Source of the DNA: Terriglobus roseus
GTDB lineage: Bacteria > Acidobacteriota > Terriglobia > Terriglobales > Acidobacteriaceae
Reading direction: 5' to 3'
Length of the DNA: 64,000 nt
Assembly: GCF_900102185.1 (NCBI RefSeq)
Contig: NZ_LT629690.1
Span: forward strand, 2,232,001-2,296,000
The position numbers were made by a program, and so were the translations under genes. The notes beneath the pieces were generated by a model, which worked only from the letters and a program-made list of their open reading frames with translations, was not told the origin of the DNA and ran no database searches. This document shows, piece after piece, positions 1-64,000 of the stretch (positions are counted from its first letter, which is position 1; every line of letters starts with the position of its first letter).

Positions 1-1
1 G

Positions 2-643
2 TACATGCAGTCGTTCCAGACGGCTCTGGAAGAGCGCAACTTCCACGTGCTGGATCTGCTCATCGGGCTGACACAGCAGATGGTGGAAGGCGAGCTTCTG
101 CAGATCCAAAAGCTGGGCCACCTGATCAACGAAGAAGAGTACTTCGACCTGATCTTCCGCAAGACCGCGATGCTGTTCAAGGTGAGCATGCAGCTTGGCG
201 CTGCTCTCTCCGGAGCCAGTGACGAAGTAGAGCAGCAGCTTGGCGAATACGGCCGTAACCTTGGTCTGGCCTTCCAGATTGTCGATGACGTACTCGATAT
301 CACCGGTGAAGAATCCACCATCGGCAAGCCCGCCGCCAGCGACCTGCGTGAAGGCAAGGCTACACTCGCCGTGATTCATGCGCTGGAACGTGGCACAGGC
401 GCCGAACGCGAAGCCATCCGCACCGTGTTGGCCGATCGCAACTTCAGCCGCGTGAAGCACGCTACGATTCTGGAAATCCTGAAGCACCACGGATCACTGG
501 AATACGCAATGGATGCAGCCCGCGCTTATGCGGAAGCAGCTCGCCAGTCCATCGTCGATCTCCCTGCTGCGAACAGTGAAGCCGCCAAGGCGTTACGCGC
601 ATTGCAATGGGTCCCCGGCTACGTAACCGACCGCGACCGCTAA
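2..643 (+). CDS. Polyprenyl diphosphate synthase, C-terminal part (gene starts before the window)
   Basis: This is the C-terminal 213 residues of a trans-isoprenyl diphosphate synthase. Such enzymes chain-elongate farnesyl diphosphate with isopentenyl diphosphate to make the side chain of quinones. The frame is open to the left window edge, so the first Asp-rich motif is missing. The second Asp-rich motif is visible as FQIVDDVLDI, followed by the GKPAASDLREGKATL segment with the conserved Gly-Lys pairs that bind diphosphate. The helical C-terminus (YAMDAARAYAEAARQSI) is also typical. Octaprenyl or heptaprenyl specificity cannot be read from this part. The gene ends at a bidirectional hairpin shared with the convergent GH28 gene. 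Confidence 0.9.
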   Translation, partial: YMQSFQTALEERNFHVLDLLIGLTQQMVEGELLQIQKLGHLINEEEYFDLIFRKTAMLFKVSMQLGAALSGASDEVEQQLGEYGRNLGLAFQIVDDVLDITGEESTIGKPAASDLREGKATLAVIHALERGTGAEREAIRTVLADRNFSRVKHATILEILKHHGSLEYAMDAARAYAEAARQSIVDLPAANSEAAKALRALQWVPGYVTDRDR

Positions 644-663
644 AACGAAAACTCCCCAAAACT

Positions 664-696
664 AAAGGGTGTGCGAAGCTGTTTCGCACACCCTTT
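664..696. terminator. Bidirectional intrinsic terminator between convergent genes
   Basis: A perfect 14-bp stem (664-677 pairing with 683-696) closes a 5-base loop. It begins with AAA and ends with TTT, so it has an A/T flank on both strands. It lies between the stop of the prenyl synthase gene and the stop of the GH28 gene, so it can end transcription from both sides. Confidence 0.85.
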
Positions 697-701
697 GTTC
701 T

Positions 702-2333
702 TTACAGAGTCTTGCCGCTAGCGTCAGCAAACACCGCATCCTTCGCCGCTCTGCTCCAGCCCACGCGCACATCCTTAGCGTGACGGAAGTCGAAGGCGCT
801 GGGCGTGGTGGGTGCGGTAATCGCGAAGAAGTCGGCCCTGTTCACCTCTTCCAACACAAAGGACGGACGTGCATCTGCCTTCACAGGCGCAATCTCTACA
901 TGGCTCAGTTCCACGTTGTGGACGTGGCGCAGGAAGAAGCCCTGCGCAGGCATGGGGCCGAACATCTCGGGATCGGGATACTTTGCGATCTCTTCGGGTG
1001 GAACCAGCTTTGCCTTATCGGCGGTAGCACCGCCCTGATGCTGCATGTAGAAGTTGCTGATCTTCATATCGCGGATGGGAAAGTCCGGAATCCCCGAGAG
1101 AATGTTGCACAGATTCGACGTTGAGTTGTAGCTGGTGATGTTGTTCACCACAATGCGCTGCAGCGTGCCTGGCTTTGTCTCCGGCTTTGGCCCGCGTAGA
1201 CGTGCTCCCAAACGGAAGAAGAGTGGGCCGGCAAACAGATCGCGCATGGTGATGTTGGAGATAGCAATGTCTTCACACAACGCGCCGTCTTCGCTCTCAA
1301 GGCAAAGACTATGGCAACCGTCAAAAACACAGTTGGAGATGGTGATGTTCTTGAACCCACCGTTGGATTCGGTGCCACACTTGATGCGTCCGGTGCGATA
1401 GGTCTGAGGAGCATCTGCCGCGAAGTGTTTGTAGGTGCCATCCAGCACCGTTCCCAGCATGTAATCGCCAGTCACTGTGCAGCCAGTGATTGTGACGTTC
1501 TCCGTTGCGCGCGCGTAGCCCAACGCATAACTCGACTTCGGGCAGATGCCGTCATCCCACGGCGAATTCACTGTGCAGTTGGAGACGTGCACATTCTTAC
1601 AGCAATCGATGTCGATGCCATCGCGATCGGTGTCGATCAGCAAACCATCAATGACCAGATTGTCGACGCCTGTGAGCAGGAACCCGAAGTGGCCGCCCTT
1701 CAACAGACGAAACTCGCGAAAGGTGACATTGCGGCAGTTCTTCATCGCAATAGCCTTGTTGCCCACGCCCGCCTGCTCCGCTTTGTAAATCGGATAATCG
1801 CCACGAGCAGCGCGTGTTGCGCCGAAGGACAGCCCCTTGCCATAAATCAAACCAGGGCCGGTGATGGAGACATTCTCAATACCCTCGCCCCAGATCAACG
1901 AGTTGTGCCAGTGGTTGTGGCCGTAATCCTGGAACGGTTCAATCGCCGGATTCTGTGGCTCTGCAGCGTCATACGTGCCACCCATCTGTCCCGTAGTCTC
2001 ACCAGGCTTGGGAGATTCCGCTGCAAGAATCACTGCGCCCTGCGACAGGTAAAGATGAACATTGCTCTTCAGTCGGATGGAGAACGTGAGATACGTTCCT
2101 GCCGGGAAAACGACCGTGCCTCCACCAGCCTTATTCGCGGCCTCAATCGCCGCGTTAATGCCATTGGTGTCCAGCTGCTTTCCTGTTCCCATTGCTCCGT
2201 AATTGCGAACATCGAAAACCGTAGGAGTGGATGGCGTGGATGCTCCCGTTACCTGGGCCGAACCAACGGACGGCACAAAGGCGGCAAGAGCAAGCGGCGA
2301 GAATTTCAGAAGGTCGCGACGGGCTGAGTTCAT
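702..2333 (-). CDS. Secreted glycoside hydrolase family 28 (polygalacturonase-like)
   Basis: This is a 543-residue right-handed beta-helix hydrolase of the GH28/pectate-lyase superfamily, expected to cleave galacturonan or rhamnogalacturonan outside the cytoplasm. The N-terminus NSARRDLLKF followed by an Ala-rich stretch is a twin-arginine-like signal, and I chose the ATG at 2333 because of it; the frame is open 58 codons further upstream. Residues about 38-85 match the pectate-lyase superfamily entry (FDVRNYGAMGTGKQLDT). Catalytic-site candidates are DTDRDGIDID (234-243), WDD (259-261) and GRIK (315-318), the GH28 substrate-binding RIK. The usual GHG histidine motif is not obvious, so activity is likely but not certain. 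It lies downstream of aceE but is separated from it by a terminator. Confidence 0.85.
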   Translation of the reverse strand: MNSARRDLLKFSPLALAAFVPSVGSAQVTGASTPSTPTVFDVRNYGAMGTGKQLDTNGINAAIEAANKAGGGTVVFPAGTYLTFSIRLKSNVHLYLSQGAVILAAESPKPGETTGQMGGTYDAAEPQNPAIEPFQDYGHNHWHNSLIWGEGIENVSITGPGLIYGKGLSFGATRAARGDYPIYKAEQAGVGNKAIAMKNCRNVTFREFRLLKGGHFGFLLTGVDNLVIDGLLIDTDRDGIDIDCCKNVHVSNCTVNSPWDDGICPKSSYALGYARATENVTITGCTVTGDYMLGTVLDGTYKHFAADAPQTYRTGRIKCGTESNGGFKNITISNCVFDGCHSLCLESEDGALCEDIAISNITMRDLFAGPLFFRLGARLRGPKPETKPGTLQRIVVNNITSYNSTSNLCNILSGIPDFPIRDMKISNFYMQHQGGATADKAKLVPPEEIAKYPDPEMFGPMPAQGFFLRHVHNVELSHVEIAPVKADARPSFVLEEVNRADFFAITAPTTPSAFDFRHAKDVRVGWSRAAKDAVFADASGKTL

Positions 2334-2392
2334 GGCGAAATGAATCCTATCAAAACGCTTTGATCGTTCCCCATCCAATAGACGCCAAAAGA

Positions 2393-2420
2393 AAAAGCGC
2401 CTGTTATGACAGGCGCTTTT
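2393..2420 (-). terminator. Intrinsic terminator after aceE
   Basis: A 12-bp perfect stem (2393-2404 with 2409-2420) with loop TATG is followed on the minus strand by TTTTC. It lies 23 bases beyond the aceE stop and upstream of the GH28 start, so it should isolate the two genes. Confidence 0.85.
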
Positions 2421-2442
2421 CCTATTTGAGGAGTTGAGAGCT

Positions 2443-5142
2443 CTACTGCTTCGAGGGTTCCGGCGCTTCCGTGTTGATGCCAATCTCTGCGAACGCTTTC
2501 TTCGCATCCTTGGCCTTCAACGCGCCATCGCGAACCAGCTTGGAGATGGTGGCAGCAACAATCGCCTTCGCATCCACTTCAAAGAACTCGCGCAGATGTT
2601 CGCGGTTATCGCTGCGTCCGAAGCCGTCCGTGCCCAGCGTAACCAGACGCTTGCCAAGCCATGGTGACAAGGCATCCGGCATGACCTTCATCCAATCGCT
2701 GGCTGCAATGACCGGTCCCGGCGCATCGCCAAGAGCTTCCACCAGATACGGTGTCTTCTCTGCTTCAAACGGATGCAGGCGGTTCCAACGCTCGATCTCA
2801 AGCGCGTCACGACGAAGCTCGGTGTAGCTCGGTACGCTCCACACATCCGCTTCAATGTTGAACTTGCTGGAGAGAATCTCCTGCGCCTTCAGCACTTCAT
2901 TCAGGATCGTTCCCGAACCGAAGAGCTGCACCGTTGCCTTGCCCTTCAGAGCTGACTTGAAGCGATACAGGCCCTTCAGAATGCCTTCGCGGACGTTGTC
3001 GCCCTGCGGCATTTCCGGGTGAACGTAGTCCTCGTTGTACATGGTGACGTAGTAGAAGATCTGCTCGTCATTCACGTACATGCGCTGCATACCGTCCTGC
3101 AGGATCACAGCCATTTCGTAGGCATAAGCCGGGTCATAGCTGACGCAGGTGGGGATTGTGCTGCTGATCACATGCGAGTGGCCGTCCTGATGCTGCAGAC
3201 CTTCACCCAGCATCGTGGTGCGTCCAGCTGTGCCGCCCATCAGGAAGCCCTTACCGCGCGAATCCGCAAATGCCCACGCCATGTCGCCGATACGCTGGAA
3301 GCCGAACATCGAGTAGTACATGTAGAACGGAACCGACGGCACACCGTAGTTCGCATAGGCTGTTCCGGCAGCGGTGAAGCTGGCCATGGAGCCTGCTTCC
3401 GTAATGCCCTCTTCCAGAATCTGGCCGTCTTTTTCTTCGCGGTACGAAAGCAGCATGTCGCTATCGTGCGGCGTGTACTTCTGGCCTTCGCTGGCGTAGA
3501 TGCCTACCTGCTTCACAGCCGATTCCATGCCGAAGGTACGGCCTTCGTCGGGAACGATGGGAACAACCAGGCGACCGATGTTTTTGTCCTTCATCAGAGC
3601 GCGCAGGATGGCAACAAATACCATCGTGGTGGAAACAGCGCGGCCCTTCGATCCGCCAAGCCATTCCTTATAGAAGTCAACTCCAGGATTCGTGAAGCTG
3701 AAGGGCTTCCATCCGCGCGTAGGAACATAACCACCGAGCTTGGCGCGGTGCTCCTGCAGATACTTCAGCTCCGGCGCCTCATCGCTGGGCTTCCAGGGCT
3801 TGCCTGCTGCAGCCTGCTCGTCAGGAACAGGAATATCGAAGCGCTGCTTGAAGGAGAGAACGCCTTCGTCGGTCAGCTTCTTTTCGTTATGTGCCGCATT
3901 ACGGCCTTCGGTGGATGCAAAGCCATAGCCCTTCACCGTCTTGGCAAGAATGACCGTCGGTCCGCCCTTATGCTCCACGGCACGCTTGTAGGCGTTGTAA
4001 ACCTTCTGCGTATCGTGGCCGCCGCGGTGCAGCTTGGCAAGCTGCTCGTCGGTGTAATCCTTCACAAGCTCAACCAACTGCGGATACTTGCCGAAGAAAT
4101 GCTCGCGGAGATACGCGCCGCCCTTGGCCTTGTACGCCTGGAAGTCGCCGTCGACGCACTCTTCCATACGCTTCAGCAACAGGCCGGTATGGTCGCGCTC
4201 AAACAGTGCATCCCAATCCGAACCCCAGATGCACTTGATGACGTTCCAACCGCAACCGCGGAAGTGGCCTTCCAGTTCATCGATGATGCGCTTGTTGCCG
4301 CGGACAGGACCATCGAGGCGCTGCAGGTTGCAGTTGACGACAAAGATGAGGTTGTCGAGATTCTCGCGGGTAGCCAACGAAATCGCACCGAGCGTATCGA
4401 CTTCATCCGACTCACCATCTCCAACAAATGCCCACACCTTACGGTCGGTATGCGGAATCAGGTTGCGGTTCTCCAAATACTTCATGAAGCGCGCCTGATA
4501 GATCGCGTTCAGCGGGCCAATGCCCATGGATACCGTCGGGAACTGCCAGAAATCCTTCATCAGCCACGGATGCGGATAGCTCGACAGACCAGGGTGATCG
4601 CGCAGTTCGTGGCGGAAGTTAAGCAGATGCTGCTCGCTCAAGCGGCCTTCGAGGAAGGCGCGAGCATAGACACCGGGCGATGCGTGGCCCTGGAAGTAAA
4701 CGAAATCGCCGGGCTGTTCCGTGCCGTCAGCAGCGGTGTACTTCGCATGGAAGAAGTGATTGAAACCAACTTCAAACAGCGTTGCTACCGACGAATACGT
4801 GGAGATGTGGCCGCCAATGCCCGCGTCCTTCTTGTTCTGGCCGTGAACCATCGCCATGGCGTTCCAGCGGATCAGCGATTCCACGCGGCGTTCCATATCG
4901 CGGTCGCCGGGATACGGAATCTCGTCATGCTTGGGGATAGTGTTCTTGTACGGCGTGGTGAGTTCAATGCCGGCGGTAACGCCTGCCTCGCGTGCGCGCT
5001 GACGCAGAGCCGTCATCAGCTCCGCACCCTGCTCTGCGCCTTCGGCGACGATCATCTCGTCAAACGCTTCAATCCACTCTGCAATTTCCTGCTGCCGGTC
5101 GTTCAGGGCGCTTGCCGGGGGCACTGCTACATTGGTCGCCAT
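2443..5142 (-). CDS. aceE: Pyruvate dehydrogenase E1 component, homodimeric type
   Basis: An 899-residue thiamine-diphosphate enzyme that decarboxylates pyruvate and transfers the acetyl group to the lipoyl arm of E2. Its length matches the gamma-proteobacterial homodimeric E1 (about 890). The ThDP/Mg motif GDGESDE followed by the NCNLQRLDG segment lies near residue 240. The N-terminal PYPGDRDMERR and HISTYSS segments and the central GRTFGMES segment are characteristic of AceE. The ATG at 5142 is chosen because GGAG lies 5 bases upstream. Genes for E2 and E3 are not in the window, so the complex is encoded at more than one locus. It is transcribed in the same direction as argJ, with a 128-base gap that may hold its own promoter. 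Confidence 0.95.
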   Translation of the reverse strand: MATNVAVPPASALNDRQQEIAEWIEAFDEMIVAEGAEQGAELMTALRQRAREAGVTAGIELTTPYKNTIPKHDEIPYPGDRDMERRVESLIRWNAMAMVHGQNKKDAGIGGHISTYSSVATLFEVGFNHFFHAKYTAADGTEQPGDFVYFQGHASPGVYARAFLEGRLSEQHLLNFRHELRDHPGLSSYPHPWLMKDFWQFPTVSMGIGPLNAIYQARFMKYLENRNLIPHTDRKVWAFVGDGESDEVDTLGAISLATRENLDNLIFVVNCNLQRLDGPVRGNKRIIDELEGHFRGCGWNVIKCIWGSDWDALFERDHTGLLLKRMEECVDGDFQAYKAKGGAYLREHFFGKYPQLVELVKDYTDEQLAKLHRGGHDTQKVYNAYKRAVEHKGGPTVILAKTVKGYGFASTEGRNAAHNEKKLTDEGVLSFKQRFDIPVPDEQAAAGKPWKPSDEAPELKYLQEHRAKLGGYVPTRGWKPFSFTNPGVDFYKEWLGGSKGRAVSTTMVFVAILRALMKDKNIGRLVVPIVPDEGRTFGMESAVKQVGIYASEGQKYTPHDSDMLLSYREEKDGQILEEGITEAGSMASFTAAGTAYANYGVPSVPFYMYYSMFGFQRIGDMAWAFADSRGKGFLMGGTAGRTTMLGEGLQHQDGHSHVISSTIPTCVSYDPAYAYEMAVILQDGMQRMYVNDEQIFYYVTMYNEDYVHPEMPQGDNVREGILKGLYRFKSALKGKATVQLFGSGTILNEVLKAQEILSSKFNIEADVWSVPSYTELRRDALEIERWNRLHPFEAEKTPYLVEALGDAPGPVIAASDWMKVMPDALSPWLGKRLVTLGTDGFGRSDNREHLREFFEVDAKAIVAATISKLVRDGALKAKDAKKAFAEIGINTEAPEPSKQ

Positions 5143-5270
5143 CGCTGCTCCAGATTCTGTGTCGATACGTGACAGAAGATGCGCGTGCTGAAACGACTCA
5201 GCACGCACATTTCAACCACAGCCATTATAAGTGCGAAGAGGAAAAGGTATAAGCGAAACGAATCGGTCGC

Positions 5271-6494
5271 CTAGGTCGAATAATCCGCGTTGATATGCAC
5301 GTACTCCACCGTCAGGTCGCACGTCAGGAAACGCGAACGGCCCGGCCCGCTGCCAACGCTCACGGCGATGGTGTATTCGCGCTGCTTCATCTTTTCGTGG
5401 ACAACAGCTTCGTCATATCCAGCAGCACGCACACCGCGGTCAAATACTTTCACGCCACCAATCGTCACCGTCGTCTCTTCCGGCGAGAACGGCACGCCGG
5501 CGTAGCCTGCCGCGGCAATGATGCGTCCCCAATTCGGATCGGCGCTGGACCATGCCGTCTTGCAGAGCGGCGAGTGCGCAATGGACTTGGCGATGGTTTT
5601 CGCGTCGGCATCGTTCGCGGTGCCGCTGATTTCCAACGTCACGACGTGCGTCACACCTTCTCCGTCGTCAATGATGGCGTGCGCCAGCTCATTGCAGACG
5701 TGCTGCAGCGCATCACAGAAATCGTCTTGGAAACTGCGCGGCGCATCGCTCCACTTCACACCACTGGCGCCACTCGCCAGCAGCAGAACCGTGTCGTTGG
5801 TGGAGGTGTCACCGTCCACGCTGATGGAGTTGAAGCTGGCTTCCACTCGCCCCTGCAACAGCTCACGCAAAACGGCTGGTTCAGCCGCAATGTCGGTAAA
5901 CAAATAGACCAACATCGTGGCGTGCGGTGGCCCAAGTTGCGGCCCGATCATGCCTGCGCCCTTGCAGCATCCGAAGATGCGCACAGAGGTCTCCGCCGCT
6001 TCCACCGTTGCCTGCGACACCTTCATCTTGGTGTCGGTGGTCATGATCGCGGTGGCAAAAGCCTCTGCAGCAGCATTGCTATGCGCAAGACGCTCCGCCG
6101 CGTGGGGCAGCGCACTTGTCAGCTTTTCTATCGGCAAAGGCACACCGATGATGCCAGTCGAAGAAGGAATGACCTCCTCTGCCGCGCATCCAAATAACTC
6201 CGCAGCCTTGCGGCAGGTTTCTTCTGAAACCGCGATGCCCGGCGCTCCTGTGGCGCAGTTGGCATTGCCTGCGTTCACAACCACGGCCTTCACACAACCC
6301 TGAGTCGCGGCCATATGTTTACGGCCTACCGTTACCGGTGCGGCAACCACCTGATTGTCAGTAAACATGACCGCTGCTGAAGCCATGCGATCCGCCACAG
6401 CCACCGCAACATCAGTGCGGCCGCTAGCTTTTATACCTGCCTTAACAGCCGCCCAGCGAAACCCGCGCGGCAGCTCTTTTCTCAATGATGGCAA
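5271..6494 (-). CDS. argJ: Bifunctional glutamate N-acetyltransferase/amino-acid acetyltransferase
   Basis: A 407-residue ornithine acetyltransferase of arginine synthesis. It moves acetyl groups from N-acetylornithine to glutamate and may also use acetyl-CoA. The precursor self-cleaves before a Thr nucleophile: here Ala192-Thr193 in HATMLVYLFTD. The downstream SVDGDTSTNDTVLL block and the terminal GCDL-like end (LTCDLTVEYVHINADYST) are family hallmarks. The start is TTG at 6494, since an in-frame stop lies directly before it and a purine-rich AGGAAGAAGG stretch lies about 9 bases upstream. It lies 37 bases after the Gfo/Idh/MocA gene on the same strand, so co-transcription is likely. No other arg gene is visible nearby. 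Confidence 0.93.
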   Translation of the reverse strand: MPSLRKELPRGFRWAAVKAGIKASGRTDVAVAVADRMASAAVMFTDNQVVAAPVTVGRKHMAATQGCVKAVVVNAGNANCATGAPGIAVSEETCRKAAELFGCAAEEVIPSSTGIIGVPLPIEKLTSALPHAAERLAHSNAAAEAFATAIMTTDTKMKVSQATVEAAETSVRIFGCCKGAGMIGPQLGPPHATMLVYLFTDIAAEPAVLRELLQGRVEASFNSISVDGDTSTNDTVLLLASGASGVKWSDAPRSFQDDFCDALQHVCNELAHAIIDDGEGVTHVVTLEISGTANDADAKTIAKSIAHSPLCKTAWSSADPNWGRIIAAAGYAGVPFSPEETTVTIGGVKVFDRGVRAAGYDEAVVHEKMKQREYTIAVSVGSGPGRSRFLTCDLTVEYVHINADYST

Positions 6495-6531
6495 CTACTT
6501 ACACCTTCTTCCTGAAACAAATACTTTTGAT

Positions 6532-7629
6532 TTACCAGCCGGTATGATCGACACGGACTGTAGCTCCAACGCGAGCACTTTCGTACGCCAGATCGATCAT
6601 GCGCGCCGTTCGGACAGCGCAACGCGCTGTGACTTCCGGCGCCGCCAATCCCAGCAGCGAGTCCGCCACATTCTGATAGAAACCGCGGTAGTCACCCGGC
6701 AGCGTGGGGATAATCTCCTTCTCCAGCTCGTTCGGCTTCTGTGTGTTCGGGCAGTAGGTCAGAACGCCGTAACGATCCTCCGGCTCCTGTAGCCAGAGTT
6801 CTTCAGCTCCCTGCCGTGGCGGCAGATGGCCGCTAAGAATCGTCGGTTCCTGCGGGTCGAGCCCGTTCTTCACATAGGTGCCACCGGTGCCGTTTAGACG
6901 GTAACGAGGCGCCGGATCGGCGGCCAACACGCTAGTGCCCAGCTTCACGGTGATCTTGCGGTCTTCCCGGCCAGTGTCGAAGACCAGAGTCAGATCAAAG
7001 CCGTCCGGAACCTTACCCACATTGCGGTCGGAACGAATATTCGCCGTCAGCGTGGAGGGACGCCCAAAGAGCGTCAGCGCCTGATCAATCAGGTGCGGCC
7101 CAATGTCATAAAGCTGTCCGCCACCCGCAGTTTCTTCCTCACGCCAGGCATTCGGTTTCGGCTCAGGACGATAGCGGTCAAATCGTGATTCCAGCATGAC
7201 GACACGGCCTACGCGGCCATCGCGAATGATGCCCTGCAGTGTTTGGAAGTCGCCATCCCAGCGCCGATTGTGGAACGGGAACAGAAGGAGCCCCTTCTGA
7301 ATGGCAATCTTCTCCAGTTCCTCAGCCTGCGCGGTGGTGGTGGTCATGGGCTTGTCGCAGACCACGTTCTTACCCGCCAGCAGGGCTTGTTTCGTCATGG
7401 AATAGTGGCTAATGGTGGGTGTTCCCAGCACCACCAGCTCCACATCGCTCTGCAGCAGATCTTCGTAGCTGCGCAGCTGTTCAGCCTGCGGAAAGGCGCG
7501 CTGTGCCTCGTCGCCGGAACGCTGCACAATATAAGCCAGTTCCAATTCAGGAATAGCGTCTACAAAGGGCGCGTGAAAGACACGTCCTGCCAGTCCAAAT
7601 CCCACAACTCCTGTCCGAATGCGCCGCAC
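6532..7629 (-). CDS. Gfo/Idh/MocA family NAD(P)-dependent oxidoreductase
   Basis: A 365-residue sugar or inositol-type dehydrogenase. The N-terminal Rossmann fold has the dinucleotide motif GVVGFGLAGRVFHAPF (residues 7-22). The EKP-like catalytic motif is present as CDKPMTTT near residue 94, and the C-terminal alpha/beta domain holds the conserved YDIGPHLIDQAL segment with its histidine. The start is GTG at 7629, giving the usual short lead into the Rossmann motif; the Shine-Dalgarno is weak. The substrate cannot be told from sequence. It is the first gene of a possible pair with argJ and is divergent from the TolC gene. Confidence 0.88.
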   Translation of the reverse strand: MRRIRTGVVGFGLAGRVFHAPFVDAIPELELAYIVQRSGDEAQRAFPQAEQLRSYEDLLQSDVELVVLGTPTISHYSMTKQALLAGKNVVCDKPMTTTTAQAEELEKIAIQKGLLLFPFHNRRWDGDFQTLQGIIRDGRVGRVVMLESRFDRYRPEPKPNAWREEETAGGGQLYDIGPHLIDQALTLFGRPSTLTANIRSDRNVGKVPDGFDLTLVFDTGREDRKITVKLGTSVLAADPAPRYRLNGTGGTYVKNGLDPQEPTILSGHLPPRQGAEELWLQEPEDRYGVLTYCPNTQKPNELEKEIIPTLPGDYRGFYQNVADSLLGLAAPEVTARCAVRTARMIDLAYESARVGATVRVDHTGW

Positions 7630-7810
7630 TTCTTCCGTTCCCCCTGCCCGCGTCCTGTTCTACCGCGCGAATCAACAGGATAGAACGCCAAGATGAATCG
7701 CGCAGAAAAGAATGTGCACAGAATTTGTGGCACGCAGGCAACATTTTCTGCATCGGGAGATGGGGTTGAGTGCATCTGAAGTAGGAAACCGAAGCATGGC
7801 CGACGCCCGA

Positions 7811-7832
7811 CCACTGACCGGCGAGTCAGTGG
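7811..7832. promoter_or_regulatory. Perfect inverted repeat, candidate TetR-type operator
   Basis: CCACTGAC (7811-7818), a 6-base spacer and GTCAGTGG (7825-7832) form a perfect 8-bp dyad. ACTGAC...GTCAGT half-sites resemble operators of TetR-family repressors, which often control TolC/HlyD-type pumps. It lies 30-40 bases before the likely TolC start, in the 240-bp divergent region. No regulator gene is adjacent. Confidence 0.5.
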
Positions 7833-7870
7833 AGACGAGGAACCGAGCCGCTTGGGTCGCAATGGAGCGT

Positions 7871-9406
7871 ATGACGCAACACGATCGAGCCTCAGGCTTA
7901 CACTGCCTCCCGCGGCGCTGGACACTGTCCGCGGCGGCGGTTCTCTCGCTGATGCTGCCGCTCGGAGCCGTTGCCCAGGCAACGAGCACAGCGCCGGGCA
8001 CCAACGACCACACCGCTAGCGGAGTTTCCACCGTTCAGGGCGCGGAGCAGATTTTCAGCTCTGTCCCACAGGCCGCCGGCAGCACGCAGGTAACACAACA
8101 GGACTTCAAGGGATCACTCATCGATGGCAAGGCCACCGATGGTGTGCTGGATCTGACGCTGGACGATGCAATCCAGCGCGGCTTTCGCACGAACCTGGGC
8201 CTGATCCTGCAAGGTGCACAGACACAGACGGTGAATGGTCAGAAGCTGCAGGCATTGCAAGCTCTTCTACCGACTGTCACCGGCTCGGCTTCCTACACGG
8301 TGGAGCAGGTCAATCTTGCCGCCTATGGTTTGACCTTTCCGGGACTGAACCCGATTATTGGTCCCTTCCAGGTCTTTGACTTCCGCGCGTACCTTTCGCA
8401 GTCGCTGGTGAATGTGAGCAGCATTCAGAAGTACATTGCTGCGAAACATAATTTTCAGGGCGCGAAGCTAACCGCCGAAGACGCACGCAACATGGTGGTG
8501 CTGACCATCGGCAATGCTTACCTTCTCTGCATTGCGGATCAGGCACGCATCGACGCAGCTGTCGCGGAACGTGCGAATGCAAAAGTCTCTCTCGATCAGG
8601 CTACTGCAGCGCATGACGCTGGCACCAGCCCCAAGCTGGATGTACTGCGCGCACGCGTTGACTATCAGAATGCCGATCAGCAGGTTATCCAGACGCAGAA
8701 CAATCTGGAGAAGGACAAGCTGAGCCTGGCTCGCGCCATTGGCCTTCCGCTGGATCAGAAGTTTCGCATTGCCGATGCGGCTCCTTTCTCGGCTGCAACG
8801 CCCACCACGCCAGAACAGGCGTTTGCCGATGCACAGAAGAACCGCAAGGATCTACAGGCATCCGCAGAGCGTGTGAAGGGTGCGCAATCGCAGAAGTCCG
8901 CGGCGAAGGCTGAATATTACCCGACCGTTGACTTTAACGGCGACTTCGGTGACCTGGGCACGACGCCCGCTCACTCGCATGGCACCTACACCGCAACAGG
9001 ACAGGTCTCTGTTCCCGTTTTGCAGATTGCACGTACGCAGGGCGACATTCAGGTGGCGGACGCCAACCTGAAGACCGCGCAGGCTCGCTATTCCGATCAG
9101 GTGCAGCAGATCAACGCGGATGTTCGCGATGCGCTGTTGGACATTGAAGCGGCGGAAAAGCTGGTGGAAGCCACCAAGTCCAACGTGGACCTTGCGAACG
9201 AAGCTCTTAGCGAAGCACAGCAGCGCTTCCGTGCTGGTGTGGCAGATAACCTTGCCGTCTCCGATGCGCAGTCGCAGACCGAACAGGCGAACAACCAGTA
9301 CATTAGCGCGCTGTATCAGCACAACATTGCAAAGCTTTCATTGGCGCGCGCCGTCGGCTACGCCGGAACGAATTACAAACAAGCTCTTCAACTCGGAGGA
9401 AAGTGA
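7871..9406 (+). CDS. TolC-family outer membrane efflux protein
   Basis: An outer-membrane channel protein of about 511 residues. The frame is open from 7712, but the signal peptide points to the ATG at 7871 or 7862: a basic stretch (LPRR), a hydrophobic core (LSAAAVLSLMLPLGA) and VAQ at the cleavage site. The mature part has the two repeated outer-membrane-efflux domains with long amphipathic helices rich in Gln and Ala, such as LDQATAAHDAGTSPKLDVLRA and its second copy EAQQRFRAGVADNLAVSDAQ. These tandem motifs form the TolC alpha-barrel. Its stop overlaps the start region of the HlyD/EmrA gene, so the two are co-translated. No inner-membrane pump follows in this operon. Confidence 0.9.
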   Translation: MTQHDRASGLHCLPRRWTLSAAAVLSLMLPLGAVAQATSTAPGTNDHTASGVSTVQGAEQIFSSVPQAAGSTQVTQQDFKGSLIDGKATDGVLDLTLDDAIQRGFRTNLGLILQGAQTQTVNGQKLQALQALLPTVTGSASYTVEQVNLAAYGLTFPGLNPIIGPFQVFDFRAYLSQSLVNVSSIQKYIAAKHNFQGAKLTAEDARNMVVLTIGNAYLLCIADQARIDAAVAERANAKVSLDQATAAHDAGTSPKLDVLRARVDYQNADQQVIQTQNNLEKDKLSLARAIGLPLDQKFRIADAAPFSAATPTTPEQAFADAQKNRKDLQASAERVKGAQSQKSAAKAEYYPTVDFNGDFGDLGTTPAHSHGTYTATGQVSVPVLQIARTQGDIQVADANLKTAQARYSDQVQQINADVRDALLDIEAAEKLVEATKSNVDLANEALSEAQQRFRAGVADNLAVSDAQSQTEQANNQYISALYQHNIAKLSLARAVGYAGTNYKQALQLGGK

Positions 9407-9408
9407 TC

Positions 9409-10647
9409 GTGGCAGATTCCGATCAGCAGCAACAGCAGCAGAACACAGCAGCAGCACCCGATCCGTCTGAGACGGCACCGGCCAAGGCGCGCCGCAAGTT
9501 CATCATCATCGTGGTTGTCCTCCTTCTCGTTCTAGTGGCCGGTTTCTTCTACTGGCGCTCCACTCTGACGGAAGACACGGACGATGCGCAGGTGGATGGC
9601 GATCTCTACCAGGTATCCGCACGTGTCTCAGGTCAGGTGATCAAGGTCAATGTCACGGATAATCAGGAGATCAAGCAGGGCGATGTCATCGCCGAGATTG
9701 ATCCGCGCGACTATCAGGTAGCGTTGGAACAGGCAGAGGCGCAGCTTGCCAATGCCAAGGCGAGCTATCTTCAGGCCAACTCCAACGTACCCATTGTCAA
9801 TGTCCAGACGCGCACGCAGGTAGCGACTTCGGGTTCGGACGTTGCGACGGCTGAAGCTTCTGTGGCACAGGCGCAGAAGAACGTTGCTGCAGCGCAGGCC
9901 CGCGTCGATCAGGCAAAGGCAAATGCTCTGAAGGCACAGCTTGATGTGGACCGCTACAAGCCCCTCGTCGAAAAGGACGTGATCAGCAAGCAGCAGTTCG
10001 ATCAGGCCGTTGCGCAGGCGGCAGCTACCAGTGGTGCCTTGCTGGAAGCGCAGCAGAACGTAACTGCACAGCAGGCTGCCGTGGCTCAGACAGTATCCAA
10101 ACTGAACTCTGCCCGTAGTGACGCAGCGCAGGCACGTGAAAACGGTCCGAAGCAGGTTGTGGTGCAGAAGGCTCGTGCAGAAGCGGCCAATGCTGACATC
10201 ATGACGGCACAGGCAAAGGTTGATCAGGCAAAGTTGAACCTCAGCTACTGCCATATCGTTGCGCCGATCGGCGGTATCATCAACAAGAAGAATGTTTCGG
10301 TGGGCCAGAACATCTCGCCCGGCCAGAACATGCTGACGATCATCCCGCTGGATAACCTCTGGATCACTGCGAACTTCAAGGAGACCCAGCTCCAGCACAT
10401 GAAGGTGGGCCAGGAAGTTACCGTGAAGGTGGACGCCCTGGGTGGACGCAAGTACAAGGGCCGCGTAACTCAGGTAGGTGGTGCAACAGGCTCGCGCCTG
10501 TCGCTCTTCCCGCCCGAAAACGCCACGGGTAACTACGTGAAGGTCGTACAGCGTATCCCGGTCCGTATCGACCTGGAGAAGGGTGAGAACGACGATCACC
10601 TGCTGCGTCCTGGATACTCAGTGGTTCCGGATGTAGGCATTAAGTAG
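9409..10647 (+). CDS. HlyD/EmrA-family membrane fusion protein
   Basis: A periplasmic adaptor of about 412 residues. It has a Gln-rich cytoplasmic tail, a single membrane anchor (KFIIIVVVLLLVLVAGFFYW, about residues 30-50), a biotinyl-lipoyl-like half-motif (VDGDLYQVSARVSGQVIKVNV), a long coiled coil rich in AQA repeats (about 115-270), and the second half-motif with the beta barrel (IVAPIGGIINKKNVSVGQ). The order matches EmrA. GTG at 9409 is preferred because GGAGG lies 9 bases upstream; GTG at 9403, overlapping the upstream stop, is the alternative. It pairs with the upstream TolC protein. A partner MFS (EmrB) or ABC pump would be expected next but is missing, so the pair must use one encoded elsewhere. 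Confidence 0.9.
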   Translation: MADSDQQQQQQNTAAAPDPSETAPAKARRKFIIIVVVLLLVLVAGFFYWRSTLTEDTDDAQVDGDLYQVSARVSGQVIKVNVTDNQEIKQGDVIAEIDPRDYQVALEQAEAQLANAKASYLQANSNVPIVNVQTRTQVATSGSDVATAEASVAQAQKNVAAAQARVDQAKANALKAQLDVDRYKPLVEKDVISKQQFDQAVAQAAATSGALLEAQQNVTAQQAAVAQTVSKLNSARSDAAQARENGPKQVVVQKARAEAANADIMTAQAKVDQAKLNLSYCHIVAPIGGIINKKNVSVGQNISPGQNMLTIIPLDNLWITANFKETQLQHMKVGQEVTVKVDALGGRKYKGRVTQVGGATGSRLSLFPPENATGNYVKVVQRIPVRIDLEKGENDDHLLRPGYSVVPDVGIK

Positions 10648-10666
10648 CTTGATTGCAATACATGCA

Positions 10667-10696
10667 CGAAGGGCGCGGCTAGAACCGCGCCCTTCG
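10667..10696 (+). terminator. Intrinsic terminator after the efflux pair
   Basis: A 12-bp GC-rich perfect stem (10667-10678 with 10685-10696) is followed by TGTTTCT. It lies 20 bases after the emrA-like stop and separates that operon from dps. Confidence 0.8.
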
Positions 10697-10775
10697 TGTT
10701 TCTGCTGAAAATAGGCGACCCCTGTTTCTGCTGTGGCATCCAACCAAAACAAGCCATCAAGGAGAGGCAAGCATC

Positions 10776-11369
10776 ATGGCAGTCGCAATCAAGAAGGCCG
10801 ATACCAAGGATCTGGTAACACCGCACTGGCACGAAAAGGCCAACGAGATTCAGAAGTGGGGTACCGTCACGAAGGATCTTCCCCTGGGTCTGGACGCGGA
10901 TGTTCGCGCAAAATCGTGCAAGGCATTGAACCAGCTCCTGGCAGATTCCATCGCGCTACGCGACCTGTATAAGAAGCATCACTGGCAGGTTGCCGGTCCC
11001 ACTTTTTATCAGCTTCACCTGCTGTTCGATAAGCACTTTGATGAACAGGTTGAGATCGTGGACACCATCGCAGAACGCATTCAACTTCTGGGTGGCGTAA
11101 CCATTGCTATGGGTGGTGATGTTGCAGAAGTCACCAGCATTCCGCGTCCCCCGCGTGGCAAGGAAGAGGTTCCGGTACAGATCTCGCGTCTGCTGGAAGC
11201 TCACAAGATCATCATTGAGGAATGCCGCAAGATTGCGAAGGAAGCGGATGACAATGGTGATGACGGCACTAACGATCTGGCTGTATCCGATGTGCTTCGT
11301 GTGAATGAACTGCAAGCATGGTTCATCATGCAGCATCTGGTGGACATGCCGCTTGTGCATGCAAAGTAA
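10776..11369 (+). CDS. dps: Dps-like ferritin (DNA protection during starvation)
   Basis: A 197-residue ferritin-like protein that should form a dodecamer, oxidise Fe(II) with peroxide and store iron, shielding DNA. The intersubunit ferroxidase site is visible in YKKHHWQVAGPTFYQLHLLFDKHFDEQVEIVDTIAERI (conserved His, the second His, Asp and Glu; about residues 65-102). It is somewhat longer than E. coli Dps (167) because of an N-terminal extension, which in other Dps proteins can bind DNA. A purine-rich GGAGAGG stretch precedes the ATG. It appears monocistronic, with terminators on both sides. Regulation by OxyR or PerR is possible, but I could not identify an operator. Confidence 0.92.
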   Translation: MAVAIKKADTKDLVTPHWHEKANEIQKWGTVTKDLPLGLDADVRAKSCKALNQLLADSIALRDLYKKHHWQVAGPTFYQLHLLFDKHFDEQVEIVDTIAERIQLLGGVTIAMGGDVAEVTSIPRPPRGKEEVPVQISRLLEAHKIIIEECRKIAKEADDNGDDGTNDLAVSDVLRVNELQAWFIMQHLVDMPLVHAK

Positions 11370-11389
11370 CATCGCTATTCAGAACGCAG

Positions 11390-11415
11390 AACGGCCTGCC
11401 TTGCGGCAGGCCGTT
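11390..11415. terminator. Bidirectional terminator between dps and the GH38 gene
   Basis: An 11-bp perfect stem (11390-11400 with 11405-11415) with loop TTGC is followed by TGTTTATT on the plus strand. It lies between two convergent genes. Confidence 0.85.
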
Positions 11416-11429
11416 TGTTTATTGCCAAC

Positions 11430-14400
11430 TTACTTCCTCTCGGTATTCGGGTAATCAATACGGAGTGAGTTAATCGAATAAGGATTGACGGAAACACCAA
11501 CCTTGTTCGAGTCAACAACTGGTATTGCACTCCCCTCCGGCTTCTCCATCAGATTCGTCAGCGTAGCTGACTTCGCGCCCGTAGGGATTCGGAACTCGAC
11601 CTTGCCGCTTTGGCCTGCCCATTCATAGAAGTGGAGGATCAGTCCGTTGTCATCTTCCGCCTTCTTGACTGCGGTCAACACAACATTCTTGTTGTCGGCT
11701 TCGATGAAGGAGTGCGTCAGAGGCAACGAGCCTGTATGCGCCTGCACCTGCAAGGCCTGGAGCTTGTAGTTGTATTCGTAGCCGTGGCGAACTGTGAGCG
11801 CAGTCTTCCAGTCAGCGGCATGCGGATAGAGCGCAAAGCTGAAGTGTTGATGACCACGATCTGCCTCTGGATCGGGAGAAAGAGGAGAGCGCAATAGCGT
11901 CAACCGCAATACATTGTCTTTGCCGTCATAGCCGTACTTTGATTCGTTGATGAGAGAAAAGCCGTGCTTCGCATCTCCCAAATCAGCCCAACGCATTGCA
12001 GCAACTTCAAACTTCGCTGAGTCCCAGCTATTGGTTCTTGTCGTCGGCCTCTGAATTGTTCCGTAAGGAATTTCGTAGGTCGCCATATTGCTTGACGCTG
12101 CCAGTGGGAACGCAGCCTTCAGCAGGATGTGGTTCTCATGCCAGTCGATGTCATTGACCACTTCCACCTGATCGGAATTGGCATAGAGCACGATGTCCTG
12201 CACAAACTTTGAGCTCTGCCACGTTCTCTCCACACGAACCACAGCGCGGAATGGAGTATTCTCCACCAACTTTACCGAGTCAGCTTTCGTAAGCGAAATC
12301 ACATGATCCAACGTGCCGGGATCAATGTTCCAGGCATCATCATCCACTGGTGTGTCTTTGAATGCCTGCAACTCGTTGCCGCACGCGCCGGAAGCCAGCG
12401 CTTCAAAGTTGTCCTTCTTGTTGTAGAGGCTCTTGATGCAACCAGTACTCGGATCCACCGATACCTTGAGGTTCGCATTCTCAATCACTGTTCCATTCGC
12501 TTTGAGGTCGCTTGTGAAAGCGCGACGGCCAGGAACGACGTGAAGTACTTCGTAACCGAGTGAAGGGATATCTTTCGCCTGAAGCAATAGCCGATATGTG
12601 TTGGTCGCCTTATTGCTCGAGACGATCTGCGAGGGCACAACACGACCAGCGCGATCCAGTACGCTGACGCCATCGCCTTCCGCGGTCGGCATCTCTACAT
12701 CAACTGGCACAATTCCCGAACGATTCCATCCCAGTGGGTTGAAGACCAGAACAGGAACTTGCCCCGCAAGTTTTGTATTGATGTGAGCTTGAATCGAGTT
12801 GAGAGCTTTGGAAGAAACCTCGTTCGTAGCCCAACGGACCTGATCGTAATCCTTTTGTGATTCCTTATAGAGAACACCGATTCCCGAACCAGCAGCGAGA
12901 TCATGGAACTGGTTGAAGAGCACCTTCTTCCATGCTTCGTTCAACTCCATGGCGGGATACTTACTTCCATCCAGCCATGCGAAAGATGCATATTTCTCCG
13001 CATTCAGCATCCACTCTTCGCTCTCACGCATATTGCGTTTGTGTGCAGCCTGCGTGGTGAGCGTGCCGCGATGATGCTCAAAGTAGAGTTCGTCATTCCA
13101 AGTTGGAATACTGATCTTCCCTGTTTCAAGCTGGGATAACGCTGCAACGCCCTTCCCCATTGCCTGGTAGTTCCACGTCGGTGAAACAGGTGAAATCTTA
13201 TTCTCGATGTCGTTGAAGTAGGTCTTTGCAAAGCCCCACTCGATTTTGGGGGCAATCTTATCTGGCTGCGCCCAGTGCGTTGCCTCATCCAAGACCATGC
13301 GAGTGGCTCCGCCGCCGTGGTCACCCACACCATACAGATCCATCATCTCCTTCAATCCGGGAGCAAGCGTACGTTCCTGCACGAAATCGTTAGTCATTCG
13401 GAGAGGAGTCATCTTGTTGTTCGCGTAGCCGTGCGGGAAGTAAGTGAGGACCTTGCTACCGTCAGGCGATTCCCACCAAAACAACTTGAATGGAAGCGGG
13501 TTGGTCTCGTTGAACACCATCTTCTGGGTCACAAAGTAGTTGATCCCCGACTTCTTATAAATCTGGGGAAGCTGCCAGTTGTAGCCAAAAGTATCCGGAT
13601 TCCAGCCGATGCTGGCTGTTGTTCCGTAGAGTTCCTTAAACGACCGCTGGCCGATCAATAGCTGACGAACCTGCGATTCTCCATCCGGCATATTCAAATC
13701 CGGCTCAACCCACATACCGCCGACTAACTCCCAGCGTCCTTCCTGAATACGCTTCTTGATCTGGTTATTAATCTCGGGATACTTATCAACGAGCCATTCG
13801 TTATATTGAGCTGCCGATTGCGTATAGGTGTATGAGGGATATTCATTCATCAGATGGAGCGCAGAGCCAAAGGTGCGGCGCACAACATCCACCGTCTCGG
13901 ACCAAGGCCACAGCCATGCAGCATCAATGTGGGAGTTGCCTGTGATGTGATATGTCGCCTGCTTGACAACCGGATCTAATGCTTGCAAATCCTGCTGGGA
14001 CTTGCGCAGCGAGGCATCGAATGCCTTCTGGTTTCCGGACTCCAGAGACTTGAAGTCAATGTCCTGAACAGCCTTGTCCAGAGCAGCTGTCGTCGATGGA
14101 TCATTCTTGGCGAATTGCGGAACCAGGAGCGTCGACGCGATGATCTCGTTATACAGATCGCGCGGACTGGGCCGCGATGGAACGAAATCGATGCGAATGC
14201 GGGTCGCGGGCACTCTCTTGGGACGCCCTGAGACTCGAAGCTCCATCGCCACAAAGATCTTCTCGCCAGGTTTGATGTCCTTAGCAAGGACCTGAGGCAT
14301 CAGGCCTTCACCTTCAGCAACACGATCCCCATTGATGAAAAGCGTTAATGCATATTCTTCTGGACGCCATCCTTGAATCCACAACTTGGATCCTGTGAGG

Positions 14401-14801
14401 TCATATCCATTGAGCGTTTGCGGAACGGTTATTGCGCCGCGAACCCAGAGGATTTCCTGTGTGCGCACGTCGCCGGAAGCATTAGCTATCTCCCAGGACG
14501 AATCATCAAAAGAAACATCCTGCGCTCCCGCGACATATCCAACGTGATATTTCCAGTTCGATGTTGGAAGCTCATCCAACTTAGAAAGCTTGTCGATGTT
14601 ATCTTGCGACTGCTTCGTCAAAGCCTGCACAGCAGTCGCTATCTGCTGTGGTCCAGGGTTATCAAACTGCTTTGTTTCAGGAGTGTATTGCGCATGCATT
14701 GCTCCGCACGAAATAAGGCTTCCGCATAGAACAGCAGCCATTGCGAGCGAATCTGCACGTCGACGATAAGAACTCGACTTACTCAATTTTTCAGTAAACA
14801 C
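11430..14801 (-). CDS. Secreted alpha-mannosidase, glycoside hydrolase family 38 (large form)
   Basis: A 1123-residue retaining alpha-mannosidase, probably periplasmic or extracellular. It has a signal peptide (basic YRRR, then LAMAAVLCGSLISCGAMHAQ; the embedded Cys makes a lipoprotein possible). The first 270 residues form a galactose-binding-like accessory region. The catalytic domain starts with GNSHIDAAWLWPW, where His291 and Asp293 bind zinc. The nucleophile is Asp403 in GWNPDTFGYNW, and the zinc histidine pair appears in GDHGGG. The C-terminal beta-sandwich domains are complete (VRHGYEYNYKL). The start is GTG at 14801 with AAGGAG 6 bases upstream. It is divergent from a second GH38 gene, and both likely act on mannosylated glycans. 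Confidence 0.93.
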   Translation of the reverse strand: MFTEKLSKSSSYRRRADSLAMAAVLCGSLISCGAMHAQYTPETKQFDNPGPQQIATAVQALTKQSQDNIDKLSKLDELPTSNWKYHVGYVAGAQDVSFDDSSWEIANASGDVRTQEILWVRGAITVPQTLNGYDLTGSKLWIQGWRPEEYALTLFINGDRVAEGEGLMPQVLAKDIKPGEKIFVAMELRVSGRPKRVPATRIRIDFVPSRPSPRDLYNEIIASTLLVPQFAKNDPSTTAALDKAVQDIDFKSLESGNQKAFDASLRKSQQDLQALDPVVKQATYHITGNSHIDAAWLWPWSETVDVVRRTFGSALHLMNEYPSYTYTQSAAQYNEWLVDKYPEINNQIKKRIQEGRWELVGGMWVEPDLNMPDGESQVRQLLIGQRSFKELYGTTASIGWNPDTFGYNWQLPQIYKKSGINYFVTQKMVFNETNPLPFKLFWWESPDGSKVLTYFPHGYANNKMTPLRMTNDFVQERTLAPGLKEMMDLYGVGDHGGGATRMVLDEATHWAQPDKIAPKIEWGFAKTYFNDIENKISPVSPTWNYQAMGKGVAALSQLETGKISIPTWNDELYFEHHRGTLTTQAAHKRNMRESEEWMLNAEKYASFAWLDGSKYPAMELNEAWKKVLFNQFHDLAAGSGIGVLYKESQKDYDQVRWATNEVSSKALNSIQAHINTKLAGQVPVLVFNPLGWNRSGIVPVDVEMPTAEGDGVSVLDRAGRVVPSQIVSSNKATNTYRLLLQAKDIPSLGYEVLHVVPGRRAFTSDLKANGTVIENANLKVSVDPSTGCIKSLYNKKDNFEALASGACGNELQAFKDTPVDDDAWNIDPGTLDHVISLTKADSVKLVENTPFRAVVRVERTWQSSKFVQDIVLYANSDQVEVVNDIDWHENHILLKAAFPLAASSNMATYEIPYGTIQRPTTRTNSWDSAKFEVAAMRWADLGDAKHGFSLINESKYGYDGKDNVLRLTLLRSPLSPDPEADRGHQHFSFALYPHAADWKTALTVRHGYEYNYKLQALQVQAHTGSLPLTHSFIEADNKNVVLTAVKKAEDDNGLILHFYEWAGQSGKVEFRIPTGAKSATLTNLMEKPEGSAIPVVDSNKVGVSVNPYSINSLRIDYPNTERK

Positions 14802-14976
14802 AAATACTCCTTAGAAACATGAACGATGCAACAGGGACGCTCGCCACCTATGCAGGTGCAGGACGCGATGTTAGAGGTGCTGTCCCGCGAATTCTATCGC
14901 GCAGCCTTAGCGCGCTTCTCGCTCAATCTAAAGCGTTTCGATTTAAGTTGTCATGGCAGCTTTGTAATCAGCTTTC

Positions 14977-15006
14977 TTGACATGTGTTTACCGCAGAAAA
15001 GATAAG
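14977..15006 (+). promoter_or_regulatory. Candidate sigma-70-type promoter for the right-hand GH38 gene
   Basis: TTGACA at 14977-14982 is a perfect -35 hexamer. GATAAG at 15001-15006 is a fair -10, with an 18-base spacer. It points toward the gene starting at 15175 and would give a leader of about 160 bases. Confidence 0.4.
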
Positions 15007-15017
15007 TGCAGGTGTGA

Positions 15018-15037
15018 TTCTGGCAGAACTGCCAGAA
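15018..15037. promoter_or_regulatory. Perfect palindrome, candidate operator of the GH38 pair
   Basis: TTCTGGCAG (15018-15026), AA, CTGCCAGAA (15029-15037) is a perfect 9-bp dyad. It begins 11 bases after the -10-like hexamer, so it would cover the transcription start, which is the classic place for a repressor site. The binding protein is unknown and no regulator gene is adjacent. Confidence 0.5.
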
Positions 15038-15174
15038 CAGTATCCGACGACAGTGAAGTGTAGTTTGCGCCGATGCGCCGACATGGGAGACGTGTGTTTC
15101 CCTGTCGATACTCGTGACGCGCGAGGCACCGTCGTCGGCGATGAATACTGCGTTCAACGCACGAGGAAGGTCTT

Positions 15175-17679
15175 ATGAAGAAAACTGAAGGCGGCCTGTC
15201 CAGAAGAGATTTTTTAATTCAAGGGACAGCAGCTCTTGGCACAGTGGCAGTTTCCAATTCCTTTGCCCAGACAGTGCACAGCACTACTGCAAGCAGCAAG
15301 CGTGTGTTGCACATCATGGGGCACTCGCATATTGATGCCGCGTGGCTATGGCCGTGGCGCGAAGGTTCCGATGAAGCATTGAACACATTCCGCAGTGCTT
15401 TGAACCGCATGAAAGAGACACCGGGATTCTGCTATTCCCATTCCTCCTCGATGCATTACCGCTGGGTCCAGAATGCCGATCCCGGAATGTTTGAAGAGAT
15501 CAAACAGCGCATCCGTGAAGGTCGTTGGGAAGTTGTAGGCGCGTGGCCCGTTGAACCTGATTGCAATATCCCTGCGACGGAAAGCTTTGTTAGGCATTGC
15601 CTCTACGGAAAGGAGTTCTGCAAGAACGAGCTTGGAGTCGATGTCAAAATCGGATTCAATCCCGATTCCTTTGGACACGCTGCGGGACTCCCAACCATCC
15701 TGAAGAATGCCGGCTATGAGTATTACGTCTTCATGCGCCCACAAGAGAATGAGATGGATCTTCCACTGCTGTTCTGGTGGGAGGGCCCGGACGGCTCGCG
15801 CGTACTCGCGCTCAGACTCTATCGAACATATGAGAATAATGCCTCCCATCTTGCGGCTGATGCAGAACACTCGTTCGCACCTGGCATGAATGATGGGGCA
15901 TTCTTTCTTGGAGTCGGTGACCATGGAGGCGCAGTAACTGCCGCGCAGATACGCGAAGTCCTGAAGATGAAGGGCGATCCGAACCTTCCAGAGCTGCGTT
16001 GGAGCACGCTGCATGAGTTCTTCGACGCAGTAAAGAAGTCTCCTGCATTCAGTTCCCTGCCCGTCGTTCGTCACGAACTGCAGCATCATTCGCGCGGCTG
16101 CTATTCCGCCTACGGAGAAGGCAAGGCGCTCAATCGTCGTGCAGAGCGGTGGATGGTGGAAGCTGAATCCATCTCTCTGTTCTCAAGCCTAACGACGACA
16201 CATCAGTATCCTCACAAAGAATTCGTTGACTCATGGTGGAAGATTCTGTTCTGCCAGTTCCACGACATGGCAGCGGGAACAGCGCTCTATGCCGACTATC
16301 AGGATGTGCGTGACAGCCTTGGTTTCGCATGCGAAGTTGCTCAGACAACGAAGGTGCAGGCGTTGCAGACAATGGCTCGCCAGGTGGACACCACGAAGGT
16401 GGTACAGGGCGCAGTATTTTTGTGGAACCCACTTCCCTGGCCTCGTAAGACATTGGTTGAGTACTACACAGGTCGTCGCCCCGATAACCTGGAATTTATT
16501 ACTCACCTAACAGACAAGGATCAAAAGAAGTATCCGATTCAGTGGCTTGCTTCTGAAAGCATGACACAGCAACATCTTCGACTTACAGCATGGGTAGACT
16601 TACCAGCTTGTGGTTATAAGTTATTCGAGCTTGCACACGGTCCTGCACCGGATGGAGCAGCCTTCTCGAACGCCATCACCGTATCTAGGAGTGGATTCGG
16701 CATATCTTCAGCCAAGGCTGAGGATGGAACCGAGCTTCTAGCCAGGAGCATTGGCCTGGTCGTTGTCGCCGATTCATCTGATACATGGGCGCACGCCGTA
16801 AACGAGTTCCGTCAAGAGATGGGACGCCCCACGCTGGTTTATGCCGGTGTTGTAGAGGAAGGGCCTGTCACTCGCATTACTCGCCATCGCGCAACGTGGA
16901 TGGAATCCGAAATCATTCTCGATCTCGTTGAGTATGCCGGTATCGAAGCAGTGGAACTTCGCTTTGTTATCAATTGGAATCAGCATGAGCAGATGCTGAA
17001 ACTCGAAGTCCCCACTGCACTGACCCAACCTCGCATTTTCGCGAAGGTTCCCGGCGCAGTCATTGAACGTGCCGTCAATGGCGAAGAAGAGCCGTATCAG
17101 GATTGGGCAGCTGTACAAGGCAAGATCAATGGGAATGACTACACGCTTGCCCTCATCAACGAGCAGACCTATAGCTACGATTGCCTGGACGGACTGTTTA
17201 GAACGGTACTCATCCGATCGGCCCCGTTCGCTCGCCACAGACCCGACAAAACCGTCTACTTCGACGCGAATGCATGGCAGGACCAGGGTCGTCAGGAACG
17301 CCGCTTCTGGCTAGTCGCCCAAAAAGGAACGCATTCCCAGTTGGCATTAGATCGCATGGCGGAAGAACTCCAAAGCCCGGCTGAGCACGTGATGACCTCT
17401 GCTCATGCAGGACACATGGAATGGGAACAATCGTTCTTTGAGGTTTCACCCAGCTCGGTGTGGGTGCTTGCACTGAAACCTGCGGAGAACGTCAAGGATG
17501 GTTACATCGTTCGCGTACAGGAACGCTCCGGCGTGGCCACAAAGACATCTTTGAAGAGCACGTTCTTGAACCTTGACCATTCAGTGAACCTTGCCCCTTG
17601 GGAGTTGAAGACATTGCTCATTCAACGCTCCGCCTCGGGGCCAGCAAAGGTTAAGGAAGTATCCATCCTGGAGGTTTGA
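15175..17679 (+). CDS. Alpha-mannosidase, glycoside hydrolase family 38, Tat-exported
   Basis: An 834-residue GH38 enzyme. The N-terminus LSRRDFLIQGTAALGTVAVS is a good twin-arginine signal ending at SFAQ, so the enzyme is probably folded in the cytoplasm and exported through Tat. The catalytic domain has MGHSHIDAAWLWPW (His52, Asp54 as zinc ligands), nucleophile Asp164 in FNPDSFGH, and GDHGG further on. The C-terminal sandwich domains are present but shorter than in the large paralogue. AGGAAGG lies 4 bases before the ATG. The different export routes of the two paralogues suggest separate sites or substrates. The gene ends at a strong hairpin. Confidence 0.92.
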   Translation: MKKTEGGLSRRDFLIQGTAALGTVAVSNSFAQTVHSTTASSKRVLHIMGHSHIDAAWLWPWREGSDEALNTFRSALNRMKETPGFCYSHSSSMHYRWVQNADPGMFEEIKQRIREGRWEVVGAWPVEPDCNIPATESFVRHCLYGKEFCKNELGVDVKIGFNPDSFGHAAGLPTILKNAGYEYYVFMRPQENEMDLPLLFWWEGPDGSRVLALRLYRTYENNASHLAADAEHSFAPGMNDGAFFLGVGDHGGAVTAAQIREVLKMKGDPNLPELRWSTLHEFFDAVKKSPAFSSLPVVRHELQHHSRGCYSAYGEGKALNRRAERWMVEAESISLFSSLTTTHQYPHKEFVDSWWKILFCQFHDMAAGTALYADYQDVRDSLGFACEVAQTTKVQALQTMARQVDTTKVVQGAVFLWNPLPWPRKTLVEYYTGRRPDNLEFITHLTDKDQKKYPIQWLASESMTQQHLRLTAWVDLPACGYKLFELAHGPAPDGAAFSNAITVSRSGFGISSAKAEDGTELLARSIGLVVVADSSDTWAHAVNEFRQEMGRPTLVYAGVVEEGPVTRITRHRATWMESEIILDLVEYAGIEAVELRFVINWNQHEQMLKLEVPTALTQPRIFAKVPGAVIERAVNGEEEPYQDWAAVQGKINGNDYTLALINEQTYSYDCLDGLFRTVLIRSAPFARHRPDKTVYFDANAWQDQGRQERRFWLVAQKGTHSQLALDRMAEELQSPAEHVMTSAHAGHMEWEQSFFEVSPSSVWVLALKPAENVKDGYIVRVQERSGVATKTSLKSTFLNLDHSVNLAPWELKTLLIQRSASGPAKVKEVSILEV

Positions 17680-17694
17680 TAAAACTTCAAAAAT

Positions 17695-17736
17695 CAATGG
17701 GGCTCTCCGTCGCATCACCGTCGGAGAGCCCCATTG
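17695..17736 (+). terminator. Hairpin after the Tat-exported GH38 gene
   Basis: A 15-bp perfect stem (17695-17709 with 17722-17736) with a 12-base loop lies 15 bases after the stop codon. The tail is not T-rich, so it may end transcription only partly or protect the 3' end of the message. Confidence 0.65.
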
Positions 17737-17833
17737 AAATATGTGATTCATTTCGAGTTAGTCAGTGTTATGATTCGCTCTCTCCCTGTTTCAATCGAGT
17801 ACCCGCTAGTTCATTGCCAAGGAGCGACGCGTC

Positions 17834-18991
17834 ATGGGTAAGAAGATTGTTATCTGTTGCGATGGCACCGGAAACGGTTTCGACAAAGTCTCGGAAGAAT
17901 CAAACGTTGCAAAACTCTACAGCTCCCTGCAAATAGGTCCCGGCCAAGTCGCTTACTATCATCCCGGCGTAGGGACGATGGGTGACCCAAACGCTCGCGG
18001 GTTTGTTAGCAAGCATCTGTCGAAGCTTAGAGGCTTGGCGTTCGGCAACGGACTACTTCGCAATGTGGGTGACGCCTATCGCTACCTAATGGATAACTAT
18101 GAGGATGGTGATGAGATTTATCTCTTCGGCTTTAGTCGGGGAGCCTTCACGGTCCGTGCCCTGGCAAGCCTCATCAACGTCTTCGGCCTGCTATGCCACG
18201 GCAATCATGGCGCAATCCCCTACATCCTCGACATGTATTCGAGGCGCAGCCGAGACGCTAAGGGCAGGATCAAACAGTTCAGTTCAGATGAAGTATTCAA
18301 ATGGCAGTTCTCACACGCGAATCCTGTGAAGATTAAGTTCTGCGGCCTTTGGGACACAGTGGCGAGCTACGGCTGGATCTACGATCCCATCACTCTGCCG
18401 TTCCTTGGCATGAATCCCATTATTGAAGTGGGGCGCCACGCGGTTTCGATTCACGAACGTCGTTGTTTTTATCAGGACAATCTATGGGGTGAAGCTCGTT
18501 CGCCGCAGGACTTCCGGCAGGTATGGTTCGCAGGTGTCCATTCTGACATTGGCGGAAGCTACCCAGAGGAGACCAGCGGCTTATCAAAGATCGCCTTGGA
18601 GTGGATGATGGTCGAAGCCATTGCTCACGGTCTGGAAGTCAATGACTACAAGGCGAAGATCGTTCTCGGTAAGTGCTCGGCGTTTCCCAGACTCGAGGGA
18701 CTCCCAGAATATGTGGCACCAGACGCTAACGCAAAACAGCACTTTTCGCTGAACGGGATTTGGTGGGCATGCGAATTCCTGCCTCAGCAGGATCCTCACG
18801 TGGATAAGAAGAAGTACATCCTGCCTATGGGGCGAGATCGGGTCATCCCACCAAACTCCTTCATCCATCAGAGCGTCGTGGAGTCGAACTGGAAACCAAA
18901 GTCGCTTCCCGCACATCAGGTTGAGCCCTGGGTGCCGCTCGGAGCGATACCGGATCGGGGCGTGGCTCACAATCTTCTCGCTGCAGACTGA
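17834..18991 (+). CDS. DUF2235 alpha/beta-hydrolase-like protein
   Basis: A 385-residue protein of the DUF2235 family, which includes phospholipase effectors of type VI secretion (Tle1) but also many stand-alone proteins. The family start is clear: KKIVICCDGTGNGF with the conserved Asp-Gly-Thr, then YHPGVGTMG. The nucleophile elbow is GFSRGAF with Ser101, inside LFGFSRGAFTVRALASL. A downstream WDTVASYG motif and GVHSDIGGSY (candidate catalytic Asp/His) complete the hydrolase signature. There is no signal peptide and no VgrG, PAAR or immunity gene nearby, so an effector role is not supported here. It is preceded by AAGGAG and appears monocistronic. Confidence 0.85.
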   Translation: MGKKIVICCDGTGNGFDKVSEESNVAKLYSSLQIGPGQVAYYHPGVGTMGDPNARGFVSKHLSKLRGLAFGNGLLRNVGDAYRYLMDNYEDGDEIYLFGFSRGAFTVRALASLINVFGLLCHGNHGAIPYILDMYSRRSRDAKGRIKQFSSDEVFKWQFSHANPVKIKFCGLWDTVASYGWIYDPITLPFLGMNPIIEVGRHAVSIHERRCFYQDNLWGEARSPQDFRQVWFAGVHSDIGGSYPEETSGLSKIALEWMMVEAIAHGLEVNDYKAKIVLGKCSAFPRLEGLPEYVAPDANAKQHFSLNGIWWACEFLPQQDPHVDKKKYILPMGRDRVIPPNSFIHQSVVESNWKPKSLPAHQVEPWVPLGAIPDRGVAHNLLAAD

Positions 18992-19188
18992 GTAGAAAGT
19001 GCCGATCCGCCATCTAACAAGATAGGGAGTACGCCAGGCGTACGGAATTTCCCCCAATTGATGTCAAAAGGCGCATTGCCGCCTTTGCTGAAAGCTTTGT
19101 CTGCGGCCTATACTCGTTTGGTTTCTTGAGGCCTGCTTAAAGCAGTTCGCTGCAGGCACATCAATTCGACCTACGTTGCGAGGCGGAT

Positions 19189-20973
19189 ATGAATCGAATG
19201 ATTGCACTTCTTACCGTTACGCTGGGAGTCGCGCTTTACAGCACAGCATCACAGGCGCAGACACCCGCGGTCCCTGCCCCATCTGCTCCAGCAAACACGG
19301 ATGCACTTCGCGTCGATGCGAACAATGCGCAGTCCAATGAAAACCCCGACGCCGCAAATTCAATCCGCATCGTCCGCCTGAGCCAGGCTACTGGCAAAGT
19401 TGAGATGGATCGCAATGTCGAACGCGGCTTTGAAGCCGCTTTCAACAACCTTCCCATCACACAGGGCGCTCGGTTGATGACTCTTGAAGGATCTGCGGAA
19501 GTGGAATTTGAAGACGGCACCACGCTTCGCCTGATCCCGCAGACAGAAGTGGATTTCACCCAGCTCGGCCGTACGGCCACGGGCGCCACCATTTCGTCCA
19601 TGAACGTGCTTCGAGGAACGGTCTATGTCTCGCTTAACAAGACCAAGGGCAATACGTTCGATCTGACCTCAGGCGACGGAGTCATCAAGCCGCGGCCGGG
19701 AGCGCACCTGCGATTGGAAGTGAAGGATCCGGAAAGTCGACTTTCCGTCATCTCCGGCTCAGTTGACTTCACGAATACCGCCGGCACGCACGAAGTCGGC
19801 AAGATGAAGAGCCTTATCTTCAACACAAACACCCACGCACCGGCGGACCTGATCGCAGGTATCGAAGATGCCTCCTTTGATGAATGGGATGAGCAGCAGA
19901 CCGAATACCACCAGCGTTACTTCCACGGCAACGCTCTCGCAGGCTCAGGTTCCTCCTACGGTCTTGCGGACCTTAATTACTACGGTGCGTTCTCCGATGT
20001 AGATGGTTGCGGTCGTATCTGGCGGCCTTACTTCGTTTCTGCAGCCTGGGATCCCTACTCCAGCGGCATTTGGGCCTTGTATCCGGGAAGCGGCTACAGT
20101 TGGGTGTCGCCGTATCCTTGGGGATGGGCTCCTTTCCATTACGGTTCATGGCTGCAATGCGGCGGAGGATGGGGATGGCAACCCGGTGGCAACTGGTATG
20201 GACTCGGTGGTCGTAACCCGTATTGGGGCCGGGATGGCCGCCATCACTTCATCAATCAAATTCATGTGCATCCCACCCCGCCGCATCCTCGACCGGTCCC
20301 AGGGCAGACAAGCTCTCTGATTGCGGTGAACGCGAAACGGCTTACGTTTTCTCAGGTCGATCGCGCTACGAACTCGTTCAACTTTCGCAATGACTCGGCG
20401 GGTCTCGGCATTCCGCGAGGCGAATTCGGCAAGTTGAATAAGCTCTCAGAAACGGCGGCCAAAACTGGATCGAGCAATGTCCCCGTGCTCTTCACCCCGG
20501 TGAATCGAACTGACGTCTCGCCTGTAAGTCACAGCAATCTCGCTGCTCATGATGCCAGAGTGCCCGGAGCTCGAAACGGAGAGGCAGGATTCTTCAATCG
20601 CCCCACCAATCAAACTCAAACCATGCACAACACCTACGCAGAACGAGGCGGCAGCAGCGTACACAGCGCTGGGGGACCGATAAATGGCGGCAGCTATAAC
20701 AGTAGCCCGCATACCAGTGCTTACTCGGGCAGCGGGGTTGGGTATTCCAACGGGCCGCACCCCAGCGCCTACTCGGGCGGTGGTGGCGGATACTCCGGCG
20801 GTCCGCGTCCAAGCGGAGGTGGATATTCCGGCGGCCCAGTCGCTGGTCCTCGCGGTGGCGGCGGTGGATATTCAGGTGGCGGTGGCGGAGCGCCCCACGT
20901 TTCCGCGCCCATGCCAGCTTCAGCGCCTGCACCCTCTGCTGCTCCGTCGTCCGCCCCGAGTGGGCACCGGTAA
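19189..20973 (+). CDS. Secreted FecR-domain protein with Gly/Ser/Pro-rich tail
   Basis: A 594-residue exported protein. The signal peptide is MNRMIALLTVTLGVALYSTA with cleavage near SQAQ. Residues about 60-215 form a FecR-like beta domain (VEFEDGTTLRLIPQTEVDF, VLRGTVYVSL), which in iron-signalling systems is a periplasmic sensor but is widely used elsewhere. Residues about 240-350 are rich in Trp, Tyr and Gly (YPGSGYSWVSPYPWGWAPFHYGSW), as in DUF6600-type proteins. The last 100 residues are low complexity with repeated YSGG and SAYSG units. There is no sigma factor or TonB receptor next to it, so FecI/FecR signalling is unlikely. The function is not known; a cell-surface or matrix role is a guess. 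Confidence 0.8.
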   Translation: MNRMIALLTVTLGVALYSTASQAQTPAVPAPSAPANTDALRVDANNAQSNENPDAANSIRIVRLSQATGKVEMDRNVERGFEAAFNNLPITQGARLMTLEGSAEVEFEDGTTLRLIPQTEVDFTQLGRTATGATISSMNVLRGTVYVSLNKTKGNTFDLTSGDGVIKPRPGAHLRLEVKDPESRLSVISGSVDFTNTAGTHEVGKMKSLIFNTNTHAPADLIAGIEDASFDEWDEQQTEYHQRYFHGNALAGSGSSYGLADLNYYGAFSDVDGCGRIWRPYFVSAAWDPYSSGIWALYPGSGYSWVSPYPWGWAPFHYGSWLQCGGGWGWQPGGNWYGLGGRNPYWGRDGRHHFINQIHVHPTPPHPRPVPGQTSSLIAVNAKRLTFSQVDRATNSFNFRNDSAGLGIPRGEFGKLNKLSETAAKTGSSNVPVLFTPVNRTDVSPVSHSNLAAHDARVPGARNGEAGFFNRPTNQTQTMHNTYAERGGSSVHSAGGPINGGSYNSSPHTSAYSGSGVGYSNGPHPSAYSGGGGGYSGGPRPSGGGYSGGPVAGPRGGGGGYSGGGGGAPHVSAPMPASAPAPSAAPSSAPSGHR

Positions 20974-21013
20974 CGACAGCGCATAGACTCCCCGTCACCA
21001 GATTCAACCTATG

Positions 21014-21040
21014 GTGAGCCGATCCTTGGTATCGGCTCAC
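21014..21040. terminator. Hairpin between the convergent FecR and PfpI genes
   Basis: A 10-bp perfect stem (21014-21023 with 21031-21040) with a 7-base loop is followed on the plus strand by TTCTTCTT. It overlaps the stop of the PfpI gene. Confidence 0.7.
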
Positions 21041-21831
21041 TTCTTCTTAGCGAGTGCCGGTAGAAGAAGCTTTAGAAGCGCTTGATCGGAGAATGGGTTC
21101 TGGCCTGAGATGAGTTCACGATCCTGAATTACGTAGCTCTGCCATGGAACGGCCACACTTACGTCACCGCCTGCCGTAAGCAAAGCAATGTCGGGATAAA
21201 AGAGAACTTTACCGCCGATCTCAAGCGGCTCTCGCTGCTGTTCTTCTGCTGTTGAGAAGATGGTCATCTTGTATCCCTCATATGCCCATCCTTGAGCCTT
21301 CGTTCGAGCACCGGTTGCATCGCCTGCTATCAGCGCCGCAACCACTTCCTTCGAATTAGGAAGTACGGAAAGAAGAGAGATTGGGCCGTGGCAGAGTACC
21401 GCCGTAGGCTTGGACGTTTCATGAAAATGACGCATCACGGTGCCAGCATCAGGATCATCAAGCAAGTCCATCATGGGACCATGGCCGCCGGGGACGAAAA
21501 CGGCGTCGTATTGATCCAGGCCTGACGCGATGACGTCCGAGATGGGAGTTGGATTCTTTAGCCCGGTCAGGGTGTCGCGGAATTTTAGATAGTCCTGAAG
21601 CTTGTTCTGATCTCCTCCGAAGAAATCGGGGACAGCAGAATGCACATCCAGTTGCGGCGTGTTGCCTTTCGGGTTGGCAAAAGTAATTTCGTAACCTTCC
21701 TTCATCAACTCCCGAACCGGAACCGTCAATTCGTTGAGATAGTAGCCAGCGCCTGTGTACACCTTGCCATCTTTCAGTGGCAGGCCGTGACCGCTCGAAA
21801 CTAAGACCAGTACCTTTCCTTTTGTTGCCAT
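21037..21831 (-). CDS. DJ-1/PfpI family protein (Hsp31/HchA-like)
   Basis: A 264-residue class I glutamine-amidotransferase-like protein of the DJ-1/PfpI superfamily. The nucleophile elbow is TAVLCHGPISLL with Cys147, preceded by the FVPGGHGPMMDL segment carrying the conserved PGGHG. Members act as holdases, glyoxalases or deglycases under stress; sequence alone does not decide which. The ATG at 21831 is chosen because GAGGAGAA lies 4 bases upstream and the conserved fold begins right after it (KVLVLVSSGHG). The frame is open 61 codons further but that part is not protein-like. It lies alone on its strand with no clear operon partner. Confidence 0.88.
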   Translation of the reverse strand: MATKGKVLVLVSSGHGLPLKDGKVYTGAGYYLNELTVPVRELMKEGYEITFANPKGNTPQLDVHSAVPDFFGGDQNKLQDYLKFRDTLTGLKNPTPISDVIASGLDQYDAVFVPGGHGPMMDLLDDPDAGTVMRHFHETSKPTAVLCHGPISLLSVLPNSKEVVAALIAGDATGARTKAQGWAYEGYKMTIFSTAEEQQREPLEIGGKVLFYPDIALLTAGGDVSVAVPWQSYVIQDRELISGQNPFSDQALLKLLLPALAKKK

Positions 21832-22364
21832 TTTGTTCTCCTCACTGAAATCGGGTGACGAATTTAACTGTGAATGAAGTCTGTTATTTGTCCGGCTTCG
21901 GCCATGCAATCGCCGGAATCGTGGATGCACTTCTGATACGGGTGGAAGTTGTAGACCTTGTTTTTCAAAGCGATGTGGGACGAGTGACCGCAGTCGGAGA
22001 AGCTCTCGCGTCAAGGTGACTTTGTCTGACGCGATGCCGACTGGACCGTGAATCTTTCACGCGACAGATCGTTGCTTCGATGTCTCGTCTTCCAAAAGCG
22101 ATTCTTTCGAGAGCACGTGGGCCTGAGGTGTTGGCCCTCGGCAAACGGATAGTCTTCGGAGCTATTGTGTCTAAAGGCGATCCGGCTTTTCGATCGGTTT
22201 GGCGAGAGCTTAAAGTGCTTTGCAGCAGCCGACGGATTAGAGAGCACTCGGACTTTTACCTCGGGCCTGCAACGTTCCTCGAAGAACTGGCGAGAGTTCT
22301 TTTCGCGGGCCCCATAAATTCCTTGGGCAATGGCACATCGGTTGTGCCATGATCGTTCTCCACG
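21832..22364. other. Stretch without a convincing gene
   Basis: About 530 bases in which open frames exist on both strands (for example 22011-22427 minus, 22080-22352 plus) but none has recognisable domains, a good ribosome site or a natural-looking composition. It must hold the promoter of the PfpI gene. It may be decayed coding sequence. Confidence 0.5.
22330..22350. repeat. Perfect short palindrome before the His-rich reading frame
   Basis: ATGGCACA (22330-22337), a 5-base loop and TGTGCCAT (22343-22350) form an 8-bp dyad 15 bases before the ATG at 22365. It could be an operator or an RNA hairpin; its position argues for a link to the small gene downstream. Confidence 0.4.
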
Positions 22365-22808
22365 ATGAGGATCCTGCCGCAAGTCGCCCGGATCACGCTG
22401 CTGATGGCGTTCGCCTTTGGCCTCCACATGTGTTCGGGAAATGCCTCATCACCGAATTGGGCACTTTCCCATGCTCCTCATCACAACCGGCGCCATTTGC
22501 CTTCACACGCCGGAAGCAAGACTTCCAGCCGTACACGCCGTTGGCACGATTGGGAATCGCTAGAGGCGTCGCTGCCCGATATTGCGCATGCTCACTCGCC
22601 GATGGTCTCCCGACAATTGCTTCGCGTTGAAGCAAAATGCGACTCGCACGCGGATGGACACATTAATCGCTTGCTGCATCCCCAGTTCTTAGCTGTTGCG
22701 CTCCCCCTCCCCGAGCTGGTGGCGGAACCTCTCGCGAAAGCTTCGGTCATTGCGAGAGGGTCTACTCCACGCGCACCGGGTTCTTCGCGCGGACCTCCTC
22801 TCTCCTAA
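22365..22808 (+). CDS. Possible small secreted His-rich protein
   Basis: A 147-residue frame whose beginning resembles a signal peptide (MRILPQVARITLLMAFAFGLHMCSG) and which then carries a His-rich stretch (HAPHHNRRHLPSHAG). It ends RGPPLS. Small secreted proteins with His-rich parts and an R-[AG]-P-P end are found near metal transporters in many Gram-negative bacteria, so a metal-related periplasmic role is possible. Codon use looks ordinary. Against it, there is no clear Shine-Dalgarno and I recognise no defined family. It lies 107 bases before the SulP gene on the same strand. Confidence 0.4.
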   Translation: MRILPQVARITLLMAFAFGLHMCSGNASSPNWALSHAPHHNRRHLPSHAGSKTSSRTRRWHDWESLEASLPDIAHAHSPMVSRQLLRVEAKCDSHADGHINRLLHPQFLAVALPLPELVAEPLAKASVIARGSTPRAPGSSRGPPLS

Positions 22809-22915
22809 ATCGCTCGCAGATCGCTTAGCACGTGCGCATATTGCCAGCGCAGTCGTGCGTATAGAACAGCGCGGTCGCGCATACGCACGAAGATGTGTGC
22901 GACGAAGGAGTCTCG

Positions 22916-24445
22916 ATGAACAACACAAATCAATCTTTTAAAAAGCCACATGCTCTGATCAGCGACATATCCGCGTCGCTGGTCGTGTTCTTGGTTGCAC
23001 TACCACTTTGCATGGGTATCGCCGTTGCATCAGGTATGCCACCCGCGCGCGGTCTGGTGACCGGCATTGTCGGTGGCATCATGGTGGGAACCCTATCGGG
23101 TTCGCCGCTGCAGGTGAGCGGGCCCGCTGCAGGACTGGCCGTCATCGTTTTTGAACTGATAAACGATCACGGCATTGGAGCGCTGGGCCCCATTCTGGTC
23201 GTTGCAGGAGCCATTCAGTTGCTCGCGGGCATCTTGCGCGTGGGCCGCTGGTTCCGCGCGATCTCGCCAGAGGTGGTGCACGGTATGCTCGCGGGCATTG
23301 GTGTACTCATCGTGATTCAACAATTTCACGTCGTGTTGGACCGTGCACCAAAAGCTACTGGCCCAGCGAACATCTTCGCCATGGGCGAAGCTCTTGCAGC
23401 CGGATTATTTCCACTGGATGGCAGCAAGGAAGAGTGGGCACTGTTAGTAGGTGTGGTCACACTCTTTGTGATCTTACTTTGGGAGCGCTTTCGACCAGCA
23501 AAGTTGAAGCTTGTTCCCGCTGCTCTTCTCGGCATTGGGGCTGGAACAGCGTTGGCACAGACACTGCATCTGGGCATCCGTCGCATTGATGTACCGGCAA
23601 GCCTGGGCGACATGGTCAGCTTCACACCGCTATCTGCATTTCTCGCAACACGCTGGACATCACTGCTAGGAACTGCGATCGCATTAGCATTCATTGCCAG
23701 CGCCGAAACCCTTCTGTCAGCAGCTGCCGTAGACCAGATGCAGACCAAAGTACGCGCCAACTATGACAAGGAACTTGCCGCGCAAGGTATCGGCAACATG
23801 CTCTGCGGTTTTCTTGGCGCACTGCCAATGACAGGAGTCATTGTGCGTAGTTCCGCCAATGTACAGGCAGGGGCCGAAACGCGCAGATCTACAATTCTGC
23901 ATGGCTTGTGGCTGCTTATCTCCGTCGCAATATTCGCTCGCACACTTCGGATGATTCCGATGGCGTCACTCGCAGCGGTGCTGGTTCTGACCGGCATACG
24001 ACTGGTGAAGCCAAAGGACATTCTTCATCTGCGCCGCTTCGGCTGGCCACCCGTCATCGTGTACGGACTGTCGATGGTCACAATCGTCGCAACCAACCTG
24101 CTGACCGGTGTTCTTGTAGGCATCGGACTGTCGCTCCTATGGACACTCTGGAAGCTGACTCATCTGCAGTTGGATGTTGAGACCACGGATCATCGCACGG
24201 ACATTCACTTGGCCGGAGTAGGCACGTTTCTAGCGATTCCCAAGATCTCGCGCACGCTGGACGACACACCCAGCGGGCCTCCTATTTACATCCACGGCTT
24301 CTCACTGCGCTACATCGATCACGCGTGCATTGAGATCATCGAAGCGTGGGTTGACCGGCGCCAGGCCGCAGGCGAAATCGTCTACCTGGAACGCGAACAT
24401 CTGTTGAAGCGTTACCAGACTCCGGTCTCACAAGCGGTGGATTAG
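22916..24445 (+). CDS. SulP-family inorganic anion transporter
   Basis: A 509-residue membrane protein with 12-14 predicted helices. The SulP start is clear: a short cytoplasmic tail, DISASLVVFLVALPLCMGIAVASG, then the conserved GLVTGIVGGIMVGTLSGSPLQVSGPAAGL. The core ends near residue 430 and a short STAS-like domain follows (IHGFSLRYIDHACIEIIEAW). SulP proteins carry sulfate, bicarbonate or other anions, commonly with Na+ or H+; the bicarbonate type is one possibility, but no carbonic anhydrase gene is adjacent. The ATG at 22916 has AAGGAG 6 bases upstream. It is convergent with the transaldolase gene. Confidence 0.9.
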   Translation: MNNTNQSFKKPHALISDISASLVVFLVALPLCMGIAVASGMPPARGLVTGIVGGIMVGTLSGSPLQVSGPAAGLAVIVFELINDHGIGALGPILVVAGAIQLLAGILRVGRWFRAISPEVVHGMLAGIGVLIVIQQFHVVLDRAPKATGPANIFAMGEALAAGLFPLDGSKEEWALLVGVVTLFVILLWERFRPAKLKLVPAALLGIGAGTALAQTLHLGIRRIDVPASLGDMVSFTPLSAFLATRWTSLLGTAIALAFIASAETLLSAAAVDQMQTKVRANYDKELAAQGIGNMLCGFLGALPMTGVIVRSSANVQAGAETRRSTILHGLWLLISVAIFARTLRMIPMASLAAVLVLTGIRLVKPKDILHLRRFGWPPVIVYGLSMVTIVATNLLTGVLVGIGLSLLWTLWKLTHLQLDVETTDHRTDIHLAGVGTFLAIPKISRTLDDTPSGPPIYIHGFSLRYIDHACIEIIEAWVDRRQAAGEIVYLEREHLLKRYQTPVSQAVD

Positions 24446-24483
24446 AGAAGGGCTTGAGTGATGCTCTGGGCCAATCCTCTTCA

Positions 24484-25569
24484 TCAGGTGGTGCTCTGAA
24501 GAACTTTGCTCTTCTCGTCAATTGCCTTGAGGAGTTGGCCCCATGATTCTTCGAATGCCTTTGCGCCACCTGATTGAAGATCAGCGGCGAGTTTGTCTAG
24601 GTCTATTCCTGCACTTCTGAAGTCATGCAGGACTTGTTCAAAATCGCCCCCGGAACGCGGGATTGCGCCACTCACCGTCCCATGATCGCCGAATGCGATG
24701 AGCGTCTTTTCAGGGATTGTGTTGATCGTGTTGGGAGCCGCGAGGGCATTGATATAGAGCACATCCGATGCCTTCGGATCTTTCGTGCCAGTGCTCGCGA
24801 ACAGTAGACGCTGTGGGCGAGCACCTGCATTTTCTAAGCGCTGCCAGCGATCCGATTCCAACATATCCCTGTATGCCTTGTAGACTTGCTGACCGATTGC
24901 GATTCCCAACTTGTTCTTGAGTGTTTCGGGTACTTTGTCCATCGTGGCTCCGTCCCAGCGACTGAGGAACACGGAGGCAACAGAGCGGACATCAAGGCTA
25001 AGTCCGGCGGCCAAACGTTGTTCCAGGCCGCGCAGATATGCCTCAGCAGACGCCTTGTATTGATCAAGCGAGAACAATAGCGTGACGTTGATCGGAACAC
25101 CGTCGGCAATCGATTTCTCGATGGCTGGAACGCCTTCTTTCGTGCCTGGAATCTTGATGAAGAGATTCGGACGATTCGCCTTGTCATGTAAACGCTTAGC
25201 GGCTTCGACGGATTTGGCGGTGTCGTAAGCAAGGAGAGGAGAAAGTTCGAGGGAGACCCACCCATCCACTCCAGATGTGCGTTCGTGCGCACCCGCAAAC
25301 AAGTCAGCCGCGCGGGTCAGGTCTTGCAATGCAAGCTCAAAGAACAACTCCTCGCCAGCTTTCCCATCCGTATTTAGGCGGCTCACATCCGTGTCATAGG
25401 AACTGCTTTTCGAGATTGCATGTTCGAAAATCGTGGGATTGGAAGTCAGGCCGGTCACGGAGAGATCGTCTATATAGCGCTGCAGCGTGCCGCTGTTGAG
25501 AAGATCGCGCGTAATGTTGTCCAGCCAGAGGCTTTGTCCCAGATCATGAAGCTGTTGCGTCGCTTTCAT
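24484..25569 (-). CDS. tal: Transaldolase
   Basis: A 361-residue transaldolase of the non-oxidative pentose phosphate pathway, moving a dihydroxyacetone unit between sedoheptulose 7-phosphate and glyceraldehyde 3-phosphate. The first signature is SLWLDNITRDLLNSGTL followed by VTGLTSNPTIFEHAI near residues 13-50. The Schiff-base lysine is Lys139 in NLFIKIPGTKEG. Length and motifs fit the actinobacterial/cyanobacterial long type. The ATG at 25569 is preceded by GGAGGGA at 6-7 bases, which rules out the longer open frame upstream. No other pentose phosphate gene is adjacent. Confidence 0.93.
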   Translation of the reverse strand: MKATQQLHDLGQSLWLDNITRDLLNSGTLQRYIDDLSVTGLTSNPTIFEHAISKSSSYDTDVSRLNTDGKAGEELFFELALQDLTRAADLFAGAHERTSGVDGWVSLELSPLLAYDTAKSVEAAKRLHDKANRPNLFIKIPGTKEGVPAIEKSIADGVPINVTLLFSLDQYKASAEAYLRGLEQRLAAGLSLDVRSVASVFLSRWDGATMDKVPETLKNKLGIAIGQQVYKAYRDMLESDRWQRLENAGARPQRLLFASTGTKDPKASDVLYINALAAPNTINTIPEKTLIAFGDHGTVSGAIPRSGGDFEQVLHDFRSAGIDLDKLAADLQSGGAKAFEESWGQLLKAIDEKSKVLQSTT

Positions 25570-25734
25570 AGAAATCCCTCCATACAAGCTCAGATGTCCG
25601 GCGATTCCATAGCAATTCACACGATTTGTTGGGACACCCATCAACGCGAACAGCGTAAAAGATGAACCGCGGATCGCTTCTCCTTTTACGCTTTTCAACC
25701 TTCTAAGTTGTCACGCCGTCTGTCCCTACACGAT

Positions 25735-25844
25735 TCATAAGAGTCTGGGGTCCTTGGTAACTATCTAAATCGTGTTCCATGGATAACACTGATCATGAAC
25801 ACAGACCTGGGAGAAGGCGACTCTACGGAGTCGCCCCTTTTTTT
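25735..25844 (+). ncRNA. Candidate small RNA ending at an orphan terminator
   Basis: A plus-strand intrinsic terminator follows no plus-strand gene, so some short transcript probably ends there. Upstream sequence can form a small hairpin (GTGTT...AACAC around 25774-25791). A weak promoter-like TTGTCA lies at 25708-25713. The 5' end given is only a guess. Confidence 0.3.
25816..25844 (+). terminator. Strong intrinsic terminator with no gene before it
   Basis: GGCGACTC (25816-25823), loop TACG, GAGTCGCC (25828-25835), then CC and seven T. This is a textbook Rho-independent terminator on the plus strand. Confidence 0.85.
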
Positions 25845-25906
25845 ACCCACGGAATCCCGGAATCGCGTAAGCTCATATCAATCGAGTTGAGGCACTGCAG
25901 CACAGA

Positions 25907-25986
25907 CTGCCGAAAAGGCAGCGGGCGTGGAAGCTCTTGACGGGGGATGACTCACACCAGGTCTGTGAGAAACCTTTCATCCCTCG
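25907..25986 (+). ncRNA. Candidate structured leader RNA before the ADOP permease
   Basis: CTGCC-GAAAA-GGCAG (25907-25921) is a small hairpin. After it, 25941-25950 pairs with 25977-25986 over 10 bp (one G-U), enclosing an inner 6-bp stem CTCACA/TGTGAG (25951-25956 with 25964-25969) and a 7-base bulge on one side. It lies 250 bases before the permease start on the same strand. It matches no riboswitch class that I recognise. Confidence 0.35.
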
Positions 25987-26238
25987 TACGCTCGGTACAC
26001 GATTGATGCCTGATCTCCCGCATCTCGTGTCTCCTCTCAGACTCCTATAAAAGCGTCGATCCGATACGAGGCCGTCACTCCAGTCCTCTTGCTCGCGACC
26101 GTCATCGTCTCGAATACAGTCCTCAATTGTGCACCCAGCAATCAGGATTTCTCTGTTCGTTTCACTTTTGTAAAAGTTTTTGGAACCGCACAGCCTCTTG
26201 CATGCGTATTCAAATGCAGCCCACTGCCAAGAGGACCC

Positions 26239-28806
26239 ATGCTTACAGACCTGCGCGACGCCCTACGCCAGCTTCGGAAGGCTCCAGGATTTACCGCCAC
26301 TGCAATTTTGACCCTTGCCTTGGGCATCGGAGCCACAACGGCGATATTTACGCTTGTTCATCAGGTCATGCTCAAGTCGCTTCCGGTCACTAAACCGGAA
26401 GAGCTTTGGCGTGTGGGCGACAAAATCCGTTGCTGCAACTGGGGCGGCTACACGCAGGGCAACGATAACAACTTCTCGCTCTTTTCCTGGGAAGCATATA
26501 ACTACTTCCGCAATCACAGCCCCGAGTTCACTGATCTTGCAGCATTGCAGGCGGGCAATGCTCCGCTTGGTGTCCGTCGCGCAGGGTCCCATGCACCCGT
26601 TGACACTCACAACGGACAGTACGTTTCTGGGAACTTCTTCCGGACATTCGGCGTGCAGCCCTGGGTTGGCCGACTCTTGTCTGACGCTGACGATAAGGAA
26701 GGCGCGCCCTTCGTTGCTGTGATGAGCCACCGTGTGTGGCAGCAAAAGTATGGTGCTGATCCCTCTGTCGTTGGTTCCAGCTTCCAGATCAATGGCTACG
26801 CGTTCACCATCATTGGTGTTGCTCCTCCAGGGTTTTATGGTGCGAAGCTCTCTGGCTGGGGCATGCCTGATTTTTGGCTCCCCATTGCGTCAGAACAGGC
26901 GCTTCCCGGAACTCAGGCGCGCATGAAGAAATCTCGCGCTGCCTATCTGGATATCATCGGCCGCGTTAAGCCCGGTACCGATCCACAGAAGCTGGAAGCC
27001 AGACTCCGCGTCGAATTGCATGACTGGCTTGGTAGCCATGTCCCCGAGATGGAACCGGGCGAGCTGCAGCTTTGGCAGAAGCAGACCCTTCATCTCATCC
27101 CAGGCGGCGATGGCGTCACCGCCATGCGAGACGATTACAAGGATGGCCTCAAGCTTCTCTTTATCGCTGCCGCCTGCGTTCTCCTTGTGGCCTGTGGCAA
27201 CCTTGCCAATCTGATGCTGGCGCGCGGCTTGAAAGACCGTGGTCAAATTGCGATTCGTGTCGCCATGGGTGCCTCTCGTGCACGCCTCATTCGCAAGGCA
27301 CTCGTCGAGACGATCACACTCGCCGTTATCGGTGGGGCTTGCGGCATTGCAATCGCTATTTGGGGAACACGCCTCATCCTGTATCTCGCGATTCAGATTG
27401 GTGGCAAGGACAACTACGTTCCCATCAGCTCTACACCCTCCTGGACCGTCCTGCTCTTTACCCTTGGCATCTCTGTGTTCACTGGGGTCCTCTTCGGCGT
27501 TGGCCCTGCATGGATGACATCGCACGCTGATCCGGCCGAGGCGCTTCGTGGAGCCAATCGTTCCGTTGGCAGCAATCGCTCAATTACTCAGAAGGCGCTC
27601 GTCATCGGTCAGGTCATCATGTCCATCGTGCTGCTCTCATCAGCAGCTCTGCTTGGACGGAGCCTCAGCAACCTCAAGCATCAGGATTTCGGATTCGATC
27701 ATCATGGCCGTTACGTCGCCTGGATCAATCCCACCCTCTCCACACTCAAGCCGGAGCAGATGGAGCCGCTCTTCCGTCAGATCAACGACCGTCTCATGGC
27801 TATCCCCGGTGTCCGCGGCGTTGCATCTGCGACGTATGCACCGATGACCGGCGACAGTTGGAACGAAGGCATCCGCGTGCAGGGGCAGCCCGAGCCTGAT
27901 CCCAAGACAGATTCAAGCGCTGGTTGGGCTCGTATTACACCAACCTTCTTTGACACCATCGGCGCCAAGATCTCACTCGGACGTGCGTTTACAGAAGAAG
28001 ACACGGCTACCACTCGTCACGTTGCTGTCATTAACCAGGCTTTCGCCAACCGTTTCTTCAAAGGACAAAACCCAATCGGCCAGCACTTCGGCGAAGACCG
28101 GCTGAAATACTCCGGCACATTTGAGGTCATCGGCGTAGCACGCGATATCCGCTACATGACGTGGGGCTATAAAGATCCGGTCGGTCCCATGTTCTGGGTT
28201 CCTGAAGCGCAATCCGTGCAATACGACGATCCCAACTTCACCGACGGCGATCGCTGGTCGCACTACCTTTACAACATCGTCCTGTGGGCCCCGAACAATC
28301 CGCCTGCTCTTGAAGAACAGGTCCGCAAGGCTCTGGCAGGAGTCAACTCCGAACTCGTTCTCAACAACGTCAATCCCTACACTTCGGTAGTTGACGCGGA
28401 CTTCCAGCAACAGGACATGATCGCTACGCTCACCACCATCTTCGGTGTGCTTGGACTTCTCCTTGCCGCTGTTGGGCTATACGGTGTGATGACCTACATG
28501 GTCGAACAACGTACCAGCGAAATTGGCCTTCGCATGGCTGTGGGCGCTACGCGGGCTGATATGCTTCGCATGGTTCTGCGCAGTTCGTTCTGGCAGATTG
28601 CCATAGGCCTTGGCATCGGCATCCCGCTCGCAATCCTTGCTGGAAAGCTTCTCAAGGATCAGCTCTTCCACGTTCAGCCGTGGGATCCCGTCATGCTTAT
28701 TGGATCGGCTCTCCTACTCGCATTCGCAGCACTCATAGCCTCAGCGCTTCCGGCGCGCCGCGCGGCCAGCATTGAGCCTATGATTGCTCTCCGCAACGAA
28801 GGCTAA
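26239..28806 (+). CDS. MacB/FtsX-type permease of the acidobacterial orphan (ADOP) family
   Basis: An 855-residue inner-membrane protein with two copies of the MacB-periplasmic/FtsX unit. It starts with the family signature LRDALRQLRKAPGFTATAILTLALGIGATTAIF (helix 1), a large extracytoplasmic domain to about residue 285, three helices (about 290-430), a second periplasmic domain (about 470-725), then helices ending in ALIASALPARRAASIEP. The two halves each carry the RTSEIGLRMAVGA-like coupling segment (QIAIRVAMGA and EIGLRMAVGA). No ATPase gene is adjacent, as is usual for this family. The ATG at 26239 follows GAGGA and fits the signature; the frame is open 50 codons upstream. The substrate is unknown. 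The usual PadR-type regulator gene is not next to it. Confidence 0.9.
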   Translation: MLTDLRDALRQLRKAPGFTATAILTLALGIGATTAIFTLVHQVMLKSLPVTKPEELWRVGDKIRCCNWGGYTQGNDNNFSLFSWEAYNYFRNHSPEFTDLAALQAGNAPLGVRRAGSHAPVDTHNGQYVSGNFFRTFGVQPWVGRLLSDADDKEGAPFVAVMSHRVWQQKYGADPSVVGSSFQINGYAFTIIGVAPPGFYGAKLSGWGMPDFWLPIASEQALPGTQARMKKSRAAYLDIIGRVKPGTDPQKLEARLRVELHDWLGSHVPEMEPGELQLWQKQTLHLIPGGDGVTAMRDDYKDGLKLLFIAAACVLLVACGNLANLMLARGLKDRGQIAIRVAMGASRARLIRKALVETITLAVIGGACGIAIAIWGTRLILYLAIQIGGKDNYVPISSTPSWTVLLFTLGISVFTGVLFGVGPAWMTSHADPAEALRGANRSVGSNRSITQKALVIGQVIMSIVLLSSAALLGRSLSNLKHQDFGFDHHGRYVAWINPTLSTLKPEQMEPLFRQINDRLMAIPGVRGVASATYAPMTGDSWNEGIRVQGQPEPDPKTDSSAGWARITPTFFDTIGAKISLGRAFTEEDTATTRHVAVINQAFANRFFKGQNPIGQHFGEDRLKYSGTFEVIGVARDIRYMTWGYKDPVGPMFWVPEAQSVQYDDPNFTDGDRWSHYLYNIVLWAPNNPPALEEQVRKALAGVNSELVLNNVNPYTSVVDADFQQQDMIATLTTIFGVLGLLLAAVGLYGVMTYMVEQRTSEIGLRMAVGATRADMLRMVLRSSFWQIAIGLGIGIPLAILAGKLLKDQLFHVQPWDPVMLIGSALLLAFAALIASALPARRAASIEPMIALRNEG

Positions 28807-28852
28807 CCTCGTTCGGAGGTACGAGACAAACAATCGATGAAGCGTGAGAATC

Positions 28853-29665
28853 TTATTGGGTTGAGGGCAACTGGCTCTCAACCATCACGCTTTGCTTCCG
28901 TTCGATGGTCCATACATGATTTGGCTTTGCCATATCCCAATCGAACGCCTGTCCTTGGGTGGGAAGACCGATCGTGCGTAGATATTCAAGCCGCGCACCT
29001 GCTTCCGGCAGACGGAGTACATACATCTCCGGCAGGTCATGTCCGGTGACGTAAAGCAGACCGTCATGGCCCCAGCGACCGCCTGATGCGCTCATGTGGC
29101 CGAACTTCTCCAGGACATTCAACGGGAACAACCACGCTCCCTGCTGGACAAACTGTGCGTTGTATTTCACAAGTGTAGTGAAGGTGTGGTTCCGCGTGAG
29201 ATCACCACCCTTGTTGTCGTAATTCGCGAAACAGGCCCACCACGCGCCGTCATGCCAGTCGATCCACGTAAGCGAACCCTGCGTGGGACCGAAGCTGTGG
29301 CTACGAACATGCTTCATGGTTGCACTGTTGAAAAACTCAACTGAACTGATCTGCGGTACGTTCGGAAAGTTAGACATCGCGCATACCAGTTCACCCATCA
29401 CCACAGAACAGCTATTCATGTGGATGAAAACCTTAGGATCGCCTTCGAATAACCCCACGCGCTTGCCTGTGGCTTTGTCGTACTTGCCGATCTTCGCGTC
29501 TTCAATCGCATAGACAAAACGGGCGTCGGTTGCGACGCCCTGGTTTGCCTCGGCGGCGGGGATGCGCCGCAGCTCTTTCGCTGCGGCGACATCCTGTGCC
29601 GGTGTGGTGATGGTTATGAGTGCTGCAAAGCTCAACGCCAGTGCACTCATTGTTTGCAGCTTCAT
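28853..29665 (-). CDS. Small secreted protein, beta-propeller-like, coupled to the TonB receptor
   Basis: A 270-residue exported protein of no family I can name. The signal peptide is KLQTMSALALSFAALITITTPAQ. The rest has repeated short beta-strand stretches around Trp and Tyr (FVYAIEDAKIGKYDKATGKRVG, YVLRLPEAGARLEYLRTIG), as in WD40/YncE-like propellers, though too short for a full seven-blade ring. Its ATG shares one base with the TAA stop of the TonB receptor gene (TAATG), so it is translationally coupled to it. Context therefore suggests a periplasmic or surface partner of the receptor, for instance in ligand capture. That role is an inference only. Confidence 0.75.
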   Translation of the reverse strand: MKLQTMSALALSFAALITITTPAQDVAAAKELRRIPAAEANQGVATDARFVYAIEDAKIGKYDKATGKRVGLFEGDPKVFIHMNSCSVVMGELVCAMSNFPNVPQISSVEFFNSATMKHVRSHSFGPTQGSLTWIDWHDGAWWACFANYDNKGGDLTRNHTFTTLVKYNAQFVQQGAWLFPLNVLEKFGHMSASGGRWGHDGLLYVTGHDLPEMYVLRLPEAGARLEYLRTIGLPTQGQAFDWDMAKPNHVWTIERKQSVMVESQLPSTQ

Positions 29666-32600
29666 TAGTAGTTCACCTTCAGACCGAATTGAAGAATGCG
29701 TGACGGGAAGGTTCCGGAGAGCGTTCCGCCCGTAGTTCCCACTCCACCCACAGTACCGCTGATGCTGGAGTTTGTGGGCGAAACGAAGTTCGTATGGTTA
29801 AACAGGTTATAAGCCTCTGCTCGGAACTGCACCTTGATGCCGCTTTCACGTGCACCAAAGGTCTTATTCAAAGCAAGATCCGTGTTGTAGTACGACGGCC
29901 CAAGGCCGGGATTGCGGCTCATGTTCCCGAAAGGACTTGGGGTTGCCGCGACGGTGTTCGGAATCTGCACTGCTGCAGGGTTGATCCACTGACGGTTGGT
30001 GCCAACGCGTGAGTTAATCACGAGCGGAACACCGGCGTTTCGGTTAGGACGATACTGGTTCGCGCCGCGATTGGTAGCGCTGAGGCCCGGTGACACCTGG
30101 TATGCACTGGGTGGCGTGTAGACGATGTTGAACGGAGTGCCCGAAGCAAACTGGTTGATGGTGCTAAGCTGCCATCCACCAATCACCTGATTCAACAGCC
30201 ATCCGCTGTGGCGGAAGAATGCCTTGTCATAACCGAACGGCAACTCGTACACAAGACTCAGTGAGTCAATGACGGGCTGGTTGTAGTCAGACTGCGCATA
30301 CTCTCCGCCAGGATTGTTAGCGTCCTGCGGTGAAGGTCCGTTGCTGTCCTGCGATGCGCTGTCGTTGTCCATACTCTTCCCCCACGTGAAGGAGTTGAGC
30401 AGGGTCAGGCCAGCAACAAAGCGTTGCTCGTAACGCAACTGCAGCGAGTTGTAATTACCCATGCCAGCATTGCGCGGATTGGTGATTTCGCTCCACGTCG
30501 GAATCGGACGAGCAAAGTTCTTGGAAGGATCTTTCTGGTTAAGGTTGCTGATCGTTTCCAGCTTGCGGCCCTGATTGCCCACATAGGCAACTTCCACGAG
30601 CGTGTTCTTCATCAATTCACGCTGTACGGACAGGTAGTAGCTATGCGCATAACCATCGCGTCGGTTGGGATCGATCGAGATGACCGTTGTCTTGAGCGGG
30701 TCAAAGGTTTCCGTCAGACCTGCGGGATAGCCATCCTGGGTCCTGCGGAATCCTGCAGTGGTAGGAGTTTGGGTAACCGCGACGCTGATGGACTGTGGCG
30801 CGTTGATGGCAAGCAGATCGCCGGGACCGGCACGAGTGTAGTGAATATAACCGACACCGTAACCACCACGCAGTGACGTCTTCGGATCAATGGCGTATGC
30901 AAATCCAACACGCGGTGCAAAGTCATTCAGGTCAGGGTTGATGAGAGTTTTGTCATACACGCCCCCACTGTTCTTCGCGGACAACATGGTTGCGGTCTTG
31001 GGATCGAAATTCGTAACCGTGTTGCCGAGGTTGTAATACGGCGAACCATACTCCCAACGCAAACCGATGTTGAGCGTCAGCTTGGGGTTGACCTTCCAGT
31101 CGTCCTGACCGTAGATGGCATGCTGATTCTGGCGCAGGTGCGCCACGAAGTAACTGGCAAGCGCATAACCACTAGGTGCGCCGAAGAGAAAGTCCGCCCA
31201 GTAAGTATCGGTAGCAGCCGCTGTGCTGGAGCAACCTGTAACCACTTTTTGGCACTTACTGAAACCACCGGCGAAGGTATAGCTGCCGCCAAGAGGATCG
31301 GTGTTCTGCACCGACATCCAGATACGCTCAAACTCATAGCCAAACTTCAGAGAGTGCTTACCGCGCACCCACGAATAGTTGACCTTGGGATCAAGCAATG
31401 CAGGATTCTGCCACTGCGGGTTGGTCGACTGACGACCAAGTGCCGAGAAGCCACCTGAGATCGAAGTTGTTGGAAGACCACCCGCAACTGCTGGGTTAGA
31501 AGGTAGACCGGGGATGGAGAAGTCTGTATTGCCGATGGAGAGTGAAGCCTTACCAGCCTTCGTGCGCGACAATGCAAGACGCACGTCCAGAATCTGATTG
31601 TTGTTGATGATGTGTGTGTAACCAAGGAGCGCCTGCTGATCCTTGATGCGCTGCACACCGTTCGATCCACCATCAAGAGGCAAAGGCAGCGTCGGAAAGT
31701 TCACTCCGTTTTCCTTACGGTCACTTAACCGCAGGAAGAGCGCATCCTTCTTCGTTGCCTGCCAGTCGAGGCGCAGGCTTCCCTTGTCAGAGTTATCTGT
31801 GAAGCGCGAGCTGCCGCGATAGTCATTCGACAACGTCGTGACTGTTGATGCAATTGGTGTCAGCGTATTCAGATAGCCAATCACCTGCTTCGCGATCGGT
31901 GAAATGTTTGGAGATGCTAGGACAGAGGTTCCGTGTGAGTAGATGGTTCCGTTGTATGGATCCTGCACGTCCACGCTGAGGATGCCGGCGCGCTGGTTAT
32001 ACAGCGGTAGGCTGGCAAACGCCACGGGCTGCACCACCTGACGGAAGCCTTCGTAGTCCACAAAGTAGAACAACTTGTCCTTGAGGATGGGGCCGCCAAA
32101 GTTCACACCGAACTGATTGCGATTGAACTGTGGCTTCACACCGCCCGTCGGTGCGAAGTAGCCGATGGCATTCAAGTTGGTGTTACGGATGAACTCATAG
32201 ATGGTGGCATGGAAGGCATTGGTGCCGCCACGTGTTGCCACGTTTACGGTTGCACCGGGACCGCGACCATACTCGGCATTCATGCTGTTCGTGATGACAC
32301 TGAACTGCGCAACAGAGTCTGGTGGAGGCGTGATGATCTGGTTATCGAATCCCTGGTTGCTGGCTCCGTACGCGTTGTTATCCACGCCATCCAACAGGAA
32401 GTTGTTGAACATGGAGCGCTGGCCGTTCACGCTGAACGAACCCGACCTCACCAGGCTGGCCGTGTTCGCACGCGGTGCAGCGTCTGTGGTGGGACGCACA
32501 CCGGAAACGAGTGCCAACAAGTCTGCATAGTTACGCGTCACCAGAGGCAGTGCGGCCGACTGATAGTTCGAAACCCCCTGCGAACGCTGAGCGGTTTCGG

Positions 32601-33006
32601 TTTCTACCTGGATAGCGACGTCGCTGACTTCGACGGTCGTATCCACACCGCCTGCTTTCAACGTGAGGTCAAGCTTTTGACGACCGCCCACCTGTACCGT
32701 GATGTTGTCTGCAATAGCTTTCGAGAAACCAGAAGACACGGCTTCCACGTGATAGCGACCGGCTTTCAACGCGGGCACTTCGTAGTGACCGGAAGCGTCG
32801 GCCTTGGTCGTCACAGAGACACCGGTATCAATGTTCGTGACAGTGACGGATGCCTGTGGGATCGTAGCGCCAGATGCGTCTGCGACTGTGCCCACGAAGC
32901 TTCCGCTGTCGAACTGGGCCATCGCCCGTGGTGTACCGGCGAATACCAGCATCAGGATCAACAGCGTGAGCGCCGTGATCCGTGAAAACAGGTTTTCTGG
33001 TTTCAT
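29665..33006 (-). CDS. TonB-dependent receptor, Oar-like, with carboxypeptidase-regulatory domain
   Basis: A 1113-residue outer-membrane receptor. After a signal peptide (LTLLILMLVFAGTPRAMAQ) comes a carboxypeptidase-like regulatory domain (SFVGTVADASGATIPQASVTVTN), then a plug (about residues 115-235, with LLDGVDNNAYG) and a long beta barrel ending in FGLKVNY, whose last aromatic residue fits BAM recognition. This is the Oar-type architecture common in Acidobacteria. The ATG at 33006 is chosen because GAGGAAGG lies 3 bases upstream; the ATG at 33024 has none. It lies 75 bases after a secreted phosphodiesterase gene and is coupled to a small secreted protein, so the three form one unit. The ligand is unknown. 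Confidence 0.92.
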   Translation of the reverse strand: MKPENLFSRITALTLLILMLVFAGTPRAMAQFDSGSFVGTVADASGATIPQASVTVTNIDTGVSVTTKADASGHYEVPALKAGRYHVEAVSSGFSKAIADNITVQVGGRQKLDLTLKAGGVDTTVEVSDVAIQVETETAQRSQGVSNYQSAALPLVTRNYADLLALVSGVRPTTDAAPRANTASLVRSGSFSVNGQRSMFNNFLLDGVDNNAYGASNQGFDNQIITPPPDSVAQFSVITNSMNAEYGRGPGATVNVATRGGTNAFHATIYEFIRNTNLNAIGYFAPTGGVKPQFNRNQFGVNFGGPILKDKLFYFVDYEGFRQVVQPVAFASLPLYNQRAGILSVDVQDPYNGTIYSHGTSVLASPNISPIAKQVIGYLNTLTPIASTVTTLSNDYRGSSRFTDNSDKGSLRLDWQATKKDALFLRLSDRKENGVNFPTLPLPLDGGSNGVQRIKDQQALLGYTHIINNNQILDVRLALSRTKAGKASLSIGNTDFSIPGLPSNPAVAGGLPTTSISGGFSALGRQSTNPQWQNPALLDPKVNYSWVRGKHSLKFGYEFERIWMSVQNTDPLGGSYTFAGGFSKCQKVVTGCSSTAAATDTYWADFLFGAPSGYALASYFVAHLRQNQHAIYGQDDWKVNPKLTLNIGLRWEYGSPYYNLGNTVTNFDPKTATMLSAKNSGGVYDKTLINPDLNDFAPRVGFAYAIDPKTSLRGGYGVGYIHYTRAGPGDLLAINAPQSISVAVTQTPTTAGFRRTQDGYPAGLTETFDPLKTTVISIDPNRRDGYAHSYYLSVQRELMKNTLVEVAYVGNQGRKLETISNLNQKDPSKNFARPIPTWSEITNPRNAGMGNYNSLQLRYEQRFVAGLTLLNSFTWGKSMDNDSASQDSNGPSPQDANNPGGEYAQSDYNQPVIDSLSLVYELPFGYDKAFFRHSGWLLNQVIGGWQLSTINQFASGTPFNIVYTPPSAYQVSPGLSATNRGANQYRPNRNAGVPLVINSRVGTNRQWINPAAVQIPNTVAATPSPFGNMSRNPGLGPSYYNTDLALNKTFGARESGIKVQFRAEAYNLFNHTNFVSPTNSSISGTVGGVGTTGGTLSGTFPSRILQFGLKVNY

Positions 33007-33081
33007 TACCTTCCTCGGTTTCATGGTTGTTTGCGATCGGGTTGAGTTGAAGGGATAGCTTGATGGTTGGGGAGGCAAGCG

Positions 33082-34629
33082 TTATCGTTCGCCGTCATCG
33101 ACGTACTCCTTCCCCAAATAGGTGGTGGTGTTCAGATGGCGGCGGATCCCGAATCCCACCACGGTGTATTGGTGGTGAACGGGTGAGGCTGCGCGCGGAT
33201 TGTCGACCGCAAGGTTGCGGCCATCCAACGAGTTCGCATGCCAATCAAGTAGCGCAGCCATCGTGATGGCGAGATCGATATTCCCCGAAGGCGCATGCAC
33301 TACACGAGCGACCGAGAAGTCCGGCCCCATGCAGATGAGCGGAATGTGTTCCATCCACGGATTCAATCCGCCATGCGTTGCAGCGCTGTCGCTCGGCCCA
33401 TCGGTGTCACGCAACACGGGCACACTGCCCGGTTCGCCGAACGCACTCTTCTCCCCCGTGGGACGCATGCTTACGACAAGGTCCGGGCCATCATGCGTGC
33501 AGAGATGTACCTTCTCAAGGGCGAAGGTTCCAGCAACACTTCCCTTCACCGCGTCGGCTTTGCATCCCTTACCCGGTAAGGATCGCGTAAAGAGAAGCTG
33601 TACATCCTGCCTGCTTCCGAGCGCTTCCGACAAGGCAGTCAGCTTTTTCCGAAAATCTGCTGCGCTATGAGGATGGATGTAGAACGAAGATGTTGGCCCA
33701 TCGTTGAGCGCGGTCACTTCATCCGTTTGCAGACCAGCCGCGCGATAGATTGGCCGCAGGTCGACACTGGCAGCGATATCTCCGAAGCCATGGTCCGCAG
33801 TGATGAGGATGTCCGTGTCAGCGAGTTCTCCTCGCTCACGTAACGTCGCGATCAGCTTCCCCACTTCAGCATCGACCGCCGCAATCGCTGCCAAAGCCTG
33901 AGGAGATCCCACACCATACTTGTGTTGCGAAGTGTCCGGCTCCGTCATCCAGTCGATGACCAGGTCATGGGGCAACTCCGGCAATACATACTCACGCAGC
34001 ACCTTCTGCGCCCACAGGACAGAGGTCAGACCCTCATGCGCTGCCTGAACACCAAAGCGCTGACGGATGGCCTGATCAACGTTTTCGGGATAGGCGACTC
34101 TCTTCCCACCATCCAGTCCGGCATTGATCAGCGTTCCAGTGCCATGACGCGCTTCTGGAGCCAGCAACGTTGCCGCTCCTGATGATCCAGAGGTGATGAC
34201 CACAAAGTGTTTGCCCATGGCGGTCATCGTCTCGCTGATCGATGGTCTGGCAAGGATGCGGTCGTTATGCGTGGCTGCACGCAGGACAAGGTTGCGTTCC
34301 TCGCCCGTTGTCAACGGTGTCGCTGACTCGTTCGGCATGTAGAGCAGGTTCGACAGAATGTCGTGCTGGTTCGGCCACGTTCCCGTAGAGATGGTGGACG
34401 CATTCACCCGAGTCACCGTGGGGAAAACAGAATGATGCGCATCGAAGACGGCGGAAGACTTTTGCAGCGCATACAGGTTCGGCATCTTCGCGGCAGTGAT
34501 CTGGTCTGGACGTAGACCGTCAATCAGGATCAGCATCACCCGACGATGCGTTTGCTCAGCTTGCGCAACGCACCAGCAAAGCATCATCGCAAGGAATACG
34601 GCGCAGCGTTGTCTCCGTTTGGTTTTCAT
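33082..34629 (-). CDS. Secreted type I phosphodiesterase/nucleotide pyrophosphatase (alkaline phosphatase superfamily)
   Basis: A 515-residue exported metalloenzyme. The signal peptide is RRQRCAVFLAMMLCWCVAQA. The first metal aspartate lies in LILIDGLRPDQI, the Thr nucleophile lies in FPTVTRVNAST, and the later metal ligands are DWMTEPDTSQHKYG and ITADHGFGDI. This motif order is that of the ENPP/NPP family. It should hydrolyse phosphodiesters or nucleotide pyrophosphates in the periplasm. It is the first gene of a unit with a TonB receptor and a small secreted protein, so it may process a phosphodiester ligand before or after uptake. No clear Shine-Dalgarno precedes the ATG. Confidence 0.88.
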   Translation of the reverse strand: MKTKRRQRCAVFLAMMLCWCVAQAEQTHRRVMLILIDGLRPDQITAAKMPNLYALQKSSAVFDAHHSVFPTVTRVNASTISTGTWPNQHDILSNLLYMPNESATPLTTGEERNLVLRAATHNDRILARPSISETMTAMGKHFVVITSGSSGAATLLAPEARHGTGTLINAGLDGGKRVAYPENVDQAIRQRFGVQAAHEGLTSVLWAQKVLREYVLPELPHDLVIDWMTEPDTSQHKYGVGSPQALAAIAAVDAEVGKLIATLRERGELADTDILITADHGFGDIAASVDLRPIYRAAGLQTDEVTALNDGPTSSFYIHPHSAADFRKKLTALSEALGSRQDVQLLFTRSLPGKGCKADAVKGSVAGTFALEKVHLCTHDGPDLVVSMRPTGEKSAFGEPGSVPVLRDTDGPSDSAATHGGLNPWMEHIPLICMGPDFSVARVVHAPSGNIDLAITMAALLDWHANSLDGRNLAVDNPRAASPVHHQYTVVGFGIRRHLNTTTYLGKEYVDDGER

Positions 34630-34841
34630 GGCTTGATAGGTCGGAGATTAGGCAGGAACATCCGTCGAACAAAAGCAATTTCGCCGCGACTTGACCGTTA
34701 AACGCCATAACTCATTCTTGTTTCAGCGCTTAATCTTCCATGTGCGCGTACGTTAAATCTGGTTTTTGGCTTGCAATTCACCAATGCGTAACAGTCCAAA
34801 GCCATCATGAACGAGCGAGGACTGTCGACTTGCTACAGGAA

Positions 34842-36171
34842 ATGCGACCTCTATCGGAAGGCACAGGCCCGATACACAAGGGGCCTGTGGTCCATCGCGA
34901 TCTGGTGCGACGCATCGTCCTTTCGTCCGCATTTGCCAAGTCGCCTCGCCTTTCGCACTTCCTTCGTTACATCTGCAACGAAGAAGAAGAAGGCAGACAG
35001 GACAGAATTAGCGAACAGAGCATCGGCATCGCCGTATTCGGACGGAGTCCTGATTACGACTCGAACGCAGACAGTATCGTTCGTTCGCATGCCAGCCGAT
35101 TGCGCCACCGTCTCCGTGAATACTTTGAAACCGAAGGCGTAAGCGAACCGATCGTCCTGACAATTCCAAAGGGGAGCTACATTCCGCGCTTCGAGCCACG
35201 AAATGCGGCACCGACTCTTCCAACAGAGCCAGAGCAAACGGCTCGATCACTTTCCGACCTTAATACGAGCGAAGAAACAGCAATTCAACTTATTTCTTCA
35301 GCCTCATCCGGAAGGGCCCGTTATCAAATGGAAGATCAGTTTTGCAATCGCCGCTGTAATTGCACTGACGTCGATCGCGATGCTCGCCTTACGTCCGAAG
35401 GAAATGCATAACCATGCTCCACACGTCTTCTGGAATGCATTTCTGAATCGCCAACATGGCCGCACGATGTTGGTTGAATCTGACAGTGGCCTGGTGATGT
35501 TGCAGCACTTTACCCGCCGTCCCGTGTCACTCGCTTCATACATCAGCGGCGAGTATCTGAATGATGTTTCGTCACCTGACGAAAAACCGGATACAGTTAC
35601 GCGCCTAAGTAGCAGGCGATACACGCCTGCCGTAGACGGTGCGATCTATGAAAAGATCTCGCATCACCTACCGGATGTGCAGGACAGCATAGATATTCGC
35701 TACGCTCGCGATCTCCGTCTGAACGATTTGAAGCAGGGCAATGCGATTCTGCTGGGTACGCATGAATCCAATCCATGGGTGGAGCTCTTCGAAAGTTCGA
35801 TGAACTTCACATTCCAGAACAATCTGGCAGCGGGCACCACTTCCATGGGGAACCGTCATCCTCAAGCAGGGGAACAGGCCATGTACCCCATGTTGAGCAA
35901 TGATCCGCTTCATACCGTGTACGGACTGGTCGCCTATCGTCCGAACCTGACTCGAACAGGCCACGTCCTCATTGTGGAAGGCGAGACCATGGCCGGCACT
36001 CAAACAGCTTCAGAATTTCTTCTGGACGACACTCACCTGTTGCCGTTTCTCAAATCCATCCAGAAAAAAGACGGCACCATCCCGCACTTCGAAGTTCTGA
36101 TCCGCTCAAGTAGCGTCGCCGGAGAAAGCGCGCAAATCGACCGCGTCGCCTACCGTGTGGACGCAGATTAA
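34842..36171 (+). pseudogene. Membrane-anchored regulator-like gene broken by a frameshift
   Basis: Two overlapping frames read as parts of one protein of about 440 residues. The first (to 35411) carries a domain common in Acidobacteria and related groups: LSHFLRYICNEEEEG, ISEQSIGIAVFGRSPDYD, DSIVRSHASRLRHRLREYFE and KGSYIPRF. It resembles a winged-helix output domain. The second frame (from before 35203 to 36171) continues with a membrane helix (ISFAIAAVIALTSIAMLAL) and a 240-residue domain I do not recognise. To join them, one base must be skipped somewhere between about 35190 and 35330. Either the gene is a pseudogene, the base is a sequencing error, or the two proteins are made separately. 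The start codon at 34842 is one of several options. Confidence 0.6.
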
Positions 36172-36291
36172 GACCGTCGATTCTCTACCGCGTTTATAGG
36201 TCATCACTTCGGCGCGCTCGTCGAGTATGATTCTCGAACCTGCAGTTCCACCTGTTGCGACGAGTCCTTCTTCGTCGAGTAGAGGAATGCG

Positions 36292-37089
36292 ATGAATCGA
36301 CAGCTACAGCCTGCCCTTACCGCCTTTGCCCTGGGACTCATCGGTCTTGGGGTTCTCGCCCTCATTTACGGTGACTTTGCGCTCGTCTGGCAGCCAGTAC
36401 CAATGTCGTTGCCGAGCAGGTCTGCCTTCGCTTACGGCTCGGGTCTGTTGATGCTCTTTGGCGGCATCGGCTTGCTGTTCCGAGTCTCCTCGACGTGGTC
36501 TGCTCGCATCCTCTTCCCTTACCTTTTCCTTTGGATGCTTCTCAAAGTACCCGCTCTCCTCGTGGCTCCAAAGCTGGAAGCCGTATGGTTGGGTTTCGGT
36601 GAGATCGCTGTTCTCTTTGCGGCGGGATGGATTGTCTTTGCCACGTTCGCCGAGGTCAGCTCTGCTTCAATTCTTTCTTTCCTCTCGGGTGAAAAAGGCA
36701 CCCGCATGGCGGCCATACTTTTCGGTATCTCTTTGATCCCGATTGGACTTTCGCACATCTTCTATACCAAACAAACCGTCGACCTTATTCCAACGTGGAT
36801 TCCATCTAGAACCGCGTTGGCCTATCTCACGGGTGTAGGACAGATCATCTGCGGTGCAGCGGTTCTGTTTTCTATCGTTCCATGCGTTGCCGCAGCGGTT
36901 GAGGCTGGGATGGTAAGCCTGTTTGCGATGTTCGTTTGGCTTCCTGCAATCCTCGCCTCACCTAAGACCAGGCTTCCATGGACCGCGTTCTTCATTACCT
37001 GGTTCTTTGCCTCGAGCGCCTGGGTGGTATCGCGCGGAATATCTTCTGATGTGGAAGCAAACAATATCGGCAAGAACAAGCGACGTTAG
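36292..37089 (+). CDS. Membrane protein with two DoxX-like halves
   Basis: A 265-residue integral membrane protein with about eight hydrophobic segments. The two halves look like copies of one unit: LIGLGVLALIYGDFALVWQPVP with SAFAYGSGLLMLFGGIGLLF, and GISLIPIGLSHIFYTKQTVDLIP with TALAYLTGVGQIICGAAVLF. This is the DoxX-like four-helix pattern, here duplicated in tandem. The function is not known. GAGGA lies 5 bases before the ATG. It stands alone between the broken regulator gene and the RND operon. Confidence 0.75.
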   Translation: MNRQLQPALTAFALGLIGLGVLALIYGDFALVWQPVPMSLPSRSAFAYGSGLLMLFGGIGLLFRVSSTWSARILFPYLFLWMLLKVPALLVAPKLEAVWLGFGEIAVLFAAGWIVFATFAEVSSASILSFLSGEKGTRMAAILFGISLIPIGLSHIFYTKQTVDLIPTWIPSRTALAYLTGVGQIICGAAVLFSIVPCVAAAVEAGMVSLFAMFVWLPAILASPKTRLPWTAFFITWFFASSAWVVSRGISSDVEANNIGKNKRR

Positions 37090-37215
37090 CTCGTAAGAAT
37101 AATCAGTGCTTCGTGCCTGCACTCATAGACAGAAGGAGGGCTGCTCCTAAACATCCAGACGCCCCCCGCTAGGTGAAACGGCTTTCAGCATGATGCATTT
37201 TGGAGAGAGGAAGTC

Positions 37216-38658
37216 TTATTTCCATCCGCCACCAAGCGCCGCATAGAGATTCACGAGCGAACCAGCTTCTTGCGCCTCTGCTTGCGCCAGCTTCAACTGC
37301 GCATCGTATAGATCCGTGTCTGTCGTAAGTACCTCAAGATAGCTCGTGTTTCCGCCCGAATAGCGAAGCCGCGCAAGACGAACAGCATCGGACGCGGAGA
37401 TAACAACCTGATGCTGCTCTTCACGGCGATTCTGTGTCTCTCGATACGTCACGAGTGAGTTGGATACGTCTTTGAATGCATTGAGAATGGCCTTCTGGTA
37501 GCTTGCCAACATCTCCTGCTGTTGCGCTTGAGAGTACTTGTAGTTACTCGTAATTCGTCCACCCGCAAATATCGGCTGTGTAAGAGAACCGGCGGCGTAC
37601 CAGTACGCATTCTTCCCCTCGAAGATGCTCTGCAACTGATTGCTGGCGGAACCTCCCATACTTGTGAGCGATATCTGTGGGAAGAATTGAGCCTTCGCGA
37701 CACCCACGCGAGCATTAGCCGCAATCAACTCTGCTTCAGCTTTGAGAATGTCTGGCCGACGCTCCAATAGTTCGGACGGCAACCCCGCAGGAACTGATTC
37801 AGGATGCGGTTGTTCCGTAACGGTCAGTCCCCTCTGAACGCCATCGGGATTATGCCCCAGCAGAACACTAATAGCATTCTCCTGAATCGCGATCTGACGC
37901 CGAATCTCCGGCAGGTTCGCCTGTGCTGTATGCAGAAGCTCCTCTGCCTGTCGAGTATCTGCACGCGACCCCGCACCGTATTGCTCCAACGACTGAGTTA
38001 GATGAAGCGAGTCTTCTCTTGCTTTGATCGTGTTCTGCGTAATCTCTAGCTGCGAATCGAGACTGCGCAATTGGAAGTACGCCGTCGCAAGCTCTTCGAT
38101 CAAAGATGCGCGCGTTGCCCGCTGAGCCCATTCCGTTTGCAATAGCTCCGCTCGTGCGGCTTCGGTCTGACGACGATAGAGTCCCCAGAAGTCAAGATTC
38201 CATGCAGCCGAGGCGCTGAATCCGCCTCCTCGAATGAAATCGTTCGAGGTGCCGTCTGCATTCTTGTTTGCAAGTCCTGCCGGCAATTGAAGAGCACTGA
38301 AACTTCCACCCGCACCGACAGTGGGCAGTTGCTGCGAGCGGATAATGCTTACCTGAGCTTGTGCTTCAAGAATGCGTTGAGCAGCAATCTTCAAGTCAAG
38401 ATTGTTCTTCAGTGCTTCATCTACAAGGCTCTGCAACACTGGATCCATAAAGATCGTGCGCCAGTCCTGCTCTGCGATAGATGCTTCATTTGCGATGGCA
38501 GGCGCCAACGCTCCACGATATGCCTGCGGCGTGGTCACGGCTGGACGCGCGTAGTTCGGTCCCACCTTGCAACCGACAATAAGCAGTACAAGAATGGCTG
38601 CGGCGGCAGCCCGCCCTGCACGATGAAGCAATTGATTAGAATCAGCGGACTTCCACAT
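37216..38658 (-). CDS. RND efflux outer-membrane lipoprotein (NodT/OprM family)
   Basis: A 480-residue outer-membrane factor. The signal peptide ends in a lipobox (LIVGC), so it is a lipoprotein as in OprM and NodT. The two repeated outer-membrane-efflux domains are clear (LQSLVDEALKNNLDLKIAAQRI and LERRPDILKAEAELIAANARVGVAKAQFFPQISL). The ATG at 38658 follows GAGGGAC at 7 bases and overlaps the end of the adaptor gene by 17 bases. It is the last gene of the pump-adaptor-channel operon. Since the pump gene has an internal stop, this channel may now serve another transporter or be unused. Confidence 0.9.
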   Translation of the reverse strand: MWKSADSNQLLHRAGRAAAAAILVLLIVGCKVGPNYARPAVTTPQAYRGALAPAIANEASIAEQDWRTIFMDPVLQSLVDEALKNNLDLKIAAQRILEAQAQVSIIRSQQLPTVGAGGSFSALQLPAGLANKNADGTSNDFIRGGGFSASAAWNLDFWGLYRRQTEAARAELLQTEWAQRATRASLIEELATAYFQLRSLDSQLEITQNTIKAREDSLHLTQSLEQYGAGSRADTRQAEELLHTAQANLPEIRRQIAIQENAISVLLGHNPDGVQRGLTVTEQPHPESVPAGLPSELLERRPDILKAEAELIAANARVGVAKAQFFPQISLTSMGGSASNQLQSIFEGKNAYWYAAGSLTQPIFAGGRITSNYKYSQAQQQEMLASYQKAILNAFKDVSNSLVTYRETQNRREEQHQVVISASDAVRLARLRYSGGNTSYLEVLTTDTDLYDAQLKLAQAEAQEAGSLVNLYAALGGGWK

Positions 38659-39892
38659 GTTGTCCCTCACTGAGTACGTCGCTCGGACTGGCAACGAGCG
38701 ATTCCTCACCATTCAAGCCAGCGAGCACTTCAATCTCTTTACCCATGTCTTTACCAATCGTTACTGGAATGAAATGGAGATTGTGTTGCGAATTGACCGT
38801 AACAACGTGCATGCCAGCGCCATCTACTACCAGCGAGCTGGTAGGAATCACCAACGATGCATGCTGCTGCGAGAGCGTGAAATGAACCTGCGCATACATG
38901 CCCGGCAGCAGCGATGCATCACTATTTGCCACCTGCACTTCAGTGCGCATCGTTCTCGCGGCGTCATTCAAAGCGGACGCATTACGAGTCACAGTTCCGC
39001 TATAACTGCGTCCGAGACGTTCACTTACCTGGATGACCGCATTCTGCCCGTCGCGAATGTTGACCGCTTCTGACTGCGGCACGTCGACATAAACACGCAG
39101 TGTGTCACTCTGCGCAATGCTAAAGAGTGGCTTCCCACCTGTAGGTGCAGCCGCACTTACAAGGTCACCACGCTCGATATTGCGTTGCGTGATCACACCA
39201 TCGAATGGTGCAACGATATGTTCGAAGCCCTGCATCTGCTGCAAACGAGCCACATTTGCTTGATTTGCAACAACCGCAGCTTCAGCCGCTGCGATGTTTG
39301 CATTTGCAGCCGCCACATCTGCCACGCGAGCATTGTGCGTCTGCACAGCGGAATCAACAATCTGTTGCGAGATGGCGTGCTGCTCACCAAGAGGCAGGTC
39401 GCGTTCTTTCGTGATGCGCGCCAGTTCTGCATTTGCTTTTGCCTGCTCAAGTCCAGCACGCGACTGCAGCAAGGCAGCCTGCGATTGAGCAAGTGTTGCC
39501 TTCGCCTGGCTCAGTTGCTGATCGATCTCCGGGGAGGAAATGACAGCAAGAACCTGCCCTGCGCTCACCTTTGTTCCAATGTCTACATTGCGACGGTCCA
39601 CGTAGCCATCCACGCGAGCAAACAGATTCGCCGTATAGAGAGGCTCAACGTTGCCAGGCAGGATGAGTTGTGAAGTGGGCTCACCCTTCTGTGCGTGGAT
39701 GACTGTGACAACGGGATGCGTCACCGGAGCATCATTGGTTGCAGCAAGTGCCTCGCGATAGCTTGTAATGCGCGGCACGGCTCCAACAGCAACCAGAGCG
39801 ATTGCAATAACTGTTCCGAGTCCTACTGCCTTTACGCGGCTTCCCTTTTTGGTTTGAACGCGGTCGCGGGTCGGGTTTTCCATGGTGATCAT
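38642..39892 (-). CDS. RND periplasmic adaptor (MdtA/AcrA-like membrane fusion protein)
   Basis: A 416-residue membrane fusion protein. It has a single N-terminal hydrophobic anchor (VKAVGLGTVIAIALVAVGAV), a lipoyl-like half (PGNVEPLYTANLFARVDGYVDRRNVDIGTKVSAGQVL), an alpha-helical hairpin rich in Ala and Gln (about 115-210), the second lipoyl half (IVAPFDGVITQRNIERGDLV), a beta barrel and a membrane-proximal domain. The start overlaps the pump gene stop as ATGA, with AGGAGG 4 bases upstream, so it is coupled to translation through the pump gene. The internal stop in the pump gene may therefore also lower its expression. Confidence 0.9.
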   Translation of the reverse strand: MITMENPTRDRVQTKKGSRVKAVGLGTVIAIALVAVGAVPRITSYREALAATNDAPVTHPVVTVIHAQKGEPTSQLILPGNVEPLYTANLFARVDGYVDRRNVDIGTKVSAGQVLAVISSPEIDQQLSQAKATLAQSQAALLQSRAGLEQAKANAELARITKERDLPLGEQHAISQQIVDSAVQTHNARVADVAAANANIAAAEAAVVANQANVARLQQMQGFEHIVAPFDGVITQRNIERGDLVSAAAPTGGKPLFSIAQSDTLRVYVDVPQSEAVNIRDGQNAVIQVSERLGRSYSGTVTRNASALNDAARTMRTEVQVANSDASLLPGMYAQVHFTLSQQHASLVIPTSSLVVDGAGMHVVTVNSQHNLHFIPVTIGKDMGKEIEVLAGLNGEESLVASPSDVLSEGQHVEVR

Positions 39893-42800
39893 GCGGCCTC
39901 CTGAGTTGTGTTTCTTCCGTGAATCAACGTGAACATCAAAGGAACAAAGAATAGAGTTGCGAAGGTTGCCATGCTGAGTCCGCCGATAACAGCGCGAGCC
40001 AACGGAGCATTCTGCTCGCCGCCTTCGCCAATACCCAGCGCCATCGGCAACATACCGATGATCATGGCGAAAGCCGTCATAATGATTGGCCTCAGACGCG
40101 TGAATCCTGCTGTTACAGCAGCCCGCAGCGGTGACTCACCATTGGCTCGCAGTTCGTTTGCAAACGTAACGAGCAGGATCGAGTTCGCAGTTGCAACGCC
40201 GATCGACATAATGGCACCCATCAGAGATGGCACATTGAAGGTCGTCTGGGTGAGGAAGAGTGCCCACACGATACCGCAGAATGCACCCGGTAAAGCGCAG
40301 ATGATGATGAACGGATCGCGCTAGCTCTGGTAGTTCACAACCATCAACAGATACACCAGCAGCGCTGCAAACGTGAGGCCGATACCAAGACGTGTGAACG
40401 CCTCGTTCATGCTCTCTACCTGGCCGCGAACCACAATCTTAGTTCCCGGCGGCAGGTTGTCACTCGCTTGCTTCACAATGCGATTGACCTTCGCAGCCAC
40501 AGAGCCAAGGTCGCTGTTCTGCGTATTCGCGTAGATGTCATAGACTGGTGCGCCATTGTGGTGATTGATGACGACAGGCATGATGGCTGGACGAAGCGTC
40601 GCCATGTTGCCCAACACTTCCGTCCGATTCGCTATCGTATGCATCGGGATCGGCGTATTTTGCAGGGCGTTGATGGAGTCAATGCTGTACTGCGGTGTCT
40701 GTGCAGCGACCGTATAGGTAATGCCCATCTTCGGATCCAGCCAGAAGTTAGGCTGAACCGCAGCACTTGAGCTCAGCGAAACATACAGGCTATTCGCCAC
40801 GTCCTGCTGCGTAAGCCCAAACTGTGCAGCGCGAACACGATCAATATCCAGATGAAGATCCGGCGCATCCACCACTTGGTGCATGTGCACGTCAACAGCA
40901 CCGGGTACAGTTGCCAGTTGCTCACGCAGATGCTTTGCAATGGCGTAGTTCGACGGATCGTATCCCTGCACCTGGATATCAATTGGCGCTGGCAGACCAA
41001 AGTTAAGGATCTGCGTCACCATGTCCGCAGGCTGGAAGAAGAACGTTTCATCGGGGAACTTCTTTGGAAGCTCTGCGCGAAGTTGCTTAATGTAACCCTG
41101 CGTTGAGTGATGCTTTTCATTCAACGCGATCAGGACTTCGCCATCGGCGCTGCTGATCGTAGACCCATCGCCGAACGCATAGTTAAACGTCTCCGGTGTG
41201 AGTCCGATGTTATCCATCACCAACTCTGTCTCGTCGGCAGGAATGGTTTTGCGGATCTCCTCTTCCACCTGGCTGAAGATGACCTTGGTCTTCTCAATTC
41301 GTGTGCCAGGACGTGTGCGGATATGCAGTTTGATCTGTCCCGCGTCGACGCTTGGGAAGAAGTCCCGACCGATGAATGGCAGCAATACGAAGGCGGAAAG
41401 CATCACCGCTACCGATGCAAAGAGTGCCTTCCGACGATGAGCCAGGAATGCTTCCAGTGCCGTTGTGTAGCGATTCTGCAGGCGCTCATAGCCACGATTA
41501 AAGAGTTCGTTGATGCGGCGGAAGAACGATGGTGCACCTGCATTTTCAACAACCTCTGAATGTCCTTCAAAGCTGTGTTCCGCACCGAGTAGAAAGTTCA
41601 CTAGAACTGGCACCAGCGTGCGAGAAAGCACATAGGAAGCCAGCATGGCAAAGACGACCGCGAGCGCCATAGGAGTAAACAGAAACTTCGCAGGACCTGT
41701 AAGGAAGACGACAGAAACAAACACAATGCAAATCGTGAGAGTTGAGACGAGCGTGGGAGTGGCAATCTCGGATGCACCGATAAGAACCGCATCACGAAGC
41801 GATTGCCCGTGCATGTGCCGGTGAATGTTTTCAATGGTTACCGTCGCATCATCAACCAGGATGCCAATCGCCAGTGCAAGACCACCGAGAGTCATCGTGT
41901 TCATGGTTTCCCCAAGCGCACTGAGGACAATGATGGAACTTAGAATCGATAGCGGAATCGAGATCGCAATAATTAACGTGCTACGCCAGCTTCCTAGAAA
42001 GAGCAGGATCATCAGCGCGGTAAGAGAAGCAGCGATCAAACCTTCGCGCAGAACTCCTACAATCGATGCCTTAACGAAGATGGACTGATCAAAGAGTTCG
42101 GTAATCTTCAATCCCTTCGGAGCCGCTGCACGTGATGCTGGCAACACATCATCTTTGATCTGCTTCACAATATCGAGGGTGGAGACCGATCCCGTCTTCA
42201 TGATCGTCAGAAGCGCAGCGGGCTTTCCGTTGGCTCTGGCAACGTTCTGTTGCACAGACCAGCCATCGCGGACATGCGCAACGTCTCGCATGTACACCAT
42301 CGCGCCGTTCACCTGCTTAATTGGGACATCGTTCAGCGATAACGCATCGACAGGGCTTGAGTTAGTGCTAACGGTGTACTCGGTGTTTTCAACCTTCGCA
42401 GTACCGGAGGGTAGAGTGACATTCTGCGCGTTGATCGCGTTCGTCACATCGATCGGCGTAAGGCCTTTTGCCAGCAAAGCATTCTGATCAAGATCGACCA
42501 TGATCTGCCGAGCAACGCCACCATAAGGCGTGGGCAGAAGTGTTCCTGGAACCTTCGTCAATTGCTGACGAACGCGGAACAAACCGTAGTCATAAATCTC
42601 TGATTCTGAAAGCGTGTCGCTTGAAAGCGATAACTGAATAATGGGCACCGTTGATGCACTAAAGCGAAGAATCCATGGTGGATTCACACCCTGCGGCATA
42701 CGGAATCGAATGGAATTCACCGCCGCGCCTACTTGTGACATGGCAGCATCAATGCGCACCTGAGGCTGGAAAGAAATCTTGATGACTGACGCACCATTTG

Positions 42801-43053
42801 TGGTCTGCGAATCAATTGACTTCACGTCATTGACCACCGCCATCACAAACTCACTGAAGGTCGTGATGCGCTGTTCCATCTCCTTAGCGGGCAAGCCAGA
42901 GTAGGACCAAATCACCGTAACTTGAGGGATATCAATGTTTGGAAAGATGTCCGTCGGAGTCGTCGCAATCGAAGAGAACCCAAGAACAAGTATGAGAATC
43001 GACGCTACAATAAACGTGTAAGGCTTATTGAGCGCAAGACGAACTATCCACAT
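39889..43053 (-). pseudogene. RND efflux pump (HAE1 family) interrupted by an in-frame TAG
   Basis: The frame codes for 1054 residues but carries TAG at 40321-40323, codon 911. Before it the protein ends VYLLMVVNYQS; after it the same frame continues RDPFIIICALPGAFCGIVWALFLTQTTFNVPSLMGAIMSIG to the natural stop at 39889. Homologues have Trp here (NFQSW.DPF), so one G-to-A change (TGG to TAG) explains it. Otherwise the protein is intact: 12 membrane helices, two periplasmic loops, and the proton-relay Asp401-Asp402 in GILVDDATVTIEN. The cut removes the last three to four helices, which are needed for function. Sequencing error, a recent null mutation, or readthrough by a suppressor tRNA are all open. 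The ATG at 43053 has GGAGA 8 bases upstream. Confidence 0.9.
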
Positions 43054-43089
43054 AACGACGTCTCCATAACGCGACGTTTCAGCATTTCG

Positions 43090-43115
43090 ACTACTTTGAT
43101 GTGCGTCAAAATAGT
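43090..43115. promoter_or_regulatory. Inverted repeat 1, candidate ArsR-type operator
   Basis: ACTACTTTGA (43090-43099), 6 bases, TCAAAATAGT (43106-43115): 9 of 10 positions are symmetric. It lies between the divergent RND operon and the ArsR-type gene, as ArsR-family operators usually do. Confidence 0.55.
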
Positions 43116-43119
43116 TGGA

Positions 43120-43142
43120 TTCAGGAATTCACGATTCTTGAA
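43120..43142. promoter_or_regulatory. Inverted repeat 2, candidate second operator
   Basis: TTCAGGAAT (43120-43128), 5 bases, ATTCTTGAA (43134-43142): 8 of 9 positions are symmetric. It lies 5 bases after repeat 1, closer to the regulator gene. The two half-site types differ, so they may bind different proteins. Confidence 0.45.
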
Positions 43143-43172
43143 CATTTCGCATGGTTAGCGCGTCTTATAGGT

Positions 43173-43457
43173 GTGAACGCGGTGAAAGAAAACGAAGCAA
43201 CACTGATCGCGAAGGCACTCGGAGATCCGAACCGATTTTCCATCTACAGGCAGATCGCGGAAGGTGATGAGACCTATTGCGGCGAGGTCTGCAACAAGCA
43301 CACACTCTCGCCAGGAACGGTCTCACATCACCTCAAGATCCTCACGGACCTCGGCCTCATCACATCGCGCAAAGAAGGACTGAACGTTTATTACCGTTCC
43401 ATTCCGGAAAAGTTCTCGTCCTATCTCGCCTATCTGCAGAATCTCAATCGGAAGTAA
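43173..43457 (+). CDS. ArsR-family winged-helix transcriptional regulator
   Basis: A small DNA-binding protein of about 95 residues. The winged-helix fold is plain: LIAKALGDPNRFSIYRQIAEG, then the helix-turn-helix (TLSPGTVSHHLKILTDLGLITSRKEG) and the wing ending NVYYRSIPEKF. Metal-sensing CxC in helix 3 is not present, though two cysteines (YCGEVC) lie just before the recognition helix. No in-frame ATG is near the fold; GTG at 43173 or 43182 fits the usual length. It is divergent from the RND operon and is its likely repressor, acting through the inverted repeats between them. Confidence 0.85.
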   Translation: MNAVKENEATLIAKALGDPNRFSIYRQIAEGDETYCGEVCNKHTLSPGTVSHHLKILTDLGLITSRKEGLNVYYRSIPEKFSSYLAYLQNLNRK

Positions 43458-43545
43458 AGCCGCCTGAACTCAATGTTTTCGACGTCGAAATAGCAGTACA
43501 CTGTTCGGGTTGAATGCTTCAGGAACAGAGCGGGTTCGGGCGACG

Positions 43546-44517
43546 ATGCGACAACGCATGGAGTACACAGCCCTGCGTCTGATCGTGGGATTGCTGCGTG
43601 TTCTTCCGCGGAATGCGGCGCGGGCTGTTGGTGCGGGGCTTGGAACGATTGTGGGGAAACTTGCAGGCAAACTCTCGTCTGCCGGTGAACAGAATCTTCA
43701 GATTGCGTTCCCCAACATGAGCGCCACGGAGCGCCACGCCATCCTGCAAAAGACCTATCGCAATCTTGGCTGGCTTCTGGCGGAGTTCTGCCAGATGTCG
43801 AAGTACTCGCCAGAGTTCGTGCGGCGAGAAGTCATGCGCTATGAAGGTCTGGAGCACTATCAAGCGGCCAAGGCAAAAGGCAAAGGAGTGCTCGTACTCA
43901 CCGGACATCTGGGCGCATGGGAGCTGTCTAGCTTTGTCCATTCCCTCCTTGGCGAACCGATGGGCATGGTGATCCGCCGACTCGACAATCCTTTGGTCGA
44001 CAACTTCGTAAACAGTATTCGCTGCCTGCACGGCAACCGTGTATTGCATAAGGACGACTTCGCGCGCGGCATAATCAAGGCTATGCACCGAGGTGAAGCA
44101 GTTGGCATTTTGATGGACACGAACATGACGCCACCTCAAGGTGTGTTCGTCCCCTTCTTCGGCGTTCCTGCATGCACTGGTAGCGGTCTGGCACGTATCG
44201 CACGTAAGACGGGCGCTGCTGTTCTACCGGGATTTCTTCTATGGTCAGACGAAGAGTCGCGCTATGTACTGCATTTCGGCGAGGAGTTGCAACTGCAGAA
44301 AACGGACGACGCTGAAACCGATGCGCTAGCGAACACTGCTCTCTTCGCACGCGTCACTGAAGACTACATCCGCCGTTATCCTGACCAGTGGCTGTGGCTA
44401 CATCGTCGTTGGAAGACGCGCCCAGAAGGCGAGCCACCGATTTACAAGCGCCGCAGCACTCAGACCGAACCTGCCTTACCGGCGTCGCGAACAGCAAAAC
44501 AAAGTGAGTTGGTGTAA
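43546..44517 (+). CDS. LpxL/HtrB-family lipid A acyltransferase
   Basis: A membrane-bound acyltransferase of about 323 residues that adds a secondary acyl chain to lipid A from acyl-ACP. The catalytic dyad is His121 and Glu126 in TGHLGAWE. Downstream blocks are [19 protein letters not shown] and the C-terminal [17 protein letters not shown], a hallmark of the family. The N-terminus has the usual membrane segment ([26 protein letters not shown]). The ATG at 43546 is preferred, but TTG at 43510 is possible. Its stop overlaps the lpxD start by one base, so the two lipid A genes are coupled. Confidence 0.9.
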
Positions 44518-45440
44518 TGGCAACTATTGCAGAGATTGCAGAGTGGACCAATGGGCAGGCGGTTTCTTCGTTACTCGAATGTGAGATCAGGCGCGTCAGC
44601 GCGCTTGATGATGCAGACGTCGATGCAGTCGTCTTTGCTTCCGCTGCCGATGCTTTAGAAAACGCGCTGCAATCGCGCGCCGGCGTGATTCTTGCTTCGG
44701 CGAAGATCGCCGCTGAACACAACGACAAACGTCTCGTGCTGGTAAAAGATCCTCGGCTTGCTTTCTCTATTGTTGGAGATCGTCTGCGTCCGCCCGTAGT
44801 AGCAGCGATTCATCCAAGTGCAGTGATCGACACAACTGCGCAGATTGGCGAAGACACCAACATCGGTCCCGGCGTAGTGATAGGCGCTGGCGTTCGCATG
44901 GGCAACTCATGCCTCATCGGTGCGCGCGTTGTCGTCGAACCTGGCGTCGTGATCGGTGATCGCGTGCGCATTCAGGCAGGCGCAGTCCTCGGCGCGCTTG
45001 GCTTTGGTTATGCACGCAGGCCAGACGGCAGTTACCTGATGTTCCCGCAACAGGGAGCACTCGTAATTGAAGACGACGTGGAGATTGGCGCGAACTCCAC
45101 CATCGATCGCGGTGCCCTGGAAGAGACACGCATTGGCGCAGGCACGAAGATCGATAACCTGGTGCACATTGGCCACAACTGCCGCATCGGGCGCAACGTC
45201 ATCATCGCAGCACAGACCGGCATTAGTGGGTCGTCCGTGGTGGAAGATGGAGCGATCCTTGGCGGTCAGGTGGGCATGGGCGAACACGCCACTGTAGGCC
45301 CCGGTGTGATTCTTGGCGGTGGCGCTGGTGTACTGAGCGGCAAGAAACTCTTCGGCGCAGGACAGGTCTTCTGGGGACGTCCTGCACGTCCGCTAAAGCA
45401 GTACCTGCGCGATCTGGCACGCCTCAGTCGAGGACGCTAA
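44517..45440 (+). CDS. lpxD: UDP-3-O-acylglucosamine N-acyltransferase
   Basis: A 307-residue enzyme of lipid A synthesis that adds the second hydroxyacyl chain, from acyl-ACP, to UDP-3-O-acylglucosamine. The first 95 residues form the uridine-binding domain; then comes a long left-handed beta helix of hexapeptide repeats ([20 protein letters not shown] and so on). The catalytic His lies in [10 protein letters not shown], with [13 protein letters not shown] behind it. It is a little shorter than E. coli LpxD (341). It is translationally coupled to the lpxL-like gene upstream and ends at a strong terminator. lpxA, lpxB and fabZ are not next to it. Confidence 0.92.
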
Positions 45441-45453
45441 CGAACAGACGAAC

Positions 45454-45481
45454 AAAGGCCCGCTCATTGGAGCGGGCCTTT
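45454..45481. terminator. Bidirectional terminator after lpxD
   Basis: A 12-bp perfect stem (45454-45465 with 45470-45481) with loop ATTG is flanked by AAA and TTT. It lies between convergent lpxD and the lipoprotein gene. Confidence 0.87.
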
Positions 45482-45506
45482 GTTCATGCTTATAACGCTA
45501 AATAAA

Positions 45507-47018
45507 TTAGTTCACTTCGTTGGTAGACGCATCCATGTAGGCCACGTCGTTCGCTGTTCCCTGCACCGTGATGTTCGTGTTGTCGATCTCCGAACCGTCA
45601 ACGGTGTTGAATGCGTGAACCTGACCACCATACGCCGTGTAAACCTTGTTCAGACTTTCGACCCAGCAGAGGCCGGTGAGGCTACCGTAGTAGTACTTGT
45701 CCAAATTCTCATTCGGATAAGGCACGGTCGTCGAGCCACCCGGTGTGACATTGGGAACGATGCCTGCGGTTCTATTCGTGATGTCGTAGCGTGTCAGGCA
45801 GTTGTAGTTCTGGTTGTGAGCCTGACGCTCACCGCTGGCGCAGTTCGAAGAACCAATCCAGAGCGTGTTGTTATCCGCGAAGAGCATCTTCGTGTGCGTT
45901 CCATCAGAGATGGAGTACGTCGCCGAGATGGTCTTGGTGGACAGAGGAATCAAAGACAGGTTGCCACCAAACAGACCGTCCGTCTGCAACGACTGTCCCG
46001 ACACATAAAGCGTATTACCGTCGGAGATGGCTGCCGTAGCGCCACCCGGAACAGAAACGAAGGTGGTTGACGGCGAAACAGCCGCGCCATTGGGTGGGTA
46101 GTAGTCGATACGCAGTGTGTTCAGGTCGACAAAGGAAACGCCAGAAACATCATCACCCGTTGCCGACGTTCCACCGCACTCCCGACCACAGTTCAGAAAG
46201 TACACCTGCGACCCATCCGGCGAGAAGTATGCATCGTAGGGTCTGTGGAAGGTAGGTTGCGGAGTGCCGTTGCTGGTGCCATCCGGTGGATTGACCGGGA
46301 CGATGCAGTACACCGGGTTATTTACCGGCATGCATGTCAGCGAATTGGCAGGAGGCGTCTGGTTTCCAGCCTGGTTGGCGTTGAGCTGTAGAACACGGTA
46401 AACATTGTTCGAATTGCGCAGCATCAGCAGGATCACGCTGTGGGACGGATTCGCCACCACCTTGTACACGCTGGGAACCGGGAACGAGTAGGTCGTCATG
46501 ACCGAGCTCGTTGTGGCCGACGCCGTCGACGGAGCATTCATAACGAACAGCCCGCTGCTCTCCACCGCGGTCAGAACCGAGTACACATCCTGCGACACGA
46601 AGTAAGAGGACAACGCACCCGTGGTGGATGCAGTGGTACCGGATCCAGCCTCGGTCGAGTAGTTGATCGTATTGATGGCGCCATCCGAGCTGTACACGTA
46701 ACCGCGCATCTGCTCTGGATAGTTGATGATGCTCTTCGCATTGCTGCTGTAAGCGCTAATCATCGTGGTGCTGTTGGCCACGTAGACGTTGGAACGGATA
46801 TCGCGCTTGGCGTCCAACACTTCCAGACCACCACCCAGAAGCGATGCCTGGGAAATGGCGACCATAACGCGCTGAGTCAGCTTCGACGGCGGTACGGGAC
46901 GGCCAGCGAACTGATTCTCGGTGGTCTTATAGGGGCGATATCCACAACCCGTCAGGAGAACAACGACGGTGGCACACAGGAGGGCGGCTGCCGACCGCGC
47001 AACGGAAACACTCTTCAA
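45507..47018 (-). CDS. Hypothetical lipoprotein, beta-propeller-like
   Basis: A 503-residue exported protein with a lipobox (VVVLLTGC at about residue 25), so it is probably anchored to a membrane. The body has repeated motifs typical of propeller proteins (SVILLMLRNSNNVYRVLQLN, YDAYFSPDGSQVYFLNCG, GNTLYVSGQSLQTDGLFGGNLSLIPLST). It is rich in Ser, Thr and Asn. It resembles lactonase/YncE-like repeat proteins but matches no family I can name. The start is TTG at 47018 with GAGG 8 bases upstream. It is divergent from the methyltransferase gene and convergent with lpxD. Confidence 0.75.
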   Translation of the reverse strand: MKSVSVARSAAALLCATVVVLLTGCGYRPYKTTENQFAGRPVPPSKLTQRVMVAISQASLLGGGLEVLDAKRDIRSNVYVANSTTMISAYSSNAKSIINYPEQMRGYVYSSDGAINTINYSTEAGSGTTASTTGALSSYFVSQDVYSVLTAVESSGLFVMNAPSTASATTSSVMTTYSFPVPSVYKVVANPSHSVILLMLRNSNNVYRVLQLNANQAGNQTPPANSLTCMPVNNPVYCIVPVNPPDGTSNGTPQPTFHRPYDAYFSPDGSQVYFLNCGRECGGTSATGDDVSGVSFVDLNTLRIDYYPPNGAAVSPSTTFVSVPGGATAAISDGNTLYVSGQSLQTDGLFGGNLSLIPLSTKTISATYSISDGTHTKMLFADNNTLWIGSSNCASGERQAHNQNYNCLTRYDITNRTAGIVPNVTPGGSTTVPYPNENLDKYYYGSLTGLCWVESLNKVYTAYGGQVHAFNTVDGSEIDNTNITVQGTANDVAYMDASTNEVN

Positions 47019-47164
47019 CGGAAAACCTCAATGTTGCTGCGGGAATCTCCCTGTCCGCAACCTGCCAAAGTATACCAAAGCAAACAGGCTGAATTGCAGA
47101 GCGGGTACTAGGTTGGACGATCAGAACGGCGAAGCGTTGGACAAAGTAGGATAGGGAGATATCT

Positions 47165-49042
47165 ATGTCTGACGTTTCTCTGCCCAGCATCGACCGCATT
47201 TTCGGCTCTCGCCCCATCCTTTGCGATGGCGCCATGGGAACCATGCTGTATGCGCGCGGCATTTTTATCAATCGCTGTTTCGACGAGCTGAACCTCAGCG
47301 AGCCGAAGATGGTCCGCGATATCCACGAGGAGTATCTTCTTGCGGGTGCGGAACTTCTGGAGACCAACACCTTTGGCGCGAACGCCGTTCGCCTCAGGCG
47401 CTTCGGTCTCGAAAACAAAGTGGCAGAAATCAACGCTGCCGCGGTGAAGCTGGCGCGCGATGCGGCGAATGCCGTTCGCGAAAAACATGCGCATCATGCC
47501 TATATAGCTGGAGCGCTTGGCCCTCTTGGTTTACCGGAACCGGAGCGTGACGCCGACGTGATGATCGCCGCCTATCGCGAGCAGGTCCAGGCGCTTGCCG
47601 ATGCAGGCGTGGATCTGTTTGTCGTAGAGACAATGACCTCCATGGCTGAAGCGAAAGCGGCCATCGACGCGATCCGTCAGGTGAGCACCAATCTACCCAT
47701 CATTGCCATGGTCACCGTCACCGACGCAGGCAATGTCTCTGACGGCACTTCGCCAGAAGAGGCCGCAAAGCTGTTAGCTGAATGGGGTGCAAACGCCATC
47801 GGCTGCAATTGCAGCGATGGGCCCCAGCTTGTACTGGACACCATCGAGCGCATGCGCCGGGTAACTTCCCTACCGATCGCCGCCATGCCCAATGCTGGCG
47901 TTCCCAGCTGCGTAGATGGTCGCAGCATCTATCTGTCGTCGCCAGAGTATCTAGCCAGCTTCGCACGCAAAGCCATGCGTTTGGGCGCAACCATTATTGG
48001 TGGCTGCTGCGGCACCACACCGCAACACATCCGCGCCATGCGTTCCAGCGTAAAGGCAATTCAATCACAGGCAGAGGGTGTGGCTCAGGTGGGCGACAAG
48101 CCTGCCGCAGCGGTGATCGAACCCGCACCGCTGGCCGAGCGCTCACAGCTTGGCCGCCGCATCGCCACGGGTGAGTTCGTCACCATGGTGGAGATCGTAC
48201 CGCCGAAGGGCTTCGATCCCTCGCGGGAACTCGAGGGCGCACGCATGCTGAAGAAACTCGGCGTGCACGCTATCAACGTGCCTGACTCACCCCGCGCGAG
48301 CACGCGCATGAGCGCCAGCAGTCTGTGCCTGCAGATCGAGCAGAAGATTGGCATTGAAACCGTGATTCACTTCACGTGCCGCGATCGCAACCTGCTGGGA
48401 ATTCAGAGCGACCTCCTCGGTGCGGCATCGCTGGGCATGAAGAACATCCTCTGCCTCACGGGCGACCCACCGAAGATGGGCAATTACCCTGATGCGACGG
48501 GCGTCTTTGACGTGGACGCCGTCGGCTTGACGCGTGTTCTTCGCGACATGAATCACGGTCTCGACATCGGTGGCCAGAGCATTGGCGCAAGCACCGGATT
48601 TGTCCTGGCCTGCGCGGCCAATCCCGGCGTTCCGGATCTGGATATGGAAGTCCGCCGCTTCGCCGCCAAGGTGGAAGCGGGCGCAGAGTTCGCCATCACA
48701 CAGCCTGTCTTTGACCTGAAATTGCTTGAGACATTCCTGAAGCGAATCGAAGGTTTCCGTATCCCTGTCGTTGCGGGCATCTGGCCACTGACGAGCGTAA
48801 AGAATGCGGAGTTCATGAAGAACGACCTGAAGGTGCGCATGCCGGATCAGATTCTGCATCGCATGGCTGCGCATGCCGGAACGCCGGAACAGTCGCGTGC
48901 AGAAGGTATCCGCATCGCGCAGGAAATGTTGGCCGAGGCTCAGCCCATGGTGCAGGGCGTACAGGTAAGCGCTCCCTTCGCCCGTTACGCTGCAGCGGCA
49001 GAGGTGTTGGAAGCGCTGCTGGTACCCGTCACAGCAGAGTAG
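47165..49042 (+). CDS. Bifunctional homocysteine S-methyltransferase/methylenetetrahydrofolate reductase
   Basis: A 625-residue fusion protein. Residues 1-310 form a MetH-N/BHMT-type barrel; the zinc cysteines are Cys214 or Cys216 (GCNCSDGP) and Cys281-Cys282 (GGCCGTTPQH). Residues about 335-620 are a MetF-type flavoprotein that reduces 5,10-methylene-THF to 5-methyl-THF (EIVPPKGFDPSRELEGA, ITQPVFDLKLLETFLKRI). This is the arrangement of Bacillus YitJ. It could make methionine from homocysteine with or without a cobalamin domain elsewhere, since no B12-binding domain is fused. GGGAG lies 6-9 bases before the ATG. xseB follows 14 bases later. Confidence 0.93.
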   Translation: MSDVSLPSIDRIFGSRPILCDGAMGTMLYARGIFINRCFDELNLSEPKMVRDIHEEYLLAGAELLETNTFGANAVRLRRFGLENKVAEINAAAVKLARDAANAVREKHAHHAYIAGALGPLGLPEPERDADVMIAAYREQVQALADAGVDLFVVETMTSMAEAKAAIDAIRQVSTNLPIIAMVTVTDAGNVSDGTSPEEAAKLLAEWGANAIGCNCSDGPQLVLDTIERMRRVTSLPIAAMPNAGVPSCVDGRSIYLSSPEYLASFARKAMRLGATIIGGCCGTTPQHIRAMRSSVKAIQSQAEGVAQVGDKPAAAVIEPAPLAERSQLGRRIATGEFVTMVEIVPPKGFDPSRELEGARMLKKLGVHAINVPDSPRASTRMSASSLCLQIEQKIGIETVIHFTCRDRNLLGIQSDLLGAASLGMKNILCLTGDPPKMGNYPDATGVFDVDAVGLTRVLRDMNHGLDIGGQSIGASTGFVLACAANPGVPDLDMEVRRFAAKVEAGAEFAITQPVFDLKLLETFLKRIEGFRIPVVAGIWPLTSVKNAEFMKNDLKVRMPDQILHRMAAHAGTPEQSRAEGIRIAQEMLAEAQPMVQGVQVSAPFARYAAAAEVLEALLVPVTAE

Positions 49043-49056
49043 GATCAGAAACAGAC

Positions 49057-49281
49057 ATGGCAACGTTTGAAGAGCAATTGAAGTCGCTGGAAAGCGTGGT
49101 GGAACGACTCGAAAAGGGAGACCTTCCCCTGGAAGAATCCCTTGCGTTCTTTGAACAAGGCGTCGCTCTGTCCGAATCCTGCAAGAAGGAACTGGATACG
49201 GCGGAAGGCCGTGTGCAGGTACTGCTGCAACGCGGCCGCAAGATGGAAGCTGAAGACCTTGCTCTAAGCGAAGACGAGTAG
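49057..49281 (+). CDS. xseB: Exodeoxyribonuclease VII small subunit
   Basis: A 74-residue protein with the complete XseB pattern: FEEQLKSLESVVERLEKGDLPLEESLAFFEQGVALSESCKKEL, a two-helix coiled-coil hairpin that binds the catalytic XseA. Length is normal for the family. It lies 14 bases after the methyltransferase/reductase gene and is probably transcribed with it. xseA is not in the window. Confidence 0.95.
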   Translation: MATFEEQLKSLESVVERLEKGDLPLEESLAFFEQGVALSESCKKELDTAEGRVQVLLQRGRKMEAEDLALSEDE

Positions 49282-49418
49282 CCTAACTACCTTGAAATCG
49301 TCCGCCTCCACAATCCATCTCGAAGAAACGAACTTCGTGCGTAATCGCTATGGAGCGAAGCCGCTTGTAATGCGATACTCGAACTTCAAACTGCCACCAG
49401 AACTGGGAGAACGCCTGC

Positions 49419-50099
49419 TTGGGTAAGCCACCGATCAGCGATGCCGCGATGCGGAAGATGTACGAAACAATGAAGGCGCTTCGCAGCGCAAAGCGGGATA
49501 CATCCACATGGACAGGCGTGGCGCGCAACGTCAAAGCTGCCGCAACGGCGGAGCCGGAATCGCTGCTGGCCGGAATCCTTTCGCAGTTGCATCGCCGCGA
49601 TACCGTGGTCACGGCGGGCGAACTTCCGCTCCTGAAGACTGCGGTGGAAAGCTACTTCCCCATTTCCGTTGCGTCGCTTCACACCGTCGTCTGCAACGGA
49701 TCAACGGAAGAATGTGCTTCGGTTGCAGCCGGCATGGCACTGCGATCCATGGATGCCACACGCGATCCGAAGCCTGTTACCGTCGTTCTGCTGCAGGATT
49801 TTCCTGCGCTCTTAGGGACTCTGAAGTTGATGGAATCCAATGACCTGCCTCTGCTGGTGATTGCAAAAGGCGAAGCTGAATCAAGGGCTATTGCGGAAAA
49901 GCGAATGAAGTCCACACAGGTTCCAATACTTCCCGTCGATGCAGCCGATGCGGTGGCCGTATGCCGCGTGATGCAGGAATCGTTGCTGCGCGCACGCAAT
50001 GGATGGGGCGGCTCGGTCATTCACGCTATCGCAGTTCCAGGAGCGTCTGATTCTGTGGCGGGGATGGAAGAACGTTTGCGTGCACGGGGTCTGGTCTAG
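49419..50099 (+). CDS. Degenerate 2-oxoacid dehydrogenase E1-alpha-like protein
   Basis: A 226-residue protein that looks like a shortened alpha subunit of a branched-chain or pyruvate dehydrogenase. Parallels are MRKMYETMKALRSAKR (family MLRIRRFEE), SLLAGILSQLHRRDTVV, the block VVCNGSTEECASVAAGMAL where active members have GDGA..EG..HEAL, and VPILPVDAADAVAVCRVMQESLLRARNG near the end. The ThDP motif GDG is missing, so it should not be catalytic. TTG at 49419 is used because GGGAGA lies about 8 bases upstream; a downstream ATG at 49449 is possible. It could be a decayed relic or a regulatory subunit. The family assignment is tentative. Confidence 0.6.
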   Translation: MGKPPISDAAMRKMYETMKALRSAKRDTSTWTGVARNVKAAATAEPESLLAGILSQLHRRDTVVTAGELPLLKTAVESYFPISVASLHTVVCNGSTEECASVAAGMALRSMDATRDPKPVTVVLLQDFPALLGTLKLMESNDLPLLVIAKGEAESRAIAEKRMKSTQVPILPVDAADAVAVCRVMQESLLRARNGWGGSVIHAIAVPGASDSVAGMEERLRARGLV

Positions 50100-50132
50100 A
50101 CGCTTTCCGGCAATAAGTCCGCATGAAGAAGA

Positions 50133-50158
50133 AAGGGCATGGCTGGCGCCATGCCCTT
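50133..50158. terminator. Bidirectional terminator before the EPS locus
   Basis: An 11-bp perfect stem (50133-50143 with 50148-50158) with loop TGGC lies between the convergent E1-like and UXS genes. Confidence 0.8.
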
Positions 50159-50181
50159 CCCACTTATCTGTGTCGAACTAA

Positions 50182-51132
50182 CTATGCGTTGGCTGCAACC
50201 CGCCCTTTGAAGTAATCCATGGAAAGTTCCAGACCTTCACGCAGGTTCACCTTCGGCTCCCAACCCAGCAGGGCTTTCGCCTTCGTGATATCGGGCTTAC
50301 GCTGCTTCGGATCATCCTGCGGCATGGGCCGATAGACAATCTTGCTGCTCGAACCGGTCACTTCCAGCACCGTTTTCGCGCAATCAAGAATGGTCCATTC
50401 TTCAGGGTTTCCGATGTTCGTCGGCAGAGGTTCGCCACTCTTTGCCAGCGCCACAATGCCGCGAACGAGATCTGACTGGAAACAGAACGAACGTGTCTGC
50501 GATCCATCACCGTAGATCGTCAGATCCTGCCCCTGAAGTGCCTGCATCATCAGGTTGCTGATCACACGACCGTCGTTCGGCTGTAGACGCGGACCGTACG
50601 TGTTGAAGATGCGCACCATGCTCGTCCGCACCTTGTAGTAGTTGTGATAGGCCATGATCGTGGCCTCAGAGAATCGCTTCGCTTCGTCGTAGACCGAGCG
50701 TGGACCGATGGGATTCACGTTCCCCCAGTAGGTCTCTTTCTGCGGATGCTGTTCGGGGTCGCCGTAGCACTCCGACGTGGACGCATGCAGGAAACCGGCG
50801 CCATACTTCTTCGCCACTTCCAGCGCGTTCACTGTGCCATCGGAACCGACACGCAACGTCTCGGGTCCCAGCTTCATGTAATCCACCGGGCTGGCAGGAG
50901 ATGCGAAGTTGAACACAAAATCCACTTCGCCAAAATCAAATGGCTTGCAGATATCGTGCTGCTCAAACGAGAACTTCGAGTTTGACTTCAGGTGCGCCAG
51001 GTTTTCCAGCGAGCCGGTGCAAAGGTTATCGACACCGACAACCTCTGCACCTTCAGCCAATACAGCATCCGTAAGATGCGATCCCAGAAAACCTGCCGCG
51101 CCTGTAATCAGAACGCGCTTCCATTGCGCCAT
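50182..51132 (-). CDS. UDP-glucuronate decarboxylase (UDP-xylose synthase)
   Basis: A 316-residue short-chain dehydrogenase of the UXS type. It converts UDP-glucuronate to UDP-xylose. The Rossmann motif is ITGAAGFLGSHLTDAVL (about residues 8-24). The catalytic STSECYGDP and YDEAKRFSEA (YxxxK) motifs are present, and the end PMPQDDPKQRKPDITKAKALLGWEPK is characteristic of UXS. The ATG at 51132 follows GAGAGGA at 9 bases. It lies 18 bases after ugd on the same strand, so the two genes make UDP-xylose from UDP-glucose together. It marks the left edge of the EPS locus. Confidence 0.92.
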   Translation of the reverse strand: MAQWKRVLITGAAGFLGSHLTDAVLAEGAEVVGVDNLCTGSLENLAHLKSNSKFSFEQHDICKPFDFGEVDFVFNFASPASPVDYMKLGPETLRVGSDGTVNALEVAKKYGAGFLHASTSECYGDPEQHPQKETYWGNVNPIGPRSVYDEAKRFSEATIMAYHNYYKVRTSMVRIFNTYGPRLQPNDGRVISNLMMQALQGQDLTIYGDGSQTRSFCFQSDLVRGIVALAKSGEPLPTNIGNPEEWTILDCAKTVLEVTGSSSKIVYRPMPQDDPKQRKPDITKAKALLGWEPKVNLREGLELSMDYFKGRVAANA

Positions 51133-51150
51133 GTCTTGCAATCCTCTCGC

Positions 51151-52554
51151 TTACGCGTTGACCAATTCGCGGACAGGATGCGCCACCGGACGTCCCACGC
51201 TGTAGTAAGTGATACCAGCATCTGCGACCTTTGCCGGATCGTACATGTTGCGGCCATCGACGATGATGGAATAACGCAGCGCCGTACGCAGCTTCTCCAG
51301 ATCAAGTGCGCCAAACTCATGCCAATCGGTGAGGATCAGCAACGCATCGGCGTCCTCTGCGGCAGCATAGATGCCATCGGCATAGCGCAGTTTGTCCGAC
51401 TCAGGCAGTACAGCGCGCGTACGCTCGATAGCTGCCGGATCATACGCCGTGATGGAGCATCCTTCCGCGATCAGCATCTTCACCATCTCAATGGCTGGGC
51501 TGTCGCGGATGTCGTCCGTATCGCCCTTGAATGCCAGTCCAAGCACGGCCAGCTTCTTACCGCGAAGCGTCCACAGAGCTGCACGTACCTTAGCCAGGAA
51601 GCGCTTCTTCTGGTTAGCGTTGATGCGCTCAACTTCCGTCAGAAGCGAGAAGTCCACGCCCATCTGCTCAGCAACAGAACGGAACGCCGCAACGTCCTTC
51701 GGGAAGCAGGAGCCGCCATAGCCGATACCGGGCCGCAGAAAACGCGGTCCGATACGCGTATCCAGCCCCATCCCTTGCGCCACCTGCTGCACGTTTGCAT
51801 CCGTGGCTTCGCAAAGGCTAGAAACAGCGTTGATAAACGAGATCTTTAGCGCCAGGAAGGCGTTCGATGCGTGCTTGATGATCTCCGCGCTCTTTGTGGA
51901 AGTGAGGAGAAGCGGGGGCGGAGCGTCCGATGTGAATTCTCCGGGAATAATTCCTTCCCGCGTGTAGTAATCGCCGGAAGTCAGCGGAGCATAAATTTCT
52001 TGTAACAACCGGGCTGCCTTTTCTGAATCCGCGCCGACCACAATACGGTCTGGGTGCAGGAAGTCCGATACGGCGGTGCCTTCGCGCAAAAATTCAGGGT
52101 TTGAGCAGACATCAAACAGGCTGCGATCTACGCCATTGCGCTCAATCGCACGGCGGATCCACTCATTGGTGTAGACCGGCACGGTGCTCTTTTCGACGAT
52201 CACCTTGTACGTCTTCAGGTGCCGTGCAATTTCACAAGCGACTGCCTCCACGTAGGAGAGGTCAGCATCACCTGTTTCAGATTGCGGCGTTCCTACCGCA
52301 ATAAAAATAGCCGCAGCTTTCTCGGTTGCAGCGCCCAGATCGGTGGTGAACTCAACTTGATTATTCCGATATTTGTTCAGTAATTGTGGGAGATGCTCCT
52401 CGTGAATGAGGCTATCTCCCCCTTGCAGCGCCTTCACCTTCGCGGGATCATTGTCCACGCAAATCACATGGTGCCCCATCTCAGCGAAACAAACGGCAGC
52501 CACAAGGCCGACGTAACCGGAACCAACAACCGCGATATCCACAGTCTTTCCCAT
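51151..52554 (-). CDS. ugd: UDP-glucose 6-dehydrogenase
   Basis: A 467-residue enzyme that oxidises UDP-glucose twice with NAD+ to UDP-glucuronate. The Rossmann start is VVGSGYVGLVAAVCFAEMGH, the catalytic Cys283 lies in YGGSCFPKDV, and the C-terminal UDP-binding domain carries GLAFKGDTDDIRDSPA. The ATG at 52554 fits the family start; the frame is open 10 codons upstream. It supplies the UXS enzyme next to it. It is divergent from the BY-kinase gene, and the 112-base gap probably holds promoters for both arms of the EPS locus. Confidence 0.95.
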   Translation of the reverse strand: MGKTVDIAVVGSGYVGLVAAVCFAEMGHHVICVDNDPAKVKALQGGDSLIHEEHLPQLLNKYRNNQVEFTTDLGAATEKAAAIFIAVGTPQSETGDADLSYVEAVACEIARHLKTYKVIVEKSTVPVYTNEWIRRAIERNGVDRSLFDVCSNPEFLREGTAVSDFLHPDRIVVGADSEKAARLLQEIYAPLTSGDYYTREGIIPGEFTSDAPPPLLLTSTKSAEIIKHASNAFLALKISFINAVSSLCEATDANVQQVAQGMGLDTRIGPRFLRPGIGYGGSCFPKDVAAFRSVAEQMGVDFSLLTEVERINANQKKRFLAKVRAALWTLRGKKLAVLGLAFKGDTDDIRDSPAIEMVKMLIAEGCSITAYDPAAIERTRAVLPESDKLRYADGIYAAAEDADALLILTDWHEFGALDLEKLRTALRYSIIVDGRNMYDPAKVADAGITYYSVGRPVAHPVRELVNA

Positions 52555-52666
52555 GAAGACAGCATACCTCACGGGATTGTCCACAGAAGGCCCTTAAGAC
52601 GTAGGTCCCAAGACCTGCGTTGGGCAGTCACTCCAGTTACAACAAAGAAGGTTATGATCTTGAGAG

Positions 52667-54922
52667 ATGCCGCCCCTGACGAATCAGCCATCCGATCGCG
52701 TAGTACCTGAAACTAACGCCGGTTTCAGCGCAATTACCGCAGAAAGTGCACTTTCGGAAGCCCTGAATGTGTTGCGAAAACGCAAATGGGTACTCATTAT
52801 TGCCGCAATCCTTGGCATTCTGTACGGCGTCTATCAGGCCGCCACGCAACCCATTGTTTATGTGGCCACCGGCCGGATCCAGGTTGCCAAACCGAACGGA
52901 CAGGCTTCCTTGGGTGTGGCCACAGGAAATCTTACTGGCAGTCTACAGTCGGAAGATCTTGAAACTGAAGTTCTGATCATCAGTAGCGAATCACTGATGT
53001 TAAGCGTCGCCCAAGAGATGAACCTGGCGAACAACCCAGATTTCATGGGATCTGGCCCATACCGAAATATCAACGACCCGATAGTCCGTGCCGCTGTTAT
53101 TGGGAAGCTGTCCAACGCCTTCAAAGTGGCGTCGATTCCTCGGACCCAAATGATCCGTATTACGGTGACGGCCAACAAGGCTCAGCTCGCTGCAGACCTG
53201 GTCAACCACCTCATCAATGCGTATCAGCAGCGCTCGTTTGAAAGCCGCTTCGCTTCCACGCAGCGAGTGTCGCAATGGCTGCAAGGGCAGCTGGACGATC
53301 TTAAGCAACAGGTAGAAGCGTCGCAGGAACAGTTAATGGATCTCCAGAAGAAGATCGGTGTACTGGGCCTTGGAGCGGACGCCAGTAAGCCAGTCACCAC
53401 CCAGGTTACAGCCGCTGTCGAAGCGCTCAGCACCGCTGCTATTGCAGCCAAGGTGCAACGTATCCTCGCAGAATCCCGATATCGGGTTCTGGCTTCTTCT
53501 GACCCAGCTCTGATGGAAAGCAACTTGCAGGCGTCGGGAGCCGGACAGGAATCTGAATTATCCAAGTTAAGAGATGACGCCGCGCAAACGAAAGCGCAGA
53601 TCGCTCAATCCAGCGTTAGTTTGGGGCCCAAGAACCCCCAGATTCTCGCCCTGCAGGCTCATCTACGCGAAGTAGACCGGGAAATTAAGACGGAAGAAAC
53701 ACGCATGGTTACCGAGGCCAAGCAGGCCTTGGTCGCGGCACAGGCGAATGAAGCTCAAACCGAAGGGGCGTTGGAAGACCAAAAGAATCAGTCTTATCGC
53801 CTACGGGACGATCTAGTCGAGTACACGCTTCGACAGCGTGATTACGAAACGAACCGCGCCCTCTATGAGGCACTTCTTGCGAAGCTTCGAAGTGCCAGCG
53901 TTCAGGCAGGTCTTGACGCACTGGAAATCGATGTCGTTGATCCAGCGTTCAAACCGATCGGTCCTACGATGACGCCAAGATCCAGCATCCTGAGCAGAGA
54001 CCTTATCTTGAGCTTGGTTTTCGGGATCATGCTTGCATTTGCCTTGGAAAGTCTCGACACCGGAATCAGAAGTGTTTCGGAAGTGGAACACATCACACAA
54101 CTTCCGTCACTCAGCATTATTCCTCGCGTACGTCGGATGCAGTCCGACGGTTCTGGCTCCGCAACTGTTGCCCAAACCAATATCGGCGTTCTCGCCACAT
54201 CCAAATCGCAGTTCTCTGAAGCATTCCGGTCTCTCCGAACCGCTCTATTGCTGGCAACCACAGGTCACCCGCCAAAATTCATTCTCATTACTAGTTCAAC
54301 CCCGTCAGAAGGCAAGACAACGGTGTCCACGAACCTCGCCGCAATTCTCGCGCAGCGGGAGACCCGAGTACTGCTCATTGATGCCGATCTTCGACGTCCC
54401 AACGTACATCACCGTTTTGGATTGAATGGCCGAGTAGGCCTTTCTACGGTGCTGTCTGGAGGAGCCACTCTGGAAGAAGCGGTGAAGAACGTTCCCGAAG
54501 TTCCGAATCTGGACGTGTTGTGTAGTGGTCCAGTGCCTCCGTTCCCCACTGAAATGCTCTCGTCTGAAAGCATGAAAAATCTTCTACAGGAATGCGGCGA
54601 ACTGTATACCCACGTCGTAATCGATTCCCCGCCGATCCTTTCTGTAACGGATGCCGTCATCCTCGCTCACTATGCTGATGCAATCGTTATGGTGGTACGC
54701 CACGGCAAGAGCAGCCGCAATGTGGTCCGGCGCGCGCGCGATCTAATGGTACGCTCCGGTGCACCCGTGACAGGAGTTGTGCTGAACTCCGTAGACATTA
54801 ATGCTCCGGAATACCACGGCTACTACGGGTATTCGGGATACAGCTACTCCAACATCGACTCGGAATCATGGGAATCGAATGGACGGGAAAACGAACGGAA
54901 CAACAAGGGAGGCCAGGCATGA
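52667..54922 (+). CDS. Polysaccharide copolymerase with tyrosine kinase domain (Wzc/BY-kinase)
   Basis: A 751-residue inner-membrane protein that controls chain length and export in EPS synthesis. It has a Wzz domain with a first helix (WVLIIAAILGILYGVYQAA, about residues 40-58), a long periplasmic coiled coil, a GNVR-like tail, a second helix (LILSLVFGIMLAFALES, about 447-463), and the cytoplasmic kinase. The kinase has Walker A SSTPSEGKTT with Lys550, Walker A' LLIDADLRRP and Walker B HVVIDSPP. The C-terminus is a tyrosine cluster (EYHGYYGYSGYSYS) for autophosphorylation. Its stop overlaps the next start as ATGA. No separate phosphatase gene (Wzb) is adjacent. Confidence 0.93.
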   Translation: MPPLTNQPSDRVVPETNAGFSAITAESALSEALNVLRKRKWVLIIAAILGILYGVYQAATQPIVYVATGRIQVAKPNGQASLGVATGNLTGSLQSEDLETEVLIISSESLMLSVAQEMNLANNPDFMGSGPYRNINDPIVRAAVIGKLSNAFKVASIPRTQMIRITVTANKAQLAADLVNHLINAYQQRSFESRFASTQRVSQWLQGQLDDLKQQVEASQEQLMDLQKKIGVLGLGADASKPVTTQVTAAVEALSTAAIAAKVQRILAESRYRVLASSDPALMESNLQASGAGQESELSKLRDDAAQTKAQIAQSSVSLGPKNPQILALQAHLREVDREIKTEETRMVTEAKQALVAAQANEAQTEGALEDQKNQSYRLRDDLVEYTLRQRDYETNRALYEALLAKLRSASVQAGLDALEIDVVDPAFKPIGPTMTPRSSILSRDLILSLVFGIMLAFALESLDTGIRSVSEVEHITQLPSLSIIPRVRRMQSDGSGSATVAQTNIGVLATSKSQFSEAFRSLRTALLLATTGHPPKFILITSSTPSEGKTTVSTNLAAILAQRETRVLLIDADLRRPNVHHRFGLNGRVGLSTVLSGGATLEEAVKNVPEVPNLDVLCSGPVPPFPTEMLSSESMKNLLQECGELYTHVVIDSPPILSVTDAVILAHYADAIVMVVRHGKSSRNVVRRARDLMVRSGAPVTGVVLNSVDINAPEYHGYYGYSGYSYSNIDSESWESNGRENERNNKGGQA

Positions 54923-55890
54923 AGAAGTTTTATAACTTCATCCTTCTTGTCTCTCTCTTGTTGAGTGGAACGTCATGGTGCCACGCGCAATACACCGGCG
55001 TTGCGGCCACGACCGCGCCAGGGTTGAATGTGCGCCATCCTCTCACTACTGATCAGGCAATTCTGTTTCCTCCGCAGCAAGACATGAGGATTTTGCCCAA
55101 CGACGTAGTGGTGATTTCAATCTTTGGCGTCACTCCGGCATTTACGGATACGGAACGAGTAGCGCTGGACGGAACCATCCATCTCCCATTGGCCGGAATC
55201 GTCAGTATCGGAGGCTTGACGAGTACCGCTGCGGAACAGAAGATCGCGGGTGTAATGGAAGATCAAGGGCTGTTTCACGATGCACAAGTGAATCTAGTCA
55301 TCTCCGATATGCCTGACCATGTCGTCACGCTAGTGGGCGCCATGGGCAAGACCTTACCAGTCGTAGGGCAACGCCGCCTTCTAGACGTTCTTTCCGCAGC
55401 CGGTGGCTTACCTGAGACGGCAAGCACGGTCATCAAAATAGATCGTCTCGGATTAGCCGAACCAATCTATGTGGATCTTGGCAACGATCCGTCGACAAGT
55501 ATTGCTGCCAATGTTCCGATTTTCTCTGGTGACGTCATTACTACAGGAAACGTCGGGGCTGTTTACATCGTAGGCGCAGTTTCATCCGCTGGAACACACG
55601 TTTTACCAGGATCACGGCCCATGACTGTATCAATGGCAATTGCGTCGGCCGGAGGTACCACGGAAGTCGCTAAGCGGGATAGTTCGATCCTCGTTCGCAT
55701 AACCGGGAACACGCGCTCCGTTGTACCACTGCGACTGAAGGATATCCAAGAAGGCAAAGCTGCCGATCCGGTTCTACAGGCGGACGATATCATTCTTGTC
55801 CCCACAAGCACTCTTAGGAGCATATTCCGATTTAGTAACGCGACGGCTATCGTCAGCCTTGCCGTTTCCATGGCTGCGCTTTTGCGATGA
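54919..55890 (+). CDS. Polysaccharide export protein (Wza-like) with SLBB domains
   Basis: A 323-residue exported protein. The signal peptide is FILLVSLLLSGTSWCHAQ. A poly-export domain (about 50-130, LPNDVVVISIFGVTPAFTDTERVALDGTIHLPLAG) is followed by SLBB domains (VGAMGKTLPVVGQRRLLDVLSAAGG and VYIVGAVSSAGTHVLPG). The end has a hydrophobic helix (ATAIVSLAVSMAALL), the likely outer-membrane barrel-forming part. There is no good lipobox, so it is not a classic Wza lipoprotein. The ATG at 54919 overlaps the BY-kinase stop, with GGGAGG 6 bases upstream. Together with that kinase it should form the trans-envelope export channel. Confidence 0.9.
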   Translation: MKKFYNFILLVSLLLSGTSWCHAQYTGVAATTAPGLNVRHPLTTDQAILFPPQQDMRILPNDVVVISIFGVTPAFTDTERVALDGTIHLPLAGIVSIGGLTSTAAEQKIAGVMEDQGLFHDAQVNLVISDMPDHVVTLVGAMGKTLPVVGQRRLLDVLSAAGGLPETASTVIKIDRLGLAEPIYVDLGNDPSTSIAANVPIFSGDVITTGNVGAVYIVGAVSSAGTHVLPGSRPMTVSMAIASAGGTTEVAKRDSSILVRITGNTRSVVPLRLKDIQEGKAADPVLQADDIILVPTSTLRSIFRFSNATAIVSLAVSMAALLR

Positions 55891-55944
55891 CTTGCTTGCA
55901 CATAACCCCTGATCGTTTCGGCGAATAAGCATTACAGGAGATCG

Positions 55945-57168
55945 ATGGTTTCCATGAATGAGCGCGTCCGGTTGGCGTATGTGGTCAGTCATCCGATTCA
56001 ATACCAGGCGGAACTGCTGCGGCGCATCGCTGCGGATCCGAGAATCGATCTGCGCGTTTTTTTTTGCTCTGATTTCTCGTTGCGAAGCTACAAGGATGCT
56101 GGCTTCGGAGTGACTGTAGAGTGGGATGTCCCTCTGACGCAGGGGTACATTTCGACAGTATTGCCACGCTGGAGAGATACCTCTAAGCCGAGCCCTCTTC
56201 GCCCTATCTCACGAGGCTTCTTCCGAGAATTGCGCAAGGGAGTGGATGGAAAGCCGTTCGATGCGGTTTGGATTCACGGCTATTCAACAGTGAATTCGAT
56301 TCACGCGATACTTGCCGCAAAGGCGCTTGGGATACCTGTACTATTGCGCGCTGAGTCATGGCTCGCAGACCGTGTTCGCTCGGGCCAAAAACTATTCGCG
56401 AAACAAGCGTTTTTTACCATATTGCGTAGCCTGGTAAACGCCGTACTTCCCATTGGGACGGAGAACGCTCGCTACTGGGCGCATTATTTAGGAAAAGACT
56501 TTCCTGCGTTCCTGATGCCATACGCAGTGAACAACGGATACTTTTCCGCACGCGCAAAGCAAGCTGAAGCCACGCGTTCAAATCTGCAGGCGGAGTTGTC
56601 TCTCGATCCTTCGCGGCCGGTCATTCTGTTCGCTTCGAAATTGCAAGAGCGCAAACATGCAGATCACTTACTGGAAGCCTATCTTCAGTTGCGCGCACGC
56701 AGTTCTTCCGCGCCCTACCTGGTCATCGTCGGTGATGGTGAGATGCGTTCAGCGCTTGAAAAACGTGTGGCCGAGAGCGGAGTAACGGACGTCCGTTTTG
56801 CTGGCTTCCGTAATCAGAGCGAGCTTCCCCGCTTCTTCGATCTCAGCGATGTGTTTGTACTCCCCTCAAGACATGAAGCATGGGGTCTAATCACCAATGA
56901 AGCCATGGCCTCCGGACTCGCTGTTATTGTGACCAGCGACGTGGGGTGCGCAGCGGATATTGTCCGTAATGGTGAAAACGGATTTGTATACCCGATAGGC
57001 GATATACAGACGCTGAGCCATGCACTGGAGAAAACTATCCAGCCAGGTGTACCCGAACAGATGGGAAGACACAGCGAAGAAATCATCGCTCACTGGGGGT
57101 ATGCCGAAGACATTGCCGGACTGAAAGCAGCCTTGCGACACGTCACCGGCAAAAATGCAGGAGCCTGA
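55945..57168 (+). CDS. Glycosyltransferase family 4
   Basis: A 407-residue retaining GT-B glycosyltransferase, probably cytoplasmic and membrane-associated, that adds a sugar to the lipid-linked EPS repeat. The N-terminal domain starts RLAYVVSHPIQYQAELLRRIA. The C-terminal domain holds the donor motif PSRHEAWGLITNEAMASGLAVI with the two Glu of the EX7E motif, and VGDGEMRSALEKRV. Sugar specificity is not evident. AGGAG lies 5 bases before the ATG. It is in line with the BY-kinase/export genes and followed by another GT4 gene after 4 bases. Confidence 0.88.
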   Translation: MVSMNERVRLAYVVSHPIQYQAELLRRIAADPRIDLRVFFCSDFSLRSYKDAGFGVTVEWDVPLTQGYISTVLPRWRDTSKPSPLRPISRGFFRELRKGVDGKPFDAVWIHGYSTVNSIHAILAAKALGIPVLLRAESWLADRVRSGQKLFAKQAFFTILRSLVNAVLPIGTENARYWAHYLGKDFPAFLMPYAVNNGYFSARAKQAEATRSNLQAELSLDPSRPVILFASKLQERKHADHLLEAYLQLRARSSSAPYLVIVGDGEMRSALEKRVAESGVTDVRFAGFRNQSELPRFFDLSDVFVLPSRHEAWGLITNEAMASGLAVIVTSDVGCAADIVRNGENGFVYPIGDIQTLSHALEKTIQPGVPEQMGRHSEEIIAHWGYAEDIAGLKAALRHVTGKNAGA

Positions 57169-57172
57169 CTCC

Positions 57173-58333
57173 ATGCGTATCCTTCATGTCATCGCCACAC
57201 TGGACCCGGCCGCAGGCGGCCCGATCGAAGGCGTGCGCACTCTTTTCGGATACAAGGATGAGGGTTATGAGGGTGAAGCCGTCACTTTTGACGCTCCAGA
57301 TGCACCTTATCTGCAAGGGCTCCCCTTTCCGGTTTATCCACTCGGACCACGCACTTCCACGTATGGCTACAACGCGAAGCTGTTGCCCTGGCTGCGCGAA
57401 AATCGCGACCGTTATGACGGTGTAATCGTCAACGGTTTGTGGCAATACACCGGCCTTGCCACCATGCTCGCCATGCGCGGGCACAAGCCATACATGGTTT
57501 TTTCGCATGGCATGTTGGACCCGTACTTTAAGCGTCGCTTTCCACTGAAACATCTGAAGAAAGCTGTCTATTGGTATCCCGCGGAATATTGGATTCTGCG
57601 AAACGCGTATCGCGTGCTCTTCACCACCACCAGTGAAGAGAAGCTGGCGGAAGAAAGCTTCGCTTTTTGGAAATGGAAAGCGCAGGTGGTGCCTTACGGT
57701 ATCCGCGCCCCACAGACCGACCCCACTGCAGATATTGCTGCATTCCTACGTGTGGTTCCTGCGGTGGAAGGCAAACGGTTTCTCATTTACCTGAGCCGTA
57801 TCCATCCCAAAAAGGGTTGCGACTTACTCTTGCAAGCATTCGCTTCAATCGCGGCCAGCGCCCCGGATCTACATCTCGTGATGGCTGGTCCAGACGAAAC
57901 TGACTGGATACCGGAGCTACAAAAGATCGTTGACAACGCAGGTCTGACTGACCGCGTTCACTGGCCCGGCATTTTGCGTGGTTCAGAGAAGTGGGGCGCC
58001 TTCCGGGCTGCTGAAGCTTTCATCCTCCCTTCTCACCAGGAGAACTTCGGCATTGCTGTCGCGGAAGCTCTGGGAGCGGGTAAGCCCGTTCTGTTGAGCG
58101 ATAAGGTCAACATCGGCGACATGATCCGAAATGAAGGTTGTGCTCTCATTGAGCCAGACACCCTTGAGGGAACACGCCTTCTTTTGGAGCGCTGGATTGG
58201 ATTGTCTGCCGAAGAGAAGCAACGCATGAGCACGGCGGCTGCCGAATGCTTCCGCACGCGCTTCAACATGTTGGAGACCGCTCAAGCCATCATGGCCCTC
58301 TTCCAACAGGCGAAGAACGAAGGAGCAAGCTGA
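57173..58333 (+). CDS. Glycosyltransferase family 4
   Basis: A 386-residue GT-B glycosyltransferase. The N-terminus is MRILHVIATLDPAAGGPIEGVR, a common start in capsule and EPS transferases. The C-terminal donor site is PSHQENFGIAVAEALGAGKPVL (EX7E), after HPKKGCDLLLQAF. The ATG at 57173 has AGGAG 9 bases upstream; an ATG at 57155 would overlap the previous gene. The sugar is unknown. The acetyltransferase gene begins at the very next base after its stop. Confidence 0.88.
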   Translation: MRILHVIATLDPAAGGPIEGVRTLFGYKDEGYEGEAVTFDAPDAPYLQGLPFPVYPLGPRTSTYGYNAKLLPWLRENRDRYDGVIVNGLWQYTGLATMLAMRGHKPYMVFSHGMLDPYFKRRFPLKHLKKAVYWYPAEYWILRNAYRVLFTTTSEEKLAEESFAFWKWKAQVVPYGIRAPQTDPTADIAAFLRVVPAVEGKRFLIYLSRIHPKKGCDLLLQAFASIAASAPDLHLVMAGPDETDWIPELQKIVDNAGLTDRVHWPGILRGSEKWGAFRAAEAFILPSHQENFGIAVAEALGAGKPVLLSDKVNIGDMIRNEGCALIEPDTLEGTRLLLERWIGLSAEEKQRMSTAAAECFRTRFNMLETAQAIMALFQQAKNEGAS

Positions 58334-58939
58334 ATGGCACGCGAAGCTGCTTACGTGGCCACAGACCATATCGACGAAAGCGAACATGCTGACCCGTATC
58401 TGCGACCCGCGTTCACCCTGCGCAACCGTGTGATGCGTGTGCTGTGGGGTGTTGTGTGGCTGCTGCTCTATCGCCCTTCGCCGCGCCCCATGCACGGTTG
58501 GCGCTGCTTCCTGCTTCGTCGTTTCGGAGCCACGATGGGCTCGAATTGCCACTTCTATCCCAAGTCAAAGATCTGGGCTCCGTGGAATCTCTTTTGTGCG
58601 GATCAGGTCACCGCTGCGGACGGCGTAGAGATTTATAACCCCGCACCCATGCGCTTTGGCTCGCACGCCATCGTGTCTCAAGACGCCTTTCTCTGCGGCG
58701 CAACACACGATTACAACTTGGCTGCGTTCCCTCTGCTGGCCTACGAGATGCATTTCGGAGCCTACTCATGGGTATGCGCGCGAGCCATCGTTGGCCCTGG
58801 AGCCAACCTGGGCGAAGGTGCCGTGCTTGGACTGGGCTCTGTCGCCACGCGCAGCCTTGATCCATGGACGGTCCACGCAGGCTCGCCTGCGCGCCTGGTC
58901 AAAGAACGCAAACGCACACATGGAGACACACCCGCATGA
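58334..58939 (+). CDS. WcaF-like acetyltransferase (left-handed beta helix)
   Basis: A 201-residue O-acetyltransferase of the colanic-acid WcaF type. A short hydrophobic segment (VLWGVVWLLLYRPSP) and the conserved RCFLLRRFGATMG lead into hexapeptide repeats (WAPWNLFCADQVTAADGVEIYN, VGPGANLGEGAVLGLGSV). The catalytic His candidate is in CGATHDYN. It probably decorates the EPS repeat with acetyl groups from acetyl-CoA. Its stop overlaps the start of the next gene (ATGA). Confidence 0.88.
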   Translation: MAREAAYVATDHIDESEHADPYLRPAFTLRNRVMRVLWGVVWLLLYRPSPRPMHGWRCFLLRRFGATMGSNCHFYPKSKIWAPWNLFCADQVTAADGVEIYNPAPMRFGSHAIVSQDAFLCGATHDYNLAAFPLLAYEMHFGAYSWVCARAIVGPGANLGEGAVLGLGSVATRSLDPWTVHAGSPARLVKERKRTHGDTPA

Positions 58940-59754
58940 TCTCCGTTATGGTTCTCACTCTGAATGAAGAGGGCGACCTGCCAGGATGCCTTGAATCCAT
59001 AGCATGGTCCGACGATGTCTGGGTGTTTGACTCTCTGTCCACCGACCGTACGACTGCGATTGCAGAGGCATCCGGTGCCCACGTGATCCAGCGCAAGTTC
59101 GATAACTGGGCCGCTCATCAGAACTGGGCCATGGAAAACATTCCGTTTAAACATCCGTGGGTGTTTTATATCGACGCGGACGAGCGTATGACCGAGGGAC
59201 TTCGCACAGCGATCCATCAGGCTGTGTCAGCAGCGGAAGGACATGTTGCATTTGAAGTGGAACGGCGCGATTTCCTGAACGGAACATGGCTGAAACACGT
59301 CCAGCTTTCCGCCTGGTACACCCGGCTGTTTCAGCCCTCAAAGATGCGCTATGAGCGCCTCGTCAACCCTGTCTCAGTGGTCGATGGAACTACAGGACGC
59401 ATCGCAGGATATCTGGACCATTTCCCGTTCAGCAAGGGCGTCACCTATTGGATTCAGCGACACAACGACTACAGCACAAAAGAAGCGCAGCAGCTTCTCC
59501 TGAATCAGGCAGATGCTCCGCCCTTTCGTCTGCGTGACGCATTCTTCGCCTCAGACTTTCAGACGCGTCGCAAGCAGCAGAAGCAATTGTTCTATCGCTT
59601 GCCCGGTCGCCCAATTCTGAAATTCATACTGATTTATTTCGCAAAACGAGGCTTCCTGGACGGCAGCGCCGGCCTGACCTACGCTCTGCTTCAATCGATT
59701 TACGAATACTTCATCGTTCTAAAAACGAGGGAGCTAAAACAGAATCAACCATAG
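58936..59754 (+). CDS. Glycosyltransferase family 2 (WaaE/KdtX-like)
   Basis: A 272-residue inverting GT-A glycosyltransferase. It starts MISVMVLTLNEEGDLPGCLESI with the nucleotide-binding fold, and the metal motif is FYIDADERMT. The pattern W.DDVWVFDSLSTDRT and the C-terminal GFLDGSAGLTYALLQSIYEY match WaaE-like beta-1,4-glucosyltransferases of LPS core and EPS. The ATG at 58936 overlaps the acetyltransferase stop. It is the last gene of the EPS run in the window. A flippase (Wzx), a polymerase (Wzy) and a priming transferase are not here. Confidence 0.9.
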   Translation: MISVMVLTLNEEGDLPGCLESIAWSDDVWVFDSLSTDRTTAIAEASGAHVIQRKFDNWAAHQNWAMENIPFKHPWVFYIDADERMTEGLRTAIHQAVSAAEGHVAFEVERRDFLNGTWLKHVQLSAWYTRLFQPSKMRYERLVNPVSVVDGTTGRIAGYLDHFPFSKGVTYWIQRHNDYSTKEAQQLLLNQADAPPFRLRDAFFASDFQTRRKQQKQLFYRLPGRPILKFILIYFAKRGFLDGSAGLTYALLQSIYEYFIVLKTRELKQNQP

Positions 59755-59770
59755 AAATATCCCAAAGCAG

Positions 59771-59797
59771 AAATGCCTCCCTATGAAGGAGGCATTT
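59771..59797. terminator. Terminator at the end of the EPS operon
   Basis: A 10-bp perfect stem (59771-59780 with 59788-59797) with a 7-base loop, AAA on one side and TTTT on the other, lies between convergent genes. Confidence 0.85.
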
Positions 59798-59831
59798 TCC
59801 GTTGTCGTAAAACTTCGTTTTGAACCTGATA

Positions 59832-60200
59832 TTAGCTGCGCAGCTTCGCCAGCAGATCTGTCGGGTGCACCGGCTTCGCCAGAATCTCAAACTCGTGCCC
59901 CTGGGCGCGTGCCTTCTCGAGCAGGTCAGCGGTGGCTGCTTGTCCGCTAAACAACAGAATCTTGCAGGTGGGCAGCTTTTCCCGGATCTTGATGGCGGCT
60001 TCGATACCTGTCATGCCGGTCATGATCACATCTGAAATCAGCATGTTGGGCTGGAATTCATCAATGGTTTCCACGGCTGATTCGCCGGAGTACACGGCTT
60101 TGGCCTCAAAGCCTGCCTGATTGAGGATGATCGCAAGGGTATTCGCGATCACCTGTTCGTCGTCGGCAACCAGTACCTTCGGTTTGCTGGGGGTTGTCAT
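59832..60200 (-). CDS. Single-domain response regulator (CheY-like receiver)
   Basis: A receiver domain of about 122 residues with no output domain. The acidic pair is VADDEQ, the phosphorylated Asp57 is in LISDVIM, and the conserved Ser and Lys are in LLFSGQ and LAKPVHP. Such stand-alone receivers act by binding partners or passing phosphate on. No histidine kinase or chemotaxis gene is next to it. ATG at 60200 is used; GTG at 60209 is possible and neither has a clear ribosome site. It is divergent from the ABC operon. Confidence 0.88.
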   Translation of the reverse strand: MTTPSKPKVLVADDEQVIANTLAIILNQAGFEAKAVYSGESAVETIDEFQPNMLISDVIMTGMTGIEAAIKIREKLPTCKILLFSGQAATADLLEKARAQGHEFEILAKPVHPTDLLAKLRS

Positions 60201-60375
60201 ATCAATCACAGTTCTACTTTACCCGGTGGTATATGGCAAGTTTCTGGAAGTTGTTGTTTCACCGGAGGATGATACCCTCAGAGGACGCCCTGCGGCCAAC
60301 TTCGGCCGGCCGCGCCGCCACCAAACTTTCAGGGTCCGGTCACTTATCCGGCTCCACTACCAATGGAGACGCCCA

Positions 60376-61710
60376 ATGCAACAGGCCATCATTCGCGCCG
60401 AACGCGTTGAAAAATATTATGCTCAGCCGAGCGAGAACCGAATTCAGGTGATCTCGCCGACTGATTTGTCGATTGTGCCGGGTGAAATTGTCGCTCTGCT
60501 TGGGCCCTCTGGCTCCGGCAAGTCGACCCTGCTTCGCATGCTGACGGGGCTCTCTGTGCCTTCAGGCGGCCAGGTTTACTGGCATGAAAAGCCCATTGGT
60601 CAGACAGAAATCAACGTCTCCATCGTCTTCCAGAGCTTCGCGCTGTTCCCTTGGCTGACCGTATTGGAAAACGTGGAAGCGCCTTTGCAGGCGCGGGGTA
60701 TGGAGCCTGCAAAGCGTCGCAAACGCGCCATGAAGATGCTCGACACGGTCGGTCTCGACGGCTTCCAGCACGCTTATCCCAAAGAACTCTCCGGCGGCAT
60801 GCGTCAGCGTGTGGGCTTTGCACGCGCACTCGTTGTCGAACCGGAAGTGCTTTTTATGGATGAGCCCTTCTCGGCCCTTGATGTGCTCACCGCAGAAAAC
60901 CTGCGTTCAGAACTGCTGGAACTCTGGCAGAAAAAGACGATGCCCACGCAGGCCATCTTCATCGTCACACACAACATTGAAGAAGCTGTGCTGCTTGCAG
61001 ATCGCATCATCGTTCTTGGCCGCAATCCCGGTCATGTGCGTACGGATTTTCGCGTTGCACTGCAGCATCCACGCGACCGCAAGGCCGCAGCGTTTACGCA
61101 ACTGGTTGACTACATCTACAAGGTGCTGACACAGCCAGAGGCGCAGCCACCCGAGCTGCCGCGCACTGCAGGTGGCAAGCGCGTTCGCGATCAACGATTG
61201 ATGAGCTACCAGATGTTGCCGCACGCGCGCCCTGGCGGTATCGCCGGTTTGCTGGAATTAATGGTGGATCACAGCGGCAAGGCAGACATCTATCGCCTCG
61301 CTGACGATCTTGCCTTCGAAGTCGATGACTTGTTGCCCATCGTTGACGCTGCCTCATTGTTAGGTTTCCTAACTGTTACCGAAGGCGACGCGACACTCAC
61401 TGCTATCGGCACGGAATACGCCAATGCGGAAATCCTGCGGCAGAAGGAGATTTTCCGCGAAGCTGCGCTGGAACACGTGTTGTTGCTGCGCCAGATCATG
61501 CGCGCCTTGGAAGCCAAGAGTGACGGCTCAGTGCCGGAAGAATTCTTCCACGACATGCTGGACGAACAGTTCAGCGAAGAAGAAACTCTCCGGCAGCTTG
61601 AAACGGCCATCAACTGGGGCCGATACGCAGAACTGTTTGACTTTGACGCGCAGCGCCATCGCTTCATCCTGGCGCACGCCGCTGAACCTGTCGTGGAGAC
61701 GCACGAATGA
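60376..61710 (+). CDS. ABC transporter ATPase, NitT/TauT type, with C-terminal AAA-associated domain
   Basis: A 444-residue protein. Residues about 1-250 are an ABC ATPase: Walker A LLGPSGSGKST, Q-loop FQSFALFPW, signature LSGGMRQRV, Walker B VLFMDEPFSALD and H-loop THN. The subfamily is that of nitrate, sulfonate or taurine importers. After a linker, residues about 285-440 form an extra helical domain (LMVDHSGKADIYRLADDLAFEVDDLLPIVDAASLLGFL), the AAA-associated C-terminal type, which looks like a winged-helix regulatory unit. The ATG at 60376 has GGAG 7 bases upstream. Its stop overlaps the permease start (ATGA). Confidence 0.92.
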   Translation: MQQAIIRAERVEKYYAQPSENRIQVISPTDLSIVPGEIVALLGPSGSGKSTLLRMLTGLSVPSGGQVYWHEKPIGQTEINVSIVFQSFALFPWLTVLENVEAPLQARGMEPAKRRKRAMKMLDTVGLDGFQHAYPKELSGGMRQRVGFARALVVEPEVLFMDEPFSALDVLTAENLRSELLELWQKKTMPTQAIFIVTHNIEEAVLLADRIIVLGRNPGHVRTDFRVALQHPRDRKAAAFTQLVDYIYKVLTQPEAQPPELPRTAGGKRVRDQRLMSYQMLPHARPGGIAGLLELMVDHSGKADIYRLADDLAFEVDDLLPIVDAASLLGFLTVTEGDATLTAIGTEYANAEILRQKEIFREAALEHVLLLRQIMRALEAKSDGSVPEEFFHDMLDEQFSEEETLRQLETAINWGRYAELFDFDAQRHRFILAHAAEPVVETHE

Positions 61711-63494
61711 AGATGCTGCCTGGCAGCTTCAGTAATTTGCGATCACGGGGTGAGATGGTCATCCCGCGCACCCTTGCGCGTTCGCAAGCGGTACGCAGAA
61801 GCTGGCCCTTTCTTCTTGATCTGATCGTTGCCAGCATTGGCCTTGCTGCGTTTTACGGAGTAGTCCAGATTGCGCGCCTTTGGCTGGGTCATGCAGAGCC
61901 GCAAGTGACGTTGTCGTTATCCCCGCGAGCGTTGCCTCTCTACGCACTCTACTCCGTGGTGCGTATGTTCCTCGCGTACCTGTTGAGCCTTGGGTTCGCC
62001 ATCGGCTATGGCTATGTCGCAGCGTACAGCCGACGGATGGAAGCGCTGATGATTGCAGCCTTGGACATTCTGCAATCCATCCCTGTGCTGAGCTTTCTTC
62101 CCGGCGTCATGCTGGCAATGGTGGCGCTGTTCCCTTCGCGTCAACTTGGCCTGGAGTTGGGTGCGATCGTGCTCATCTTCACCGGCCAGGTGTGGAACAT
62201 GGCATTCTCGTTTTATTCCTCGTTGAAGAGCCTTCCGCGTGAATTAACAGAAGCCAGTGCCATCTATGGTTATTCGCGGTGGCAGCGACTCTTCCAGCTT
62301 GAATTGCCATTTGCAGCAATTGGTCTCATCTGGAACAGCATGGTCTCAGTAGCAGGCGGATGGTTCTTCCTGATGGCCTGCGAGATGTTTGTCTTGGGCT
62401 CGCGCGATTTCCGCTTGCCCGGCCTTGGAAGCTATCTGCAAACCGCTGCAAGCGAAGGCAACACCCCGGCCATTTTGTGGGGGCTGTTCACGATGATCCT
62501 CATCATCGTTGCAACAGATCAGCTCCTATGGCGCCCCATCATCGCATGGAGCGATCGCTTCAAATTTGAGCAGGTGGAAAGCGCTCGTCACGTACGTTCG
62601 CCACTGTTGGCCATCCTGCAGCAATCAAGTTTTGTAAAGCGGATGCGGCACGTCACGCTTTCTCCCGTGTTGGAGAAGTTGTATCGGCATGAGGCGAAAC
62701 ATCGTCCCACACATGTCGCGATGGATGGTGGCGATCAACGCTCTCCATCTGCGCTCGCTCAAGTTGCTTTAGGACTTGTAATTTTCGCAGCAGTGGCCTA
62801 TGCCGCAATCCAAGCGCTGCATCTGTTGCATTCCGTCGACCGCAAGGAATTTGGCCTTGTACTCGGTGGAGCAGGCATGACACTGCTGCGCGTGATCGCT
62901 TCCCTGTTTCTTGCGACGCTGTGGACCGTGCCGGTTGGCGTAGCGATTGGATCGCATCCCCGTCTTGCGCGCATTGCACAACCGTTGGCGCAGATCGCGG
63001 CCAGCGTACCTGCCACCGCATTGTTTCCTGTGATCCTGCTTCTTCTACTGCGTAGCGGAGGAGGCATGAACACCGCAGCCATTTTGCTCATGCTGCTCGG
63101 AACGCAGTGGTACGTGCTTTTCAATGTAATCGCCGGTGCAATGGCCATTCCGACTGACCTCAAAGAGGTCTCGCGCCTCTTCCACTTCGGCACCGTGCAA
63201 CGCTGGAAGACCATCATTCTCCCAGGCATCTTCCCTTACCTGCTGACTGGTCTCATCACAGCCAGCGGCGGGGCATGGAACGCAAGCATCATCGCGGAGT
63301 ACTTCCGCCTGAAGGGCAAGACGATGACGGCCTTCGGCCTGGGCGAACAGATCAGCGCAGCAACGGACGCAGGCAACTTCGCAGTACTGCTGCTTGCGAC
63401 GATTGTGATGGCGCTGATGGTGGTGACGATCAATCGTCTGGTGTGGCGTCCTCTATTCCGTGTTGCCGAGTCGAAGTATCGCCTGGGCGCTTAA
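61707..63494 (+). CDS. ABC permease with two fused transmembrane domains
   Basis: A 595-residue inner-membrane protein that contains two binding-protein-dependent permease domains in one chain, about residues 60-280 and 360-590. Each has its EAA loop: EASAIYGYSRWQRLFQLELP and EVSRLFHFGTVQRWKTIILP. This means one polypeptide may provide the whole membrane part. The two domains are joined by a soluble linker (LEKLYRHEAKHRPTHVAMDGG). It is coupled to the ATPase gene. No substrate-binding protein gene is in the window. Its stop is interleaved with that of the convergent gene (TTAA). Confidence 0.92.
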   Translation: MKMLPGSFSNLRSRGEMVIPRTLARSQAVRRSWPFLLDLIVASIGLAAFYGVVQIARLWLGHAEPQVTLSLSPRALPLYALYSVVRMFLAYLLSLGFAIGYGYVAAYSRRMEALMIAALDILQSIPVLSFLPGVMLAMVALFPSRQLGLELGAIVLIFTGQVWNMAFSFYSSLKSLPRELTEASAIYGYSRWQRLFQLELPFAAIGLIWNSMVSVAGGWFFLMACEMFVLGSRDFRLPGLGSYLQTAASEGNTPAILWGLFTMILIIVATDQLLWRPIIAWSDRFKFEQVESARHVRSPLLAILQQSSFVKRMRHVTLSPVLEKLYRHEAKHRPTHVAMDGGDQRSPSALAQVALGLVIFAAVAYAAIQALHLLHSVDRKEFGLVLGGAGMTLLRVIASLFLATLWTVPVGVAIGSHPRLARIAQPLAQIAASVPATALFPVILLLLLRSGGGMNTAAILLMLLGTQWYVLFNVIAGAMAIPTDLKEVSRLFHFGTVQRWKTIILPGIFPYLLTGLITASGGAWNASIIAEYFRLKGKTMTAFGLGEQISAATDAGNFAVLLLATIVMALMVVTINRLVWRPLFRVAESKYRLGA

Positions 63495-64000
63495 CGGCTC
63501 TTGTTCGCGTTTCGAAACGCATAGATCACTGCGAGTATCGGCGGAGCCAGCAACGCACCCCACGGCGGCAGCAGGATGCCGCCAACGATCGGTCCCAGCA
63601 TAGCTGCCCACCACGGCACCAGTGTGCTGCGTTTCAGCAACAGCGGTTGAATCAATGCGCCATCGACAATCGCGATAAACGCGTACAGACCCAGCGTCCA
63701 CCATAGTTTGTCCAGATCTGTGTCGACGGATGCAAAGAACGCGGCAATCGCCGGCCCACATACTGCGAGCGCTGTTCCGATCCCCGGAACAAACTGACAT
63801 ACCGCCGCCACCAGCGCCCAAAGCGGCGCCCAGGGCACATGGATGAAGTACAACCCCACAAACCACATCAAGCCCACGCACAGGGCGTCCAGCGTCGTGG
63901 CACGCCACCATCCCATCAGCGCGGTGCCCGCCGTGCGCAGATGGTCAGACGGTTGAGGCTGGTAAGAGTTCGCCAGCCGGGAAGGATATTGCTCGTCCGC
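63491..64000 (-). CDS. AI-2E family transporter, C-terminal part (gene runs off the window)
   Basis: The frame is open to the right window edge and gives the last 169 residues. Hydrophobic segments and the conserved LWALVAAVCQFVPGIGTALAV and LVPWWAAMLGPIVGGILLPPWGALLAPPILAVIY mark the AI-2E (formerly UPF0118/PerM) family. Members export quorum signals, or ions in some cases. A PerM-type role cannot be told from this fragment. Its stop codon overlaps the ABC permease stop. Confidence 0.85.
   Translation of the reverse strand, partial: ADEQYPSRLANSYQPQPSDHLRTAGTALMGWWRATTLDALCVGLMWFVGLYFIHVPWAPLWALVAAVCQFVPGIGTALAVCGPAIAAFFASVDTDLDKLWWTLGLYAFIAIVDGALIQPLLLKRSTLVPWWAAMLGPIVGGILLPPWGALLAPPILAVIYAFRNANKSR

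Follow-up and report, generated by a model that had tools for sequence, protein, structure and literature searches.

A probable recent nonsense mutation in the pump gene of an RND efflux operon from a Terriglobus-type lineage

In the window, the whole stretch of 64,000 nucleotides from a soil acidobacterium analyzed here (G000:C1:2232001-2296000), the gene for an RND efflux pump of the drug or metal type is interrupted by an in-frame TAG codon. Does this codon mark a lost gene, an error in the deposited sequence, or a position at which TAG is decoded? A sequence-only reading of the window had named all three, describing the change as recent, an artefact or read through. The locus was therefore compared with its orthologues and homologues, and the decoding machinery of the genome and the quality of its assembly were assessed.

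RESULTS

The pump frame and its neighbors

The minus-strand frame 43053..39889 (-) comprises 1055 codons, the final TGA counted, and has a single internal stop. This is a TAG at 40323..40321 (-), codon 911 of 1054; a further 143 codons separate it from the TGA. Its presence in the deposited sequence was confirmed: the genome (G000, a single contig of 4,851,966 bases, 99.98% complete) carries the identical TAG, and the window matches it letter for letter. When the frame was translated through the stop, residues 3-1045 matched Pfam ACR_tran at profile positions 1-1021 of 1021 with 711.6 bits, the full-length match expected of an RND pump. Because the profile is matched end to end, the earlier description of the gene as complete save for TAG at codon 911 holds. 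The best solved relative by sequence was MdtB (9lyq_B, 1.8e-85), and none of the 14 NCBIfam models listed for the read-through protein reached its cut-off. The features of the locus are as follows.

37216..38712, minus strand: outer-membrane channel (NodT type), intact (ORF, profiles, sisters)
38642..39892, minus strand: periplasmic adaptor (RND_mfp), intact, its ATG overlapping the pump TGA (ORF, profiles, sisters)
39889..40320, minus strand: 3' remnant of the pump frame, codons 912-1054 plus TGA, with TM9-12, conserved past the stop (branch counts, ACR_tran)
39897..39902, minus strand: AGGAGG, presumed ribosome-binding site of the adaptor, within the end of the pump frame (sequence, sister comparison)
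40321..40323, minus strand: in-frame TAG, codon 911 (translation, orthologue alignment)
40321..43053, minus strand: RND pump gene, standard-code product of 910 residues, N-terminal part to TM8 (frame, translation, hydropathy)
43182..43457, plus strand: divergent regulator of the ArsR/SmtB family, inferred start GTG 43182 (profiles, sister conservation)

Hydropathy peaks were located at residues 889-907 (TM8) and 916-934 (TM9), then at 944-962, 990-1008 and 1026-1044. The helix numbers are those which we assume from AcrB topology, as fewer than twelve helices were resolved by hydropathy itself. The stop falls between TM8 and TM9, and the product made under the standard code lacks TM9-12 of the twelve helices of such a pump. 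With its full-length frame match and its adjoining genes for an adaptor and a NodT-type channel, the locus resembles AcrB/MdtB-like ACR_tran systems of the RND type; unlike in those systems, the product ends after TM8. The 910-residue product gave no match in PADLOC, and no near match was found among plasmid records.

Both genes downstream scored above cut-off with their profiles (adaptor TIGR01730, 184 bits; channel TIGR01845, 382 bits), as expected of an RND operon. They were compared with those of the two nearest genomes, G013 (98% protein identity) and G007 (97%), which serve as sister comparators and are not strains of the window's species. Synonymous/non-synonymous changes on the branches of the window, G013 and G007 amounted to 57/13, 82/9 and 71/13 for the adaptor and 93/17, 97/20 and 84/21 for the channel. 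No stops were present and the window's branch counts were similar to those of the sisters, in agreement with the claim that both genes are intact. The further claim that they are coupled to the pump gene stood in part. The pump TGA does overlap the adaptor ATG; however, an AGGAGG that is unchanged in G013 and G007 precedes the adaptor ATG by four bases, so that the adaptor may be translated even where ribosomes do not reach the end of the pump frame.

The ArsR/SmtB-type regulator, divergent from the pump, hints at a metal or redox signal for it. The mechanically called ORF of this gene (43101-43457) is over-long, and conservation in the sisters begins near GTG 43182; a start there leaves 128 bases between regulator and pump. 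A stop in the G007 regulator gene was considered as a lesion and rejected, being an effect of the over-long ORF. At 36292-37089 of the window, a 265-residue ORF adjoins the operon. A tblastn search at 1e-10 of 400-kb stretches from G013 and G007 returned nothing for it, and gene content next to the pump operon seems to differ between the window and these stretches.

Trp at the stop position in homologues

Codon 911 was covered by 118 of 120 homologous loci (2 had no match there), a set that includes paralogues and a few contigs twice. The position is occupied by Trp in 110 loci, Phe in 4, Tyr, Ala and Val in 1 each, and a stop in 1, the window's own. The expectation of Trp from homologues was thus borne out, in 110 of the 117 other loci and in all 19 rows of a codon-by-codon alignment of near orthologues, among which two contigs occur twice. 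The motif given for it, NFQSW, is the form of three paralogues in the same genome; the orthologues read NYQSW.

None of the 118 loci besides the window's own has a stop at codon 911. Internal stops in pump genes were likewise confined to this one, both among the 14 pump matches of its own genome and among the 58 that the 19 genomes of the genus gave at E <= 1e-250. Across 250 family genomes, 150 had a match at E <= 1e-300, and among the matches listed only the window's genome had a stop.

The codon after the stop also departs from the orthologues. It encodes Arg on the window lineage, where 18 of the 19 orthologue rows have Leu and one has Ile, so that two amino-acid-changing differences lie within 4 nt. 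Arg is found at this place in 9 of the 118 loci, the window's own counted, and the second change (codon 912) is thus tolerable. A second change so close to the stop has a probability of ~0.03 under uniform placement. As a signal in its own right it was rejected, since amino-acid-changing neighbor pairs within 4 nt are common on all three branches (273 pairs among 1406 changes in G000, 818 among 3022 in G013 and 194 among 1258 in G007).

Selection before and after the stop

The orthologous frames of G013 and G007 have no stops. A frame that is broken in one genome and unbroken in its near relatives is what is expected of a recent pseudogene. Changes were assigned to branches by the odd one out among the window, G013 and G007, with three-way differences and gapped codons dropped. 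The synonymous/non-synonymous counts were 163/17 for the window (16 plus the stop), 180/16 for G007 and 170/11 for G013. With the stop left out, the non-synonymous/synonymous ratio of the window (16/163) did not differ from that of the sisters (27/350; Fisher p = 0.50). A second, pairwise alignment of codons 1-910 gave slightly different counts (G007 162/17 versus 163/14). Past the stop, the window had 3 further amino-acid changes and 19 synonymous ones, against 3/36 for the sisters together (p = 0.66), with no clear sign of decay in the sequence.

Neither relaxed selection nor further lesions in the pump frame were found in the branch counts of the window versus the two sisters, which is unsurprising if the lesion is very young. 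Family-level conservation on both sides of the stop, noted earlier from the sequence, is seen in the full-length ACR_tran match and in the lack of a raised non-synonymous ratio.

The counts also set a limit to the age of the stop. With a neutral expectation of N/S 2.57 for the pump gene, 16 or fewer changes would be observed with P = 0.041 had the gene been neutral for 3% of the branch, and with P = 0.0009 for 5%. The region past the stop alone gives a weaker bound (P = 0.031 for 15% of the branch). By these estimates, which assume that the entire gene turned neutral with the stop, the stop would have arisen in roughly the last 3% of the window branch, if it ended selection. Together with the intact orthologues in G013 and G007, this upholds the view of the change as recent and puts a bound on its age. 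A base-call error, for which the stop would have zero age, or efficient readthrough would fit the branch numbers equally well.

Distribution within the genus

An orthologue with at least 83% identity was present in 8 of the 19 genus genomes, the window's own counted; the best match in the other 11, of which four are incomplete or contaminated, had at most 58% identity. Restricting the set to completeness of 90% or more and contamination of 5% or less left 15 genomes, of which 7 had no orthologue (G003, G005, G009, G010, G014, G016 and G017). The window's genome retains three intact relatives of the pump from the same subfamily, with 51-57% identity. From this gene content the pump looks accessory. 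Its loss would be tolerated accordingly, as about half of the genus genomes are without it and three intact pumps of the same subfamily remain. Another genome of the genus, G006 (5.1 Mb), has two intact orthologous copies with 89% and 83% identity, so pump copy number appears to vary within the genus. In the accessible part of the literature on Terriglobus RND and efflux systems, no paper on this gene was found.

Accuracy of the sequence

If the TAG were a sequencing or assembly error, the living strain would have an intact pump and no mutation. Such an error predicts normal selection along the whole branch, as was observed. The frequency of comparable lesions was estimated by counting in-frame stops flanked on both sides by at least 50 aligned residues more than 70% identical. 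Some of the ORFs counted are possibly not genes, and a looser first count, which consisted mostly of over-long starts, was set aside. Against the 119 orthologue-like ORFs of G013, the window's genome showed 2 stops, and against the 142 of G007 it showed 3; both totals include the pump. For G007 the totals were 2 (230 ORFs from G013) and 4 (139 ORFs from G000), and for G013 they were 3 (227 ORFs from G007) and 0 (117 ORFs from G000). With 0 to 4 interior stops per 117-230 ORFs, one such lesion is ordinary.

Frameshift-like places numbered 1 (119 G013 ORFs) and 2 (142 G007 ORFs) in the window's genome, and one in each of the other four comparisons. The presence of three such places in 400 kb of the same assembly speaks for error. 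One of them, at about 2441744 of G000:C1, is a one-base frameshift relative to G007 in a conserved gene, with flanks 96% and 99% identical; the gene resembles an alpha/beta hydrolase by eye. It may be a recent real lesion or an assembly error.

However, an error at codon 911 must be of the substitution type, and a second lineage-specific substitution lies 3 nt away, so that either two errors or one error next to one real change would be needed. Nor did 106 genes compared with G007 and G013 reveal a general excess of amino-acid-changing differences in the window's genome: there were 0.243 per synonymous difference in G000, 0.239 in G007 and 0.367 in G013. Nonsense differences in these genes numbered 5, 0 and 4, respectively, where the 0 of G007 arises by construction because its ORFs were the reference. 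That the genome is a single contig at 99.98% completeness also argues against error. On balance we consider a sequencing or assembly error unlikely, though it is the alternative to be taken most seriously.

Decoding of TAG in the genome

The next possibility is functional readthrough, in which TAG is decoded often enough to yield a working pump at reduced level. In its favor, the region past the stop is still conserved. In addition, Belinky et al. 2021 (PMC7918605) reported, in the part of the study available to us, that in-frame stops in bacterial genes are widespread, mostly short-lived and accompanied by dN/dS < 1; they argue that many are read through frequently rather than marking pseudogenes. 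The gene described here resembles theirs in that one in-frame stop interrupts a sequence on which purifying selection otherwise acts. The large-scale part of that study, as far as available, treats stops at the same position in orthologues, whereas the Terriglobus stop occurs in one genome only. The pump stop would fit the class described in the available text of PMC7918605, with nothing new needed.

The window's genome contains 46 tRNAs at E <= 0.001 (RF00005), to each of which ARAGORN assigned an anticodon. A suppressor tRNA, the search for which the sequence-only reading had proposed as a check, was absent from this genome-wide set: none of the 46 has the anticodon CUA. A 47th tRNA-like match of 26.6 bits, below threshold, received no ARAGORN call, and its loop reads CUC by eye. 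This 97-base sequence, G000:C1:2086912-2087008 (-), lies just below the Rfam cut-off and has an over-long D-arm region. PylS reached only 25.8 bits in the window's genome (cut-off 178); in the control search, 13 of 14 control genomes gave matches and one was above cut-off. No altered or missing RF1 was found with the TIGR00019 profile: prfA is present without a stop and scores 536.9 bits (cut-off 423.25).

The tRNA-Trp gene is single and identical in G013 and G007, both of which have intact pumps. Among the 46 tRNA matches it has the lowest score (39 bits). In the alignment, five standard pairs form its anticodon stem. A stop-reading tRNA-Trp with a 4-bp anticodon stem has been described for UGA in the accessible text of PMC13092985. 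An unusual tRNA-Trp was rejected as the cause here, since a gene with a five-pair stem and identical in the sisters does not explain a stop seen only in this genome.

Usage of TAG was examined in 400 kb around the window, out of 4.85 Mb. Of 298 selected ORFs, 80 end in TAG. Where such an ORF had an orthologue, its stop lay no more than 5 codons from the sister's in 30 of 32 cases for G013 and 41 of 42 for G007. The exceptions were one ORF that extends in the sister and one end not aligned for G013, and one that extends for G007; the extending case is presumably the pump itself. No other gene with TAG read as sense was found in the 400 kb compared with G013 and G007. On the strength of the tRNAs, RF1, PylS and the use of TAG as terminator, an alternative code or amber suppressor was rejected.

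The suggestion that the stop is read through was not borne out by these results: no CUA tRNA or above-cut-off PylS is present, RF1 is intact, tRNA-Trp is that of the sisters, TAG ends genes normally, and no other listed pump match has an internal stop. Recency suffices to explain conservation past the stop. We regard functional readthrough as improbable. A related proposal, that the TAG acts as a leaky, tunable switch, with near-cognate readthrough giving a trickle of full pump while adaptor and channel are made in full, so that the pump stays in a state of low expression and can be regained by reversion, is more doubtful still. A split transporter, in which reinitiation supplies a C-terminal piece that joins the 910-residue product to form a working pump, is scarcely credible: in-frame starts do exist past the stop (GTG 40269 opens 126 residues), but the first lies 54 nt beyond it with 3 of 6 bases matching AGGAGG, its position at codon 929 inside the TM9 peak (916-934) would leave most of TM9 missing, and the matches listed in genus and family genomes are unbroken frames, this pump excepted. 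Neither readthrough nor a split pump has positive support.

DISCUSSION

The TAG at codon 911 is probably a recent inactivating nonsense mutation in a dispensable RND pump gene. We infer that the base call is right and that pump function has been lost in this strain. According to this explanation, a recent nonsense mutation in one Terriglobus-type lineage would have truncated the inner-membrane component encoded by a tripartite RND efflux operon. Ribosomes would halt at codon 911, between TM8 and TM9, and the pump subunit without TM9-TM12 would be inactive or degraded. Synthesis of adaptor and channel could continue, each from a start site of its own.

A precedent is found in nonsense-truncated MexB of Pseudomonas aeruginosa, as documented in the accessible part of PMC5238406. 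In a cystic fibrosis isolate, MexB was cut to 878 residues with loss of TM8-12, and the isolate was nearly pump-null. Its temocillin MIC was 2 mg/L, equal to that of a mexAB deletion, and its efflux was low (-0.178, compared with -0.480 for PAO1 and -0.112 for the deletion). Against a simple parallel, other isolates in which MexB is shortened even more, to 30 or 672 residues, retained a temocillin MIC of 32 mg/L, far below that of PAO1 (512) and yet higher than that of the deletion (2). In the case documented there and in the present one, the stop lies at a nearby location, the last TM helices are lost and the adaptor is intact. However, MexB is cut before TM8 and the Terriglobus pump after it; in addition, the phenotype of the MexB isolate was measured (MIC, efflux), whereas loss of the Terriglobus pump is a prediction.

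The finding calls for caution in annotation. Automated gene calling would yield a 910-residue "pump" without its last four helices, and resistance or metal tolerance predicted from gene content could be wrong for this strain. If a sense codon were real at this position, the TAG would instead mark an error in a complete genome. The locus would be of wider interest only if readthrough were true, which nothing here favors. The evidence fits an ordinary, very recent loss (or a base-call error) and not a new reading of the genetic code.
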